NCBI GenBank assembly: GCA_003246765.1
Contig: QKDA01000168.1
Location: 1-45,837, forward strand
Source: Spirochaetales bacterium
Lineage (GTDB): Bacteria > Spirochaetota > Spirochaetia > Treponematales > Treponemataceae
Direction of reading: 5' to 3'
Length of the DNA stretch: 45,837 nucleotides
Shown piece after piece: positions 1-45,837 of the stretch. The position numbers and the translations under genes are program-made. Numbering within the stretch: position 1 is the stretch's first letter; every line of letters begins with the position of its first letter. The notes under the pieces are model-generated. The model was not told where the DNA came from, did no database searches, and saw only the letters and a program-made list of their open reading frames with translations.

Positions 1-929
1 TGCGAAGCCCGTATCCCAGAGGGTCTTGAAGTCCCCCTCGTCGATGCGGCCCTCGTAGTATTCCGGGCCGTTGTTGTTGCAGCCGCTTACGGTGCCGTCC
101 GAGAGTATCGAGGCGATGTTGATGCCGGAGCGGCAGAAGTAGGGGGTGTCCCGCAGCCCGCGGTCCAGGGCGAAGGGGAGGTAGCCCTCGCAGGAAAAGG
201 AGACCTCCAGGCCCCGCCTCTTCAGCTCGGGGCGCCTTTCCTTCAGCCACCGGAGCAGGGTTTTCAGCTCCTCCGGTTCAAGCCGAAGGTTGGGGTTTTC
301 CGCCCCCCGCCCCTTGGGGAAGATGCGGAAGAGGCGCCAGGAGGTAATGCCCTTTTCGATGAGCCTTTCCGCGACGTCGTCAAGATCGTGAAGGTTTCCC
401 CTCTCCCCGCCGAAGACGCAGGTGACGCAGTCCTTCACCGAGAGGCCGCGATTATATCCGCGGCCTTCAGGACCGCCTCGTAGGACCGGGGATTGTTCCT
501 CAGGTAGTTATGGGCCTTATCGTTTCCGTCGATGGAGAGGGTGATGCTGCCAAGGCCGTTTTGCTCGAGGGTATCCATGAGCTCCTGGCTGAGGGCGAGG
601 CCGTTGGTTACCATTCCCCAGTTAAGCCCTTCCCCATGGATGGCCCGGGCGATCTCGGGAAGGTCCTTTCGTACCGTGGGCTCTCCCCCGGTCACCACGA
701 TGAAGGGCCTCGGGCTGAAGCGCCCGCTCACGTAGCGGGCGATGCGGGCCCAGGTTTCCGCGTCCATTTCCCTCATGCGGGAATCCTTGCCGCAGTCGGA
801 GCCGCAGTGGACGCAGTTCATGTTGCAGCGGCGGGTTATCTCGAAGAAGAGGTAGAGGAGCCGGTGCTCCCGGGTCTCCATGGCCCTATACAAATCATGG
901 GCCTTCTTTTGCAGGATGAGGGGAAGCAC
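1..929 (-). pseudogene. Radical SAM/SPASM-like enzyme of an rSAM/lipoprotein pair; frameshifted, 3' end beyond window
   Basis: The first 164 codons start at a GTG (927-929) with GGAGG six bases upstream. They carry the radical SAM cluster motif CNMNCVHC (CxxxCxxC), then GGEPTVRKDL and the SIDG strand. The frame stops at 435-437. A different minus-strand frame continues the fold without stops to the window edge, reading SVKDCVTCVFGGERG, an LFRIFPKGRG stretch, and YFCRSGIN...ILSDGTVSGCNNNG, which is the layout of a SPASM-like auxiliary cluster region. Adding one base near 440-447 restores one continuous protein, so this is one gene with a one-base deletion or a sequencing error. The enzyme would use SAM radical chemistry to modify a peptide or protein. 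The preceding lipoprotein gene, 22 bases upstream in the same direction, is the obvious substrate candidate. Family assignment is from memory of the TIGRFAM rSAM/lipoprotein system; the substrate link is inference. Confidence 0.8.
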
Positions 930-951
930 GGGTATCCTCCGGATTCCGGTT

Positions 952-1368
952 TTAAGGGGTGTCGGTTTTTTCTTCCAGTACCGCGTCGAGCTCGTACGTT
1001 TCGGGGGGTATGTCGACGGCCTTGCTCTGGAAGTCCCCGCCGTTATCCGGCCCGTCGGTGTCGTCGAGGCCCAGAAGCTCCCCGGCGCTCACATCGTAGT
1101 CCAACAGCAGTTCCCCCGCCGAGTCGGTGTTTCCAAGGACGCTCGGGTCTCCGCTGTAGGGAATAAAGCTCACCCGTATGCCCTCGATGGGCTCGCCCAT
1201 GACGTTTTTTACCCGGAGGCTTAAGGTTCGCCAGTAGTCGTCCGGCGGGGCGCCGTACATGGCCACGGGAGAGCCGTACATCGCCGCGGGGGTTCCGTAG
1301 CACGCGGCGAGCATCATGGAAACCGCCCCGGTGGCGGCGATCCGGAAGACTTTTGATAACGTATTCAT
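952..1368 (-). CDS. Putative lipoprotein, partner of the adjacent radical SAM enzyme
   Basis: This is a 138-residue exported protein. A short hydrophobic signal ends in a lipobox, Leu20-Ala-Ala-Cys23, so the mature protein should be lipid-anchored. Directly after Cys23 come three YG-x-P motifs spaced exactly seven residues apart (YGTP at 24, YGSP at 31, YGAP at 38). A small beta-rich domain follows, with a 'GEPIEGIRVSF' stretch typical of carboxypeptidase-regulatory-like folds, and an acidic Asp/Gly-rich tail. It is the first gene of a two-gene unit with the radical SAM enzyme, a pairing known from Bacteroidetes and spirochaetes. I chose the ATG at 1366-1368 because a TTGCTT-N17-TACAAT promoter ends seven bases before it; an in-frame ATG at 1375-1377 lies inside that -10 box. 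A modification of the YGxP region is plausible but unproven. Confidence 0.8.
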   Translation of the reverse strand: MNTLSKVFRIAATGAVSMMLAACYGTPAAMYGSPVAMYGAPPDDYWRTLSLRVKNVMGEPIEGIRVSFIPYSGDPSVLGNTDSAGELLLDYDVSAGELLGLDDTDGPDNGGDFQSKAVDIPPETYELDAVLEEKTDTP

Positions 1369-1375
1369 TTGCCTC

Positions 1376-1404
1376 ATTGTAGTCCCGCTCCGGGGGGAAA
1401 GCAA
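1376..1404 (-). promoter_or_regulatory. Sigma70-like promoter of the lipoprotein/radical SAM unit
   Basis: On the minus strand TTGCTT (1404-1399) and TACAAT (1381-1376) are separated by 17 bases. Seven bases then separate the -10 box from the ATG at 1368, so transcription should begin at or within a base or two of the start codon. This would give a leaderless mRNA. Confidence 0.55.
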
Positions 1405-1494
1405 GGAAAAAAAGCGCCTCCTCGCCGGGGGCTCCGGCGATCGCGATGCCGGGCCGCTTCGCCCTTTCTGCCTCTCCCCGATTATTCCTTCCCC

Positions 1495-1523
1495 TTGAGA
1501 AATCCCGCCCAAACCGCTACTAT
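1495..1523 (+). promoter_or_regulatory. Sigma70-like promoter of fusA
   Basis: TTGAGA (1495-1500) and TACTAT (1518-1523) are 17 bases apart. Transcription would start near 1530 and give a leader of about 20 bases that contains the AGGAG ribosome binding site of fusA. The 100-base stretch between this promoter and the divergent lipoprotein promoter shows nothing else recognisable. Confidence 0.6.
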
Positions 1524-1549
1524 GTCTCATTAACTCAGGAGTTATATCG

Positions 1550-3598
1550 ATGAATCTGGACAAAATGCGCAATATAGGAATCATGGCCCATATCGACGCC
1601 GGCAAGACCACCACTACCGAGCGTATTCTCTTTTATACCGGAAAAATACACCGCATCGGCGAGATCGACGACGGCATGGCGACCATGGACTGGATGGCCC
1701 AGGAACAGGAACGGGGCATCACCATCCAGAGCGCGGCCACCACCACCTTTTGGCGGGACCACCAGATCAACGTCATCGACACCCCCGGCCACGTGGACTT
1801 CACCGCCGAGGTGGAGCGCTCCCTCAGGGTCCTCGACGGGGCCGTGGCGGTGCTTTGCGCGGTCGGCGGGGTTCAGCCCCAGACCGAGACGGTGTGGCGC
1901 CAGGCGGACCAGTACAAGGTTCCCCGGCTGTGCTTCGTGAACAAGATGGACCGGGTAGGGGCGGACTTTTTCCGCGCCATGGAAGACGTTTCGGGGAAAT
2001 TCGGCGCCAGCTGCGTGGCCCTGCAAATTCCGGTCGGCCAGGGCGCCGACTTCGAGGGGGTCATCGACCTCGTGGGCATGAAGGAGATCCGCTGGGACGC
2101 CGCTTCCGAGGGGGAGAAGATGGAGGTGACCGAGATCGATCCCTCCCGCGCCGCCGAGGCCTCCCAGTGGCGGGAACGGCTCATCGACGCCCTTTCCTCC
2201 CGCTCCGACGAGATCATGGAACTGGCCCTCGAGGGAGAGGAGATCCCGGAGGCGCTCCTGCGCCGGGAAATCCGCTCGGGAACCCTTGCCCGGGAGTTCA
2301 TTCCCTTCCTCTGCGGCGCCTCCCGGCGAAATTTGGGAATTCAGCCCCTCATTGACGGCATTATCGACTACCTTCCCGCCCCCCACGAGGTTCCCCCGGC
2401 GGCGGGCTTTCACGCCAAGAAGGAAGAGGAGGTCGCCGTGCCCTGCGAGGCTTCGGGGGTTCCCCTGGGGCTCGTCTTCAAGATCCAGTACGACCGCGAG
2501 GCGGGGGCCCTGTGCTACGTGCGCATGTACTCAGGCAAGATCAAGACCGGCGACCAGATCTTCAACGTGGGAAAGAAAAAGCGGGAGCGGGTCAACCGTA
2601 TTCTCCGCATGCACTCGAACAAGTCCGAGCCCATGGATTCCGTGGAGGCCGGGGACATCGCGGTCTTCATCGGCCTCAAGCTTGCCCAGACCGGCGACAC
2701 CGTGGGCTCCGAGGGCATGCCGATCCTCCTGGAGAAGATGCACTTCCCCGAGCCGGTGATCTCCGTGTCCATCGAGCCCAAGACCCTCTCCGAGCGGGAC
2801 CGCCTCAAGGAAACCCTGGACATCCTCTCCCGGGAAGACCCCACCTTCACGAGCCGGGAAGACGCGGAAACGGGACAGCTCATCATCTCCGGGATGGGGG
2901 AGCTCCACATCGACGTGCTCGTCACCCGCATGATAGACGACTTCAAGGTGGAAGCCCGGGTGGGAAACCCCCAGGTCACCTACCGGGAATCCATCACCGC
3001 CTCGGCGGAGCATTCCGAGACCTTTTCCAAGGTTCTCGGGGGCAAGGAAAACACCGCCGGGGTCACCCTGCGGGTGGAGCAGCTTCCCCGGGGCTCCGGC
3101 AACCGCTACGTCAACGCCGTCAAGAAGAGCGCCGCCCCGGAGGAGATCTTCGACGCGGTGGAGCAGGCGGTCACCAGCGCCTTCGGCTCGGGCATCCAGT
3201 ACGGCTATCCCTGCGTGGACGTGGGGGTCACCCTCACCGCGATCGACTGGAACGAGCTCACCTCCACCACCTTCGCCTTTGAGGCGGCGGCGAGCCACGG
3301 CTTCGACGAGGCCTGCCGCAAGGCCAGCCCGGAGCTCCTGGAGCCGGTGATGAACGTGGATATCCTGTGCCCCAAGGACTTCGTGGGCGACGCCATGAGC
3401 CAGGTTACCCAGCGGGGAGGGCTCATCTCGAGCCTCGAGTCCAAGCCCTCCATCGAGGTGGTGCACGCCCAGGCCCCCATGGCCAAGATGTTCGGCTTCT
3501 CTACCTCCCTGCGCTCGGTTACCCAGGGCCGGGCCTCCTTCGCCATGACCTTCAGCCACTACGAGGTAAAGCCCGGCGGGCTTTCAAACTACCGCTAA
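1550..3598 (+). CDS. fusA: Elongation factor G (translocase GTPase)
   Basis: The 682-residue protein is a full-length EF-G. The GTP-binding motifs are in order: AHIDAGKTTTTE (P-loop, near residue 13), the switch I segment ending in RGITI, DTPGHVDF, and NKMDR. The beta-barrel domain II, the domain III signature GMGELHIDV, the domain IV region and the C-terminal ferredoxin-like domain follow. EF-G drives GTP-dependent translocation of tRNA and mRNA on the ribosome, or ribosome recycling with RRF. Spirochaetes commonly carry two EF-G paralogues with split duties; which one this is cannot be decided from the sequence alone, so the symbol is provisional. The ATG at 1550 has AGGAG eight bases upstream. 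A strong terminator follows, so the gene appears to be transcribed alone. Confidence 0.95.
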   Translation: MNLDKMRNIGIMAHIDAGKTTTTERILFYTGKIHRIGEIDDGMATMDWMAQEQERGITIQSAATTTFWRDHQINVIDTPGHVDFTAEVERSLRVLDGAVAVLCAVGGVQPQTETVWRQADQYKVPRLCFVNKMDRVGADFFRAMEDVSGKFGASCVALQIPVGQGADFEGVIDLVGMKEIRWDAASEGEKMEVTEIDPSRAAEASQWRERLIDALSSRSDEIMELALEGEEIPEALLRREIRSGTLAREFIPFLCGASRRNLGIQPLIDGIIDYLPAPHEVPPAAGFHAKKEEEVAVPCEASGVPLGLVFKIQYDREAGALCYVRMYSGKIKTGDQIFNVGKKKRERVNRILRMHSNKSEPMDSVEAGDIAVFIGLKLAQTGDTVGSEGMPILLEKMHFPEPVISVSIEPKTLSERDRLKETLDILSREDPTFTSREDAETGQLIISGMGELHIDVLVTRMIDDFKVEARVGNPQVTYRESITASAEHSETFSKVLGGKENTAGVTLRVEQLPRGSGNRYVNAVKKSAAPEEIFDAVEQAVTSAFGSGIQYGYPCVDVGVTLTAIDWNELTSTTFAFEAAASHGFDEACRKASPELLEPVMNVDILCPKDFVGDAMSQVTQRGGLISSLESKPSIEVVHAQAPMAKMFGFSTSLRSVTQGRASFAMTFSHYEVKPGGLSNYR

Positions 3599-3609
3599 GC
3601 GGCGCCGAC

Positions 3610-3644
3610 GGCCCTCCTTTTCCAAAAAAAAGGGAGGGCCTTTT
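3610..3644 (+). terminator. Rho-independent terminator after fusA
   Basis: GGCCCTCC (3610-3617) pairs with GGAGGGCC (3633-3640), extended by a few T-A pairs into an A-rich loop, and is followed by TTTT (3641-3644). The T tail also overlaps the -35 box of the next gene. Confidence 0.85.
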
Positions 3645-3672
3645 GGCATTATAAAACGGCGTGAATTATACT
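3643..3672 (+). promoter_or_regulatory. Sigma70-like promoter of the FQD-motif membrane protein/cheY unit
   Basis: TTGGCA (3643-3648) and TATACT (3667-3672) are 18 bases apart. Ten bases separate the -10 box from the ATG at 3683, so the predicted 5' leader is only three or four bases long. No Shine-Dalgarno sequence is present. The -35 box overlaps the T tail of the fusA terminator. Confidence 0.6.
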
Positions 3673-3682
3673 GTTCATTAGT

Positions 3683-4264
3683 ATGAAAACCGCCGGAATA
3701 ACAATAATCCTTTCGTCGATTCTGACCTGCGCCTGCGCGGTTTTCATGGCCGCCCGGGGCGCCGCGTCCTTCCCCGTGATTCTCGCTCTCTTCCTCTCCG
3801 GATGCTCGGGCCTCGCCGCGTCCTTCCTCCTGGAATCCCGCAGGCGGGAGCTTTCGAGGGTCTTGGCCGCCGCGGGCAGGATCGACCTGTCCCTGGCGAG
3901 CGGGATCGTTTCCGCGGTCCCCGACGAGACGGGCAAGGCCGTCATGCGTGCCCTGGCGGACCTGGAAACCCTGAGGCTCCCGGATTCGGGACCTTCGGGC
4001 TCCGGCGGGCAAGTTTCCCAGGCGGAGACGGCGGACCGGATTCTCGAGGCCATGCAGTTTCAGGATTCCGAGCGGCAGGCCCTGGAAGGAGCCCTCTGGA
4101 TCATCGACGCTGTCCGGGAAAATCTCGACGCCGCGTGCCGGAAGGACCTTCCCAGGGTCGACGAGAAGTGGCTTCAGGATACCTTCGCAAACCTCCGGGA
4201 GGAGCTGCTCCCCCGGGTGAAAACCAAGATCGAAAAACAGGCTGTAATGGAGGCGCGCATATGA
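3683..4264 (+). CDS. Two-TM membrane protein with a CheZ-like FQD motif
   Basis: The 193-residue protein has two hydrophobic segments (about 5-24 and 30-50) that should anchor it in the inner membrane as a tight hairpin, then a cytoplasmic helical region. Residues 124-137 read MQFQDSERQALEGA. E. coli CheZ uses an FQD-x-x-x-Q segment (Asp143, Gln147) to dephosphorylate CheY-P, and the same Asp-to-Gln spacing occurs here (Asp128, Gln132). The gene is upstream of and overlaps a single-domain CheY by ATGA (4261-4264), so the two are probably translated together. A membrane-bound CheY-P phosphatase or docking protein is my inference. The FQD motif also occurs in other helical signalling proteins, and overall similarity to CheZ is not obvious. 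Transcript start and start codon nearly coincide. Confidence 0.6.
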   Translation: MKTAGITIILSSILTCACAVFMAARGAASFPVILALFLSGCSGLAASFLLESRRRELSRVLAAAGRIDLSLASGIVSAVPDETGKAVMRALADLETLRLPDSGPSGSGGQVSQAETADRILEAMQFQDSERQALEGALWIIDAVRENLDAACRKDLPRVDEKWLQDTFANLREELLPRVKTKIEKQAVMEARI

Positions 4265-4617
4265 ACTTTCTCTCGGTGGACGATTCCTCAACCATGCGGA
4301 AGATTATCTCCCTGGCCCTTAAAGGGGCGGGACATACGGTGGTGGAGGCGGAAAACGGAAAGCAGGCCCTGGAAACCCTCAAGACCGCTAAGGTGGACTG
4401 CATCCTGCTGGACATAAACATGCCCGAAATGAACGGGATCGAGTTCCTGAAGGCCCGAAAGTCGGACCCTTCCATCGCGTCCCTTCCCGTCTTCGTCCTG
4501 ACTACCCAGGACGAGGAGTCCCTCAAGGCGGAGGCCATGTCCCTCGGGGCGAAGGGCTTCATCGTTAAGCCCTTTCAGAAAGAGGCGCTCCTGTCGGCGA
4601 TCAGTAGCGGTATCTGA
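4261..4617 (+). CDS. Single-domain response regulator, CheY-like
   Basis: The 118-residue receiver domain has no output domain. The acidic pair Asp7-Asp8, the phosphoacceptor Asp51 (LLDINMPEMNG), Thr81/Thr82 and Lys103 (VKPF) match the CheY active site. GGAGG lies seven bases before the ATG. The start overlaps the stop of the FQD-motif membrane protein, which suggests that protein acts on this receiver. The 3' end overlaps the 3' end of the oppositely transcribed cheX by 17 bases. It is distinct from the cheY in the main operon (5089-5472). Likely roles are flagellar motor binding or a phosphate sink; the sequence does not say which. Confidence 0.9.
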   Translation: MNFLSVDDSSTMRKIISLALKGAGHTVVEAENGKQALETLKTAKVDCILLDINMPEMNGIEFLKARKSDPSIASLPVFVLTTQDEESLKAEAMSLGAKGFIVKPFQKEALLSAISSGI

Positions 4618-5092
4618 CGGAATAGAGGGAAAGGCCGAAAGCGCACCCCTCGGCGTCGAGCCGGAGGTCAGCCACGGCCGTTCCCGGCAGCTCCTCGTCG
4701 AGGTAGAGGCACCGGGGCAGCGCGAGCTGCACCTCCGTGCCCGAGCCGAAATAGGAAGCGAGGAACGTGCCCGCGATGACGTTGAGCATCTCGAGGATCG
4801 AGTCCTCGGCGTTTTTTTTCTTTTCCTGCTCCGGGCTCTCGCTGAACAGAATGTCCACGATGCGCTCGCGCAGGGATTCCGGAAAGCGGAGCTCGATTCT
4901 GCAGGAGAGGGGGGAGAGGACGTCTATGGCGGCGCAGGTGGTTTCTCCCGCGCCGCTTTCCCCCTTCGCCGCGCCCTCATCCCCGTTTTCCTGGTCCTCG
5001 GCGACGTCGATGAAGGCCATGTCGGCGAATACCGACGAGGCCGCTTCCGCAAGGAGTCTTGCGGATCGGTCGGGATCGAGCTGTACGTTCAT
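4601..5092 (-). CDS. cheX: CheX-type CheY-P phosphatase
   Basis: The 163-residue protein carries the CheC/CheX/FliY active-site signature: Asp97-x3-Glu101-x2-Asn104, with a proline 22 residues later (Pro126). CheX dephosphorylates CheY-P and is the usual phosphatase of spirochaete chemotaxis. An acidic, Gly/Glu-rich insert (about 32-50) looks like a flexible loop. The ATG at 5092 overlaps the cheY stop by ATGA and has GGAGG about six bases upstream. It is the last gene of the long leftward operon, and no terminator follows; instead its 3' end overlaps the convergent cheY-like gene at 4601-4617. Confidence 0.85.
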   Translation of the reverse strand: MNVQLDPDRSARLLAEAASSVFADMAFIDVAEDQENGDEGAAKGESGAGETTCAAIDVLSPLSCRIELRFPESLRERIVDILFSESPEQEKKKNAEDSILEMLNVIAGTFLASYFGSGTEVQLALPRCLYLDEELPGTAVADLRLDAEGCAFGLSLYSVRYRY

Positions 5093-5472
5093 TCCTCACC
5101 TCCCAAGGCCTGAATTACCTTCTCCGGGGTCACCGGTTTTTGAATGACCCCCATAACGCCCAGCTTCCTCATCTCCGGTTCTATGGAGCTCGCGGCTATG
5201 CTTGACGTGACTACCACGGGAATGTCCCTGGTGGAGGGCCGGTTTTTCACGAGCTTTATGAAGGTGCTTCCGTCCATTTTCGGCATGTTGATGTCGGAGA
5301 AGACCAGGTCGATGCCGTTCTCCCCGTCCGAGAGGAGGGTCAGGGCGTCAATGCCGTTCTCGGCCTCCAGGAAACGGGTCACTTCCAGGCCGCACATCTC
5401 GACGCAGCGCTGGATAATCATGCGAGAGGTCGCGGAGTCGTCCACGATCAGTACGGACCTAACTTTTTTCAC
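5089..5472 (-). CDS. cheY: Chemotaxis response regulator CheY
   Basis: The 127-residue single receiver domain has Asp11-Asp12, the phosphoacceptor Asp60 in FSDINMPKMDG, and Lys112 in QKPVTPEK. It should accept phosphate from CheA and bind the flagellar switch, with CheX next door removing it. The start is a GTG (5470-5472) with GGGAG nine bases upstream; no better start exists. It lies three bases after the cheD stop and overlaps cheX by four bases. Confidence 0.88.
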   Translation of the reverse strand: MKKVRSVLIVDDSATSRMIIQRCVEMCGLEVTRFLEAENGIDALTLLSDGENGIDLVFSDINMPKMDGSTFIKLVKNRPSTRDIPVVVTSSIAASSIEPEMRKLGVMGVIQKPVTPEKVIQALGGEE

Positions 5473-5475
5473 GGC

Positions 5476-5955
5476 TCAAATCTCCCATTGCCTGTCTCCG
5501 GAGGTGATGGTCGTATCCCCGGTGCCGACCGCGAGGGTCACGGTCCTGCTGATGTCGCCCCCGGTGTCCTCGGCGATCGCCCCGAGGGAGCTTTTCCAGA
5601 GGATGCGCTTGGCCGCCAGCAGGTTCCTCTTCCCGATATCGAAGATGCCCTTGTCGTCCATGACCGCCGCACCGCCCACGAGCTTGATCCTTACGTTCTG
5701 CCTGACCGCGCCGAGCTTTTTCATGTCCTCGATCATGAGGGGAATTCCGAGGTCCGCGAAGTAACCCGGCCTCGCGCGCCCCTTGTCTGCGTCGATGGAA
5801 GAATCGGGCAGGGCGAAGTGAAGCATGCCCCCGAGGCGGAGCTTTACGTCGTACATGATGACGGCGATGCACGAACCGAGGGCGAAGGTCTTTATGCTGT
5901 CATCCCCCTCGGCGCAAACCACCCACTCGCCGATGCCTACCGTATGGACTGCGAT
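5476..5955 (-). CDS. cheD: Chemoreceptor glutamine deamidase CheD, apparent ATC start
   Basis: The family hallmarks are clear: VGIGEW near the N-terminus, ALGSCIAVIMYD with the catalytic Cys, MLHFALPDS with the catalytic His, and the KLVGGAAV strand. CheD deamidates receptor glutamines and in many species docks with CheC or CheX. No ATG, GTG or TTG lies in frame near the expected start. The only in-frame candidates are a GTG inside the conserved GIGEW region or one far upstream inside cheB. An ATC at 5953-5955 has a perfect AAGGAG six bases before it (5962-5967) and gives an N-terminus of the usual family length, so I place the start there (159 residues). Its 5' end overlaps cheB by 19 bases. 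A base error in this codon would also explain the sequence. Confidence 0.8.
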   Translation of the reverse strand: MAVHTVGIGEWVVCAEGDDSIKTFALGSCIAVIMYDVKLRLGGMLHFALPDSSIDADKGRARPGYFADLGIPLMIEDMKKLGAVRQNVRIKLVGGAAVMDDKGIFDIGKRNLLAAKRILWKSSLGAIAEDTGGDISRTVTLAVGTGDTTITSGDRQWEI

Positions 5956-7043
5956 AGCGCGCTCCTTTCGGCTTTCGCCGTTCCCGCCGCGCAGCTTGCG
6001 ATCAGGGTTGCCGTCATTTCCTCTATGGACAGGAGCCTCTCGGGGGCCCCCATCTTCCACGCCTCCCCGGGCATCCCGAACACCACGGAGCTTTCCTCGT
6101 TCTGGGCGAAGCACCGTCCGCCGGCGCCGCGAACCTTCAAGAGCCCCCGGGCCCCGTCGGCCCCCATTCCCGTAAGCAGCAGGGCCACGGCCTGATTCCC
6201 CGCCGACTCCGCCGCTGAATCGAAGAGCACGTCCACCGAGGGCCGGTGCCCGCTCACCTTGTCTCCGGGAGAACAGGAAACCTTCCATTGGACTCCGTGG
6301 CGAACCACCCGGAGGTGGAGGTCTCCCGGGGCCACGAGGACGAGCCCGCTCCGGAGCACGTCCCCGTCCTTTGCTTCGCGAACCTCCACGGCAGAGGTGC
6401 GGTCAAGGGTATCCGCGAACATGCGGGTGAAAACCGGGGGCATGTGCTGAACGATGACCGTCCCCGGCATGTCCAGGGGAAATTCCGGGATGATGCGGTT
6501 GAGCACTTGGGTGCCGCCGGTTGAGGCCCCTATGACGATGACCTTCCGGCTGCCCGTGAGGCCCGCGCCCGCGGGAGAGGGTTTTTGACCGGCCGCCGCC
6601 GCTTTGGGGACGGGGGTTCGGGCCTTGGAAACGTCCGCCCGGGAAGCCTCCCTAATCCGTTCCGAAAGCTGGACCAGCATGTGCTCCAGCCCCCGCTGAT
6701 CCCTTCCTTCGGGCTTCGCGACGATGTCGAGGGCTCCCGCCTCCAGGGCGGCCAGGGCCCGCTCCGATCCGCGGGGCGTCACCGCCGAAACGACCACTAC
6801 CGGGAGCGGGTACTGGGGCAGGAGCTTTTTAAGGAATTCAATGCCGTCCATCCTGGGCATCTCAATGTCCAGGGTGACCACGTCGGGATTAAGGAGGACT
6901 ATCTTGTCCCGGGCGGACCAGGCGTCGGAGGCGGTCCCGGCCACCTCGATGTCGGGGTAGCGGGAAAGCCCCTTGGTTATAAGTTCCCGGGCGACGGCGG
7001 AGTCGTCCACCACGAGAACCCGGATCTTCCCGGTTCCCTTCAT
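5937..7043 (-). CDS. cheB: Protein-glutamate methylesterase CheB
   Basis: The 368-residue protein has an N-terminal receiver domain (Asp12-Asp13-equivalent acidic pair, phosphoacceptor Asp59 in TLDIEMPRMDG), a Pro/Ala-rich linker (about 130-165) and a methylesterase domain. The catalytic triad residues are visible: Ser174 in IGASTGG, His200 in VQHMPP and Asp296 in TGMGADGA. It removes methyl groups from receptor glutamates when phosphorylated by CheA, opposing CheR for adaptation. Its start overlaps the stop of the preceding unknown gene by ATGA, and its end overlaps cheD. Confidence 0.95.
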   Translation of the reverse strand: MKGTGKIRVLVVDDSAVARELITKGLSRYPDIEVAGTASDAWSARDKIVLLNPDVVTLDIEMPRMDGIEFLKKLLPQYPLPVVVVSAVTPRGSERALAALEAGALDIVAKPEGRDQRGLEHMLVQLSERIREASRADVSKARTPVPKAAAAGQKPSPAGAGLTGSRKVIVIGASTGGTQVLNRIIPEFPLDMPGTVIVQHMPPVFTRMFADTLDRTSAVEVREAKDGDVLRSGLVLVAPGDLHLRVVRHGVQWKVSCSPGDKVSGHRPSVDVLFDSAAESAGNQAVALLLTGMGADGARGLLKVRGAGGRCFAQNEESSVVFGMPGEAWKMGAPERLLSIEEMTATLIASCAAGTAKAERSALSQSIR

Positions 7044-7585
7044 TCCGGTACCCTCTCCAGCCGCTTTACGTCCTGTCCGTCGGTAAACACCAGGATATCC
7101 CCGTCGAATTCCACGGATATGCCGATGGGCGCCGGATCAGGGGGCAGTTCCTGTATTACCGCGGGCTTGCCGTCCATGCTGATGTACTGGTAGCCGATGA
7201 GGGGCTGCACCGTGAGCCGCCTCTCCCGTATCCGCCAGGAGAGTACCACCGTGAGCCGGTATTCATAGACGCCCTTCGCGATTTCCGCGGAGACGAACAC
7301 CCTCTTGATGCAGTGGTGGCTTTGAAACTCGTAGGTGGACACGTAATCGAGGGAGGCCGGCCGCTCGTCGGGAAAGCGGTTGCGGGCATAGACCTCGGCG
7401 TAGGGCTCGCCGCCCACCTCATGGCTCACGATTCGCCAAAGGCCCTTCAGCTCGTGCCGCTCCGGGCTTTTAAGGGAGGCGGTATACTCGTAGCTTCCCG
7501 TCTCCGCCACCGGGGCTTCCCTGAGGCTTTGCCCAATGGCCCTCGCCATGTTCTGCAGCCGTTCGTCGCCTTTTCTCGCGTTCAT
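7040..7585 (-). CDS. Conserved-looking unknown protein inside the che operon
   Basis: I do not recognise this 181-residue protein. It has no signal peptide or membrane segment and reads as a soluble mixed alpha/beta protein with many paired charged residues; the middle (about 40-150) contains short beta-like stretches such as KRVFVSAEIA and YEYRLTVVLSWRI. The ATG at 7583-7585 overlaps the stop of the ParA-like gene, and its own stop overlaps the cheB start, both as ATGA. It is therefore locked between ParA-like ATPase and CheB translation, which suggests a role in receptor adaptation or array positioning. The longer upstream extension of the frame lies inside the ParA-like gene and was not used. 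Confidence 0.75.
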   Translation of the reverse strand: MNARKGDERLQNMARAIGQSLREAPVAETGSYEYTASLKSPERHELKGLWRIVSHEVGGEPYAEVYARNRFPDERPASLDYVSTYEFQSHHCIKRVFVSAEIAKGVYEYRLTVVLSWRIRERRLTVQPLIGYQYISMDGKPAVIQELPPDPAPIGISVEFDGDILVFTDGQDVKRLERVPE

Positions 7586-8349
7586 GGGCGCACCTGAAAG
7601 CCTTTGTCGATCAGGGTTCGGTAGTCCCGGGCGGCGTAGCTCGACGGGCCGCATTCCCAGATGGTCCTAGACTTTTCCAGGGACCGGGAAATGTACTCGG
7701 ACTTGCATATCTCGTACACGGGAATATGGAAACTGGAGAAAAGTTCCCGGTAGGTCTGTACCCGGTGGAGCCGGTTCTCGGCCTTCGTGAAAAGAAGGGA
7801 GTGCACGTGAATCTCCTTACCCGCCTCGGCGGAACAGGACTTTACCTCCTCGAGGATCGACTCCAGCCCGGACACGGAAAAGAGCTGGAATTCCAGGGGA
7901 ATGATTACGGCGTCGCTCGCCCGGATGAGAAGCCGCTCCAAGGGGCTGTTCGAGGGGGAGGAATCCATGATGATCCAGTCGTAGCGGCTCGTTAGGGAAC
8001 CGATGAAATCGGCGAAGGGCCCGTAGGCCCGTTCCACTTCGGTGTCGCGCATCTCAAGCCGCAGCCGCTTGTTTCCCGCCGGCAGCAGGTCGAGGTTCTT
8101 TCTCACCCGGGAATTGACGTAGGCCTCGGCCTTCGCGGGGCTCCCCGAGGCGAGGTCCGCCAGGAGCCGCGAAAAATCGAGTTTGTCCCGGGAGCCGAAA
8201 AAGAGGGTCAGGTTACCCTGGGGATCCCCGTCGACCATCAGGACCTTGTCGCCCCTTCGGGCGAGCCCCGAGGCCAGCTGAATGACTGACGAGGTTTTGC
8301 CCACGCCCCCCTTTTGATTCGCGACGGTGAAAATTTTCGCGCCGGTCAT
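7582..8349 (-). CDS. ParA/MinD-family ATPase in the chemotaxis operon
   Basis: The 255-residue protein opens with the deviant Walker A motif NQKGGVGKT (about residues 11-19), followed by VDGDPQGNLT and the Walker B-like WIIMDSSPS. Chromosomal ParA proteins segregate DNA, but no parB or parS lies beside this gene. Its overlap with cheR on one side and the unknown gene on the other resembles the ParC/ParP-type ATPases that position chemoreceptor arrays in other bacteria. That role is inferred from location. DNA binding or plasmid partition is unlikely here. Confidence 0.85.
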   Translation of the reverse strand: MTGAKIFTVANQKGGVGKTSSVIQLASGLARRGDKVLMVDGDPQGNLTLFFGSRDKLDFSRLLADLASGSPAKAEAYVNSRVRKNLDLLPAGNKRLRLEMRDTEVERAYGPFADFIGSLTSRYDWIIMDSSPSNSPLERLLIRASDAVIIPLEFQLFSVSGLESILEEVKSCSAEAGKEIHVHSLLFTKAENRLHRVQTYRELFSSFHIPVYEICKSEYISRSLEKSRTIWECGPSSYAARDYRTLIDKGFQVRP

Positions 8350-9260
8350 GCTGTTCCCCCCGATATCCGCGTTGCACGCGAGAGCTTCCTGTAGACAGCC
8401 GGCTTGACGTACTCAAAGGGGTTCGTGTCCCGGTTAAGGGATTCCGAATGCCCGATAAATAAGTACCCCCCTTCCTTAACGTAGCGGTAGAGGTTTTGGG
8501 TTACCCGGCTGCGGGATTCCTGGTCAAAGTATATCATGACGTTCCTGCACAGGATTACGTCGAATTGGCCTTTCATGGGATAGTTCTCCGCCATGAGGTT
8601 TAGCCGCTTGAAGAGCACCATGTTCTTGATCTCCTCCGCGATCGACCACTCCCCGGCCCCGGCGCTCCGGAGATAACGCTTCCTGAAGGCCTCGGGGGTT
8701 TCGGTGAATTTCTGTTCCCCGTACACCCCCTGCTTGGCGGTACTGAGGGCGGTCAGGGAAATGTCCGTCGCGAGGAGTCCCAGGTCCGGCCCCCCGACGG
8801 CGAGGGCGTACCGGTCGTGAAGGAGCATGCCCAGGGAGTAGACCTCCTCCCCGGAGGCGCAGCCGGCGCTCCAGATGCGCAGGGGATAGTTGGCGAGTCC
8901 CTGGCTGCCCCCCCGGGAGGCCCTCTCCTTTTCCAGCTCCGGCAGGACCGTCCCCGTGAGGAAGTCAAAGTGACTGCTTTCCCTGAAAAAAAAGGAATGG
9001 TTCGTGGTGAGGCGGTTCATCATCTCCGACAGCTCGCTGCCCGAGCCGTCGGCGTTCAGGAGGGCAATATAGTCCCCGAAAGTGGCGCAGCCGAGCTGCC
9101 GGAGCCTTTTCGAGAGCCTCCCGGAAACGAGCACCCGTTTCTGGTCGGGGAGGTGGATGCCGAAACGGCCGTACACGAGGTCCGCTATGTAGGCGAACTC
9201 GTCGTTCCTTAAGGGAATGAGATCCTCGTTGGCGAAGCCCGTTTCGGCATGCTCATTCAC
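8346..9260 (-). CDS. cheR: Chemotaxis protein methyltransferase CheR
   Basis: The 304-residue protein has the CheR N-terminal helical domain (about 15-90, with RLTTNHSFFFRESSHF leading into the core) and a SAM-dependent methyltransferase domain with WSAGCASGEEVYSL as the SAM-binding loop and DVILCRNVMIYFD as motif IV. It methylates receptor glutamates using SAM. The start overlaps the cheW stop (9257-9260) and its stop overlaps the ParA-like start. Confidence 0.95.
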   Translation of the reverse strand: MNEHAETGFANEDLIPLRNDEFAYIADLVYGRFGIHLPDQKRVLVSGRLSKRLRQLGCATFGDYIALLNADGSGSELSEMMNRLTTNHSFFFRESSHFDFLTGTVLPELEKERASRGGSQGLANYPLRIWSAGCASGEEVYSLGMLLHDRYALAVGGPDLGLLATDISLTALSTAKQGVYGEQKFTETPEAFRKRYLRSAGAGEWSIAEEIKNMVLFKRLNLMAENYPMKGQFDVILCRNVMIYFDQESRSRVTQNLYRYVKEGGYLFIGHSESLNRDTNPFEYVKPAVYRKLSRATRISGGTA

Positions 9261-9781
9261 TGGGCGCTGTCCCCCCCGCCTGAGAGATTGTCGTCCCGGA
9301 CTATCTTCTCCACGTCCAGGAGTATCTTTATCGCGTCGCCGGCCTTGCCCATGCCGCTTATGTAGCGGTCCCTGCCCGAGAGGGTCTTGAAGTTCGGGGG
9401 CGGCTCAATGGCCCGCTCGGGAATTTCCATGACCTCCTCCACGGTATCCACGAGACAGCCCACGAGAATACCGTCTACCTCGGTAACGATAATGCAGGTC
9501 CGGTTGTCGTAAGGCCGCTCCTCCATGTCGAAACGGAGGCGGAGGTCGACGATGGGAATGACCTTTCCCCGGAGGTTGATGACGCCCTTCACGTAGGCGG
9601 GCATGTCGGGAACCTCCGAGATGGTCTGCAGCTCGATGATCTCGATCACGTGCCTGATGCCGATCCCGTAGGACTCCTTGCCGATGCGGAAGAACAGGTA
9701 CTTGTTCGCCTGGGTGTCCTCGTTGTCCTCGTCGTCCACGAGGTAATCGTCGGCGGTCCCGCCCTGCTTCAGTTCTACCAT
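9257..9781 (-). CDS. cheW: Chemotaxis coupling protein CheW
   Basis: The 174-residue protein is a single CheW domain (about 25-160) with FRIGKESYGIGIRHVIEII, the conserved VKGVINLRGKVIPIVDLRLRF region and a VDTVEEV segment. It links receptors to CheA. An acidic N-terminal tail (DEDNEDTQ) and an Asp/Gly tail flank the domain. It follows the receptor gene by 10 bases. Confidence 0.95.
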   Translation of the reverse strand: MVELKQGGTADDYLVDDEDNEDTQANKYLFFRIGKESYGIGIRHVIEIIELQTISEVPDMPAYVKGVINLRGKVIPIVDLRLRFDMEERPYDNRTCIIVTEVDGILVGCLVDTVEEVMEIPERAIEPPPNFKTLSGRDRYISGMGKAGDAIKILLDVEKIVRDDNLSGGGDSAQ

Positions 9782-9791
9782 GGCTTCCCCC

Positions 9792-12560
9792 CTAGAATTT
9801 CCCGAAATTATCGTCGTCCAGGGAGATTATCTCCGCCGGGTTGAGGCTTCGGCCCCCGGAGGCGATCACCTTGCCCGTACCAGCCTTGGCAGGCGCCGGA
9901 ACCGGGGGCTTTTTTGGGGTTCCCGTATTTTGGGCAAGCCGGGGGGCCGCGGAAGCGGGATTCCCCCCGGTTCTCTGGGCCAGCTCCGCCCTGAGCATGG
10001 CCAGGAGCGCCGCGTTTCCGGAATCCGTCTCTTCGGCCCTGATCTTGAAGCGGGACAGCATGGCCTTCACCTGCTGGGCCTGGGAAGAGAGCTCTTCCGA
10101 GGCGGAGGCGCTTTCCTCGGCGCTGGCGGTGTTGCTCTGGGTGACCTGGTCGATCTGGTTGAGGCCCAGGGCTATCTGCTCCAGCCCCTGGGTCTGTTCC
10201 CGCCCCGCGGTAGCCACCTCGTCGGCGAGCCGGGATACCTGGGAGGCTCCCTCCACGATCTGGTCAAGCTGGCTCGCGGTGGAGTCCACGAGGGCGTTTC
10301 CCCTCTGTATATTCGCGATGGCCTCCTCGACCATCCGGGTGGTATCCTTTACCGATTCGGCGCTCCTGACCGCCAGGTTCCGAACCTCCTCGGCCACGAC
10401 GGCGAAACCCTTTCCGTACTTGCCCGCCCGGGCGGCCTCCACGTTGGCGTTCAGGGCCAGGAGATTGATCTGGAAGGAGATGTCGTCGATGGTCTTGACC
10501 ACCTTCTTTATCTCCTCCGCGCTGGTGTTGATGTCGCTCATCGCCGAGACGAGTTCCTTCATCTGGGCGTTTCCCTTTCCCGCGTTTTCCTGGGCGCTCC
10601 GGGCGAGGGTATTCATCCTGAGGGCGTTTTCCGTGTTCTGCTTGGTCTGGCTCGAAATCTCCGTGGTGGAGGAGGTGATCTCCTCGAGGGAAGAGGCCTG
10701 CTCCGACGCTCCCTGGGAGAGGGCCTGGCTCGCCTGGGATACCTGCACCGACCCTTCCGCCACCTGGTCCACCGCGATGTTAACCTGCGAGAGGGTCTGG
10801 TTGATCGCCTTCAGGGACTCGTTGAGGGAGGATTTGAGCACGTCGAAATCGCCCTTGTAGTCCCCGGTGACGCTGGCGGTGAGGTCTCCCTCGGCCAGGC
10901 GCTTGAATACGGCGATGGTTTCGTTGATGGGGTCTATGACGAGGTCCAGGGTATGGTTTACGCCCTCCACGATCTTTCTGAAGTCCCCGAGATGCTTCGT
11001 CCCGTCCGCGCGGGTCTGTAAAGCCCCCGCTACGGCGGCCTCGGCGAGCATGCCCGCGTCTCCCACGAGGGCCTCGATGGCCCTCACCGACTGATGCAGG
11101 GCCTCGCTGATGGTGACGAAGAGCTGCGCCGTTTCTGCCGTATCGGGATCGCTCTGGGCTACCGTAAAGTCGCAGGCAAGGTCGCCGGAGGAGATCTTCT
11201 GAAGGTTCCGGTTGAGGCGGTCTATCTCCGTGTCCTGGAAGGCGGCTATCTTTTTCATCTTCCGTTCCGCTGTCTTGATCGCGGTCTGGTCTACTATGAC
11301 CTCGAAGGCGCCAACGACGGAACCGTCGGTACCGTGGATGGGGACGCCCGTGTAGTGGATGTCGTAGGTCTTGTCCAGGGGAGTAGCCTGGGTTTCAGAG
11401 TTCGCATCCCCGTTGGTTTGAAGCGCCCGGGTGCATGCGCAGTTAGGGGTTTTGCAGTCGCCGGTCCTGAAGAAATCGAAGCACTTTCTCCGGGAGTCCA
11501 CCAGGTCCTTGGCCTTGGCGTTCCCCAGGGCCGCCGCGGCCTTATTCATGAACTGGACCTCATAGTCCTTGTTGATGACCATGGCGGGGGTAGGCATGTT
11601 GTCGATGAACCCCACGAGCCCGTCCATGACCGAATTGAGCCCCGTAAGGACGTCTCTGTAGCCCCCGGCGAATTTTGAGGGGTCTCCCCGGGCGAGGAGG
11701 CGCCCTTCCAACCCCGCGGTGGTAAGGGTTACCGCTTCGGAGACGAGGTTTCCTATCGTGGCGGTTACGGTGTCGAGGGCCTGGGAAACCTGGCGGAATT
11801 CGTCCCGGGTCTTCACCTTGAGCTTCACCGACATGTCTCCCGCGGCTATACCCTCCAATGCCGCGACGGTCTTGCGCAGGGCGGCCGAAATGGACGTGCC
11901 CAGAAGCAGGCCCAGGGCGACCGCCAGGGCCAGTCCCACCAGGGTAACGAAGACCATGGTGAGGAACGCCGTATCGCCGACCTTCAGGGCCCGCTCCGCC
12001 TCACGGGTGCCGTAGTAGTCCGTCACGTAGGCGAGGGCGGCGTCCAGGTTGGCGAAGAGGGCGTCGAAGACCTGCCGGTCCGGTCCGTAGACATGGGCGT
12101 TGATGAGCTCGTACTGGGCGGCGATGGCGTCAACGTCGCTCAATGCGAGGACTCCCTTGGCGAGTTCCACGGTCTTGTTGGTGTAGCCCGCGCCGGCGGT
12201 GAGGGTATCGTTCACGGCCTTCCAAAGCGCGGCTTCCTCCGCGGTCTTGGGCATTTTGTCGTAGAGGTCGTACTGGGGCCGGTAGACGGCCCTTCCCGCG
12301 TCGACGACGGCGAACTGCTCCTCTATGAAGCCGGGGGTGTAGCCCCCCCGGGGATTGGCTATGTTCATGATGGCGACCCGGATCGCGCGGAACTCCTTGG
12401 CTACCGTATTGAGGTACACGATGGAGGGAATGGTCTTGTTCGCCATGCCCGCCACGGTCTCGTCCAGGACCCCGATCCGCTGGACGCCGAAGACGCCGAT
12501 AAAGGCGCAGATGAGCGCCACCCCGAGGAAACCGAGGAGCATTTTTGCCAATATCTTCAC
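9792..12560 (-). CDS. Methyl-accepting chemotaxis protein with Cys-rich PAS domain
   Basis: The 922-residue receptor has TM1 (about 7-26), a helical periplasmic sensor (27-196), TM2 (197-220), a HAMP domain (about 221-273), a PAS domain (about 318-428), a second HAMP-like region (about 530-590) and a signalling domain. The highly conserved hairpin tip lies at about 693-730 (ISFQINLLALNANVEAARAG). The PAS domain holds a tight cysteine set (Cys360, 369, 374, 376) suited to metal, haem or redox chemistry. A Pro/Ala-rich tether follows the coiled coil. The C-terminus (NFGKF) is not the classic CheR-docking pentapeptide. GGAGG lies six bases before the ATG. Its place between cheA and cheW makes it the operon's own receptor. 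Confidence 0.93.
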   Translation of the reverse strand: MKILAKMLLGFLGVALICAFIGVFGVQRIGVLDETVAGMANKTIPSIVYLNTVAKEFRAIRVAIMNIANPRGGYTPGFIEEQFAVVDAGRAVYRPQYDLYDKMPKTAEEAALWKAVNDTLTAGAGYTNKTVELAKGVLALSDVDAIAAQYELINAHVYGPDRQVFDALFANLDAALAYVTDYYGTREAERALKVGDTAFLTMVFVTLVGLALAVALGLLLGTSISAALRKTVAALEGIAAGDMSVKLKVKTRDEFRQVSQALDTVTATIGNLVSEAVTLTTAGLEGRLLARGDPSKFAGGYRDVLTGLNSVMDGLVGFIDNMPTPAMVINKDYEVQFMNKAAAALGNAKAKDLVDSRRKCFDFFRTGDCKTPNCACTRALQTNGDANSETQATPLDKTYDIHYTGVPIHGTDGSVVGAFEVIVDQTAIKTAERKMKKIAAFQDTEIDRLNRNLQKISSGDLACDFTVAQSDPDTAETAQLFVTISEALHQSVRAIEALVGDAGMLAEAAVAGALQTRADGTKHLGDFRKIVEGVNHTLDLVIDPINETIAVFKRLAEGDLTASVTGDYKGDFDVLKSSLNESLKAINQTLSQVNIAVDQVAEGSVQVSQASQALSQGASEQASSLEEITSSTTEISSQTKQNTENALRMNTLARSAQENAGKGNAQMKELVSAMSDINTSAEEIKKVVKTIDDISFQINLLALNANVEAARAGKYGKGFAVVAEEVRNLAVRSAESVKDTTRMVEEAIANIQRGNALVDSTASQLDQIVEGASQVSRLADEVATAGREQTQGLEQIALGLNQIDQVTQSNTASAEESASASEELSSQAQQVKAMLSRFKIRAEETDSGNAALLAMLRAELAQRTGGNPASAAPRLAQNTGTPKKPPVPAPAKAGTGKVIASGGRSLNPAEIISLDDDNFGKF

Positions 12561-12591
12561 GTTTTACCTCCCGGCGCTTATCCCGCGCCCG

Positions 12592-14835
12592 TTATTCAAG
12601 TTTCAGCGAGAGCAGCCTTCCCGTATCGACGATGAAACTCACGCTCCCGTCTCCCAGTATGCTGCAGCCCGAGATGCCCTCGACCTTCCCCAGGTACTCG
12701 GAGAGGGACTTGACCACGATCTGCTGGTTGCCGATCACCTCGTCGATGAGCAGGCAGGCCTTGCGCCCGTTGTTCTGCACGATGATCACGATCCCCTTGG
12801 TAGGATCCCTCTCTCCCTCGGCTACCCGGAATACCTCGGACAGCTTGATGAGGGGGAGAAACTCCTTGCGGATATTGACCGTGTCTCCCTCGGTGTCGGT
12901 CATGGTCAGCTGCTCCGAGGATACCTTCACGAACTCGATGATATCTCCCAAGGGGAGGGAATAGCGGTATTGCCCCACCCGCACCGTGATGCCGTCGATG
13001 ATGGCCATGGTCAGGGGAATCACCAGGACGAATTCGGTCCCGTTGCCCGGAACCGTGCGTATGTCGATCCGCCCGTGGATTTTTTCAAGGTTTTTCTTGA
13101 CCACGTCGAGGCCCACCCCGCGGCCCGAAACCTCGGAGACTACCGCGGCGGTAGAGAACCCGGGCTCGAAGATATACTGCCAGACCTCGCCGTCGCTCAT
13201 CGCCGCCGGGTCTCCCCTCAGGATCCCCCGTTCCGCGGCCTTTGAGAGAATCCTGTCCCGGTGGAGACCCGCGCCGTCGTCCTTGATGGTGATCCAGATA
13301 TCGGAGCCCTCGTACTTGGCGTCCAGGCGAACGGTGCCGGTCTCGCTCTTGCCCGCCTCGAGACGCTTGGCCCGGCTTTCCACCCCGTGGTCAATGGCGT
13401 TCCTGAGAATGTGCACCAGGGGATCGGCTATCTGCTCGATGACGTTCTTGTCCATCTCCGTGTCCTGTCCGGATACGACGAAATCGATGGGCTTGTCGAA
13501 TTTTCGGGAAAGGTCCCGAACGAGGCGGCGCATCTTCTGGAACAGGCCGTCCAGGGGGATCATCCGGATCATCATGGTGGTTTCCTGAATTTCCCGGCTG
13601 ATCTTGTTGAGCCGCGCGAAGGACTTGCTGAAACTGTCCAGCCTGAGGCCTGCGAGATCCGGGCTGTTGAGTACCATGGCCTCGGCGGTAATGAGCTCCC
13701 CAACGAGCTCGAAGAGCTTGTCGAGCTTGCCCGTGTCCACCCTGATCTCCCGGCGGACGACTTCGTGGGGGCCTTCGCTTTCCGAGGCGGCCGCCTGGGT
13801 TTGCTGGGCCTTTAGGGCCGTCTCGATTATCCCCGGCTCCACGACCCCCTTTTGAACCAGGATTTCCCCGATGGGCCGGGTTTGCTCTTTCAGGGCGGCA
13901 TCCAGCTGGGCGGAGTCGACCGCTCCCATGTCCACGAGAATTTCGCCGAGGGTCTTGTAGGCTTCCTTTGCCTGGGCCGGCGCCGCCCCCGTTTCGCTGC
14001 CCTCCGGGAGGGAATCCCCAAGGTCATCGCATGCCTCTCCGCTGCCCCCTTCGGGAACCTCCAGAAGCTCCGCCTCCGCGAGAATCTTCCTCAGGCGGTC
14101 GATAAACTGGATGAGCCCGTTGCAAAAGGCCTCGGAAACCGGGGCCTGGCGCTTTCTCGCGTCGTCAAGAATCCCCTCCATTTCCATGCAGGTGCTTTCC
14201 AGGAGCTGGTAGCCGAAAAAGCCCGAGTTCCCCTTGACCGTATGCACGGCCCGGAAAAGGTCATTGATTTTTTCCGTCTCCGGGCTTTGGTTTCCCAGGG
14301 AAAGCACGATTCTCTCGGCGGAATCGAGCGTGTCGGCGCATTCGCCGAGGAAACGTTCCGCCATGTCCCGGGAAACGAGGGCGGTGAGCTGTATCGCGTT
14401 GGGAACCTCCGGCTGCGCGGGCTTGCGAAGCGCCGCGATCGCCGTTTCCACCGCGGCGGCCTGAGTCTTGGCAGCGGCCTCTCCCGAAAGGTCGGACCAT
14501 TCCTTCTCGACGATTCCGATGAGGGACCGCAGTACGTCCACGGTACGGAATATCACGTCGACGGAGTTCGGCGAGGGTTCCGCCTTTTCCTTGAGAAATA
14601 CGTCCAGGAGGGTTTCCGCCACGTGGGTGAGCTGCTTTATATGGTCGAATCCGAGATATCCCGCGGAACCCTTCACCGAGTGGAAGAGACGAAATACGGA
14701 GTTCAGCTTCGCCGTTCGGTCTTCCCCGTCATCCAGGGATGACAGCTGGTTTTCCGCGTCGTCGAGCCGCTCGTACCCTTCTTCGATGAATGAGATGATG
14801 ATTTCTCTCGTCTCGTCGTCCAGCGGGGCGCCCAT
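12592..14835 (-). CDS. cheA: Chemotaxis histidine kinase CheA with two HPt domains
   Basis: The 747-residue kinase has HPt1 with His52 in FHSVKGSAG, a second HPt with His198 in VHTVKGNSG, then two tandem LGEIL-type motifs (about 296-345). The dimerisation helices (about 360-425), the ATPase (N box HILRNAIDHGVE at 475-486, DDGAGL at 519-524, GRGVGLDVV at 571-579) and a CheW-like regulatory domain (about 605-745) follow. No P2 (CheY-binding) domain is evident between the HPt region and the dimerisation helices. It autophosphorylates under receptor control and passes phosphate to CheY and CheB. GGAG lies 13 bases before the ATG, a wide spacing. The gene starts after an 84-base gap holding a possible internal promoter. 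Confidence 0.95.
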   Translation of the reverse strand: MGAPLDDETREIIISFIEEGYERLDDAENQLSSLDDGEDRTAKLNSVFRLFHSVKGSAGYLGFDHIKQLTHVAETLLDVFLKEKAEPSPNSVDVIFRTVDVLRSLIGIVEKEWSDLSGEAAAKTQAAAVETAIAALRKPAQPEVPNAIQLTALVSRDMAERFLGECADTLDSAERIVLSLGNQSPETEKINDLFRAVHTVKGNSGFFGYQLLESTCMEMEGILDDARKRQAPVSEAFCNGLIQFIDRLRKILAEAELLEVPEGGSGEACDDLGDSLPEGSETGAAPAQAKEAYKTLGEILVDMGAVDSAQLDAALKEQTRPIGEILVQKGVVEPGIIETALKAQQTQAAASESEGPHEVVRREIRVDTGKLDKLFELVGELITAEAMVLNSPDLAGLRLDSFSKSFARLNKISREIQETTMMIRMIPLDGLFQKMRRLVRDLSRKFDKPIDFVVSGQDTEMDKNVIEQIADPLVHILRNAIDHGVESRAKRLEAGKSETGTVRLDAKYEGSDIWITIKDDGAGLHRDRILSKAAERGILRGDPAAMSDGEVWQYIFEPGFSTAAVVSEVSGRGVGLDVVKKNLEKIHGRIDIRTVPGNGTEFVLVIPLTMAIIDGITVRVGQYRYSLPLGDIIEFVKVSSEQLTMTDTEGDTVNIRKEFLPLIKLSEVFRVAEGERDPTKGIVIIVQNNGRKACLLIDEVIGNQQIVVKSLSEYLGKVEGISGCSILGDGSVSFIVDTGRLLSLKLE

Positions 14836-14869
14836 TCGATCTTTTTTTCTCCTTATTTTTCTCTATAAA

Positions 14870-14898
14870 TAATTATCTACTTTGTGCCGGAGCGCAAA
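14870..14898 (-). promoter_or_regulatory. Possible internal promoter for cheA and downstream genes
   Basis: On the minus strand TTGCGC (14898-14893) and TAATTA (14875-14870) are 17 bases apart within an AT-rich gap, the longest gap inside the leftward operon. The -35 box sits within a weak inverted repeat (GGAGC at 14889-14893, GCTCC at 14907-14911). Transcription would start near 14863, leaving a leader of about 27 bases with the GGAG of cheA. Confidence 0.4.
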
Positions 14899-14919
14899 TA
14901 TTTCATGCTCCAATCCGTC

Positions 14920-15957
14920 TTATACCGAAAATTTAAAGCGAAACTTGCTTCCCTCCCCGCGGTCCACGAACAGGGTTCCGTTCAACTGCCGGCACATCCC
15001 GTGCACGAGCCTCAGCCCGAAGGTATCGGGGGCCTCGGGATTCACGTTCTCCGGGAGCCCGTTCCCGTCGTCCTCGAAGGTCAGGTGTATGACGCTGCCC
15101 TGCTTTCTGATGCCGATGCTTACCGAGCCCGTATCCCGGCCCCTGAAGGCGTACTGCATGGAGTTCATGGCGAGTTCGTTGATTATCATCCCGATCTTGG
15201 AAATCCGGGCCGTGTCCACGGGGAAGTCGGCGATGTCGTAATCGAAGGAGACCTTCTTGTAGTCGGGGTAGAGGCCCGCCACGTTGGATACCAGCTGTTC
15301 CACGTAGGAACGGACCGACATGGTTTCGGAGCTTCCGTAACGGTAGAGCCGGTCGTGGAGGATGCCCATGTTCGTGATGCGGGCTATGGTATTGTGGAGG
15401 GCCAGCCTCGAACGGGGGTCTTCAATGGTCTCAAGCTGGAGGGTGAGCATGTTGGAGATGGTCTGGAGGTTGTTCTTGATCCGGTTGTGGATCTCGAAAA
15501 GGAGGATCTCCTTTTCCTCCAGGAGCCCCTTGATGCGCGCCTCGTTGGCCAGGGCCTCGTCGGCCCGGTTTTTCAGCTGCCGTTGGAGTTCCACGATCCG
15601 CTCCCCCGCCAGGATTCGCGCATGAAGCTCCCCGGGGTCGTAGGGTTTCGAGATATAGTCGTTAGCGCCGGAGTCGAAGCCCCGGACGATGTCGTTCTTC
15701 TCTCCCTTTATGGTGAGCATGATGACGTACACCGGCAGTCCCTCTTCCGCGGCCCGGAGACGGGAGCATACCTCCACGCCGTCGCATTGCGGCATGAGCC
15801 AGTCAAGTATCGCGAGTTCCGGGCGGTCTTCCCGGGTCAGGAGGTCAAGGGCATCCTTACCGTTGTCGCAAGTGATCACCTGGTGCCCGTTCTTTTCCAG
15901 GAGCATGGTGAGGATGGTTCTCGATGCCACGTCATCGTCGGCGACAAGGATTCTCAT
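14920..15957 (-). CDS. Response regulator fused to a HisKA_2-type histidine kinase
   Basis: The 345-residue protein has an N-terminal receiver (phosphoacceptor Asp52 in LDWLMPQCDG, Lys104 in SKPYDP), a coiled-coil linker (about 115-150), a HisKA_2 dimerisation segment with phospho-His157 in EIHNRIKNNLQ, and a HATPase domain with MIINELAMNSMQYAF as N box and DDGNGLPE as G box. It is cytosolic. The receiver at the front means that it is itself controlled by phosphate, possibly from the hybrid kinase whose gene ends 12 bases upstream. The output is unknown. Its position ahead of cheA suggests crosstalk with chemotaxis. Confidence 0.9.
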   Translation of the reverse strand: MRILVADDDVASRTILTMLLEKNGHQVITCDNGKDALDLLTREDRPELAILDWLMPQCDGVEVCSRLRAAEEGLPVYVIMLTIKGEKNDIVRGFDSGANDYISKPYDPGELHARILAGERIVELQRQLKNRADEALANEARIKGLLEEKEILLFEIHNRIKNNLQTISNMLTLQLETIEDPRSRLALHNTIARITNMGILHDRLYRYGSSETMSVRSYVEQLVSNVAGLYPDYKKVSFDYDIADFPVDTARISKIGMIINELAMNSMQYAFRGRDTGSVSIGIRKQGSVIHLTFEDDGNGLPENVNPEAPDTFGLRLVHGMCRQLNGTLFVDRGEGSKFRFKFSV

Positions 15958-15969
15958 GGGTCCCCTCCC

Positions 15970-18657
15970 TTATACGTCGTTGAGTGCCCGAAGGAGCCTT
16001 ATAAAAGTATTCTTCATGCGGCGGAAATTTTCTATAGTACATTCTTCGGAAGTCGAGAAGATTTCTTCCGCCATGTCTCCCGCCTCTTCCGCCAGGAGCG
16101 TGGAGCCGATGCTCAATGCCGCCCCGTGCAGGCTGTGGGCGATCTGCCTCGCCCGGCTCTTGTTCCCTTCCCGGAGGGCCTTTTCCAGTTCATCCATTTT
16201 CTGGGCCCCGTCCTTCCGGAATGCCGAGGTGAGGGCCCCCATCATGTCCGCTTCCTCCCCCAGCCTGCGGAGCACCTCGTCGCGGTTGAACAGGATTCGG
16301 TTTTCAGAGCCCGCGGCGTAGCGGCGCACCGCCTCGGAAAGCTTTCGTACGTCCAGGGGTTTCACGATTACCTCGTCCATTCCCGAGTCGTAACAGCGTT
16401 GGTGCTCCTCCTGCGAGACGTGGGCGGTGATGGCGATTATGGGGACGTGCGCGTCCTTATCCCGGTCCTCGAAGTTCTCCATGATGCGAATTTCCCTGGC
16501 CGCCTCGTAGCCGTCCATCACCGGCATGTTGCAGTCCAGGAAGATCAGGTCGTAGGGAATGCGCCTGAGCGCTTCGATCGCCTCGGCGCCGTTGGCTACC
16601 GAGTCCGCCGCGACCCCGCATTTTTCCAGGAGCTTTTCCGCCACGAGCCGGTTGGTGGCGTTGTCTTCGGCCAGAAGTACCTTGAAGGCGCTTCCCTCGG
16701 GGAGCCTGAACACCCCTCCCGCGGGCCTCATCAAGGCGGCGTTCCATTTAGGCGTCGAGTCTCGGCCGCGGGCATTCTCCCCGACGGCCTCAAACTGCGC
16801 GGTGAACCAGAAGGTCGATCCCCTGCCGTCGCCGCTTACGACCCCGATGTCTCCCCCCATGAGCTCCGCGAGCTGTTTTGATATGGCCAAACCCAGGCCG
16901 GTTCCCCCGAATTTCCGGGTCTTGGAGCTGTCGATCTGACTGAAGGGCTCGAAGAGCAGGGCCTGCTTTTCCTTGGGTATGCCGATCCCCGTATCGGAGA
17001 CGGAAAACCGGAGGGTTATCCCCCTTTCGACCGCGTTCTCGACCTTCGCGCTTACCTCGACGGATCCTGAGTCGGTGAACTTCACCGCGTTCCCGAGGAG
17101 GTTGACGATGATCTGCCTGAGCCGTCCGGGATCCCCCACGAGCTTTTCGGGTATCCCGGGGTCGAGGGTCGTCGTGAGGGAAAGGCCCTTTTGGGCGGCC
17201 TGGGGAGCCAGGAGCATGGCCGATTCCTCAATGACCGTTTTCACGCTCATCTCCACGAGCTCCAGCATCATCTTGTTGGCTTCCATCTTGGAAAGGTCCA
17301 GAAGCTGATTGAGGAGATCCAGGAGGCTCAGGCCCCCGGAACGGAGGAGCTCCACGTACTGACGCTGGGTATCGTCGAGGGGCGTGTCCAAAAGGAGTCC
17401 GCTCATCCCGATGATCCCGTTCAGGGGCGTGCGGATCTCGTGGCTGATGGTCGCCAGGAAGGCGCCTTTCGCCACGCTGGCCGACTCCGCCCGCAGCATG
17501 AGCTCGTTCGCCCGGATCCCGGCCGCCTCCATCTCCAGGTTGTAGCGGATAAGGTTTTCCTCGGTCCTCTTTTGTTCCGTAATGTCCCAGTTGGTTCCCA
17601 CCAGCTTCAGCGGGATCCCCCGCCGGTCGCGCTGCAGGCGGCCCATGGAGCGGATGGTGTGCTCGCTTCCGTCGGGCCACCGGATCCTGAACTCGGAACT
17701 GTAGTCCCTGCCCGTCTCGATGGCTTCCCTGAAGGCCCTGTCCTGGGCTTCCCGGTCTTCGGGATGGACGGCCCTTTCCCAGATGTCGCGGGCGTCGCTT
17801 GAGCCTGTCCGGGAAGTTCCGTAAAGCCGGTACATCTGGTCATCCCATTCCTCGGTGCCCGTCGCGATGTCGTAATCCCAAATGCCCACCCCGCCGGCCA
17901 TGGCCGCGAGACGCAGCCGGTCGGTGGCTTTCTTGAGCTGTTCCTCCTGCCGCAATCGGGGCCGTATGTCCATGAAGCACTCGAGAATTTTATCCCTGCC
18001 CTGGTCCTGCACCGGGATCGCCGTCCTCGTCACGTCCACGAGGCTGCCGTCCTTGCTGAGAATCATGTCCTGCCGCTCCTCGAAGACCCTGTTCGCCACG
18101 GGACAGGTGGCTCCCTGGTGCGGGCACAGGAGATGGCCGCACTGCTTTCCCACGAGGTCTTCGGCCTTTCCCCCGAACAGCCTGAGGGCGTAGTCGTTCG
18201 CCTGCTCGATTCTCCGGGTTTCCGGGTCTATGAGGATAAGGCCGATGGGTAGATGGGCGAAGAGGTTTTCGTCCAGGGTTCCCGCGGATACGGCCACCGC
18301 GGCGGGATTCCAGTTTTCGCTGACGTCCGCGACCACGCAGGAGGCGGTAGGCCAGGTGAGCCTGCCGGTGATTCTCAGCTTGATCGGGCCCCTGCGGGGA
18401 TGGAGATAGGTCAGGTCGTGCTGAAAGAGGCTCTGGGGACGTTCGGGGGAATACAGGGACCGTATCTTTTCGATGTCCTCGGGCGAAACGCGGCCGTTGT
18501 GGGCGCGCAATCCCGAGTCGGGATCGATGCCGGTGATGCGGTAAAAGGCCGGGTTGGCCGCCAGGGCGTCCTTTGCGAAGTCATAGGTAAACACCCCCAC
18601 GGGTATATCGTCGAGGGCCGATTCCCACCCGGGCTTAGGGGACCGAAAGGCTTTCAT
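15970..18657 (-). CDS. Hybrid sensor histidine kinase: three PAS, kinase, receiver, HPt
   Basis: The 895-residue protein has no membrane segment. In order it has a divergent PAS (about 12-115), a second PAS (about 130-235) with Cys173, Cys178 and Cys185, and a third PAS/PAC (about 245-365). Then come HisKA (His406 in SHEIRTPLNG), HATPase (VNLLGNAVKF, DTGIGI, GGTGLGL), a receiver (Asp708 in LDCNMPVMDG) and a C-terminal HPt (His841 in AHSLHGAAL). This is a complete internal phosphorelay whose HPt could feed the adjacent stand-alone receivers. The Cys motif C-x4-C-x6-C-P suggests metal or redox sensing. No clear Shine-Dalgarno precedes the ATG, which lies 17 bases after the preceding stop. Confidence 0.92.
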   Translation of the reverse strand: MKAFRSPKPGWESALDDIPVGVFTYDFAKDALAANPAFYRITGIDPDSGLRAHNGRVSPEDIEKIRSLYSPERPQSLFQHDLTYLHPRRGPIKLRITGRLTWPTASCVVADVSENWNPAAVAVSAGTLDENLFAHLPIGLILIDPETRRIEQANDYALRLFGGKAEDLVGKQCGHLLCPHQGATCPVANRVFEERQDMILSKDGSLVDVTRTAIPVQDQGRDKILECFMDIRPRLRQEEQLKKATDRLRLAAMAGGVGIWDYDIATGTEEWDDQMYRLYGTSRTGSSDARDIWERAVHPEDREAQDRAFREAIETGRDYSSEFRIRWPDGSEHTIRSMGRLQRDRRGIPLKLVGTNWDITEQKRTEENLIRYNLEMEAAGIRANELMLRAESASVAKGAFLATISHEIRTPLNGIIGMSGLLLDTPLDDTQRQYVELLRSGGLSLLDLLNQLLDLSKMEANKMMLELVEMSVKTVIEESAMLLAPQAAQKGLSLTTTLDPGIPEKLVGDPGRLRQIIVNLLGNAVKFTDSGSVEVSAKVENAVERGITLRFSVSDTGIGIPKEKQALLFEPFSQIDSSKTRKFGGTGLGLAISKQLAELMGGDIGVVSGDGRGSTFWFTAQFEAVGENARGRDSTPKWNAALMRPAGGVFRLPEGSAFKVLLAEDNATNRLVAEKLLEKCGVAADSVANGAEAIEALRRIPYDLIFLDCNMPVMDGYEAAREIRIMENFEDRDKDAHVPIIAITAHVSQEEHQRCYDSGMDEVIVKPLDVRKLSEAVRRYAAGSENRILFNRDEVLRRLGEEADMMGALTSAFRKDGAQKMDELEKALREGNKSRARQIAHSLHGAALSIGSTLLAEEAGDMAEEIFSTSEECTIENFRRMKNTFIRLLRALNDV

Positions 18658-18674
18658 GGAGGGCCGTGAGCCCC

Positions 18675-19070
18675 TTACTCGATGAGTCGGAGCGCCCGCA
18701 GCTGTTCCACGAGCTTCACCCGGTCAATGGGCTTGACGAGGTACACGTCGCACTGTTCCTTGAAGGCGCCCATGATGTTCTTCTTGTCGTCCAGGGCGGT
18801 GGTCATCATGATCTTCGCCCCGTCGGAGGAGAAGATGCCCGCGGCCTCCTCGATGCCGCGAATCCGCTTGAGCGCCGTCTGGCCGTCCATTTCGGGCATC
18901 ATGATGTCAAGGCATACGAGGTCGTAGGGAACGCCCGCGTCGAGGGCCGTGCGAAAGGCTGCCACCGCTTCGAGTCCGTTGACGCTGATGTGGCATTCGC
19001 CGTATGCCTGGAGTATTCCCTGGAGAAGGAGCCGCGAGGTGAAATCGTCTTCCGCGATCAAAGTTTTCAT
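18675..19070 (-). CDS. Single-domain response regulator at the head of the signalling operon
   Basis: The 131-residue receiver has acidic residues in LIAEDD, phosphoacceptor Asp55 in CLDIMMPEMDG, and Lys in LVKPIDRV. No output domain is present. I chose the ATG at 19068-19070 over the upstream TTG because it has GGAGG ten bases before it and gives the usual N-terminus. It is the first gene of the leftward operon and is probably phosphorylated by the downstream hybrid kinase. Confidence 0.88.
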   Translation of the reverse strand: MKTLIAEDDFTSRLLLQGILQAYGECHISVNGLEAVAAFRTALDAGVPYDLVCLDIMMPEMDGQTALKRIRGIEEAAGIFSSDGAKIMMTTALDDKKNIMGAFKEQCDVYLVKPIDRVKLVEQLRALRLIE

Positions 19071-19097
19071 CGGTAACAAGCCTCCGCTACATCATCT

Positions 19098-19127
19098 ACT
19101 ATAGTTCCCTCAATCGATCCTTGCCAG
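19098..19127 (-). promoter_or_regulatory. Probable promoter of the long leftward signalling/chemotaxis operon
   Basis: On the minus strand CTGGCA (19127-19122) and TATAGT (19103-19098) are 18 bases apart. Transcription would start near 19091 and give a 20-base leader with the GGAGG of the first receiver gene. The -35 match is modest. Confidence 0.5.
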
Positions 19128-19175
19128 GGAGAATCCCCGTTTTTTTCCCCGATCCGTTCCTCTCGCCCCTTCTGC

Positions 19176-19204
19176 TTGTCCAAGGATGGGGAAAACCCTA
19201 TAAT
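19176..19204 (+). promoter_or_regulatory. Sigma70-like promoter of gltX
   Basis: TTGTCC (19176-19181) and a perfect TATAAT (19199-19204) are 17 bases apart. The predicted leader is about 25 bases and includes AAGGAG ahead of the gltX ATG. Confidence 0.72.
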
Positions 19205-19235
19205 TGCAGCCCTGACAATGATCGAAGGAGTCCCC

Positions 19236-20777
19236 ATGGACGTACGTGTACGCTACGCGCCTTCCCCGACGGGAATGCAGCACATCGGCGGCGTGAGAAC
19301 CGCCCTCTTCAATTACCTTTATGCCCGGTCTACGGGCGGCAAATTCATCCTGCGGGTGGAAGATACCGACCGCACGCGGTACTCCCGGGAATTCGAGCAG
19401 AATCTCTACGATACCCTGGCCTGGCTCGGGGTCGATTGGGACGAGGGCGGGAACAAGGGGGGCGAATACGGCCCCTACGTTCAGTCCGAGCGCTTTGACC
19501 TTTATAAAAAATACGCCCTGGAACTCGTGGAGCGGGGGCAGGCATACCGCTGTTTCTGCACCGAGGAGCGCCTTGAAGGGGTTCGGAAGGCTCAAACCGA
19601 GAGCAAGGGCTCCCTGGGCTATGACCGGCACTGCCGATCCCTCGGCCGGGAGGAAATTTCCGAAAATCTGGCGTCCCGTAAGCCCTTCGTCATTCGCCTC
19701 GCGGTCCCCCTGGAGGGCTCCACCCGGTTTCACGACGAACTCCTCGGCGACATCGAGTGGAAAAACGAGGACGTGAATCCCGACCCCATCCTGCTCAAGA
19801 GCGACGGCTTTCCCACGTATCACCTGGCGAACATCGTGGACGACCACCTCATGAAGGTTTCCCACGTGATGCGGGCCCAGGAATGGATTCCCTCCACGCC
19901 CCTTCACGTGATCCTGTACAAGGCCTTCGGCTGGGAGCACCCGGACTATTGTCACCTTCCCATGGTGATGGGCGAGGACGGGCAAAAGCTTTCCAAGCGC
20001 CACGGCGCCACGAGCTGCAACGAATTCCGCAACAACGGCTACCTGAAGGAAGCTCTCATCAACTACGTGGCCATGCTCGGCTGTTCCTACGAGGACGGAC
20101 GGGACCTCTATACCCTGGAGGAACTCGGCGAGCGCTTCAAGATGGAGAAGATCAACAAGGCGCCGGCGGTATTCGACTATAAAAAGCTGGAATGGTTCAA
20201 CGGCCAATACATGCGCATGAAAACCGACGCAGAGCTCCTGGAGCTCGTGTGGCCCTTCCTGGCAAACTCAGGCATTCTCGGCTCCTGCGCCCCCGGAGAG
20301 GCTAACTCCCCGGAAGCCCGGGCCGCCGCGGGCCTTCGCTTTGCCGACCAAACCCTCCTTGAGCCCACAGCCGAGCAGCGGGCTATCCTCCTGAAGGCCA
20401 TGCCCCTCGCCAGGGAGAGACTCCATTTCCTCACCGACGCCCCCCAGGTGATCGGCTTTCTCTTTACCGAGCCCGCGGTGCCTCCCCTGGAGGAGATCCT
20501 CCCCAAGAAGCTCGACGCCGCGAAAACCCGGGAGGTTCTTTCCGCCGCCAAGGACACGGTCGCGAAGATCGGCTCCCTCTCGGAGGAAGAGGCGGATGCC
20601 CTGTTCCGGGCCAAGGCTGAGGAATTAGGCGTGAAGATGGGGGATCTGATGATGCCTATCCGCATGGCCGTTACCGGCAGCCGCGTGAGCCCGCCCCTGG
20701 TGGGTTCCATTCAGGCCCTGGGGGTCGAGAAGGCGGTAGCCCGTATCGAGAGAACCCTCGCGGAACGCTTCGCCTAA
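19236..20777 (+). CDS. gltX: Glutamyl-tRNA synthetase
   Basis: The 513-residue class I synthetase has the HIGH-type motif in APSPTGMQHIGGVRT (about residues 8-22) and KLSKRHG as the KMSKS loop (about 250-256). The C-terminal helical anticodon-binding region follows. It charges tRNA-Glu, and in bacteria lacking GlnRS also tRNA-Gln. I used the ATG at 19236 because AAGGAG lies five bases upstream; the longer frame starting at 19176 would begin within the promoter. A strong terminator follows. Confidence 0.95.
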   Translation: MDVRVRYAPSPTGMQHIGGVRTALFNYLYARSTGGKFILRVEDTDRTRYSREFEQNLYDTLAWLGVDWDEGGNKGGEYGPYVQSERFDLYKKYALELVERGQAYRCFCTEERLEGVRKAQTESKGSLGYDRHCRSLGREEISENLASRKPFVIRLAVPLEGSTRFHDELLGDIEWKNEDVNPDPILLKSDGFPTYHLANIVDDHLMKVSHVMRAQEWIPSTPLHVILYKAFGWEHPDYCHLPMVMGEDGQKLSKRHGATSCNEFRNNGYLKEALINYVAMLGCSYEDGRDLYTLEELGERFKMEKINKAPAVFDYKKLEWFNGQYMRMKTDAELLELVWPFLANSGILGSCAPGEANSPEARAAAGLRFADQTLLEPTAEQRAILLKAMPLARERLHFLTDAPQVIGFLFTEPAVPPLEEILPKKLDAAKTREVLSAAKDTVAKIGSLSEEEADALFRAKAEELGVKMGDLMMPIRMAVTGSRVSPPLVGSIQALGVEKAVARIERTLAERFA

Positions 20778-20803
20778 GGAATCGGACAGCCTCAAAAAAA
20801 AAC

Positions 20804-20841
20804 AAGGCCCCTCAGGCTCTATCGCCGGAGGGGCCTTTTTC
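20804..20841 (+). terminator. Rho-independent terminator after gltX
   Basis: AAGGCCCCTC (20804-20813) pairs with GAGGGGCCTT (20828-20837), followed by a T run to 20840. The run of A bases upstream means the same hairpin could also end the leftward small gene that stops at 20860. Confidence 0.85.
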
Positions 20842-20859
20842 ATGTGAATGGATGTACCC

Positions 20860-20991
20860 TTAACGCTCCGAGGGCCGGATATACTCGTGCATGCCCGAAA
20901 CGAGGCTCAAGACAAGCCAGAAAAGCCAGGTAAATGAGAAGAACATGCCCAGAAAACCGACAACCCCGTGTGCAATGCCGCGTTTTTTCAT
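20860..20991 (-). CDS. Small membrane protein, 43 residues
   Basis: This short reading frame encodes 43 residues: MKKRGIAHGVVG, then a single strongly hydrophobic helix of about 20 residues rich in Phe, Trp and Leu, then a polar tail HEYIRPSER. GAGG lies six bases before the ATG (20989-20991). A TATATT (21028-21023) on the minus strand could be its -10 box, but no good -35 was found. It is predicted to sit in the inner membrane. The function is unknown and I recognise no family. The ribosome binding site, the coding-like composition and the bounded gap between terminator and next gene support it as a real gene. The overlapping 60-residue frame (20840-21022) looks like a shadow. Confidence 0.65.
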   Translation of the reverse strand: MKKRGIAHGVVGFLGMFFSFTWLFWLVLSLVSGMHEYIRPSER

Positions 20992-21130
20992 ACTGCACCT
21001 CACTTCTTGCATCCATAGACACAATATAAACACCTTTGGTGCGAAAGCGCGATACTTTTTTTTACCAAAAATTCATAGAATTACTTTATAGTCGAGTATA
21101 CTCATATTTCGCAGCGGGGGCGAGCGCGCT

Positions 21131-22462
21131 ATGCAGATCGCACAGACCAGGATCAGGGTCCTCTACTATACCGGCACAGTCTCGATCGTGGTGATGATCC
21201 TGGCTGTCATGGGTTTTTCTTCCGTACTTTTTTATACAAGCCAAACGCAGCAGAAGATACGCCTGCTTGCCCAGGGCATTCTGGATATGAAGAAACTCTA
21301 TCTCCAGGACGCAATCGACCGTACCATACAGCATATCGAGATTGACCGCCGGCGTATTGAGGGCCAGTGCTCCTCCCGGCTGAATCCCGAGGAGATTGAG
21401 AGGCAGGTAAAGGCGATAGCGACAGACCGGATACGCCAGGAGCGCTTGGCGGATAACGGGTATATCTGGATAAACTGGGTGATCGACTATGAAGGGGGCG
21501 ATAACTACGCTATTAGGCTGGTGCACCCGAACCTGCCGGAAACGGAAGGTTCCTATCTTTCTACGAAAACCCAGGACGTAAAGGGGAATTTCCCCTATCT
21601 AGCGGAACTTGAGGGGATCAAGAAGGGCGGCGCGGCTTTCAATGAATATTACTTTAAAAAACTGGGCTCCGAGGACATCGCCCATAAGCTCACCTATGCC
21701 AAGCTCTACGAGCCCTTCGACTGGATTGTGGCCACCGGGGTCTATCTAGACGATATTGATGCCCTGACGGAAGCGGAAACTCAAAGTATGCGCAGGGCAG
21801 AGCGCTCTTTTATCCTTCGCTTTATCGGCCTCGGCGCCCTGGTCCTAACCTTGGCTCTAGCGCTCATCATCCTTTTTGAGCAAAGGCTTTCAGCCCTCAT
21901 CCAGGGCTTGCAAGGGGATTTACTGCTAAAAAACTCGGAACTGGAAGAAGAAAAGCGCCGGATTGAGGATATTGCCTATCTCGATCCCCTTACGGGGCTT
22001 CTGAATCGCCGGGCCATACTCGATCTTATAGAACGGGCAGTTGCCGGGGTGCGTCGGGGGGACCCTCCCTTTTCCGTGGCCCTTGCCGACGTAGACCGCT
22101 TCAAGCTGGTAAACGACGAGTTTGGGCATCTCGCCGGCGACCGGGTGCTCGCGAGCATTGCGGAAACCCTGACAACCCGGTTGCGGGGCATCGACGCCGT
22201 ATCCCGCTGGGGGGGAGAAGAGTTCCTTATACTGGTCCCGAGTTCCTCGGAATCCGAGGCGGCGGAAGGGATGAACCGGGTTCGTGAGATTCTGGCCTCC
22301 TCCCCCGTGGTTTTTGAGGGCTTCCGTATACCCGTTACGGTTTCCTTCGGGGTCGCCGGCTGGAATGAGAGCCTAACCTCCGTGACCGAGTTGATAAAGC
22401 TGGCGGATTCCCGCCTTTACGCCGCCAAGGAAGGGGGGCGTAATCTCGTGGTAGCCGGTTGA
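21131..22462 (+). CDS. Membrane diguanylate cyclase with Cache sensor
   Basis: The 443-residue protein has TM1 (about 14-36), a periplasmic sensor (about 37-230) with single-Cache features (YIWINW, HPNLPETEGSYL, a D-V-K-G stretch, WIVATGVYLDDID), TM2 (about 230-255), a short coiled coil, and a GGDEF domain. The active site is intact (GGEEF), with DVDRFKLVND for metal and nucleotide. An RGID motif five residues before GGEEF matches the product-inhibition I-site. It makes c-di-GMP in response to a small periplasmic ligand. A TATACT at 21097-21102 may be its -10 box. Only a poor GGGGG/GAG precedes the ATG. Codon use looks less GC-biased by eye than in neighbouring genes. Confidence 0.9.
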   Translation: MQIAQTRIRVLYYTGTVSIVVMILAVMGFSSVLFYTSQTQQKIRLLAQGILDMKKLYLQDAIDRTIQHIEIDRRRIEGQCSSRLNPEEIERQVKAIATDRIRQERLADNGYIWINWVIDYEGGDNYAIRLVHPNLPETEGSYLSTKTQDVKGNFPYLAELEGIKKGGAAFNEYYFKKLGSEDIAHKLTYAKLYEPFDWIVATGVYLDDIDALTEAETQSMRRAERSFILRFIGLGALVLTLALALIILFEQRLSALIQGLQGDLLLKNSELEEEKRRIEDIAYLDPLTGLLNRRAILDLIERAVAGVRRGDPPFSVALADVDRFKLVNDEFGHLAGDRVLASIAETLTTRLRGIDAVSRWGGEEFLILVPSSSESEAAEGMNRVREILASSPVVFEGFRIPVTVSFGVAGWNESLTSVTELIKLADSRLYAAKEGGRNLVVAG

Positions 22463-22558
22463 TTCCTCCTTCTCCTGTACAACTTTGCCCGCTCTGTGCT
22501 AAAATCGAGGCCTAAATCAGTCCCTCGCCGCCAGCGGGGGCCAAGGAGCACCATCTAC

Positions 22559-23897
22559 ATGGAAGATCGTTCGGTAACAATGGAAAAAATCGTGAGCCTG
22601 TGCAAACGCCGCGGGTTCGTCTTTCAGTCCTCCGAAATTTACGGAGGGCAGTCCGGGGCCTGGGACTACGGTCCCCTCGGCATCGAGCTCAAGAACAACA
22701 TTCAAAAGGCCTGGTGGAAGGAGATGACCCAGCTCCACGACAGCATCGTGGGCCTGGACGCCGCGATCCTCATGCATCCCCGGGTATGGGAAGCCTCAGG
22801 GCACGTGGCCAATTTTTCCGATCCCTTGGTGGACTGCAAGGACTGCAAGAGCCGCTTCCGCGCCGACGACGACACCCAGATTTCCCCCGAGGCGGTAGCG
22901 GCCCGCAAGTGCCCCAAGTGCGGCGGCCCCCTTACGGAGCCCCGGTCCTTTAACCTCATGTTCAAGACCTCCATCGGCCCCGCGGAAGATTCCTCCTCCG
23001 TGATCTACCTCCGGCCCGAGACGGCCCAGGGCATCTACGTGAACTACAAGAATATCGCCCAGTCGAACCGCCTCAAGATTCCCTTCGGGATCGCCCAGGT
23101 GGGAAAGGCCTTCCGCAACGAGATCGTGACCAAAAACTTCATCTTCCGGACCTGCGAGTTTGAGCAGATGGAGATGCAGTTCTTCGTTAAGCCCGGGGAC
23201 GACGAGAAATTCTTCGAATACTGGCGGGAACAGCGGATGAGCTACTATCCCAAATACGGAATCCGCGCCGCCAAGCTCCGCTGGCACCACCACGAGAAGC
23301 TTGCCCATTACGCCAAGGACGCCTACGACATCGAGTTCGAGTTCCCCATGGGCTTCCAGGAGCTCGAGGGTATCCACAACCGCACCGACTTCGACCTGAC
23401 CCAGCATACCCAGTATTCCGGGAAGGACCTCCAGTACATCGACCAGGACAACGGCAACGATCATCGAGACCTCGGCGGGGCTTACCCGCAACGTGCTCAT
23501 GTTCCTCTGCGACGCCTACGAGGAAGAAAAGGTGGCGGACAAGGGCAACGACGACGACTGGAGGACCGTGCTCCGGTTCCACCCGAAGATCGCGCCGGTG
23601 ACCGTGGCGGTACTGCCCCTCATGAAGAAGGACGGCCTCGCGGAGCTCGCCAAGGAGATTCAGGGAGAGCTCAAGGAAGACTACATGACCGACTACGACC
23701 AGGCCGGCGCCATCGGCAAGCGCTACCGCCGCCAGGACGAGATCGGCACGCCTTTCTGCGTTACCGTGGACTACCAATCCAAAGAAGACGGCACCGTGAC
23801 CCTCCGCTACCGCGATTCCATGGAGCAGGTACGGGTACCCCGGTCCGAGCTCGCGAGCCGCATCCGCGAGGAAATCCGGAACTACAAGCGGGTTTGA
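22559..23897 (+). pseudogene. glyS: Glycyl-tRNA synthetase, disrupted by an apparent 17-base deletion
   Basis: The first frame (from the ATG at 22559, AAGGAG ten bases upstream) reads as a dimeric class II Gly[18 protein letters not shown], a zinc-finger-like Cys set ([14 protein letters not shown]), motif 2 in [14 protein letters not shown]. It loses homology after the DQDNGN residues ending near 23458. A second frame then continues the enzyme from [14 protein letters not shown] (motif 3) through the anticodon-binding domain to 23897. The expected segment of about six residues (ERYIPY in relatives) is missing between them. A loss of 17 bases at about 23458-23462 accounts for both the missing residues and the frame change. 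GlyRS is essential, so this may be an assembly error, unless another copy exists. The 5' frame read on alone would run to 24046 out of register. Confidence 0.85.
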
Positions 23898-23960
23898 GAG
23901 TTATAACCAAGCCGTGGAGAATTCCGGCAAGGCTGGGTTATTCCGCTAGACAGCGGGGAG

Positions 23961-24004
23961 TCCCGGCGGCGCCGGGATTCTCCATGCCGAACCTTCGGTT
24001 CGGC
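23961..24004. other. Two adjacent hairpins between glyS and the ROK regulator
   Basis: TCCCGGC (23961-23967) pairs with GCCGGGA (23971-23977). A second perfect 8-bp stem, GCCGAACC (23986-23993) with GGTTCGGC (23997-24004), has a three-base loop. Neither has a T tract, so they are not ordinary terminators. They lie just before the ribosome binding site (GGAGG, 24018-24022) of a ROK regulator and could be an operator for autoregulation or an RNA processing signal. Confidence 0.4.
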
Positions 24005-24029
24005 CGGGTTCAGTCCCGGAGGTTCAGCC

Positions 24030-25199
24030 ATGGCCGATTCCAATAGACTTCACAGCATCAACACCTCCCGCATCCTCAGGACCATCTGGCTAAATCCCGG
24101 CATAAGCCGCATCAAGGTGGCGGAAACCCTCGACCTGGACCGCTCCACGGTGACCAAGATCATGCAGGTCATTATCGATCGCGGCATCGTGGTGACCGCC
24201 GGCAAGAACCGCGAGCAAAGCGGGGTAGGCCGCAGGCAGATCAACCTGGAGATCAACAGCGACCTAGGGGTCGTTTTGGGCCTCGAGATTCAAGACGCCC
24301 GCTATCAGGGAGTCCTAACGGGCATCGACGGCCGGGTGCTGCATTCCTTTGAGGGCATTGCCAAGGTTGACAGCGACGCCCTTGCGGACCACGCGGCGGA
24401 CCTGGTGGAACGGGCAAGGGATTGGGCCGCCGGGAACAGGCGGTTCCTTCTCGGGGTTGGCCTTGGGCTTCCGGGCATCGTGGATCCCTACGCGGGAACC
24501 CTGATCCGCTCCAATTCCCTCAAGGTGTGCGAGCCCATGGCGATCCGCGACGAGATCTCCGCCCGTACCGGGGAGTACGTGTTTATCGAGAACGACGCCA
24601 ACTGCTGCTGCTGGGCGGAGCTTGCCTTCCGCAAGGAAAGCCGGGCGCGCAACTTTATCGCGGTGCTCGGGGAATTCAGGGACCTCCTGTGCGGGGGAAC
24701 CGCTCCCCACGGCCTCGCGGTGGGTTTGGGGCTGACGGTACGGGAACGGGTTCTCCACGGCGACCATTTTACCGCCGGGGAATACCGCTCCGTGGGGGCC
24801 ACTCCCGAAACGGGGCAGTTCCGCATACCCTATACCCGCTTTTGCGAGCTTCCGGACAATCGCGAGCTTTTGCGCGAGGTATACCGGGAGCTCACCGAAA
24901 ATCTGGCCCTCCTAGTCAATTCCGTGGATTTCACGAAAATCGTGTTCACCGGCGACCTGCCGGCGAACCGGGAAAACCTGGCGGAGGCCATGAGGGAAGC
25001 CATCGCGGCTAACTGGAGCTACGACCTGGACCGCACCTTCGAGATCGAGTTTTCCCCCTGGGGAAATCAGTCGGTTTCCATGGGCGCCGCGGGACTTTTC
25101 GTGGAGAAGCTTTTCTCGGTGCCGGACATCGCGGACCGGTTCCAGGAACTGGTCGGTTACGACCTTTACGAATACATACTGGCAAGAAAGGAAGGCTGA
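24030..25199 (+). CDS. ROK-family transcriptional regulator
   Basis: The 389-residue protein has an N-terminal winged helix-turn-helix (about 8-65; [21 protein letters not shown]) and a ROK sugar-kinase-like domain ([27 protein letters not shown]). The usual zinc motif CxCGxxGC of this family is not seen in the region after the AGE segment; the corresponding part reads [16 protein letters not shown]. Such proteins repress sugar-catabolic genes and release DNA on binding a sugar or sugar phosphate. It lies seven bases ahead of an aldo/keto reductase and probably controls this small operon. The ligand cannot be named. Confidence 0.88.
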
Positions 25200-25205
25200 G
25201 GGCCC

Positions 25206-26225
25206 ATGGAATACGTACAGCTTGGCAAGACCGCCCTCATGGTCTCGAGAACCGCTTTCGGCGCCTTGCCGATTCAACGGATTCAGGATTTTACCGAGGC
25301 TGCCGCCCTGCTGCGCGCCGCCTACGAGGGGGGCATCAATTTTTTCGATACCGCCCGGATGTATACGGACAGCGAGGAAAAGCTCGGCTTGGCCTTTGCC
25401 GAATTCCGAAAGGACGTGATCATCGCCACGAAATCCGGGGCCAGAACCCGGCAAGACCTTTTGAGCCACCTGGAGACGAGCCTATCTAATCTCCAAACGG
25501 ACTATATCGACCTCTACCAGCTTCATAACCCCTCCTTCATTCCCGTTCCCGGCGGCGAGGACGGCTTATACGACGCCCTCCTGGAAGCGAAGAAGGAGGG
25601 GAAGATACGGCATTTCGGCATAACCAACCATTCCCGTTCCCTCGCCCTGGAGGCCGCAGAATCGGGCCGATACGAAACCCTTCAGTTTCCCCTTTCCTAC
25701 CTTTCGGGACCCGAAGACCTTGCCCTGGTCTCCCGCTGCGAGGAGCTGGATATGGGTTTTATCGCCATGAAGGCCCTTTCGGGGGGGCTTATTACCAATG
25801 CCAGGGCTGCCTTCGCCTGGATGCGCAGGCAAGAGCACGCTGTTCCCATTTGGGGTATTCAAAAGAGGGAGGAACTCGAGGAGTTTCTCGCCTTGGAGGC
25901 GGATCCCCCCGGGTGGGATGCGGAGCTTGAGGCCTTCGTGGAAGCGGACCGAAAGGAGCTCTCCGGCGCTTTCTGCAGGGGCTGCGGCTATTGCCTGCCT
26001 TGTCCCGCGGGAATCCCCATCAACAACGCCAACCGCATGCGGGAGCTTCTCCGCCGCTCGCCCCCCGCCCAGTGGCTCACCGACGAGTGGGCGGCCCTCA
26101 TGGCCAAGATCGACGGCTGCACGAAGTGCGGCGCCTGCGGGACTCGGTGCCCCTACGGCCTGAAGCCCTGGGAAACCCTGCCGGCCCATTACGCGGACTG
26201 GAAGGGCTTTTACGCCCGCCGTTAG
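25206..26225 (+). CDS. Aldo/keto reductase with C-terminal ferredoxin-type 4Fe-4S domain
   Basis: The 339-residue protein has an aldo/keto reductase barrel (about 1-250; GGINFFDTARMYTDSEEKLG with catalytic Asp and Tyr, IATKSGA with Lys, and QLHNPS) fused to a cluster-binding tail. The tail has CRGCGYCLPCP (C-x2-C-x2-C-x2-C-P) and CTKCGACGTRCP (C-x2-C-x2-C-x3-C-P). This fused family is common in anaerobes. The substrate is unknown, and the clusters imply ferredoxin-linked rather than purely NADPH-linked electron flow. The ATG at 25206 follows the ROK stop by six bases, with a GGAAGG-type site within the overlap region. Its stop codon abuts that of the convergent carbonic anhydrase gene with no gap. 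Confidence 0.9.
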   Translation: MEYVQLGKTALMVSRTAFGALPIQRIQDFTEAAALLRAAYEGGINFFDTARMYTDSEEKLGLAFAEFRKDVIIATKSGARTRQDLLSHLETSLSNLQTDYIDLYQLHNPSFIPVPGGEDGLYDALLEAKKEGKIRHFGITNHSRSLALEAAESGRYETLQFPLSYLSGPEDLALVSRCEELDMGFIAMKALSGGLITNARAAFAWMRRQEHAVPIWGIQKREELEEFLALEADPPGWDAELEAFVEADRKELSGAFCRGCGYCLPCPAGIPINNANRMRELLRRSPPAQWLTDEWAALMAKIDGCTKCGACGTRCPYGLKPWETLPAHYADWKGFYARR

Positions 26226-26846
26226 CTACTCTATCTTTACGAAGCTCCGGCTTTCCTTGTCGTAGTTGAACATCTCCCCGGTTTCGATGATGTAATACCA
26301 TCCGAGGATGTTGAGCTTTCCCTCCCGGTACAGCTCCTTGATGTAGGGGTAGGTCACGAGGTGGTTCATCTGCTCCACGATGTTGAGCTGCTCGGTTCGC
26401 CATTCCCGTTCCGCGGGATCCGTGACGCCGTCGGCGATGACCTTCTCCTTGACCCGGCGCGCGAGCTCAAGCCATTTCATGGTGTGGGGAAGGGGCGAGC
26501 CTTGCTTCCCCTGTTGCCACAGGGCATTGCAGCCCCCGCAGTTGGAGTGCCCGCAAATGACGATGTTTTCCACCTTCAGGGCCTTCACCGCGTATTCTAT
26601 GGCGGAGGTGGTGGCGAGGAATTCCTCGGATTCCCGGTACCAGGGCACGATATTCGCGATGTTGCGGATCACGAAGAGCTCACCCGGAAGGGTTTTCGTG
26701 ATCAGGTTCGGAACGATGCGCGAGTCCGAGCAGCCGATGAACAGGGTGTGCGGGGTTTGCTCCCGCCCGATGCGCTCGAAAAGCTCCCGATGCTCCCGGT
26801 AGTCGGTGGCGTTGAATTCCCTCACGCCGTCGAACAGGTTTTCCAT
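26226..26846 (-). CDS. Beta-class carbonic anhydrase
   Basis: The 206-residue protein shows the beta-carbonic anhydrase zinc ligands: Cys39 and the Asp41-Arg43 dyad in GCSDSR, then His100 and Cys103 in GHSNCGGC. It interconverts CO2 and bicarbonate in the cytoplasm. AGGAGG lies five bases before the ATG and overlaps the stop of nadE, so the two genes form one operon. No terminator lies at its 3' end, where it meets the aldo/keto reductase stop. Confidence 0.95.
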   Translation of the reverse strand: MENLFDGVREFNATDYREHRELFERIGREQTPHTLFIGCSDSRIVPNLITKTLPGELFVIRNIANIVPWYRESEEFLATTSAIEYAVKALKVENIVICGHSNCGGCNALWQQGKQGSPLPHTMKWLELARRVKEKVIADGVTDPAEREWRTEQLNIVEQMNHLVTYPYIKELYREGKLNILGWYYIIETGEMFNYDKESRSFVKIE

Positions 26847-26855
26847 GGATTCCTC

Positions 26856-28862
26856 CTAACGCCCGGTCTGTCGGGTCTCAAGCTCGTCAATTTCCGCGAG
26901 CCACGCCGCGGCGGAGGCGTCGCTGGGCATTCGCCAGTCGCTTCTGGGGGAGAGGGTGACGCTGCCCACCTTAGGCCCGTCGGGAAGGCAGGAGCGCTTG
27001 AACTGCTGGGAGAAAAAGCGCCGGTAGAACACCCGCAACCAGCGGATGATTTCGGCGCTGCCGTATTCCCCCTCAAAGGCCCTTGAGGCGAGGCGGAACA
27101 CCCTGGCGGGGCCGGAACCCCAGCGAAGGGAATGGTAGAGGAAAAAGTCGTGGAGTTCGTAGGGCCCCACGATGTGCTCGGTTTTTTGGGCGATCTCGCC
27201 CTTTTCCGGGGGCAGAAGCTCGGGGCTCACGGGGGTTTCCAGGATTGACGTGAGCACCCTGGAGAATCGCTTTTGGGCGGGGGCCGCCGGGTTTCCGGGG
27301 TCGGTTTCGGCGATGAAGGATTCCGGACGGGCCGCGCAATAGCCCACCAGGTGCCTCACCAGGGTCTTCGGGACCGAGGCGTTCACCGCGTACATGGACA
27401 TGTGGTCCCCGTTGTAGGTGGCCCAGCCGAGGGCGAGTTCCGAAAGGTCCCCGGTGCCGATGACGAGGCCCCCCTTCTGGTTGGCCTTGTCCATGAGGAT
27501 CTGGGTTCGCTCCCGGGCTTGGGAGTTTTCGTAGGTTACGTCGAGGGATGAAGGGTCGTGGCCAATGTCGGCAAAATGCTGGCTAACGGCCTTGTGGATG
27601 CGGATCTCCTCTATGGAGGCGCCGAGGGCTTCCGCCAGGGCGAGGGCGTTGCCCCGGGTCTTCTTCGTGGTACCGAACCCCGGCATGGTTACCGCGAGGA
27701 TGCCCGCCCTGTCCAGCCTTAGAAGGTCAAAGGCCCTGACCGTTACGAGGAGGGCCAGGGTGGAGTCGAGGCCCCCCGAGAGACCCAGCACCGCGGCTCG
27801 GGATCCCGTGTGCGAAAGTCGCTTGGCGAGGCCCGCCGCCTGAATGGCGAAAACCTCCTCGCAGCGGAGTTCCAGGTCATGCGCGCCGGAGGGTACGAAG
27901 GGAAGCCGCGATACGGGCCTGAGGAGGGTTTCCCCTGGGGCGCTCCCCGCGGAGGGCCCCGCGGGCGCCGAGAGGGAGCACGGTATCCGCCGGTAGGCCG
28001 GCCGGCTTGCGAAGGTGTTGACCCTCCGCCTTTCCTGCAGGAGCCTCTCGGTGTCGACGTCCGCCAGGATCAGCCCTTCCGAGAACAGGGGGCTCTCGGC
28101 GAGCATGCTCCCGTTTTCGGCGATCATGTCGTGCCCCGCGAAGACCATGTCCGTGGTGGATTCCCCGCCTCCCGCGTCGGCGTAGGCGTAGGCGCACAGC
28201 CCCCGGCCCGACTGGGAGACTACCAGGGACCGGCGGTATTCCGCCTTCCCGATAACCTCGTTGCTGGCGGAAAGGTTCGCGATGACCAGGGCTCCCGCCT
28301 GAACGTGCCGGGAGGAGGGGGGATCGGGTACCCACAGGTCCTCGCAGATTTCCACCGCGAAGGCGAGTTCCGGAAGGTATTCATCCGCGAAAAGGAGATC
28401 CGTACCGAAGGGTACGGCGTAGGGGGCGAGGATTCCCGGGGGGATGTCGAAGCTCTCTTTCGGGGCGGGGGAAAAATGCCGGAGCTCGTAAAACTCGCCG
28501 TAGTTCGGCACGTGGGTCTTGGGAACCGCCGCGAGGATTTTTCCCCCGCAGATTACGGCGGCACAGTTATAGCGGCTGTTCCCCAGGGAGAGGGGAAAGC
28601 CCACCACGATTGTCGCCTGGAGTTCCGCGGTGCCCGAGGCGATCCTTCTCACCGCCGCGAGGGCGGAGGCCTGGAGTACTTCCTGGGCGAAAAGGTCGCC
28701 GCAGGTGTAGCCCGTAACGGCGAGTTCCGGAAAGACGACCAGGGAGGCCCCGGCGGAGGCGGCCTCGGAGGCGAGGGAAACGATCTCGGCGGCGTTGGCG
28801 GGGCAGTCCCCCACGGTGCATGGCGGGGTCGCGGCGGCGACCCGTAAAAACCCGTGTGTCAT
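26856..28862 (-). CDS. nadE: Glutamine-dependent NAD+ synthetase
   Basis: The 668-residue enzyme has an N-terminal nitrilase-type glutaminase (about 1-290) with catalytic Glu in FPELAVTGY, Lys in PKTHVPNYGEF and Cys in VEICEDLW. The C-terminal NAD synthetase domain (about 340-650) has the ATP pyrophosphatase loop LSGGLDST and the GTGDLSELALGW segment. It amidates nicotinic acid adenine dinucleotide to NAD+ using glutamine. I chose the ATG at 28860-28862 because a TATACA box ends eight bases before it; the longer frame would run into the divergent tyrS gene. No Shine-Dalgarno is visible, as expected for a leaderless message. Confidence 0.95.
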   Translation of the reverse strand: MTHGFLRVAAATPPCTVGDCPANAAEIVSLASEAASAGASLVVFPELAVTGYTCGDLFAQEVLQASALAAVRRIASGTAELQATIVVGFPLSLGNSRYNCAAVICGGKILAAVPKTHVPNYGEFYELRHFSPAPKESFDIPPGILAPYAVPFGTDLLFADEYLPELAFAVEICEDLWVPDPPSSRHVQAGALVIANLSASNEVIGKAEYRRSLVVSQSGRGLCAYAYADAGGGESTTDMVFAGHDMIAENGSMLAESPLFSEGLILADVDTERLLQERRRVNTFASRPAYRRIPCSLSAPAGPSAGSAPGETLLRPVSRLPFVPSGAHDLELRCEEVFAIQAAGLAKRLSHTGSRAAVLGLSGGLDSTLALLVTVRAFDLLRLDRAGILAVTMPGFGTTKKTRGNALALAEALGASIEEIRIHKAVSQHFADIGHDPSSLDVTYENSQARERTQILMDKANQKGGLVIGTGDLSELALGWATYNGDHMSMYAVNASVPKTLVRHLVGYCAARPESFIAETDPGNPAAPAQKRFSRVLTSILETPVSPELLPPEKGEIAQKTEHIVGPYELHDFFLYHSLRWGSGPARVFRLASRAFEGEYGSAEIIRWLRVFYRRFFSQQFKRSCLPDGPKVGSVTLSPRSDWRMPSDASAAAWLAEIDELETRQTGR

Positions 28863-28911
28863 GGGCCCATTGTATACAAAAAAACGCAAAATAGATATAC
28901 TTTTTCCCATT
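28863..28911. promoter_or_regulatory. Divergent nadE/tyrS promoter region, only 49 bases
   Basis: Leftward, TATACA (28876-28871) lies eight bases before the nadE ATG. Rightward, TATACT (28896-28901) lies ten bases before the tyrS ATG. Each places the transcript start within about four bases of the start codon. Neither start has a Shine-Dalgarno sequence. The -35 boxes are weak (for tyrS, TTGTAT at 28870-28875 with a 20-base spacer), and the two promoters overlap each other. Confidence 0.5.
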
Positions 28912-30132
28912 ATGAACCAGGCACTCGAAACCCTCAAGGAACGCGGATTCTTCCAGCAATGCACCGATGTCGACACCCTCTCCCGACTGATGGACGAGGG
29001 ACCCGTCACTTTTTACGTGGGTTGCGATCCGACCGGCCCCAGTCTTCACATTGGTCACATGGTTCCGTTTTTCGCGCTTCGGCACCTACATGAAGCGGGT
29101 CACCGGGGCATTGCCCTCGTGGGCGGTGGAACCGCCCGGATCGGGGACCCCTCGGGAAAGACCGAGATGCGCAAGATGATCTCTTATGAGGAAATCGACC
29201 GTAATTCCGCTTCCATTCAGGCCCAGCTCGACCGTTTTATCGGCTTCGACGGAAAGACTGCTTTCGCAGACAACAATAAAAACTGGCTTGCGGAGCTCAA
29301 TTTCATCGACTTCCTCCGGGACATCGGCTCCCAGTTCTCGGTAAACCGCATGCTCACCTTCGAAGCCTATAAAAAGCGCATGGAGACTGGGCTTTCCTTC
29401 CTCGAATTCACTTATCAGCTTCTCCAGAGCTACGATTTTTACCAGCTCAACGAGCGCCACGGCTGCGTCCTCCAGATCGGGGGCGACGACCAGTGGGGCA
29501 ATATCGTGGCGGGAATCGACTTGATTCGGCGTATGAACGGAAAGCAGGCCTTCGGGCTTACCTTCCCCCTCATCGCTACTTCCGACGGCAAGAAGATGGG
29601 CAAGACCGAGAAGGGCGCCCTCTTTCTGGACCCGGCGGTGACGAGCCCCTACGACTTCTTCCAGTACTGGAGGAACGTGACCGACGCGGATACCCGCAAA
29701 TTCCTCCTCCTTTTCACCTTCCTTCCCGTTACCGAGGTCGACGCCCTGATGGGGGGAAATATCAACGCCGCCAAGGAGCGCCTTGCCTACGAGGTGACAT
29801 CCCTCATCCACGGGAAGGACGAGGCCGAGAAGGCCCTCGCGGGGGCGAAGGCCGCCTTCGGCGGCGGGGGCGACAAGGCCTCAATGCCCACCGTGGAGCT
29901 CGCGCGCTCCCGGTTCGAGGCGGGCTTCGGGGTAATTGACCTCTTCACCGAGGCGGGTCTCGCCGGTACCAAGAGCGACGCCCGGCGCCTGGTAGAGCAG
30001 GGGGGAGCCTCGGTGGCCGAGAAGGCCGTTACCGACGTGAAGGCCCTCATCGGCGCCGACAGCCTCGACGGCGAGGGCGAGGTGGTCTTGAGGGCGGGAA
30101 AGAAAAAGTTCGTCCGGGTAGTGACGAAATAA
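28912..30132 (+). CDS. tyrS: Tyrosyl-tRNA synthetase
   Basis: The 406-residue class I synthetase has CDPTGPSLHIGHM (HIGH motif, about residues 40-53), the tyrosine site QLLQSYDFYQLN and GGDDQWGN, DGKKMGKTEKG as the KMSKS loop, and a C-terminal S4-like RNA-binding domain (about 340-405; KSDARRLVEQGGASV). It charges tRNA-Tyr. The ATG at 28912 matches the family N-terminus; the longer frame from 28795 overlaps nadE. A bidirectional terminator follows. Confidence 0.95.
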   Translation: MNQALETLKERGFFQQCTDVDTLSRLMDEGPVTFYVGCDPTGPSLHIGHMVPFFALRHLHEAGHRGIALVGGGTARIGDPSGKTEMRKMISYEEIDRNSASIQAQLDRFIGFDGKTAFADNNKNWLAELNFIDFLRDIGSQFSVNRMLTFEAYKKRMETGLSFLEFTYQLLQSYDFYQLNERHGCVLQIGGDDQWGNIVAGIDLIRRMNGKQAFGLTFPLIATSDGKKMGKTEKGALFLDPAVTSPYDFFQYWRNVTDADTRKFLLLFTFLPVTEVDALMGGNINAAKERLAYEVTSLIHGKDEAEKALAGAKAAFGGGGDKASMPTVELARSRFEAGFGVIDLFTEAGLAGTKSDARRLVEQGGASVAEKAVTDVKALIGADSLDGEGEVVLRAGKKKFVRVVTK

Positions 30133-30133
30133 T

Positions 30134-30168
30134 AAAAAACCTTCCGGGAAACCGGAAGGTTTTTTTTA
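30134..30168. terminator. Bidirectional terminator between tyrS and the parB-like/PBP operon
   Basis: AAAAAACCTTCCGG (30134-30147) and CCGGAAGGTTTTTT (from 30152) form a perfect stem around a GAAA tetraloop. It has a T tract on both strands, so it can stop tyrS rightward and the parB-like gene leftward. The 150 bases from here to 30320 hold only a GC-rich partial inverted repeat and no supported gene. Confidence 0.9.
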
Positions 30169-30320
30169 TAAAGGCTTCAGCCATTCCCCGGCCGGGGGTC
30201 GGTCCCCCGCCGGGATGCCTCCTTGCGCCTTAGCGTACGCTCATGGGAGGGGCAGGATCGTCTTTTACCTTTATGCCGCCGAGCAGTCCCCCGAGTCCGG
30301 ACTGCTGGTTTCGCTCCTTC

Positions 30321-30713
30321 TTAGCCCTTGGGGCTGAAGAGGCTCCTGAAAAAGGCCGCGATAGCCCGCCAGATGCGGACGAGGAAGTTGGGGTTCCTCA
30401 GTTTTTCAAGGCGGGTATAGGCCGCCATGAGCTCCGCGTCGGTGAAGTCGGAACGCTGGGTGTTTTCCTCTATCTCGAGTTCCAGCTCGCTGATACGGTC
30501 CGTGTCGTCGAGGACCGTGGCGTTGATGGACCGCCAGCCCAGGCGCTTCGCGGCCTCCAGTCGCCGCCTCCCGGCGATGAGGACGTAGTTCGAGGTGACC
30601 GTTACGGGATTGAGAAGCCCGTAATGGCGCATGCTCTCCATGAGTTCCTCGATGTTCTCGAGATTGTTGCGGACCCTTTTCCTGATCCTGATATCCTCGA
30701 TCGCGATCTGCAT
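30321..30713 (-). CDS. ParB-like nuclease-domain protein with C-terminal amphipathic helix
   Basis: The 130-residue protein is a ParB N-terminal-type domain (about 5-95) with the GLLNPVTV and IAGRRRLEAAKRLGW signature (the CTPase/nuclease fold), but it lacks the helix-turn-helix DNA-binding and dimerisation domains of true ParB. The last 25 residues (FLVRIWRAIAAFFRSLF) form an amphipathic, Phe/Arg-rich helix likely to bind the membrane. It is the second gene after the penicillin-binding protein, 11 bases downstream, with GAGAGG before the ATG. This placement suggests an envelope or cell-wall role rather than chromosome partition. Confidence 0.82.
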   Translation of the reverse strand: MQIAIEDIRIRKRVRNNLENIEELMESMRHYGLLNPVTVTSNYVLIAGRRRLEAAKRLGWRSINATVLDDTDRISELELEIEENTQRSDFTDAELMAAYTRLEKLRNPNFLVRIWRAIAAFFRSLFSPKG

Positions 30714-30724
30714 CCTCTCACCCC

Positions 30725-33319
30725 CTAGTCTAAAAGCGGGTTAAAATCGCCGGAACTACCGGAATCGCCGGAATCGCCGGTGAGCGCTCCCGGTCCCCCG
30801 GTTGCCGCCGTTTCTCCCGTGCCCGTGACCTCCAAAGCGGCGCCGGTCCTTCTCGGGGCCGGGTCCTCGAATACCGAGGGGTCAATGAACAGCCCCGAGG
30901 TATCCACGTTTACCGGCCGTTGGCCCGCCGCGTAGCCCTCGCCTTGGAGCCGCTCCACGGAGGTACGCTTCAAATTCTCGCCGTTTTCGTGATACGTGCA
31001 ATAGGTTTTCGGCCCGGTTCCCTCAAGAAACTGCAGGGTTATGGTCCCGTCGTCGCAGGAATCCGTGGGAAGCTCCCCCGATTTTTTGCAAACCGTGGCG
31101 CTCACGATGCCCGACTGGGGCCTGGGAAAGTCGCGGTAGGGGATACCCTTGTGGATAGCCCCCATGTAGTCGGACCAGGCGATACCCGCAAGGGTGGCGC
31201 CGGTATTATCGAGGCCGAGGCTCATGCCTCCCCGGTCGAAACCGAACCAGATGGCGGTGGTGTAGTAGGGGGTAAACCCGACGGTCCATGCGTCGGACCA
31301 GTTCTGGGTAGTACCGGTCTTGCCCGCCACGGGCATGGAGTAGGATTTTCCGTTCGCGTCCTTGTACGTGAACTTGGAGCCGTAGCCCGAGGCGTAGGCC
31401 AAGGTTCCCGACCGCACGGTGTTCTGCAGGAGGTCGGTCATGATATACGCGTTCTGGGGCGAAATAAGCTGAATCGCGTTCCCCTTCCTCTTTTGCTCCA
31501 GCCTGACCTCACGCTCCCGGTCGATAATGGTGCGGCCGTTGCGGTCCTCCACCGAGCGGATCGCGATGGGGGTAATCTCCTTGCCCCCGTCGGCAAAGGT
31601 CGCGAAGGCCTTCGCCATCCTCCAGGGGGCCACGCTGATGACCCCGAGGCCCAGGGAATATACCCGGGGAAAGCGGGACTCGATTTCCTGCCGTCCCGTA
31701 TAGCCCAGGAGGAGGGCCGCCCGGTTGATGGCCGCGTCAAAGCCGATGCCGTCCAGGATACGGATGGAGGGAACGTTCATGGAGTGCGCCAGGGCTTCCC
31801 ACAGAAGCACGGTACCCTTCCACTCGCCCTTGAAGTTGAGGGGGGTGTAGGGGACGCCGGACTCGTTGTAGAAGACCACGGGGGTGTCCGAGATCATGCT
31901 TCCCTCGGTGTACTTGCGGGAATCGATGGCCGCCGAGTAGTACAGGGGCTTAAAGGTACTGCCGGGCTGTATATTGCCCTGCATGGCCCGGTTGTACTGG
32001 TTTGACTGCTCGAATTTGCTTCCCCCCACCATGGCGGTGATGTAACCCGTGTCGTTGTCCAGGGTGATGAGGGCTCCTTCCACGGTGGTTTCGGCATTGG
32101 CCTTCTGCTTCGCGGCATTGGCCCGGTTCGCCTCGGTTTTAAGCCCGTTGAGGCCGAAGGCGAGGGACATCATGTCCACCACGGGGTTGATCCTCTCCTG
32201 GTAGTACCCGAGGGACTTCACCCGGATCCGTTCCTCCGAGACCGCCAGTGGGGGGAGGTTGAAGGTGAGGGCCAGGAGCTCGGTAATGTCCGCGTACTGG
32301 TCCGCCTTGTCGAAGCGGGAGGAGCTGGAGGAGCGGAACCGCCGGTTTGCCACTTCGAGGTAGGACTTCATGGTCTTGTCGGCCTCGGTTTGCTTTTCGA
32401 GGTCCAGGCTGGTGTGCACCACGTAGCCGTCGGTATAGAGATTCATGCTTCCGTAAAGCATGGACTCCAGTTCCTGCCTTACGTATTCGGAAAACCATCG
32501 GGCCCTGTCGTCCCGGGTGAGGTAGGCGGACGAGGCGGTTCGGGTATAGTCGAAATTGCCCCAGTAGTTCTCGAAGGAGGCGTCCGCTTCCTTGGCGGTG
32601 AGGTAGCCTATCTTGACCATCTGGTCGAGAACCCAGCGCTGCCGCTCCTGCGCGCGGTTCGGGTGCTCGAAGGGGTTGAACATGGCGGGGTTGGAGAGCT
32701 GGATCACGAGGATCGCGGCTTCCGCCGGGGTCAGGTCCGTGGCGGGATGGCCGAAGTAAAATTTGGAGGCCGCGTTGATTCCGAAGGTACCGCTTCCGAG
32801 GTAAACCTTGTTCAGGTACATCTCCAGAATCTCGTCCTTGGCGTAGCGCCGCTCCAACTGCAGGGCCCACCAGAGTTCCTTGAGCTTTCGGCTGATGCTG
32901 ATGTCGCTTCGGTCGAGGTAGAGGGTTCCAGCGAGCTGCTGGGTGATCGTGCTTCCGCCGCCCAAGGACTGTCCCGTGAGCTTTCCGAAGACCGCCCGGG
33001 CAATGGACTTGAGGGTGAATCCCCCGTGTTCGTAGAATACCCGGTCTTCCCGGGAGATGAGGGCCTGGATAACGTGCATGGGAAGCTGATCGAGGGTTAT
33101 GAGCTCCCGCTTTTCCTCCGAGGCGAATTCGGTTATCAGTTCGCCGCGGACGTCCAGTATCCTGGTGGGCAGGGCGGGGTTGAACTCGGTGAAGTTTTCC
33201 TTGTTTGCGAGGTTGACCGTGCCCGCGATGGCCGCGCCCAGGGCCGCGCCGCAAAGAACGGCTCCGAGGGCCACGAAGGCGGCAAGAATAATGGGTTTCC
33301 TGATTTCCTTGGAGAGCAT
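30725..33319 (-). CDS. Class A penicillin-binding protein (PBP1A-like)
   Basis: The 864-residue protein has one N-terminal membrane anchor (about 10-32) and a glycosyltransferase domain: Glu91 in SREDRVFYEHGG, GGSTITQQLA, and RKLKELWWALQLE with the second Glu. The transpeptidase domain has Ser454-x-x-Lys457 in PGSTFKP, SMN at 513-515 and KTGT from Lys667. A C-terminal extension has three cysteines (CKKSGELPTDSC and a later Cys) and a Gly/Thr/Ser-rich low-complexity end. It polymerises and crosslinks peptidoglycan in the periplasm. It is first in an operon with the ParB-like gene. The ATG lies six bases after a predicted -10 box, with no Shine-Dalgarno. Confidence 0.93.
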   Translation of the reverse strand: MLSKEIRKPIILAAFVALGAVLCGAALGAAIAGTVNLANKENFTEFNPALPTRILDVRGELITEFASEEKRELITLDQLPMHVIQALISREDRVFYEHGGFTLKSIARAVFGKLTGQSLGGGSTITQQLAGTLYLDRSDISISRKLKELWWALQLERRYAKDEILEMYLNKVYLGSGTFGINAASKFYFGHPATDLTPAEAAILVIQLSNPAMFNPFEHPNRAQERQRWVLDQMVKIGYLTAKEADASFENYWGNFDYTRTASSAYLTRDDRARWFSEYVRQELESMLYGSMNLYTDGYVVHTSLDLEKQTEADKTMKSYLEVANRRFRSSSSSRFDKADQYADITELLALTFNLPPLAVSEERIRVKSLGYYQERINPVVDMMSLAFGLNGLKTEANRANAAKQKANAETTVEGALITLDNDTGYITAMVGGSKFEQSNQYNRAMQGNIQPGSTFKPLYYSAAIDSRKYTEGSMISDTPVVFYNESGVPYTPLNFKGEWKGTVLLWEALAHSMNVPSIRILDGIGFDAAINRAALLLGYTGRQEIESRFPRVYSLGLGVISVAPWRMAKAFATFADGGKEITPIAIRSVEDRNGRTIIDREREVRLEQKRKGNAIQLISPQNAYIMTDLLQNTVRSGTLAYASGYGSKFTYKDANGKSYSMPVAGKTGTTQNWSDAWTVGFTPYYTTAIWFGFDRGGMSLGLDNTGATLAGIAWSDYMGAIHKGIPYRDFPRPQSGIVSATVCKKSGELPTDSCDDGTITLQFLEGTGPKTYCTYHENGENLKRTSVERLQGEGYAAGQRPVNVDTSGLFIDPSVFEDPAPRRTGAALEVTGTGETAATGGPGALTGDSGDSGSSGDFNPLLD

Positions 33320-33325
33320 ACTTCT

Positions 33326-33354
33326 ATAGAACCATAAAGGCCGACTTGTTACAA
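33326..33354 (-). promoter_or_regulatory. Promoter of the PBP/parB-like operon
   Basis: On the minus strand TTGTAA (33354-33349) and TTCTAT (33331-33326) are 17 bases apart. Six bases then separate the -10 box from the ATG at 33319, so a leaderless message is predicted. The -10 match is moderate. Confidence 0.42.
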
Positions 33355-33381
33355 GGTATTTCTCTCCGTCCCCGGCCGGGC

Positions 33382-33413
33382 AAAAAAAAAGGGCCGGTAG
33401 AAACTACCGGCCC
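33382..33413 (-). terminator. Rho-independent terminator of the leftward PEGA/M23 operon
   Basis: GGGCCGGTAG (33391-33400) pairs perfectly with CTACCGGCCC (33404-33413) around a three-base loop. On the minus strand it is followed by nine T bases. The 113 bases between it and the gene that stops at 33527 show no reading frame or other signal that I can support. Confidence 0.9.
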
Positions 33414-33526
33414 GCCCATCAGGCTATCGGACAGTCAGTGGGTGGGAGGGGAACTGAACTGCCCGATACTTAATATTCGGCTTCAAGGCGGAAAAGCTTG
33501 AGGGAAATCTTCGCGCGGGATAAGGC

Positions 33527-34519
33527 TTAGGGGCTTTCGGTGACCGAAACGTCTACCGTGAGGGATACGGTGTAGTCATGGGCCTTCTGGACCTCGACCT
33601 GCCGGGTTATCTCGTAGTCCCCGATGGTAAACCGGATCGTGTGGTTTCCGGGCTCGACGACCCTCCCGTCCCGATCCGCCTGAACGCTTTGGCCGTCCAG
33701 GAGAATTCCGGCGTTCTCCGGGGCGACGATGAAGAGCCTGGGCGCCGTATCCTGCATGGCCACCGTCAGCTCCGTGATCTTGGCCTGATCCACGGCGAAT
33801 ACCCGCACCTCGTTCCGGTAATCGTCGGAAACCACCGAAAGGTGGTGGGTTCCCGGCTTGAGGATCTGAAGGTCCCGGAAATTTTCCACGGGCATTTCGT
33901 CAATCCTCACGGAAACCGGGTCCTGAGCCTCCGCCGGGGGGGAGGGATAGGTCAACGCGAGGCGGAAGCCGCCCTCATCCGTCAGCAGGGGCTTTACCTT
34001 GACCTGGAACGCGAGGGTTTCCACCTTGTCCGGCAGCACCTTCATCACCGGCAGGAGCCGAAAGAGGAGGGCTCCCGATTTTGTGTCGTGGATATAGGGA
34101 ATGACCGTCGCGTAGGGCCCGGTCTTGAGCCGGTGATCCCTGATCAGGGGAATCTGAAGGACGAAGCTCAGCCTCGAGGGTACGGGCTGGAGGGTAATCT
34201 GGGTCGCCTTGTAGTCCGAGCGGTCCGCCTGCGGGGCGGGTTCCGCCATGGAATAAAGCCCGTAGGCGATGCTGTTGCGGTACTCTAGGAGCTCCTGGGG
34301 GACTTTTACCTCGATTTCCAGTCCCTTGAGGAAGAGGGGATCCCGGGGAAAGACGATGCCCAGGGCGTCGTTATAGCCCAGCTCCGCGGTTTTCGCCTCG
34401 GGGGAGGATACGTCGAGGGTTACCATGGTCGTGGATCGGACCCGGAAGGTATCGGCGGCGGCGGCCGAGAGGAGCAGCGTGGTACAGGCGAGGGCTATTC
34501 CCCTCTTGGATGCGGTCAT
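33527..34519 (-). CDS. Exported PEGA-like domain protein
   Basis: The 330-residue protein has a signal peptide (about 1-22, ending AAAA-D) and no later membrane segment, so it is periplasmic or surface-associated. The C-terminal quarter resembles PEGA repeats: ENAGILLDGQSV, a short basic turn, then EPGNHTIRFTIGDYEI; an earlier related copy covers IDEMPVENFRDLQILKPGTHHLSV. PEGA-type modules bind the cell wall or decorate surface proteins. The first half is beta-rich and unrecognised. The start overlaps the stop of the M23 peptidase gene by ATGA, so the two are co-translated. It is the last gene before a terminator. Confidence 0.75.
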   Translation of the reverse strand: MTASKRGIALACTTLLLSAAAADTFRVRSTTMVTLDVSSPEAKTAELGYNDALGIVFPRDPLFLKGLEIEVKVPQELLEYRNSIAYGLYSMAEPAPQADRSDYKATQITLQPVPSRLSFVLQIPLIRDHRLKTGPYATVIPYIHDTKSGALLFRLLPVMKVLPDKVETLAFQVKVKPLLTDEGGFRLALTYPSPPAEAQDPVSVRIDEMPVENFRDLQILKPGTHHLSVVSDDYRNEVRVFAVDQAKITELTVAMQDTAPRLFIVAPENAGILLDGQSVQADRDGRVVEPGNHTIRFTIGDYEITRQVEVQKAHDYTVSLTVDVSVTESP

Positions 34520-35442
34520 CGTGGCGAGTTCCCCTTGATGAATCCCTGCGGATCCTTGGGCACCCCGTTTTCGTGAATCTCGAAATGGAGATGCGGGCCC
34601 GTGGACTGTCCGGTGGAGCCGACAGTACCTAGAATAGTACCGGATTTAACCGTGTCCCGCAACTCGATTTTTACGCTTTGCAGGTGCCCGTAGAGGCTTT
34701 CCCTGCCTCCCTCGTGGCGGAGTATCACGTAATTCCCGTATATCGGGTCCGTCCCGGCGGCGGTAACCGTCCCGTCGGCGCAGGCCATGACGGGAGTGTT
34801 CCGGGGGGCCGCCAGGTCTACCCCCTTGTGGAATACCAGGTTCCCGGTGACGGGGTTTTTCCTCATGCCGAAGGAGGATGATACCGTGCCCCCCGGCAGG
34901 GGAAAACGGAAGCGGGGGATGAGGAACCAAGCCCTCACGGTTCCCTCGAAGGTTCCCTCGGGAATGCAGTGCACGGTCCTGGGGCGGCCGGTTTCGGGCT
35001 CATAAAACCGGAAGCTCAGTATCGCGGGTTCGTCGGGATCGAAGGACGATAGAAGGAGGGTTTCCAGCGTGTTGGATGCCTCGTCGCTCAGGTAGAGTCC
35101 GGGAAGGGTAGGGAGGGCAAGAAGACGGCCGGGAAGGACCTCCGCGGGGGAGGAGAGCCGGTTCAGGCTCGCGATGGCGTCGTAGGGCACGGCGCAGCGG
35201 GCGGCGAGGGCGAAAAGGTCGTCTCCCTCCCCGACGCGGTAGGAGTAAAATCCTAAGGGGGGCTCCGTCTTTCCCCCGGAAGCCAGCGCCTTTCGCGCGA
35301 AGGCGACATCGTCGGCGTACTGCCGGAATACGGGATCTCCCGGCGTGAGGCTTTGAATGCGGGGGTAGTCGACGCCGGAAGCCGCATGGGAGAGGAAAAG
35401 GGCGATCACCGCGAGGAAGCCCCCGCGGGCGGCTCCGCTCAT
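34516..35442 (-). CDS. Exported M23-family endopeptidase with LysM-like domain
   Basis: The 308-residue protein has a signal peptide (about 1-23) and a LysM-like module (about 65-110; YRVGEGDDLFALAARCAVPYD). The C-terminal peptidase M23 domain (about 190-300) has the zinc motif FHKGVDLAAP and the HLHFEIH motif, both intact. It should cleave peptidoglycan crosslinks in the periplasm. I chose the ATG at 35440-35442, which precedes the signal peptide and overlaps the stop of the upstream membrane-protein gene by ATGA; the longer frame lies inside that gene. Confidence 0.88.
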   Translation of the reverse strand: MSGAARGGFLAVIALFLSHAASGVDYPRIQSLTPGDPVFRQYADDVAFARKALASGGKTEPPLGFYSYRVGEGDDLFALAARCAVPYDAIASLNRLSSPAEVLPGRLLALPTLPGLYLSDEASNTLETLLLSSFDPDEPAILSFRFYEPETGRPRTVHCIPEGTFEGTVRAWFLIPRFRFPLPGGTVSSSFGMRKNPVTGNLVFHKGVDLAAPRNTPVMACADGTVTAAGTDPIYGNYVILRHEGGRESLYGHLQSVKIELRDTVKSGTILGTVGSTGQSTGPHLHFEIHENGVPKDPQGFIKGNSPR

Positions 35443-35825
35443 GCCTGATCTGCGAAGGCGAGGAAGCCCCATACCGCGCCGGTAACGAGGATCGCGCCCA
35501 GGGCGGCGAACCGGTGCCAGGCGAGGACCAGGGCGACGGAAATGGAGAGCCCCGCGGCCAGAACGGCGAACTTGAGGAGGGACCGGCGGAACCGGGCCGG
35601 GTTGAGTCTCCAGGCGGTTCGCATGCGGCTCACGGCGAAAAAGGCCGCCGCCGCCGCGAAAAGAAGGCCGCACAGGGCAGTAAAGATCCCGGGGGCTGCG
35701 GTGGCGAGGCGCCACAGGGGCCAGGTTACCGCAAGCCCGGCGGCGAGACAGGCCGCGCCGAGCAGCGCCAGGCGGCCGAGGGCGCCCAAGGCGCCGAGAT
35801 ATCCCCTGAAAACCTTCCTAATCAT
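35439..35825 (-). CDS. Small multi-TM membrane protein of unknown function
   Basis: The 128-residue protein has about four hydrophobic segments (near 13-32, 35-60, 80-97 and 100-122) separated by short Arg-rich loops, typical of an inner membrane protein. I do not recognise a family. The ATG at 35823-35825 has a GGGGGA site upstream; a longer frame would start inside the ferredoxin terminator. It heads the three-gene unit with the M23 peptidase and PEGA protein, which suggests an envelope role. A TTGACG in the terminator tail might be its -35 box, but no convincing -10 was found. Confidence 0.7.
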   Translation of the reverse strand: MIRKVFRGYLGALGALGRLALLGAACLAAGLAVTWPLWRLATAAPGIFTALCGLLFAAAAAFFAVSRMRTAWRLNPARFRRSLLKFAVLAAGLSISVALVLAWHRFAALGAILVTGAVWGFLAFADQA

Positions 35826-35845
35826 TCCGCTTTCCCCCGTCAAAT

Positions 35846-35885
35846 AAAAAAAAACCGTAGCGGCGGACATTCCCTCGCTACGGTT
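35846..35885 (-). terminator. Rho-independent terminator after the ferredoxin gene
   Basis: AACCGTAGCG (35853-35862) pairs with CGCTACGGTT (35876-35885) across a 13-base loop. On the minus strand a run of T bases follows. Confidence 0.88.
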
Positions 35886-35904
35886 CGGTCTTGCGACCGG
35901 GCGA

Positions 35905-36075
35905 TTACTCCTCGGAGATCGCCTCGACGGGGCAAACGGCGGCGCAGGCGCCGCAGCTCACGCAGGTATCGGGATCGATGACCCGCTTGTCGCCTTTCTC
36001 GGAGATGGCGCTGGTGGGGCACTCGCTCTCGCAGGCCGCACAGTTGATGCACGCATCGGAAATGACGTAAGCCAT
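35905..36075 (-). CDS. 2[4Fe-4S] ferredoxin, 56 residues
   Basis: The 56-residue protein has two complete cluster motifs: Cys9, 12, 15, 19 and Cys38, 41, 44, 48, each C-x2-C-x2-C-x3-C-P. It starts MAYVISDACINC, typical of clostridial-type ferredoxins, and carries low-potential electrons in anaerobic metabolism. AAGGAG lies six bases before the ATG. The gene has its own promoter and terminator, so it is monocistronic. It is a plausible electron partner for cluster-containing enzymes in the window such as the aldo/keto reductase, though this is speculation. Confidence 0.95.
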   Translation of the reverse strand: MAYVISDACINCAACESECPTSAISEKGDKRVIDPDTCVSCGACAAVCPVEAISEE

Positions 36076-36105
36076 GATGGACTCCTTATCTCGTGGTATG
36101 CCCCC

Positions 36106-36134
36106 ACCATAGCCGATTCGCCGGGAAAAAACAA
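36106..36134 (-). promoter_or_regulatory. Sigma70-like promoter of the ferredoxin gene
   Basis: On the minus strand TTGTTT (36134-36129) and TATGGT (36111-36106) are 17 bases apart, giving a leader of about 25 bases that contains AAGGAG. Confidence 0.55.
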
Positions 36135-36194
36135 GTAAAGCCCCTCCTTTTCTCGGCGCCGATCCGATGCTATACTCCCTGTGGGGAGGGGCCC

Positions 36195-37949
36195 ATGGAT
36201 AAAACTCAGCAGCTCATCAAGAAAAACCTCGATTACATCAATATCCTGCCCCAATGGGCCCAGGACCTCTCGGTAAAATACTGCTCCAAGACCGCGAACC
36301 TCTACTTCGTCCACGGCAACATCCGGGACTTCCTGCCCCACAAGATGAACGAGGGAGAGTTCATGTTCGTGAAGATCCAGGACTATATCTCGGAGGTGCT
36401 CTTCGGCAACCGGGACATCATCGTTTTTTACGACAAGTCCGGAGGGGTCTCCTTCTGCACCTCCGCCATGCGGGACGACTACCTCAAGACCATGACCTCC
36501 CGCTATCCCGACACCCCGCCGGAAGACTTTCTCTCCCGGGATCCCGTGAAGGCCTTCGATTCCCTGGAACGCTACTTCGTGCTCAACCTTCCCCGGGAGC
36601 TCCGGATCGTCCTCATCGTCGACTACGCCGAGACCATCATTCCCGCGGACGAGCTGGGGCACCTGGACGAGATCGACCGCTACTGCCTGGTGACCCTCAA
36701 CCGCTGGTCCCACGAGCCCCAGTTCACCCAGGGGGACGTCTCGATCATCATGCTCACGGAGAACCTCACGGACATAAACCCCCGGCTTTCATCTTCCCCC
36801 TCCACGGTGAAGGTGACCATTCCCTTTCCCGACACCACGGTGCGGAGCCAGTTTTTGGGCTTCCTTGAGAGCCGGGGCATGCTGCTCCTGGAGCGGGGGC
36901 TTACCCCTGAACGGATGGGGGGGCTTACCTCGGGGCTTAACCTGCTCAATTTAAATCAGCTCGTGGCCGAATCCTACCAGGAAGACAAGCCCGTTACCAT
37001 GGAATACCTGAGAAACCGCAAGCGGTCGATCATCGAGAACGAGGCCGCGGGGCTCCTGGAGTTCGTGGATACCGCCTGCGACCTATCCTTCGTTGCCGGT
37101 CACGATTTCGTGCGCAAGCGCTTCCAGAGCGCCGCCCGGGCGATCAGGCAGGGCCGGACCGACGTGCTCCCCATGGGATACCTCATCGCGGGGCCCGTGG
37201 GAACGGGAAAAACCTTCATGGTGTCGGCCTTCGCCGGCGAGATCGGGGTTCCCATGGTGAAGCTCCGGAACTTCCGGTCCAAATGGCAGGGGGCCACCGA
37301 GAGCAACCTCGAACGGGTCCTCAATATCCTCAAGGCCATGGCCCCCGTGGCGGTGATGATCGACGAGGCGGACGCCTTTCTCGGGGAGCGGGGAGCCGTG
37401 GGCGATTCGGGCACCTCCGGCAGGGTTTTCGCCCAGATCGCGAACTTCATGGGCGACACGGAGTACCGGGGAAAGATCATCTGGTTCCTCATCACGAGCC
37501 GTCCCGACCTCCTGCCCATCGACCTCAAGCGGCAGGGCAGGGCGGAGGAGCATTTGGCCCTCTTTTATCCCGAAGGCCTCGAGGCGAAAGCCGAGCTGTT
37601 CCGCACCCTCCAGCGCAAACTCGAGATAAAGGTGAAGGATTTTCCCCTGGCGGAGGTATTCAAGGGCTTTAAATTCGACGTTTCCGGGGCGGATATCGAG
37701 GCCATTCTCGTGCGGGCCAAGATGAACGCCACCATGGACAACCGGGCCATCGTCACCAGGGAAGACCTGGAGGAAACCATCCGGGACTTCATTCCCCCGG
37801 CCTATCCCTACGAGATAGAGCTTCAGAACCTCGTGGCGGTGCTGGAATGCACCAGCCGGGAGATGGTCCCGGCGCGGTACCAAAAACTGGAGCGCTCGAA
37901 ACTTGCCCAGGAGATACAGGAGCTCAAGCAGCTACTCGGGGAGCGCTGA
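36195..37949 (+). CDS. AAA+ ATPase of unknown role
   Basis: The 584-residue cytosolic protein has an unfamiliar N-terminal half (about 1-290). It contains a divergent P-loop-domain-like stretch (LRIVLIVDYAETI) but no Walker A. The canonical AAA+ module follows: GPVGTGKT (about 334-341), VMIDEADAF as Walker B, a sensor region ITSRPDLLPIDLKRQGR with the arginine finger, and a helical lid. There is no FtsH-type protease domain. The short C-terminal tail is charged and helical. It could remodel protein complexes, but no partner is visible. The ATG at 36195 follows GGGAGG, and a TATACT box lies at 36171-36176. The upstream frame extension was not used. Confidence 0.85.
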   Translation: MDKTQQLIKKNLDYINILPQWAQDLSVKYCSKTANLYFVHGNIRDFLPHKMNEGEFMFVKIQDYISEVLFGNRDIIVFYDKSGGVSFCTSAMRDDYLKTMTSRYPDTPPEDFLSRDPVKAFDSLERYFVLNLPRELRIVLIVDYAETIIPADELGHLDEIDRYCLVTLNRWSHEPQFTQGDVSIIMLTENLTDINPRLSSSPSTVKVTIPFPDTTVRSQFLGFLESRGMLLLERGLTPERMGGLTSGLNLLNLNQLVAESYQEDKPVTMEYLRNRKRSIIENEAAGLLEFVDTACDLSFVAGHDFVRKRFQSAARAIRQGRTDVLPMGYLIAGPVGTGKTFMVSAFAGEIGVPMVKLRNFRSKWQGATESNLERVLNILKAMAPVAVMIDEADAFLGERGAVGDSGTSGRVFAQIANFMGDTEYRGKIIWFLITSRPDLLPIDLKRQGRAEEHLALFYPEGLEAKAELFRTLQRKLEIKVKDFPLAEVFKGFKFDVSGADIEAILVRAKMNATMDNRAIVTREDLEETIRDFIPPAYPYEIELQNLVAVLECTSREMVPARYQKLERSKLAQEIQELKQLLGER

Positions 37950-37981
37950 TTTCAGAATTTGCCGATTCCGGGGAAATCAAT

Positions 37982-38839
37982 TCAATCAAGGACCGCGTCC
38001 ACTACGGCTCCCGCCGCGTCCACGGCGCAGGCCTTCTCAAGCTCCTCGAAACCCGGGGCGGCGTTGATTTCGCAGAGGGTAAGCCCCCCGGCCCCGTCGT
38101 AGAGCCAGTCAACGCTGCCGTAACGGAGGCCAGCCTCCCTCGCGATCTCCAGCGCGGCCTCCCGCCAGAATTCCTCCGGTTCCGGGAGCTTTGCCTCTTT
38201 CATGCGGCCCCCGCCGGCGGCGTTGGAAACGAGAGCTCCCCCGGAGTTGCGTCTTTCCGCTACCGCAATGATTCGGTCCCCGGCGAAAAAGACCCGGAGG
38301 TCCCGGCCCCGGGAACTCGCGACGTATTCCTGAAAGACTGAAGGCGCGTTTTCCCTAGCCAGGGCATGGGCTTCCGCCCCGTTTTCCGCAAGGGTCACGC
38401 CCCTTCCCCTGGAACCGTACCTGGGCTTGACTACCAAAGGGAAGGGAAGATCCCACGGCGCCGCCCCCAAGTCCCGGGGATCCCAGACGCGGGGCGTGGG
38501 GATGCCAAGGCGTGAGGCCGTACGGGCGGTTTCCAGCTTGTCGTTGGCTAGGGCCGTGGACGCGGAGGAGTTTACGCACAGCACTCCGCGGTCTTCAAGG
38601 AATTTAATAAGCGGCGGGGCCGTCATGCCCCGAATGAGGCATCGGTCGGGCAGAGGGGAGATTCCCTGCGGCTCCGGATTAGTTCCCTTTCCCGGAGAGG
38701 GAATGTCCCGGGCAAACAAAAACCGGGGCGTTACGCCCCGGTTCGCGCAGGCCTCGGCGATGCGTACCGCCGGGTAAAAGCGCCCAAAGTAGCCGTGATC
38801 GTCGGTGGCCAATTCCCACGCGACGAGGAGCTCCCTCAT
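37982..38839 (-). CDS. ATP-grasp protein, RimK/glutathione-synthetase-like
   Basis: The 285-residue protein has the ATP-grasp fold. An N-terminal domain includes an NSSAST and DKLETARTASRLGIPTPRVWD segment; an ATP-binding part has PLVVKPRYGSRGRGVTLAE (the grasp loop), FQEYVASSRGRDLRVFF and the metal-binding end GSVDWLYDGAGGLTLCEINAAPGFEEL. Such enzymes join a carboxylate to an amine through an acyl-phosphate, for example adding glutamate to proteins or cofactors. The substrate is unknown. Its start overlaps the stop of the unknown 186-residue protein by ATGA, so that protein may be a partner or target. Confidence 0.85.
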   Translation of the reverse strand: MRELLVAWELATDDHGYFGRFYPAVRIAEACANRGVTPRFLFARDIPSPGKGTNPEPQGISPLPDRCLIRGMTAPPLIKFLEDRGVLCVNSSASTALANDKLETARTASRLGIPTPRVWDPRDLGAAPWDLPFPLVVKPRYGSRGRGVTLAENGAEAHALARENAPSVFQEYVASSRGRDLRVFFAGDRIIAVAERRNSGGALVSNAAGGGRMKEAKLPEPEEFWREAALEIAREAGLRYGSVDWLYDGAGGLTLCEINAAPGFEELEKACAVDAAGAVVDAVLD

Positions 38840-39396
38840 TCCTCGTCTTTGGGCCAGGTAAGGGTCTTGGAGCAGAGCTCCGCTATGGCTTTGGCCGCCT
38901 TAGCCGCGTCGATTTGGTTGATTCCCGCTTCCTGGTGCAGGGTTTTCGAGAAAAAGAGCTCCATGGACTGGAAGACGTCGGGCCGGGAATAGAAAAGGAA
39001 GGCGAAGTTCATGCCCTCGGGCCGCACGACGGTGAAGGCCGAGATAGCCTGCTGGGGTTCCTTGTTGAACATGATCCGGGACTGATTCTTGGCGGTGATG
39101 ATATTCGCCTCGCTAAAGCGCAGGGGCACCAGAAAATCCTGGGGGCGGCAGTAGGGTTCGATCATCTTTTGGGGATAGGTCGGCGGTTCCACGAGCACGT
39201 AAACCTTTTTCCCGTTGGTCTGGAAGGTAATGCCGTTGCCCGCGGCGTAGATGTCCTTCACCGCGGAATAGGAAACGATCTCGTAGATGCTGTATGACGA
39301 ATCGCTTTTGAAGAAAGACGATACGATATAGCCTTCGTCCAGGGGCATCTGGTTTTGCGTGTACGCCTCGAATAGATCCATTGCCTTCAATGCCAT
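38836..39396 (-). CDS. Unknown soluble protein co-translated with the ATP-grasp enzyme
   Basis: The 186-residue protein has no signal peptide, membrane segment or recognised motif. It is mixed alpha/beta with many hydrophobic-aromatic residues (YIVSSFFKSD, FAFLFYSRPDVF). GAGGAGG lies five bases before the ATG. The stop overlaps the start of the ATP-grasp gene by ATGA. It looks well conserved in composition, and translational coupling suggests a functional link. I assign no function. Confidence 0.75.
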   Translation of the reverse strand: MALKAMDLFEAYTQNQMPLDEGYIVSSFFKSDSSYSIYEIVSYSAVKDIYAAGNGITFQTNGKKVYVLVEPPTYPQKMIEPYCRPQDFLVPLRFSEANIITAKNQSRIMFNKEPQQAISAFTVVRPEGMNFAFLFYSRPDVFQSMELFFSKTLHQEAGINQIDAAKAAKAIAELCSKTLTWPKDEE

Positions 39397-39477
39397 GGGA
39401 GCCTCCTCGTTTGAATCAGTATAGGGGATTATATGGGCCCGCGCAAGGCGAAGATTTTCCCGCCTCCCCCCGGGCCC

Positions 39478-40944
39478 TCAGGAGGAGCCCGCAACGACCC
39501 TGTTCCGGCCCTCTTCCTTCGCCCGGTACAGGGCGGCGTCGGCCCTTTTATAGAGGTCCGTCAGGCTTTCCCCCGCTCCCTTCCAGGCGACGGCGCCGAC
39601 GCTGATGCCGGCTTTCCACTTGCCCACCGATATGGCGGTGACCCGTTCCCGGATCCTCTCCGCCACGGGAATGCCGTGCACCAGGTCGATATCCGTGAGA
39701 ATCACCGCGAATTCCTCCCCGCCCACCCGGCCCGAGAGGTCCGAGTTGCGGATCCCCGCCTCGATAATTCCGGCGATCTTTTTCAAGACCCCGTCACCCT
39801 CGGGGTGACCGTAGGTATCGTTCAATGCCTTGAAATGGTCGATGTCCAGGATCATGAAGACCAGTCCCAGCCCGTAGCGTTCCGCCCGTTCGAGCTCGTC
39901 GGAAAAGCGCTCGAAAAAATAGCCCCGGTTCTTGAGCCCCGTAAGGCTGTCGTACCGGGCCGCCGTTTGAAGGATACGCTGTATCTCGTTGTTTCGCTTG
40001 ACCGAGGCTATGGTCCGGAGGGTAAGAAAGGAATAGAGGGTGACGATGGCGAGGGCGATGACGGATTTCAGGGCTATCCCGCTAAGCCAGCGGGCGGAAA
40101 GCCCGTCGTAGTCTTCCCCGACTACGACCGTGAGGGTAAAACCCTCGACGGATCTGGTTGTGACGAGCCTTCGCATCCGCACGGGGGTACGAATTTCCGC
40201 TAGCGCCACGACCCCGTCCTTGCCCGACCTCGGGAAGACCTGCCCCACCAGGTCGGGATCGTAGGGGTTCCGGTACAGCAGGGTGTTGTCCGAGCGGAGA
40301 AGGGCCACGGAACCCCCGGGAAGGGTTGGATCCGCCGAGATGAGCCCATCCAGCGCCGAGAAGGGGATTCGCGCAAAGAGAATGAAGAGCCGGCGGGGGT
40401 TATTCTTGAGCCGGTAGGTGACAGGCAGTTCCGGCCGGCCCGCGGCCAGGTCGGGAACGCCGAAAAAGAGGTTCCCCATGCCCGTCTGCTTGGACTCCTT
40501 GAAGAACTCCCACCCCGACCCATCCCGGCTTTCGTCCCCGTTTTCTCCGGGCAAGTCCCACGCGTTTCCGAAATCGTCCGCGATGCCGAAGCTCACCATC
40601 CCCTTAAATTGGGTCTCTACCATGGCGAACATGCGCCGGAACTGGCTCGAGGCGAGGGGATCCTCCCGGGGATGCTCGCTAATCCACAAATCGGCGAACC
40701 GCATGGTTACCAGAAGGTTGTCCACCAGGCTTTCGAACCTTGCGGCGCTCGCGACGGACAGCTGCCTGAGCTTTTCTTCCTCCGCCGCCCTGTTTCCCCT
40801 CGAGTCCGCGAGGATATAGAGGGTAAAGATGGCCGTGAGCAAGGCGATGCCGATGGCTCCGAGGGTATAGTTCACCCGAACGAGGTTTTTATAGGAGTCG
40901 CCGCGGCGTTCTTTTCCCTGAGGGGCGCGGGTGAATCGGAGCAT
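39478..40944 (-). CDS. Membrane diguanylate cyclase with Cache sensor
   Basis: The 488-residue protein has TM1 (about 27-45), a large periplasmic double-Cache-like sensor (about 46-285; WDLPGENGDE, TYRLKNNPRRLFILFARIPFSAL, and a later LYRNPYDPDLVG stretch), TM2 (about 290-312) and a GGDEF domain. The active site GGEEF is intact, and an RNSD motif five residues earlier matches the inhibitory I-site. It makes c-di-GMP. I chose the ATG at 40942-40944 over the one at 40956 because TTGCCC-N17-TATGCT ends seven bases before it, and the upstream ATG lies inside the -10 box. The promoter is back to back with that of an adenylate cyclase. Confidence 0.9.
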   Translation of the reverse strand: MLRFTRAPQGKERRGDSYKNLVRVNYTLGAIGIALLTAIFTLYILADSRGNRAAEEEKLRQLSVASAARFESLVDNLLVTMRFADLWISEHPREDPLASSQFRRMFAMVETQFKGMVSFGIADDFGNAWDLPGENGDESRDGSGWEFFKESKQTGMGNLFFGVPDLAAGRPELPVTYRLKNNPRRLFILFARIPFSALDGLISADPTLPGGSVALLRSDNTLLYRNPYDPDLVGQVFPRSGKDGVVALAEIRTPVRMRRLVTTRSVEGFTLTVVVGEDYDGLSARWLSGIALKSVIALAIVTLYSFLTLRTIASVKRNNEIQRILQTAARYDSLTGLKNRGYFFERFSDELERAERYGLGLVFMILDIDHFKALNDTYGHPEGDGVLKKIAGIIEAGIRNSDLSGRVGGEEFAVILTDIDLVHGIPVAERIRERVTAISVGKWKAGISVGAVAWKGAGESLTDLYKRADAALYRAKEEGRNRVVAGSS

Positions 40945-40951
40945 ACGCTTA

Positions 40952-40980
40952 AGCATAGTTCATGGAACCCCGCCGGGCAA
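40952..40980 (-). promoter_or_regulatory. Promoter of the diguanylate cyclase gene, divergent pair
   Basis: On the minus strand TTGCCC (40980-40975) and TATGCT (40957-40952) are 17 bases apart, with the ATG at 40944 seven bases past the -10 box. A leaderless message is predicted. The -35 box lies one base from the -35 box of the rightward adenylate cyclase promoter. Confidence 0.5.
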
Positions 40981-40981
40981 A

Positions 40982-41011
40982 TTGGACTGAAGGGCGGGAT
41001 TGAGGTATAGT
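40982..41011 (+). promoter_or_regulatory. Promoter of the adenylate cyclase gene, divergent pair
   Basis: TTGGAC (40982-40987) and TATAGT (41006-41011) are 18 bases apart. The ATG at 41018 comes six bases after the -10 box, so the start codon is the likely transcript start. No Shine-Dalgarno is present at a usable distance. Confidence 0.6.
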
Positions 41012-41017
41012 GTCTTC

Positions 41018-44000
41018 ATGAGATTCAACCGTTTTGGGCGTTTCTTAACCCTCCTTTTCCTTTGTGCCTTCTTTTCCACCGCCGCCGCGGCCCTTTCCGT
41101 CGGCACGAGCCCCGACCAAATGGTCATGGATCAATGGGACGACCGTACGGGGCTTCCCTCGAACAACGTGCTCGACGTCCTTCAGGACCGCAGGGGCTAC
41201 GTCTGGCTCGCCAGTTACGACGGCCTGGTTCGGTTTGACGGAAAGACCTTTGCCGTCATTACCAAGGAAAACCTCAACGGCTTTACCTCCAATTCCGCCC
41301 GGGTGCTCGCGGAAGCCCCCGACGGGACCCTGTGGATCGGCACGAATACCAGCGGGCTTTTTTCCTATTCCAACGGGAAATTCACGGGCTACGGCCTTGC
41401 GGACGGCTTGCCGGACCTTTCCATCCGCGCCCTGGGATTCGACCGTTTCGGAACCCTCTGGGTCGGTACCTCGGGAGGCCTCGCGGTCAGGAAGGACAAG
41501 GGCTTCGCTTCCCTGGGGGATGCGGGGGGAATCGTGACCTTCCTTCAGCCCCTGGACGACGGATCCCTTCTGGCGGGCATGAACACCAACGGCCTTTACC
41601 GCACGGGCCCCGAAGGCATCACCCCCTGGGTCCCGGCGGGGCTCGATCCGGAAACGGCGGCGGTACTTTCTTCCCGCTCCTTCACGTCCTCCCTTATCGA
41701 CAACTCCGGAAGGCTTTGGCTCGGCACTGCCTCGGGCACCATTCTGGTGTTCCGCGGGAACGCCCTGGTCAGCCGCTTTGACCTGCCCGAGCTGAAGGGC
41801 GCCACCGTCAAGGACTTTCTCCCGGACCGGGACGGAACCCTGTGGATCGCCACGGACAAGGGCCTCGCGTACGGGGGGCTTTCGGGTTTCGGGTTTTATA
41901 CCGAGGCCGAGGGTTTGCCCAACAACAGCGTCACCTCCCTCTGGCTCGACCGGGAGGGCAGTCTCTGGGCAGGCACGGACCGCGGGGGAATCGTGAAGTT
42001 CTCCCCGGGTAAATTCCTTAACCTCACGGTTCGCGACGGCCTGAAGGGCAACGCGGTAAACACCGTAGTCGAGGATTCCTACGGAAGCCTTTGGGTGGGA
42101 ACGGACCAAGGCCTCTCCGTGCTCTTCTCGGATACCGACCCCGCCGGGGCGGATTCTTCCGCCCCGAATTCCGCCCGACGGAAGGCGGTGGAACGGGTCC
42201 TTTCCGACATCGGCGGCGCCCGGATCCGTCAGATCAGGCTGGACTCGAGGGGGGCGCTCTGGTTTTCTACCTATTCGAATCAGGGACTCTACGTCTTTGA
42301 CGGAACTTCTTCCCGCAGCGTCTCCCAGGAACGGGGCCTGCAGGTCAGCCGGTTCAGGCTCTCCCTGGAAGATTCAAGGGGCCGCGTGTGGGCGGGCACC
42401 TCCGCGGGTCTCTGCCTGGTGGACGAGGGAAAGATCTTCACCCGCGCCGAGGGCTTGAAAAACGAGTTTATTCTCGGCCTTTCCGAGGACCGCCAGGGCA
42501 GGCTCTGGATCGGCCTCGACGGGGGCGGAGCCGCCCGGATGGAAGCGGACGGCTCGTTCACCTCCTGGACCACCGAAGACGGGCTCGCGGGCAACGTGGT
42601 ATTCCGCGTATTCGAGGATTCCGCGGGAAGGATATGGGCCTGTACCTCCGACGGGCTGTCCCTCATAGATCCCGCCGGGGGCGTGCGAAATTTCAGGACC
42701 ACCGACGGCATGCTCTCGGACACGGTATACGAGATCCTGCAGGAGGGCGCCTCGGGAAACCTCTGGGTGATAACGAGCCGCGGCGTGGCCGTTCTCGACC
42801 CGGCGGAGCTGGCGGCCCTCAAGCCGGGGGAAAAGATCGACAAAAAACGGGTGCGGGTCTTCAACCGGCTCGACGGCCTGGCGGGGCAGCCCGCGGCCAA
42901 TTCCTGGGCCTTTATAAACAGCGCCGGGGTTTTCTACTTTCCTACCATCGGGGGGCTTTCGGTGTACAACCCCCAATCGGTGGTGCTCAACCCGACCCCG
43001 CCGCCGGTTTACGTGGAAGAGGTGGTAATCGACGGACAGCCCGTGGATATCCCCTCGGACGGGAGTCCCGTGAGGGTCCCGGCGGGAACCAAACGCGTAA
43101 GCATCGGCTATACCGCCTTGAGTTTCATGATTCCCCAGAAGGTGGGCTTCCGCTACATGATGGAAGGTTACGACCGGGAAAGCCTCAACGCCTCGGGGGA
43201 ACGGTTCGCGGTGTACACCAACCTGCCCCCGGGAGGCTACCGCTTCCGGGTGGTGGCATGGAATAACGACGGAGTGGTCAACGAAACCGGCGCGGCCGTG
43301 TCCTTCCGCGTGCTTCCCCGCTTCTACCAACGGCCCTTCTTTATCCTGTTCCTGCTCGTGTTCCTTCCGGGGCTCGGGTATCTCGTGAACCTGGCCCGGC
43401 TCCGGGTGGAGACCCGCCGCCGGAACCACCTTGAGCGCCTCGTGGCGGACAGGACCGCGGATCTCGTGCGGGAGCGGGAACGGAGCGAGACCCTGCTCCT
43501 GAACGTGCTTCCCTCCCACGTCGCCGCGGAGCTGAAGAGCTCGGGACGGGCCGAGTCGAGGGTTCACAACGGGGTTACGGTGTTCGTGGCGGATATCGTG
43601 GGCTTTACCGAGAAGAGCTCGCGTCTAAGCCCGGACCAAACCATCGGCGAACTTAACGCCGTATTCGGCGCCTTCGACCGCATTATGGACGCCCACGGCT
43701 GCGAGAGAATCAAGACCGTGGGCGACGCCTACATCGCCGTGGCCCGCCTCGCTCCCTGCCAGGAATGCTCCACCGTGGAGGAGGATGCCCATCGCATCGC
43801 GGAGGCGGCCCTGGAGTGCGTGGCGTGGCTGGAATCCTACCGCTCGGGGGCTTCCATGCCCTGGGAGGTCCGCTGCGGCATGAATACCGGGCCCGTGGTC
43901 GGCGGCGTGGTAGGCACGAAGAAGTATATCTTCGATATTTTCGGCGACACCGTGAACATCGCTTTCAGGATGCAGGGAGAGTCGCTCCCGGGGGACATAA

Positions 44001-44119
44001 CCCTCTCCTCGGAAACCGCCGCGCTCCTGAAGGGCCGATTCGTTTTGGAAAACCGCGGACCCGCCGAGCTAAAGGGCAAGGGCTCGATGGAGCGGTGGAC
44101 CCTGCGGGGAAGGGCGTGA
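41018..44119 (+). CDS. Class III adenylate cyclase with periplasmic propeller sensor
   Basis: The 1033-residue protein has a signal anchor (about 8-28), a long array of two-component-type beta-propeller repeats (about 40-640; recurring GTLWIGT, DRxGxLWAGTD and GLPNNSV blades) and a Y_Y_Y domain (about 660-765). One membrane segment follows (about 770-790), then a coiled coil and a class III cyclase domain (about 845-1025). The cyclase residues look complete: metal Asp in FVADIVGFTE and VGDAYIAVA, the adenine-specifying Lys in IKTVGDAY and Asp in IFDIFGDTVN, plus NIAFR. The sensor half is the type usually attached to polysaccharide-sensing hybrid kinases, here wired to cAMP. A TTG start at 41000 was rejected in favour of the ATG six bases past the -10 box. 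Confidence 0.92.
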   Translation: MRFNRFGRFLTLLFLCAFFSTAAAALSVGTSPDQMVMDQWDDRTGLPSNNVLDVLQDRRGYVWLASYDGLVRFDGKTFAVITKENLNGFTSNSARVLAEAPDGTLWIGTNTSGLFSYSNGKFTGYGLADGLPDLSIRALGFDRFGTLWVGTSGGLAVRKDKGFASLGDAGGIVTFLQPLDDGSLLAGMNTNGLYRTGPEGITPWVPAGLDPETAAVLSSRSFTSSLIDNSGRLWLGTASGTILVFRGNALVSRFDLPELKGATVKDFLPDRDGTLWIATDKGLAYGGLSGFGFYTEAEGLPNNSVTSLWLDREGSLWAGTDRGGIVKFSPGKFLNLTVRDGLKGNAVNTVVEDSYGSLWVGTDQGLSVLFSDTDPAGADSSAPNSARRKAVERVLSDIGGARIRQIRLDSRGALWFSTYSNQGLYVFDGTSSRSVSQERGLQVSRFRLSLEDSRGRVWAGTSAGLCLVDEGKIFTRAEGLKNEFILGLSEDRQGRLWIGLDGGGAARMEADGSFTSWTTEDGLAGNVVFRVFEDSAGRIWACTSDGLSLIDPAGGVRNFRTTDGMLSDTVYEILQEGASGNLWVITSRGVAVLDPAELAALKPGEKIDKKRVRVFNRLDGLAGQPAANSWAFINSAGVFYFPTIGGLSVYNPQSVVLNPTPPPVYVEEVVIDGQPVDIPSDGSPVRVPAGTKRVSIGYTALSFMIPQKVGFRYMMEGYDRESLNASGERFAVYTNLPPGGYRFRVVAWNNDGVVNETGAAVSFRVLPRFYQRPFFILFLLVFLPGLGYLVNLARLRVETRRRNHLERLVADRTADLVRERERSETLLLNVLPSHVAAELKSSGRAESRVHNGVTVFVADIVGFTEKSSRLSPDQTIGELNAVFGAFDRIMDAHGCERIKTVGDAYIAVARLAPCQECSTVEEDAHRIAEAALECVAWLESYRSGASMPWEVRCGMNTGPVVGGVVGTKKYIFDIFGDTVNIAFRMQGESLPGDITLSSETAALLKGRFVLENRGPAELKGKGSMERWTLRGRA

Positions 44120-44140
44120 GTATTCGGGAATGACGCGCGT

Positions 44141-44322
44141 GAGCCGCGATGGAATCGCCTTCCAGCTTCGCGCGTCCTGCGCTCGGCTTCCAGGCCGCCT
44201 CGTTCGCTCTCGGCACATCCATGCGCCTCGCCCTCGCAGCGCTCGGGACGCTCTCTCGGTTCGAATCCATCGTGGCTAAGAATAAAAAAAAGACCCGACT
44301 CTTTCGAGTCAGGTCTTTTTTT
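44141..44322. repeat. 182-bp tandem repeat, copy 1
   Basis: It begins with a slightly diverged antisense copy of the tRNA-Lys 3' end (GAGCCGCGATGGAATCG). A GC-rich body of about 110 bases follows, then a sense copy of the tRNA 3' end (44258-44277: T-loop, 3' half of the T stem and acceptor 3' strand) and a bidirectional terminator. The next copy starts exactly 182 bases on. The body has open frames on both strands that do not look like genes. Confidence 0.9.
44284..44322. terminator. Bidirectional terminator in repeat copy 1
   Basis: A-rich GACC(C)GACTC pairs with GAGTC(A)GGTC across a TTTC loop, with one C-A mismatch, flanked by A runs upstream and T runs downstream. It can stop the adenylate cyclase transcript rightward and read-through from the tRNA side leftward. 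Confidence 0.8.
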
Positions 44323-44504
44323 GAGCCACGATGGATTCGCCTTCCAGCATCGCGCATCCTGCGCTCGGCTTCCAGGCCGCCTCGTTCGCTCTCGGCGCAT
44401 CCATGCGCCTCGCCCTCGCAGCGCTCGGGACGCTCTCTCGGTTCGAATCCATCGTGGCTAAGAATAAAAAAAGACCCGACTCTTTCGAGTCAGGTCTTTT
44501 TTTT
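44323..44504. repeat. 182-bp tandem repeat, copy 2
   Basis: This is nearly identical to copy 1. It begins with an exact antisense copy of the tRNA-Lys 3' end (GAGCCACGATGGATTCG), includes a sense copy at 44440-44459 and ends with the terminator directly before the real tRNA end at 44505. The tRNA gene is in effect the start of a third unit. Confidence 0.92.
44466..44504. terminator. Terminator of tRNA-Lys, repeat copy 2
   Basis: This is the same hairpin as at 44284-44322, with A and T runs on both sides. On the minus strand it lies immediately after the tRNA-Lys 3' end and is therefore its terminator; on the plus strand it can stop rightward transcription. Confidence 0.88.
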
Positions 44505-44576
44505 GAGCCACGATGGATTCGAACCATCGACCCACGCCTTAAAAGGGCGTTGCTCTACCTACTGAGCTAGTGGCCC
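44504..44576 (-). tRNA. tRNA-Lys (anticodon TTT)
   Basis: On the minus strand a 73-base cloverleaf is seen. The acceptor stem is GGGCCAC with GTGGCTC (one G-U pair), the D arm is AGCTCAGTAGGTAGAGC, the anticodon stem is ACGCC/GGCGT around the loop CTTTTAA (anticodon TTT), and the T arm is GATGG-TTCGAAT-CCATC. The discriminator base is A. CCA is not encoded, so it must be added after transcription. A textbook promoter lies upstream. Confidence 0.95.
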
Positions 44577-44596
44577 GTGCTCACGCAACGGTAAAC

Positions 44597-44625
44597 ATAG
44601 TACCGGAGCGCTCGAGGCGTGTCAA
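44597..44625 (-). promoter_or_regulatory. Strong promoter of tRNA-Lys
   Basis: On the minus strand a perfect TTGACA (44625-44620) and TACTAT (44602-44597) are 17 bases apart, about 20 bases before the tRNA 5' end. The -35 box contains the TGA stop codon of the upstream outer-membrane protein gene. Confidence 0.8.
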
Positions 44626-45782
44626 TACTCGAAGGTTAGGGCCAGGTCCATATTCAAAAGGGGCCGGGAACCCGGGTCGAGGCCGAGCTCGCTGCCGTAG
44701 AAGGCGAAGTCGAGCTGGAAGACCGTCAGGTCGAGGCCCAGTCCCGCGGCGAGATAAGTCTCGTTGATTCCCGCCCTCAGGCTCACCACGTCCAAAAGCA
44801 CGATCTCGGTACCCGCATACAGGTTCAGGATGGGGTTCCGGTAGATCGGATTGAGGATCTCCAAGGCGTTCCGGTAGTCGAGCATGACGTTCCAGGAGCT
44901 GATGGTCAGCCATCGGCGGGGAAGGGGTATCGAGGCGGAGACCCCCGCGGACAGATTGAGGGGGACCAGGGCGCTTACGGTGTCCGTTTCGGGGTTTGCC
45001 GCGAGATAGTCGTCGATTCCCGCGTAGCGGGTGGAAAAGGCCGGGGTGTAGAGGTCCCTGCAGACGAGACCCGCGGAGAAACGGCTGCCGTACCGGTACA
45101 TGAGCCCTGCGTCGACCCCGAAACCCGTGGAAAGCACCACCGGTATGCCGGCGGGGTCAAGGGACTCGATGGTGGAGAGGATACCCACAGCGGTTCCGCT
45201 TTGGTTAAGGAAGGTCTGGAAATAACCCTTCAGCTGGATTCCCGCCGCCAAGGAATGCTCCTTCTTCTCGTACACCGCGAGTCCGTAACCGCCGGTGAAG
45301 AGAATGTCCCCTCCCGCGAGGACCGAAGCCTTGGTCAGGGATGGGATATTGGCGGTGAGGCTGAAATCGTTGTAGATGCCGAAGCCGAAATTCCTGTCCA
45401 CGAGCCCGAAGGAAACGGGTCCCGTCATGTTGGATCCGATGTAGATTCCCTCGTTATCCGCCACGAGGCCGAGCATGGCGGCTACCATGTCGTCGGCCAG
45501 AATCGCCGCGGGAAGGTCGAAGAGGGGTCCGGAGGCCTTGAGGCCCAGCCTGGCGATGGACCAGGATTTTTCTACGTAGGCCAGGGCGGCGGGATTGGTC
45601 TGAAGGGTGTCGAAACCGGCGACCTGGGTCGCGTAGGGCCCCCCGGTCCCGCTCAGGCGGGGACTGACCGGCTCCGGGCAGAAGGGCTCAAAGCGGAAGC
45701 TCTGGGCTCCCGCCGTGCCGGCCGCGAATAGAAGTACCGCCGCGAAGAAGGGGGTTAAACCCTGTCGTACTGATGCTTGCAT
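44622..45782 (-). CDS. Predicted outer membrane beta-barrel protein, FadL/PorV/UPF0164-like
   Basis: The 386-residue protein has a signal peptide (about 1-26, ending GTAGA-Q). An N-terminal segment follows (SPRLSGTGGPYATQVAGFDTL, then NPAALAYVE), typical of FadL-like and treponemal UPF0164 proteins. The remainder shows alternating hydrophobic/polar stretches with frequent Gly and aromatic residues, ending in the aromatic residue of LALTFEY, as barrel proteins do. It probably forms an outer membrane channel for hydrophobic molecules or a surface structure; the cargo is unknown. It is preceded by 10 bases after another gene's stop and appears to be in an operon with it. Family assignment is by character, not by strong motif. 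Confidence 0.68.
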   Translation of the reverse strand: MQASVRQGLTPFFAAVLLFAAGTAGAQSFRFEPFCPEPVSPRLSGTGGPYATQVAGFDTLQTNPAALAYVEKSWSIARLGLKASGPLFDLPAAILADDMVAAMLGLVADNEGIYIGSNMTGPVSFGLVDRNFGFGIYNDFSLTANIPSLTKASVLAGGDILFTGGYGLAVYEKKEHSLAAGIQLKGYFQTFLNQSGTAVGILSTIESLDPAGIPVVLSTGFGVDAGLMYRYGSRFSAGLVCRDLYTPAFSTRYAGIDDYLAANPETDTVSALVPLNLSAGVSASIPLPRRWLTISSWNVMLDYRNALEILNPIYRNPILNLYAGTEIVLLDVVSLRAGINETYLAAGLGLDLTVFQLDFAFYGSELGLDPGSRPLLNMDLALTFEY

Positions 45783-45792
45783 TCCCTATCCC

Positions 45793-45837
45793 TTATCCTT
45801 GCGTGCCGCTGAGGAGATCCGTTAGGTCAAAGCCGCC
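45793..45837 (-). CDS. C-terminal end of an unidentified gene (partial)
   Basis: The last 14 codons and a TAA stop of a leftward gene are visible (…FDLTDLLSGTQG). It ends 10 bases before the outer membrane protein start, so the two are probably co-transcribed. Too little is present to identify the product. Confidence 0.55.
   Translation of the reverse strand, partial: GGFDLTDLLSGTQG

Follow-up and report, generated by a model that had tools for sequence, protein, structure and literature searches.

A divergent radical SAM/lipoprotein gene pair from a spirochaete, with X-Tyr-Gly motifs as candidate sites of backbone splicing

To our knowledge, tyrosine-excising backbone splicing has to date been described in small natural-product peptides. 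XYG is the splice motif of the PlpX-type spliceases, with MYG and LYG as natural sites and PIRPLYGLPI among the splice tags tested (PMC10533398; PMC11002830; PMC10373908), and spliceotide ketoamides have been reported as protease inhibitors (PMC10373908, PMC11117315). Another group of radical SAM/SPASM enzymes is encoded next to lipoprotein genes, and this rSAM/lipoprotein pair is so far recognised by co-occurrence only. The corresponding NCBIfam entries, TIGR04133 or rSAM_w_lipo for the enzyme and TIGR04134 or lipo_with_rSAM for the lipoprotein, are without function and are both of the type 'hypoth_equivalog' (June 2026). Outside Scott et al. (2022, Chem 8:2659), which by its title deals with both peptides and proteins and may overlap in content, our search found no paper linking TIGR04133 with spliceases. 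The curated cut-offs are 425 bits for TIGR04133, 39.8 bits for TIGR04134 and 725 bits for the nif11-class maturase family TIGR04103.

We analyzed a pair of this kind in a 45,837-nt stretch of spirochaete DNA, hereafter the window. The window is an entire contig (C200) of a genome assembled in 273 contigs, and its position 1 is therefore a contig end. The features of the pair are as follows.

955..1368, minus strand: lipoprotein gene, 138 aa; ORF with lipobox and TIGR04134 match; an alternative upstream ATG at 1377 is possible
1303..1368, minus strand: signal peptide, residues 1-22, proposed leader for the enzyme, from the sequence and from conservation among relatives that is tied to enzyme presence
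1288..1302, minus strand: XYG site 1, CYGTP, where X is the lipidated Cys23; Cys-Tyr-Gly is invariant in alignment A3
1267..1281, minus strand: XYG site 2, MYGSP, from the sequence
1246..1260, minus strand: XYG site 3, MYGAP, from the sequence
979..1233, minus strand: predicted transthyretin/CnaB-like beta-sandwich domain, residues 46-130, from an AlphaFold2 model and Foldseek
435..929, minus strand: first fragment of the radical SAM gene, GTG start at 929 and TGA stop at 435-437; TIGR04133 positions 8-162, 158.4 bits; Pfam Radical_SAM 1.8e-21
804..827, minus strand: radical SAM cluster motif CNMNCVHC, then GSDC; CxxxCxxC present in the sequence
435..455, minus strand: frameshift zone between the enzyme fragments, biological or an assembly error, from the reading frames
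1..438, minus strand: second fragment of the radical SAM gene, ending at the contig end with only the start of the SPASM domain; TIGR04133 positions 169-304, 119.2 bits

In agreement with the sequence-only reading, the lipoprotein and radical SAM genes are adjacent and run in the same direction, the CxxxCxxC ORF beginning 25 nt downstream of the 138-aa ORF, both on the minus strand. The export and lipidation signals described there were also found, the signal peptide being followed by the lipobox MMLAA↓C, and a spirochaete host is borne out by the enzyme of a genome in the window's family, which matches a Treponema saccharophilum sequence (L057, L185). The postulated single promoter was not recovered, as a search of the minus strand between 900 and 1600 gave no sigma-70-like site, but the short gap and the shared strand do fit an operon. 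What had been taken for a single enzyme gene is interrupted by a frameshift around 435-455, the continuation lying in a different frame from the first fragment, and is cut off by the contig end. The contig stops after the first SPASM cysteines, and the last ~45 of the 350 TIGR04133 profile positions are absent, including most SPASM cysteines; the radical SAM CxxxCxxC is intact. The missing C-terminus did not turn up in any other part of the assembly, and a match with an E-value of 0.41 was rejected as a candidate for it. Since GC3 is high in both enzyme fragments (0.83 and 0.87, compared with 0.88 in fusA), any decay would be recent. As the enzyme is both frameshifted and truncated, a working state of this copy cannot be assumed. 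Composition gave no sign that the pair is of foreign or contaminant origin (GC 62.2% versus 61.4% in the rest of the contig), and this possibility was rejected. Further along the window, a fusA-like gene (1550-3598) is followed by several chemotaxis-type ORFs (3683-7654), including response regulators and CheB- and CheD-like ORFs.

Searches with TIGR04133 and TIGR04134 matched both proteins, and the kind of system proposed earlier was right; the hits were, however, not the strong ones by which it was to be confirmed. The two enzyme fragments reach 158.4 and 119.2 of 425 bits, and the lipoprotein 25.7 of 39.8 bits (E 9.7e-6). Three intact near-relative enzymes from outside the window's family (47-50% identity) likewise score under the TIGR04133 cut-off, at 352-362 bits, and by these scores the window pair is a divergent sister of the TIGR04133/TIGR04134 system, not strictly inside either curated family. 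Among lipoprotein relatives, L067 (46.2 bits) and L070 (40.2 bits) pass the TIGR04134 cut-off and L068 (26.7 bits) falls below it; generic Ig-like matches in long ORFs (L026, L027, L029-L032) were not accepted as relatives. The window locus shares with the curated system its gene order, the combination of a lipoprotein with a radical SAM/SPASM enzyme, the CYG motif and a related beta-sandwich domain, and its intact relatives align over the full-length profile. It differs in that both window proteins and the near-relative enzymes lie under the cut-offs, in its triple XYGxP and in its frameshifted, truncated enzyme. Enzyme matches at E 1e-40 were obtained in 27 of 195 genomes of the window's family and in none of the 11 further genomes sampled from its genus, and no second copy was found in the window's own genome. 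The Treponema saccharophilum pair (L185:1746-4038) is located on plasmid pTS1 beside a Mpi-type serine recombinase, which fits this patchy distribution. In sum, the window locus is a divergent relative, broken locally, of a pair that is widespread and has no named function.

The AlphaFold2 model of the lipoprotein has a mean pLDDT of 80, with 74-97 per block of ten residues over the domain, and places the three XYG motifs in a low-confidence linker ahead of the beta-sandwich. The nearest structures in Foldseek were the N-terminal extension domain of a SusC transporter (9hfj, E 8e-5), CnaB2 and transthyretin-like proteins, and the modelled fold says little about function. Conserved residues within the domain are D103, D105, G106, N109 and G111. 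No further CYGxP lipoproteins were found in the genome, where two other DNA matches to the motif were not lipoproteins. In genomes G054 and G068, CYGMP lipoproteins (L033:1468-1857 and L034:628-1014) lie on contigs other than that of the genome's enzyme, so one enzyme may serve unlinked substrates.

In order to follow the motif across bacteria, 84,980 species genomes were scanned with HCGSDC as pattern, giving at least 573 confirmed relatives. The best 80 of these loci were read; they include Bacteroidota, Spirochaetota, Fibrobacterota, Myxococcota and Clostridium among others. In the best 80 of at least 573 loci, the partner lipoproteins vary in size and domain, and most carry X-Tyr-Gly, usually X-Tyr-Gly-x-Pro, soon after the lipidated Cys. 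YG occurs within 45 aa of the Cys in 69 of the 79 upstream lipoprotein-like ORFs (shuffle mean 16.3, maximum 26) and YGxP in 57 of the 79 (shuffle mean 1.3, maximum 6), compared with 12 and 2, respectively, of 101 other lipoprotein-like ORFs from the same loci; Tyr-Gly was picked after inspection of the data, and the effect is far larger than such a choice explains. Cys-Tyr-Gly stands directly at the lipid Cys in 36 cases among these upstream ORFs. Short partner lipoproteins without the domain keep the motif, as in Clostridium (CRGENKYGPPTSKYGPP) and Prevotellaceae (LYGPPVLYGPP). These patterns make it likely, with high confidence, that XYG is the modification site of the rSAM/lipoprotein class. 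At L094:583-1480, three short lipoprotein-like ORFs stand in a row before a divergent enzyme, with CCYAPSGD, CGGYAVYGPGPD and, in the third, CIYGPPEM.

The co-occurrence of enzyme and lipoprotein was analyzed in 195 genomes of the window's family by searching for the beta-sandwich domain without the motif. Lipoprotein and enzyme were found together in 23 genomes, the lipoprotein alone in three, the enzyme alone in four and neither in 165 (Fisher 9e-23). Of the lipoproteins from enzyme-bearing genomes, 27 were examined, and every one has XYG in its linker; 20 were scored by script, and the seven with a miscalled cysteine (including G128 and G173) or a longer linker were read by eye. None of the three lipoproteins from enzyme-less genomes has XYG there; one of them has a YG within its first strand, where it aligns to a structural position. 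Signal-peptide identity is 42% among enzyme-bearing pairs and 17% between enzyme-bearing and enzyme-less ones, at a domain identity of 38% in both comparisons, the enzyme-less cases numbering three and the relatives not being independent. The conservation of both site and signal peptide thus depends on the enzyme. That the signal peptide is conserved only among enzyme-bearing pairs suggests that the enzyme may read it as a leader, before export. The earlier proposal that modification takes place before or with export is consistent with this result, the timing itself being what we infer from it.

On a Nostoc plasmid, a TIGR04103 enzyme (853 bits) adjoins a Nif11 precursor ending in ALYGLPPELF, with a 71-aa protein alongside. 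Because of the Nif11 association, TIGR04103 is probably the PlpX family. In a maximum-likelihood tree, the lipoprotein enzymes and the XYG-linked TIGR04103 and TIGR03913 enzymes fall on one side of a branch with support of 98/95, relative to a limited sampling of outgroups (AhbD, NirJ, TIGR04053, TIGR04347 and MftC); PqqE was left out of the second tree because of its long branch. HCGS in the radical SAM motif occurs in 21/21 XYG-linked enzymes and in no outgroup, and counts only for enzymes found otherwise, since the 80-locus scan used the HCGSDC pattern. Against TIGR04103 itself the first window fragment scored 67.9 bits and its relatives 87-141 bits, under the cut-off of 725, and the AhbD, TIGR04053, NirJ and MftC profiles score similarly; the NCBIfam ranking was therefore rejected as proof of splicease kinship, being indecisive.

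The lipoprotein pair resembles the PlpX-type/TIGR04103 systems in its XYG substrate, often XYGxP, in its HCGS radical SAM/SPASM enzyme and in its side of the tree. It differs in its substrate, a signal-peptide-bearing lipoprotein in place of a Nif11/NHLP-leader peptide. In addition, no PlpY-like third gene (a truncated RRE) was seen on the lipoprotein side of the window, the other side lying past the contig end, or by the annotated relatives L185 and L232, and the relatives' enzymes are without one Cys of the usual SPASM CX2CX5CX3C. The TIGR03913 GDL-motif/DUF1843 system likewise has an HCGS radical SAM/SPASM enzyme, and some of its DUF1843 partner peptides contain PYG; in contrast, these peptides are without a lipobox, some are without YG, and the enzyme has an extra C-terminal cysteine-rich part. 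In a myxobacterium, a TIGR04103-like enzyme frame (L177:1411-3111) continues with no stop into a lipoprotein-like stretch rich in cysteine that contains CDYGFVPP and CEYGVLPP, again XYG.

The reading we favor, and consider reasonably probable, is that the enzyme is a lipoprotein splicease for which the signal peptide serves as leader and which removes tyramine before export. The cytosolic radical SAM/SPASM enzyme, in its intact form, would recognise the lipoprotein precursor through the signal peptide and act on the X-Tyr-Gly motifs in the linker just past the lipobox cysteine. As with PlpX-type spliceases, a tyramine equivalent (-C8H9NO, -135.068 Da per site) would be excised and the chain rejoined, after which the precursor would be exported and lipidated. 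An electrophilic ketoamide would then end up between the membrane anchor and the transthyretin/CnaB-like domain, where it may act as a tethered protease inhibitor, a role guessed by analogy from the inhibitory ketoamides of spliceotides. The sequence-only reading had regarded the modification as not established; this can now be sharpened, as the comparative evidence points to the XYG sites and, with moderate confidence, to a splicease-type reaction as the likely one of the class. Whether the whole rSAM/lipoprotein class, from spirochaetes, Bacteroidota and Fibrobacterota to Myxococcota and Clostridia, consists of lipoprotein spliceases we regard as evenly balanced.

The same XYG(xP) site could undergo another radical reaction without excision, such as oxidation, epimerisation or a cross-link between the Tyr side chain and a neighbouring residue. 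What the comparative data establish is the site and not the reaction, SPASM enzymes are chemically varied, and the MftC, NirJ and AhbD profiles score about equal to TIGR04103; the XYG triplet, including LYGLPP, is nevertheless common to splicease-type loci, and the lipoprotein enzymes group with enzymes of other XYG loci, which leaves a different chemistry rather unlikely. Lipoprotein sorting signals are located at +2/+3 relative to the lipid Cys. The motif occupies these positions, and conserved residues are present in the domain too (D103, D105, G106, N109, G111), so that XYG might serve only for docking or sorting and the enzyme might modify another residue or another molecule. We consider this very improbable, since the motif is kept in short partner lipoproteins without the domain, is sometimes far from the Cys and repeated, and is gone where the enzyme is absent.

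A question specific to the window, and compatible with every other reading, is whether its enzyme is a true pseudogene, with a pair decaying in this lineage and a lipoprotein left unmodified. The in-frame stop and frame change, together with the lack of enzyme matches at E 1e-40 in the other 11 sampled genus genomes and of a detected second copy in the genome, speak for such decay. In both fragments, however, the conserved motifs and the high GC3 are retained, three XYGxP sites remain in the lipoprotein, and the break is less than 0.5 kb from a contig end, a place prone to assembly errors. We therefore hold true decay to be a serious possibility, though the less probable state of affairs.

If lipoprotein splicing by the intact enzymes is correct, peptide-backbone splicing would reach beyond natural-product peptides to proteins anchored in the membrane, among them those of gut and rumen bacteria, and a ketoamide acting in protease inhibition or capture in the cell envelope would be suggested. 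The XYG site, the loss of 135.068 Da per site and the idea of the signal peptide as leader make the function of the pair testable. The smallest natural substrate candidate seen is from Clostridium bovifaecis (L173:4739-4951), a mature partner lipoprotein of barely more than two KYGPP motifs. In the gut bacterium Agathobacter rectalis, a plasmid (L184) carries a small unannotated ORF ending in PVMYGTGVRM just before a TIGR04103-like rSAM gene at 2986, a candidate spliced peptide.
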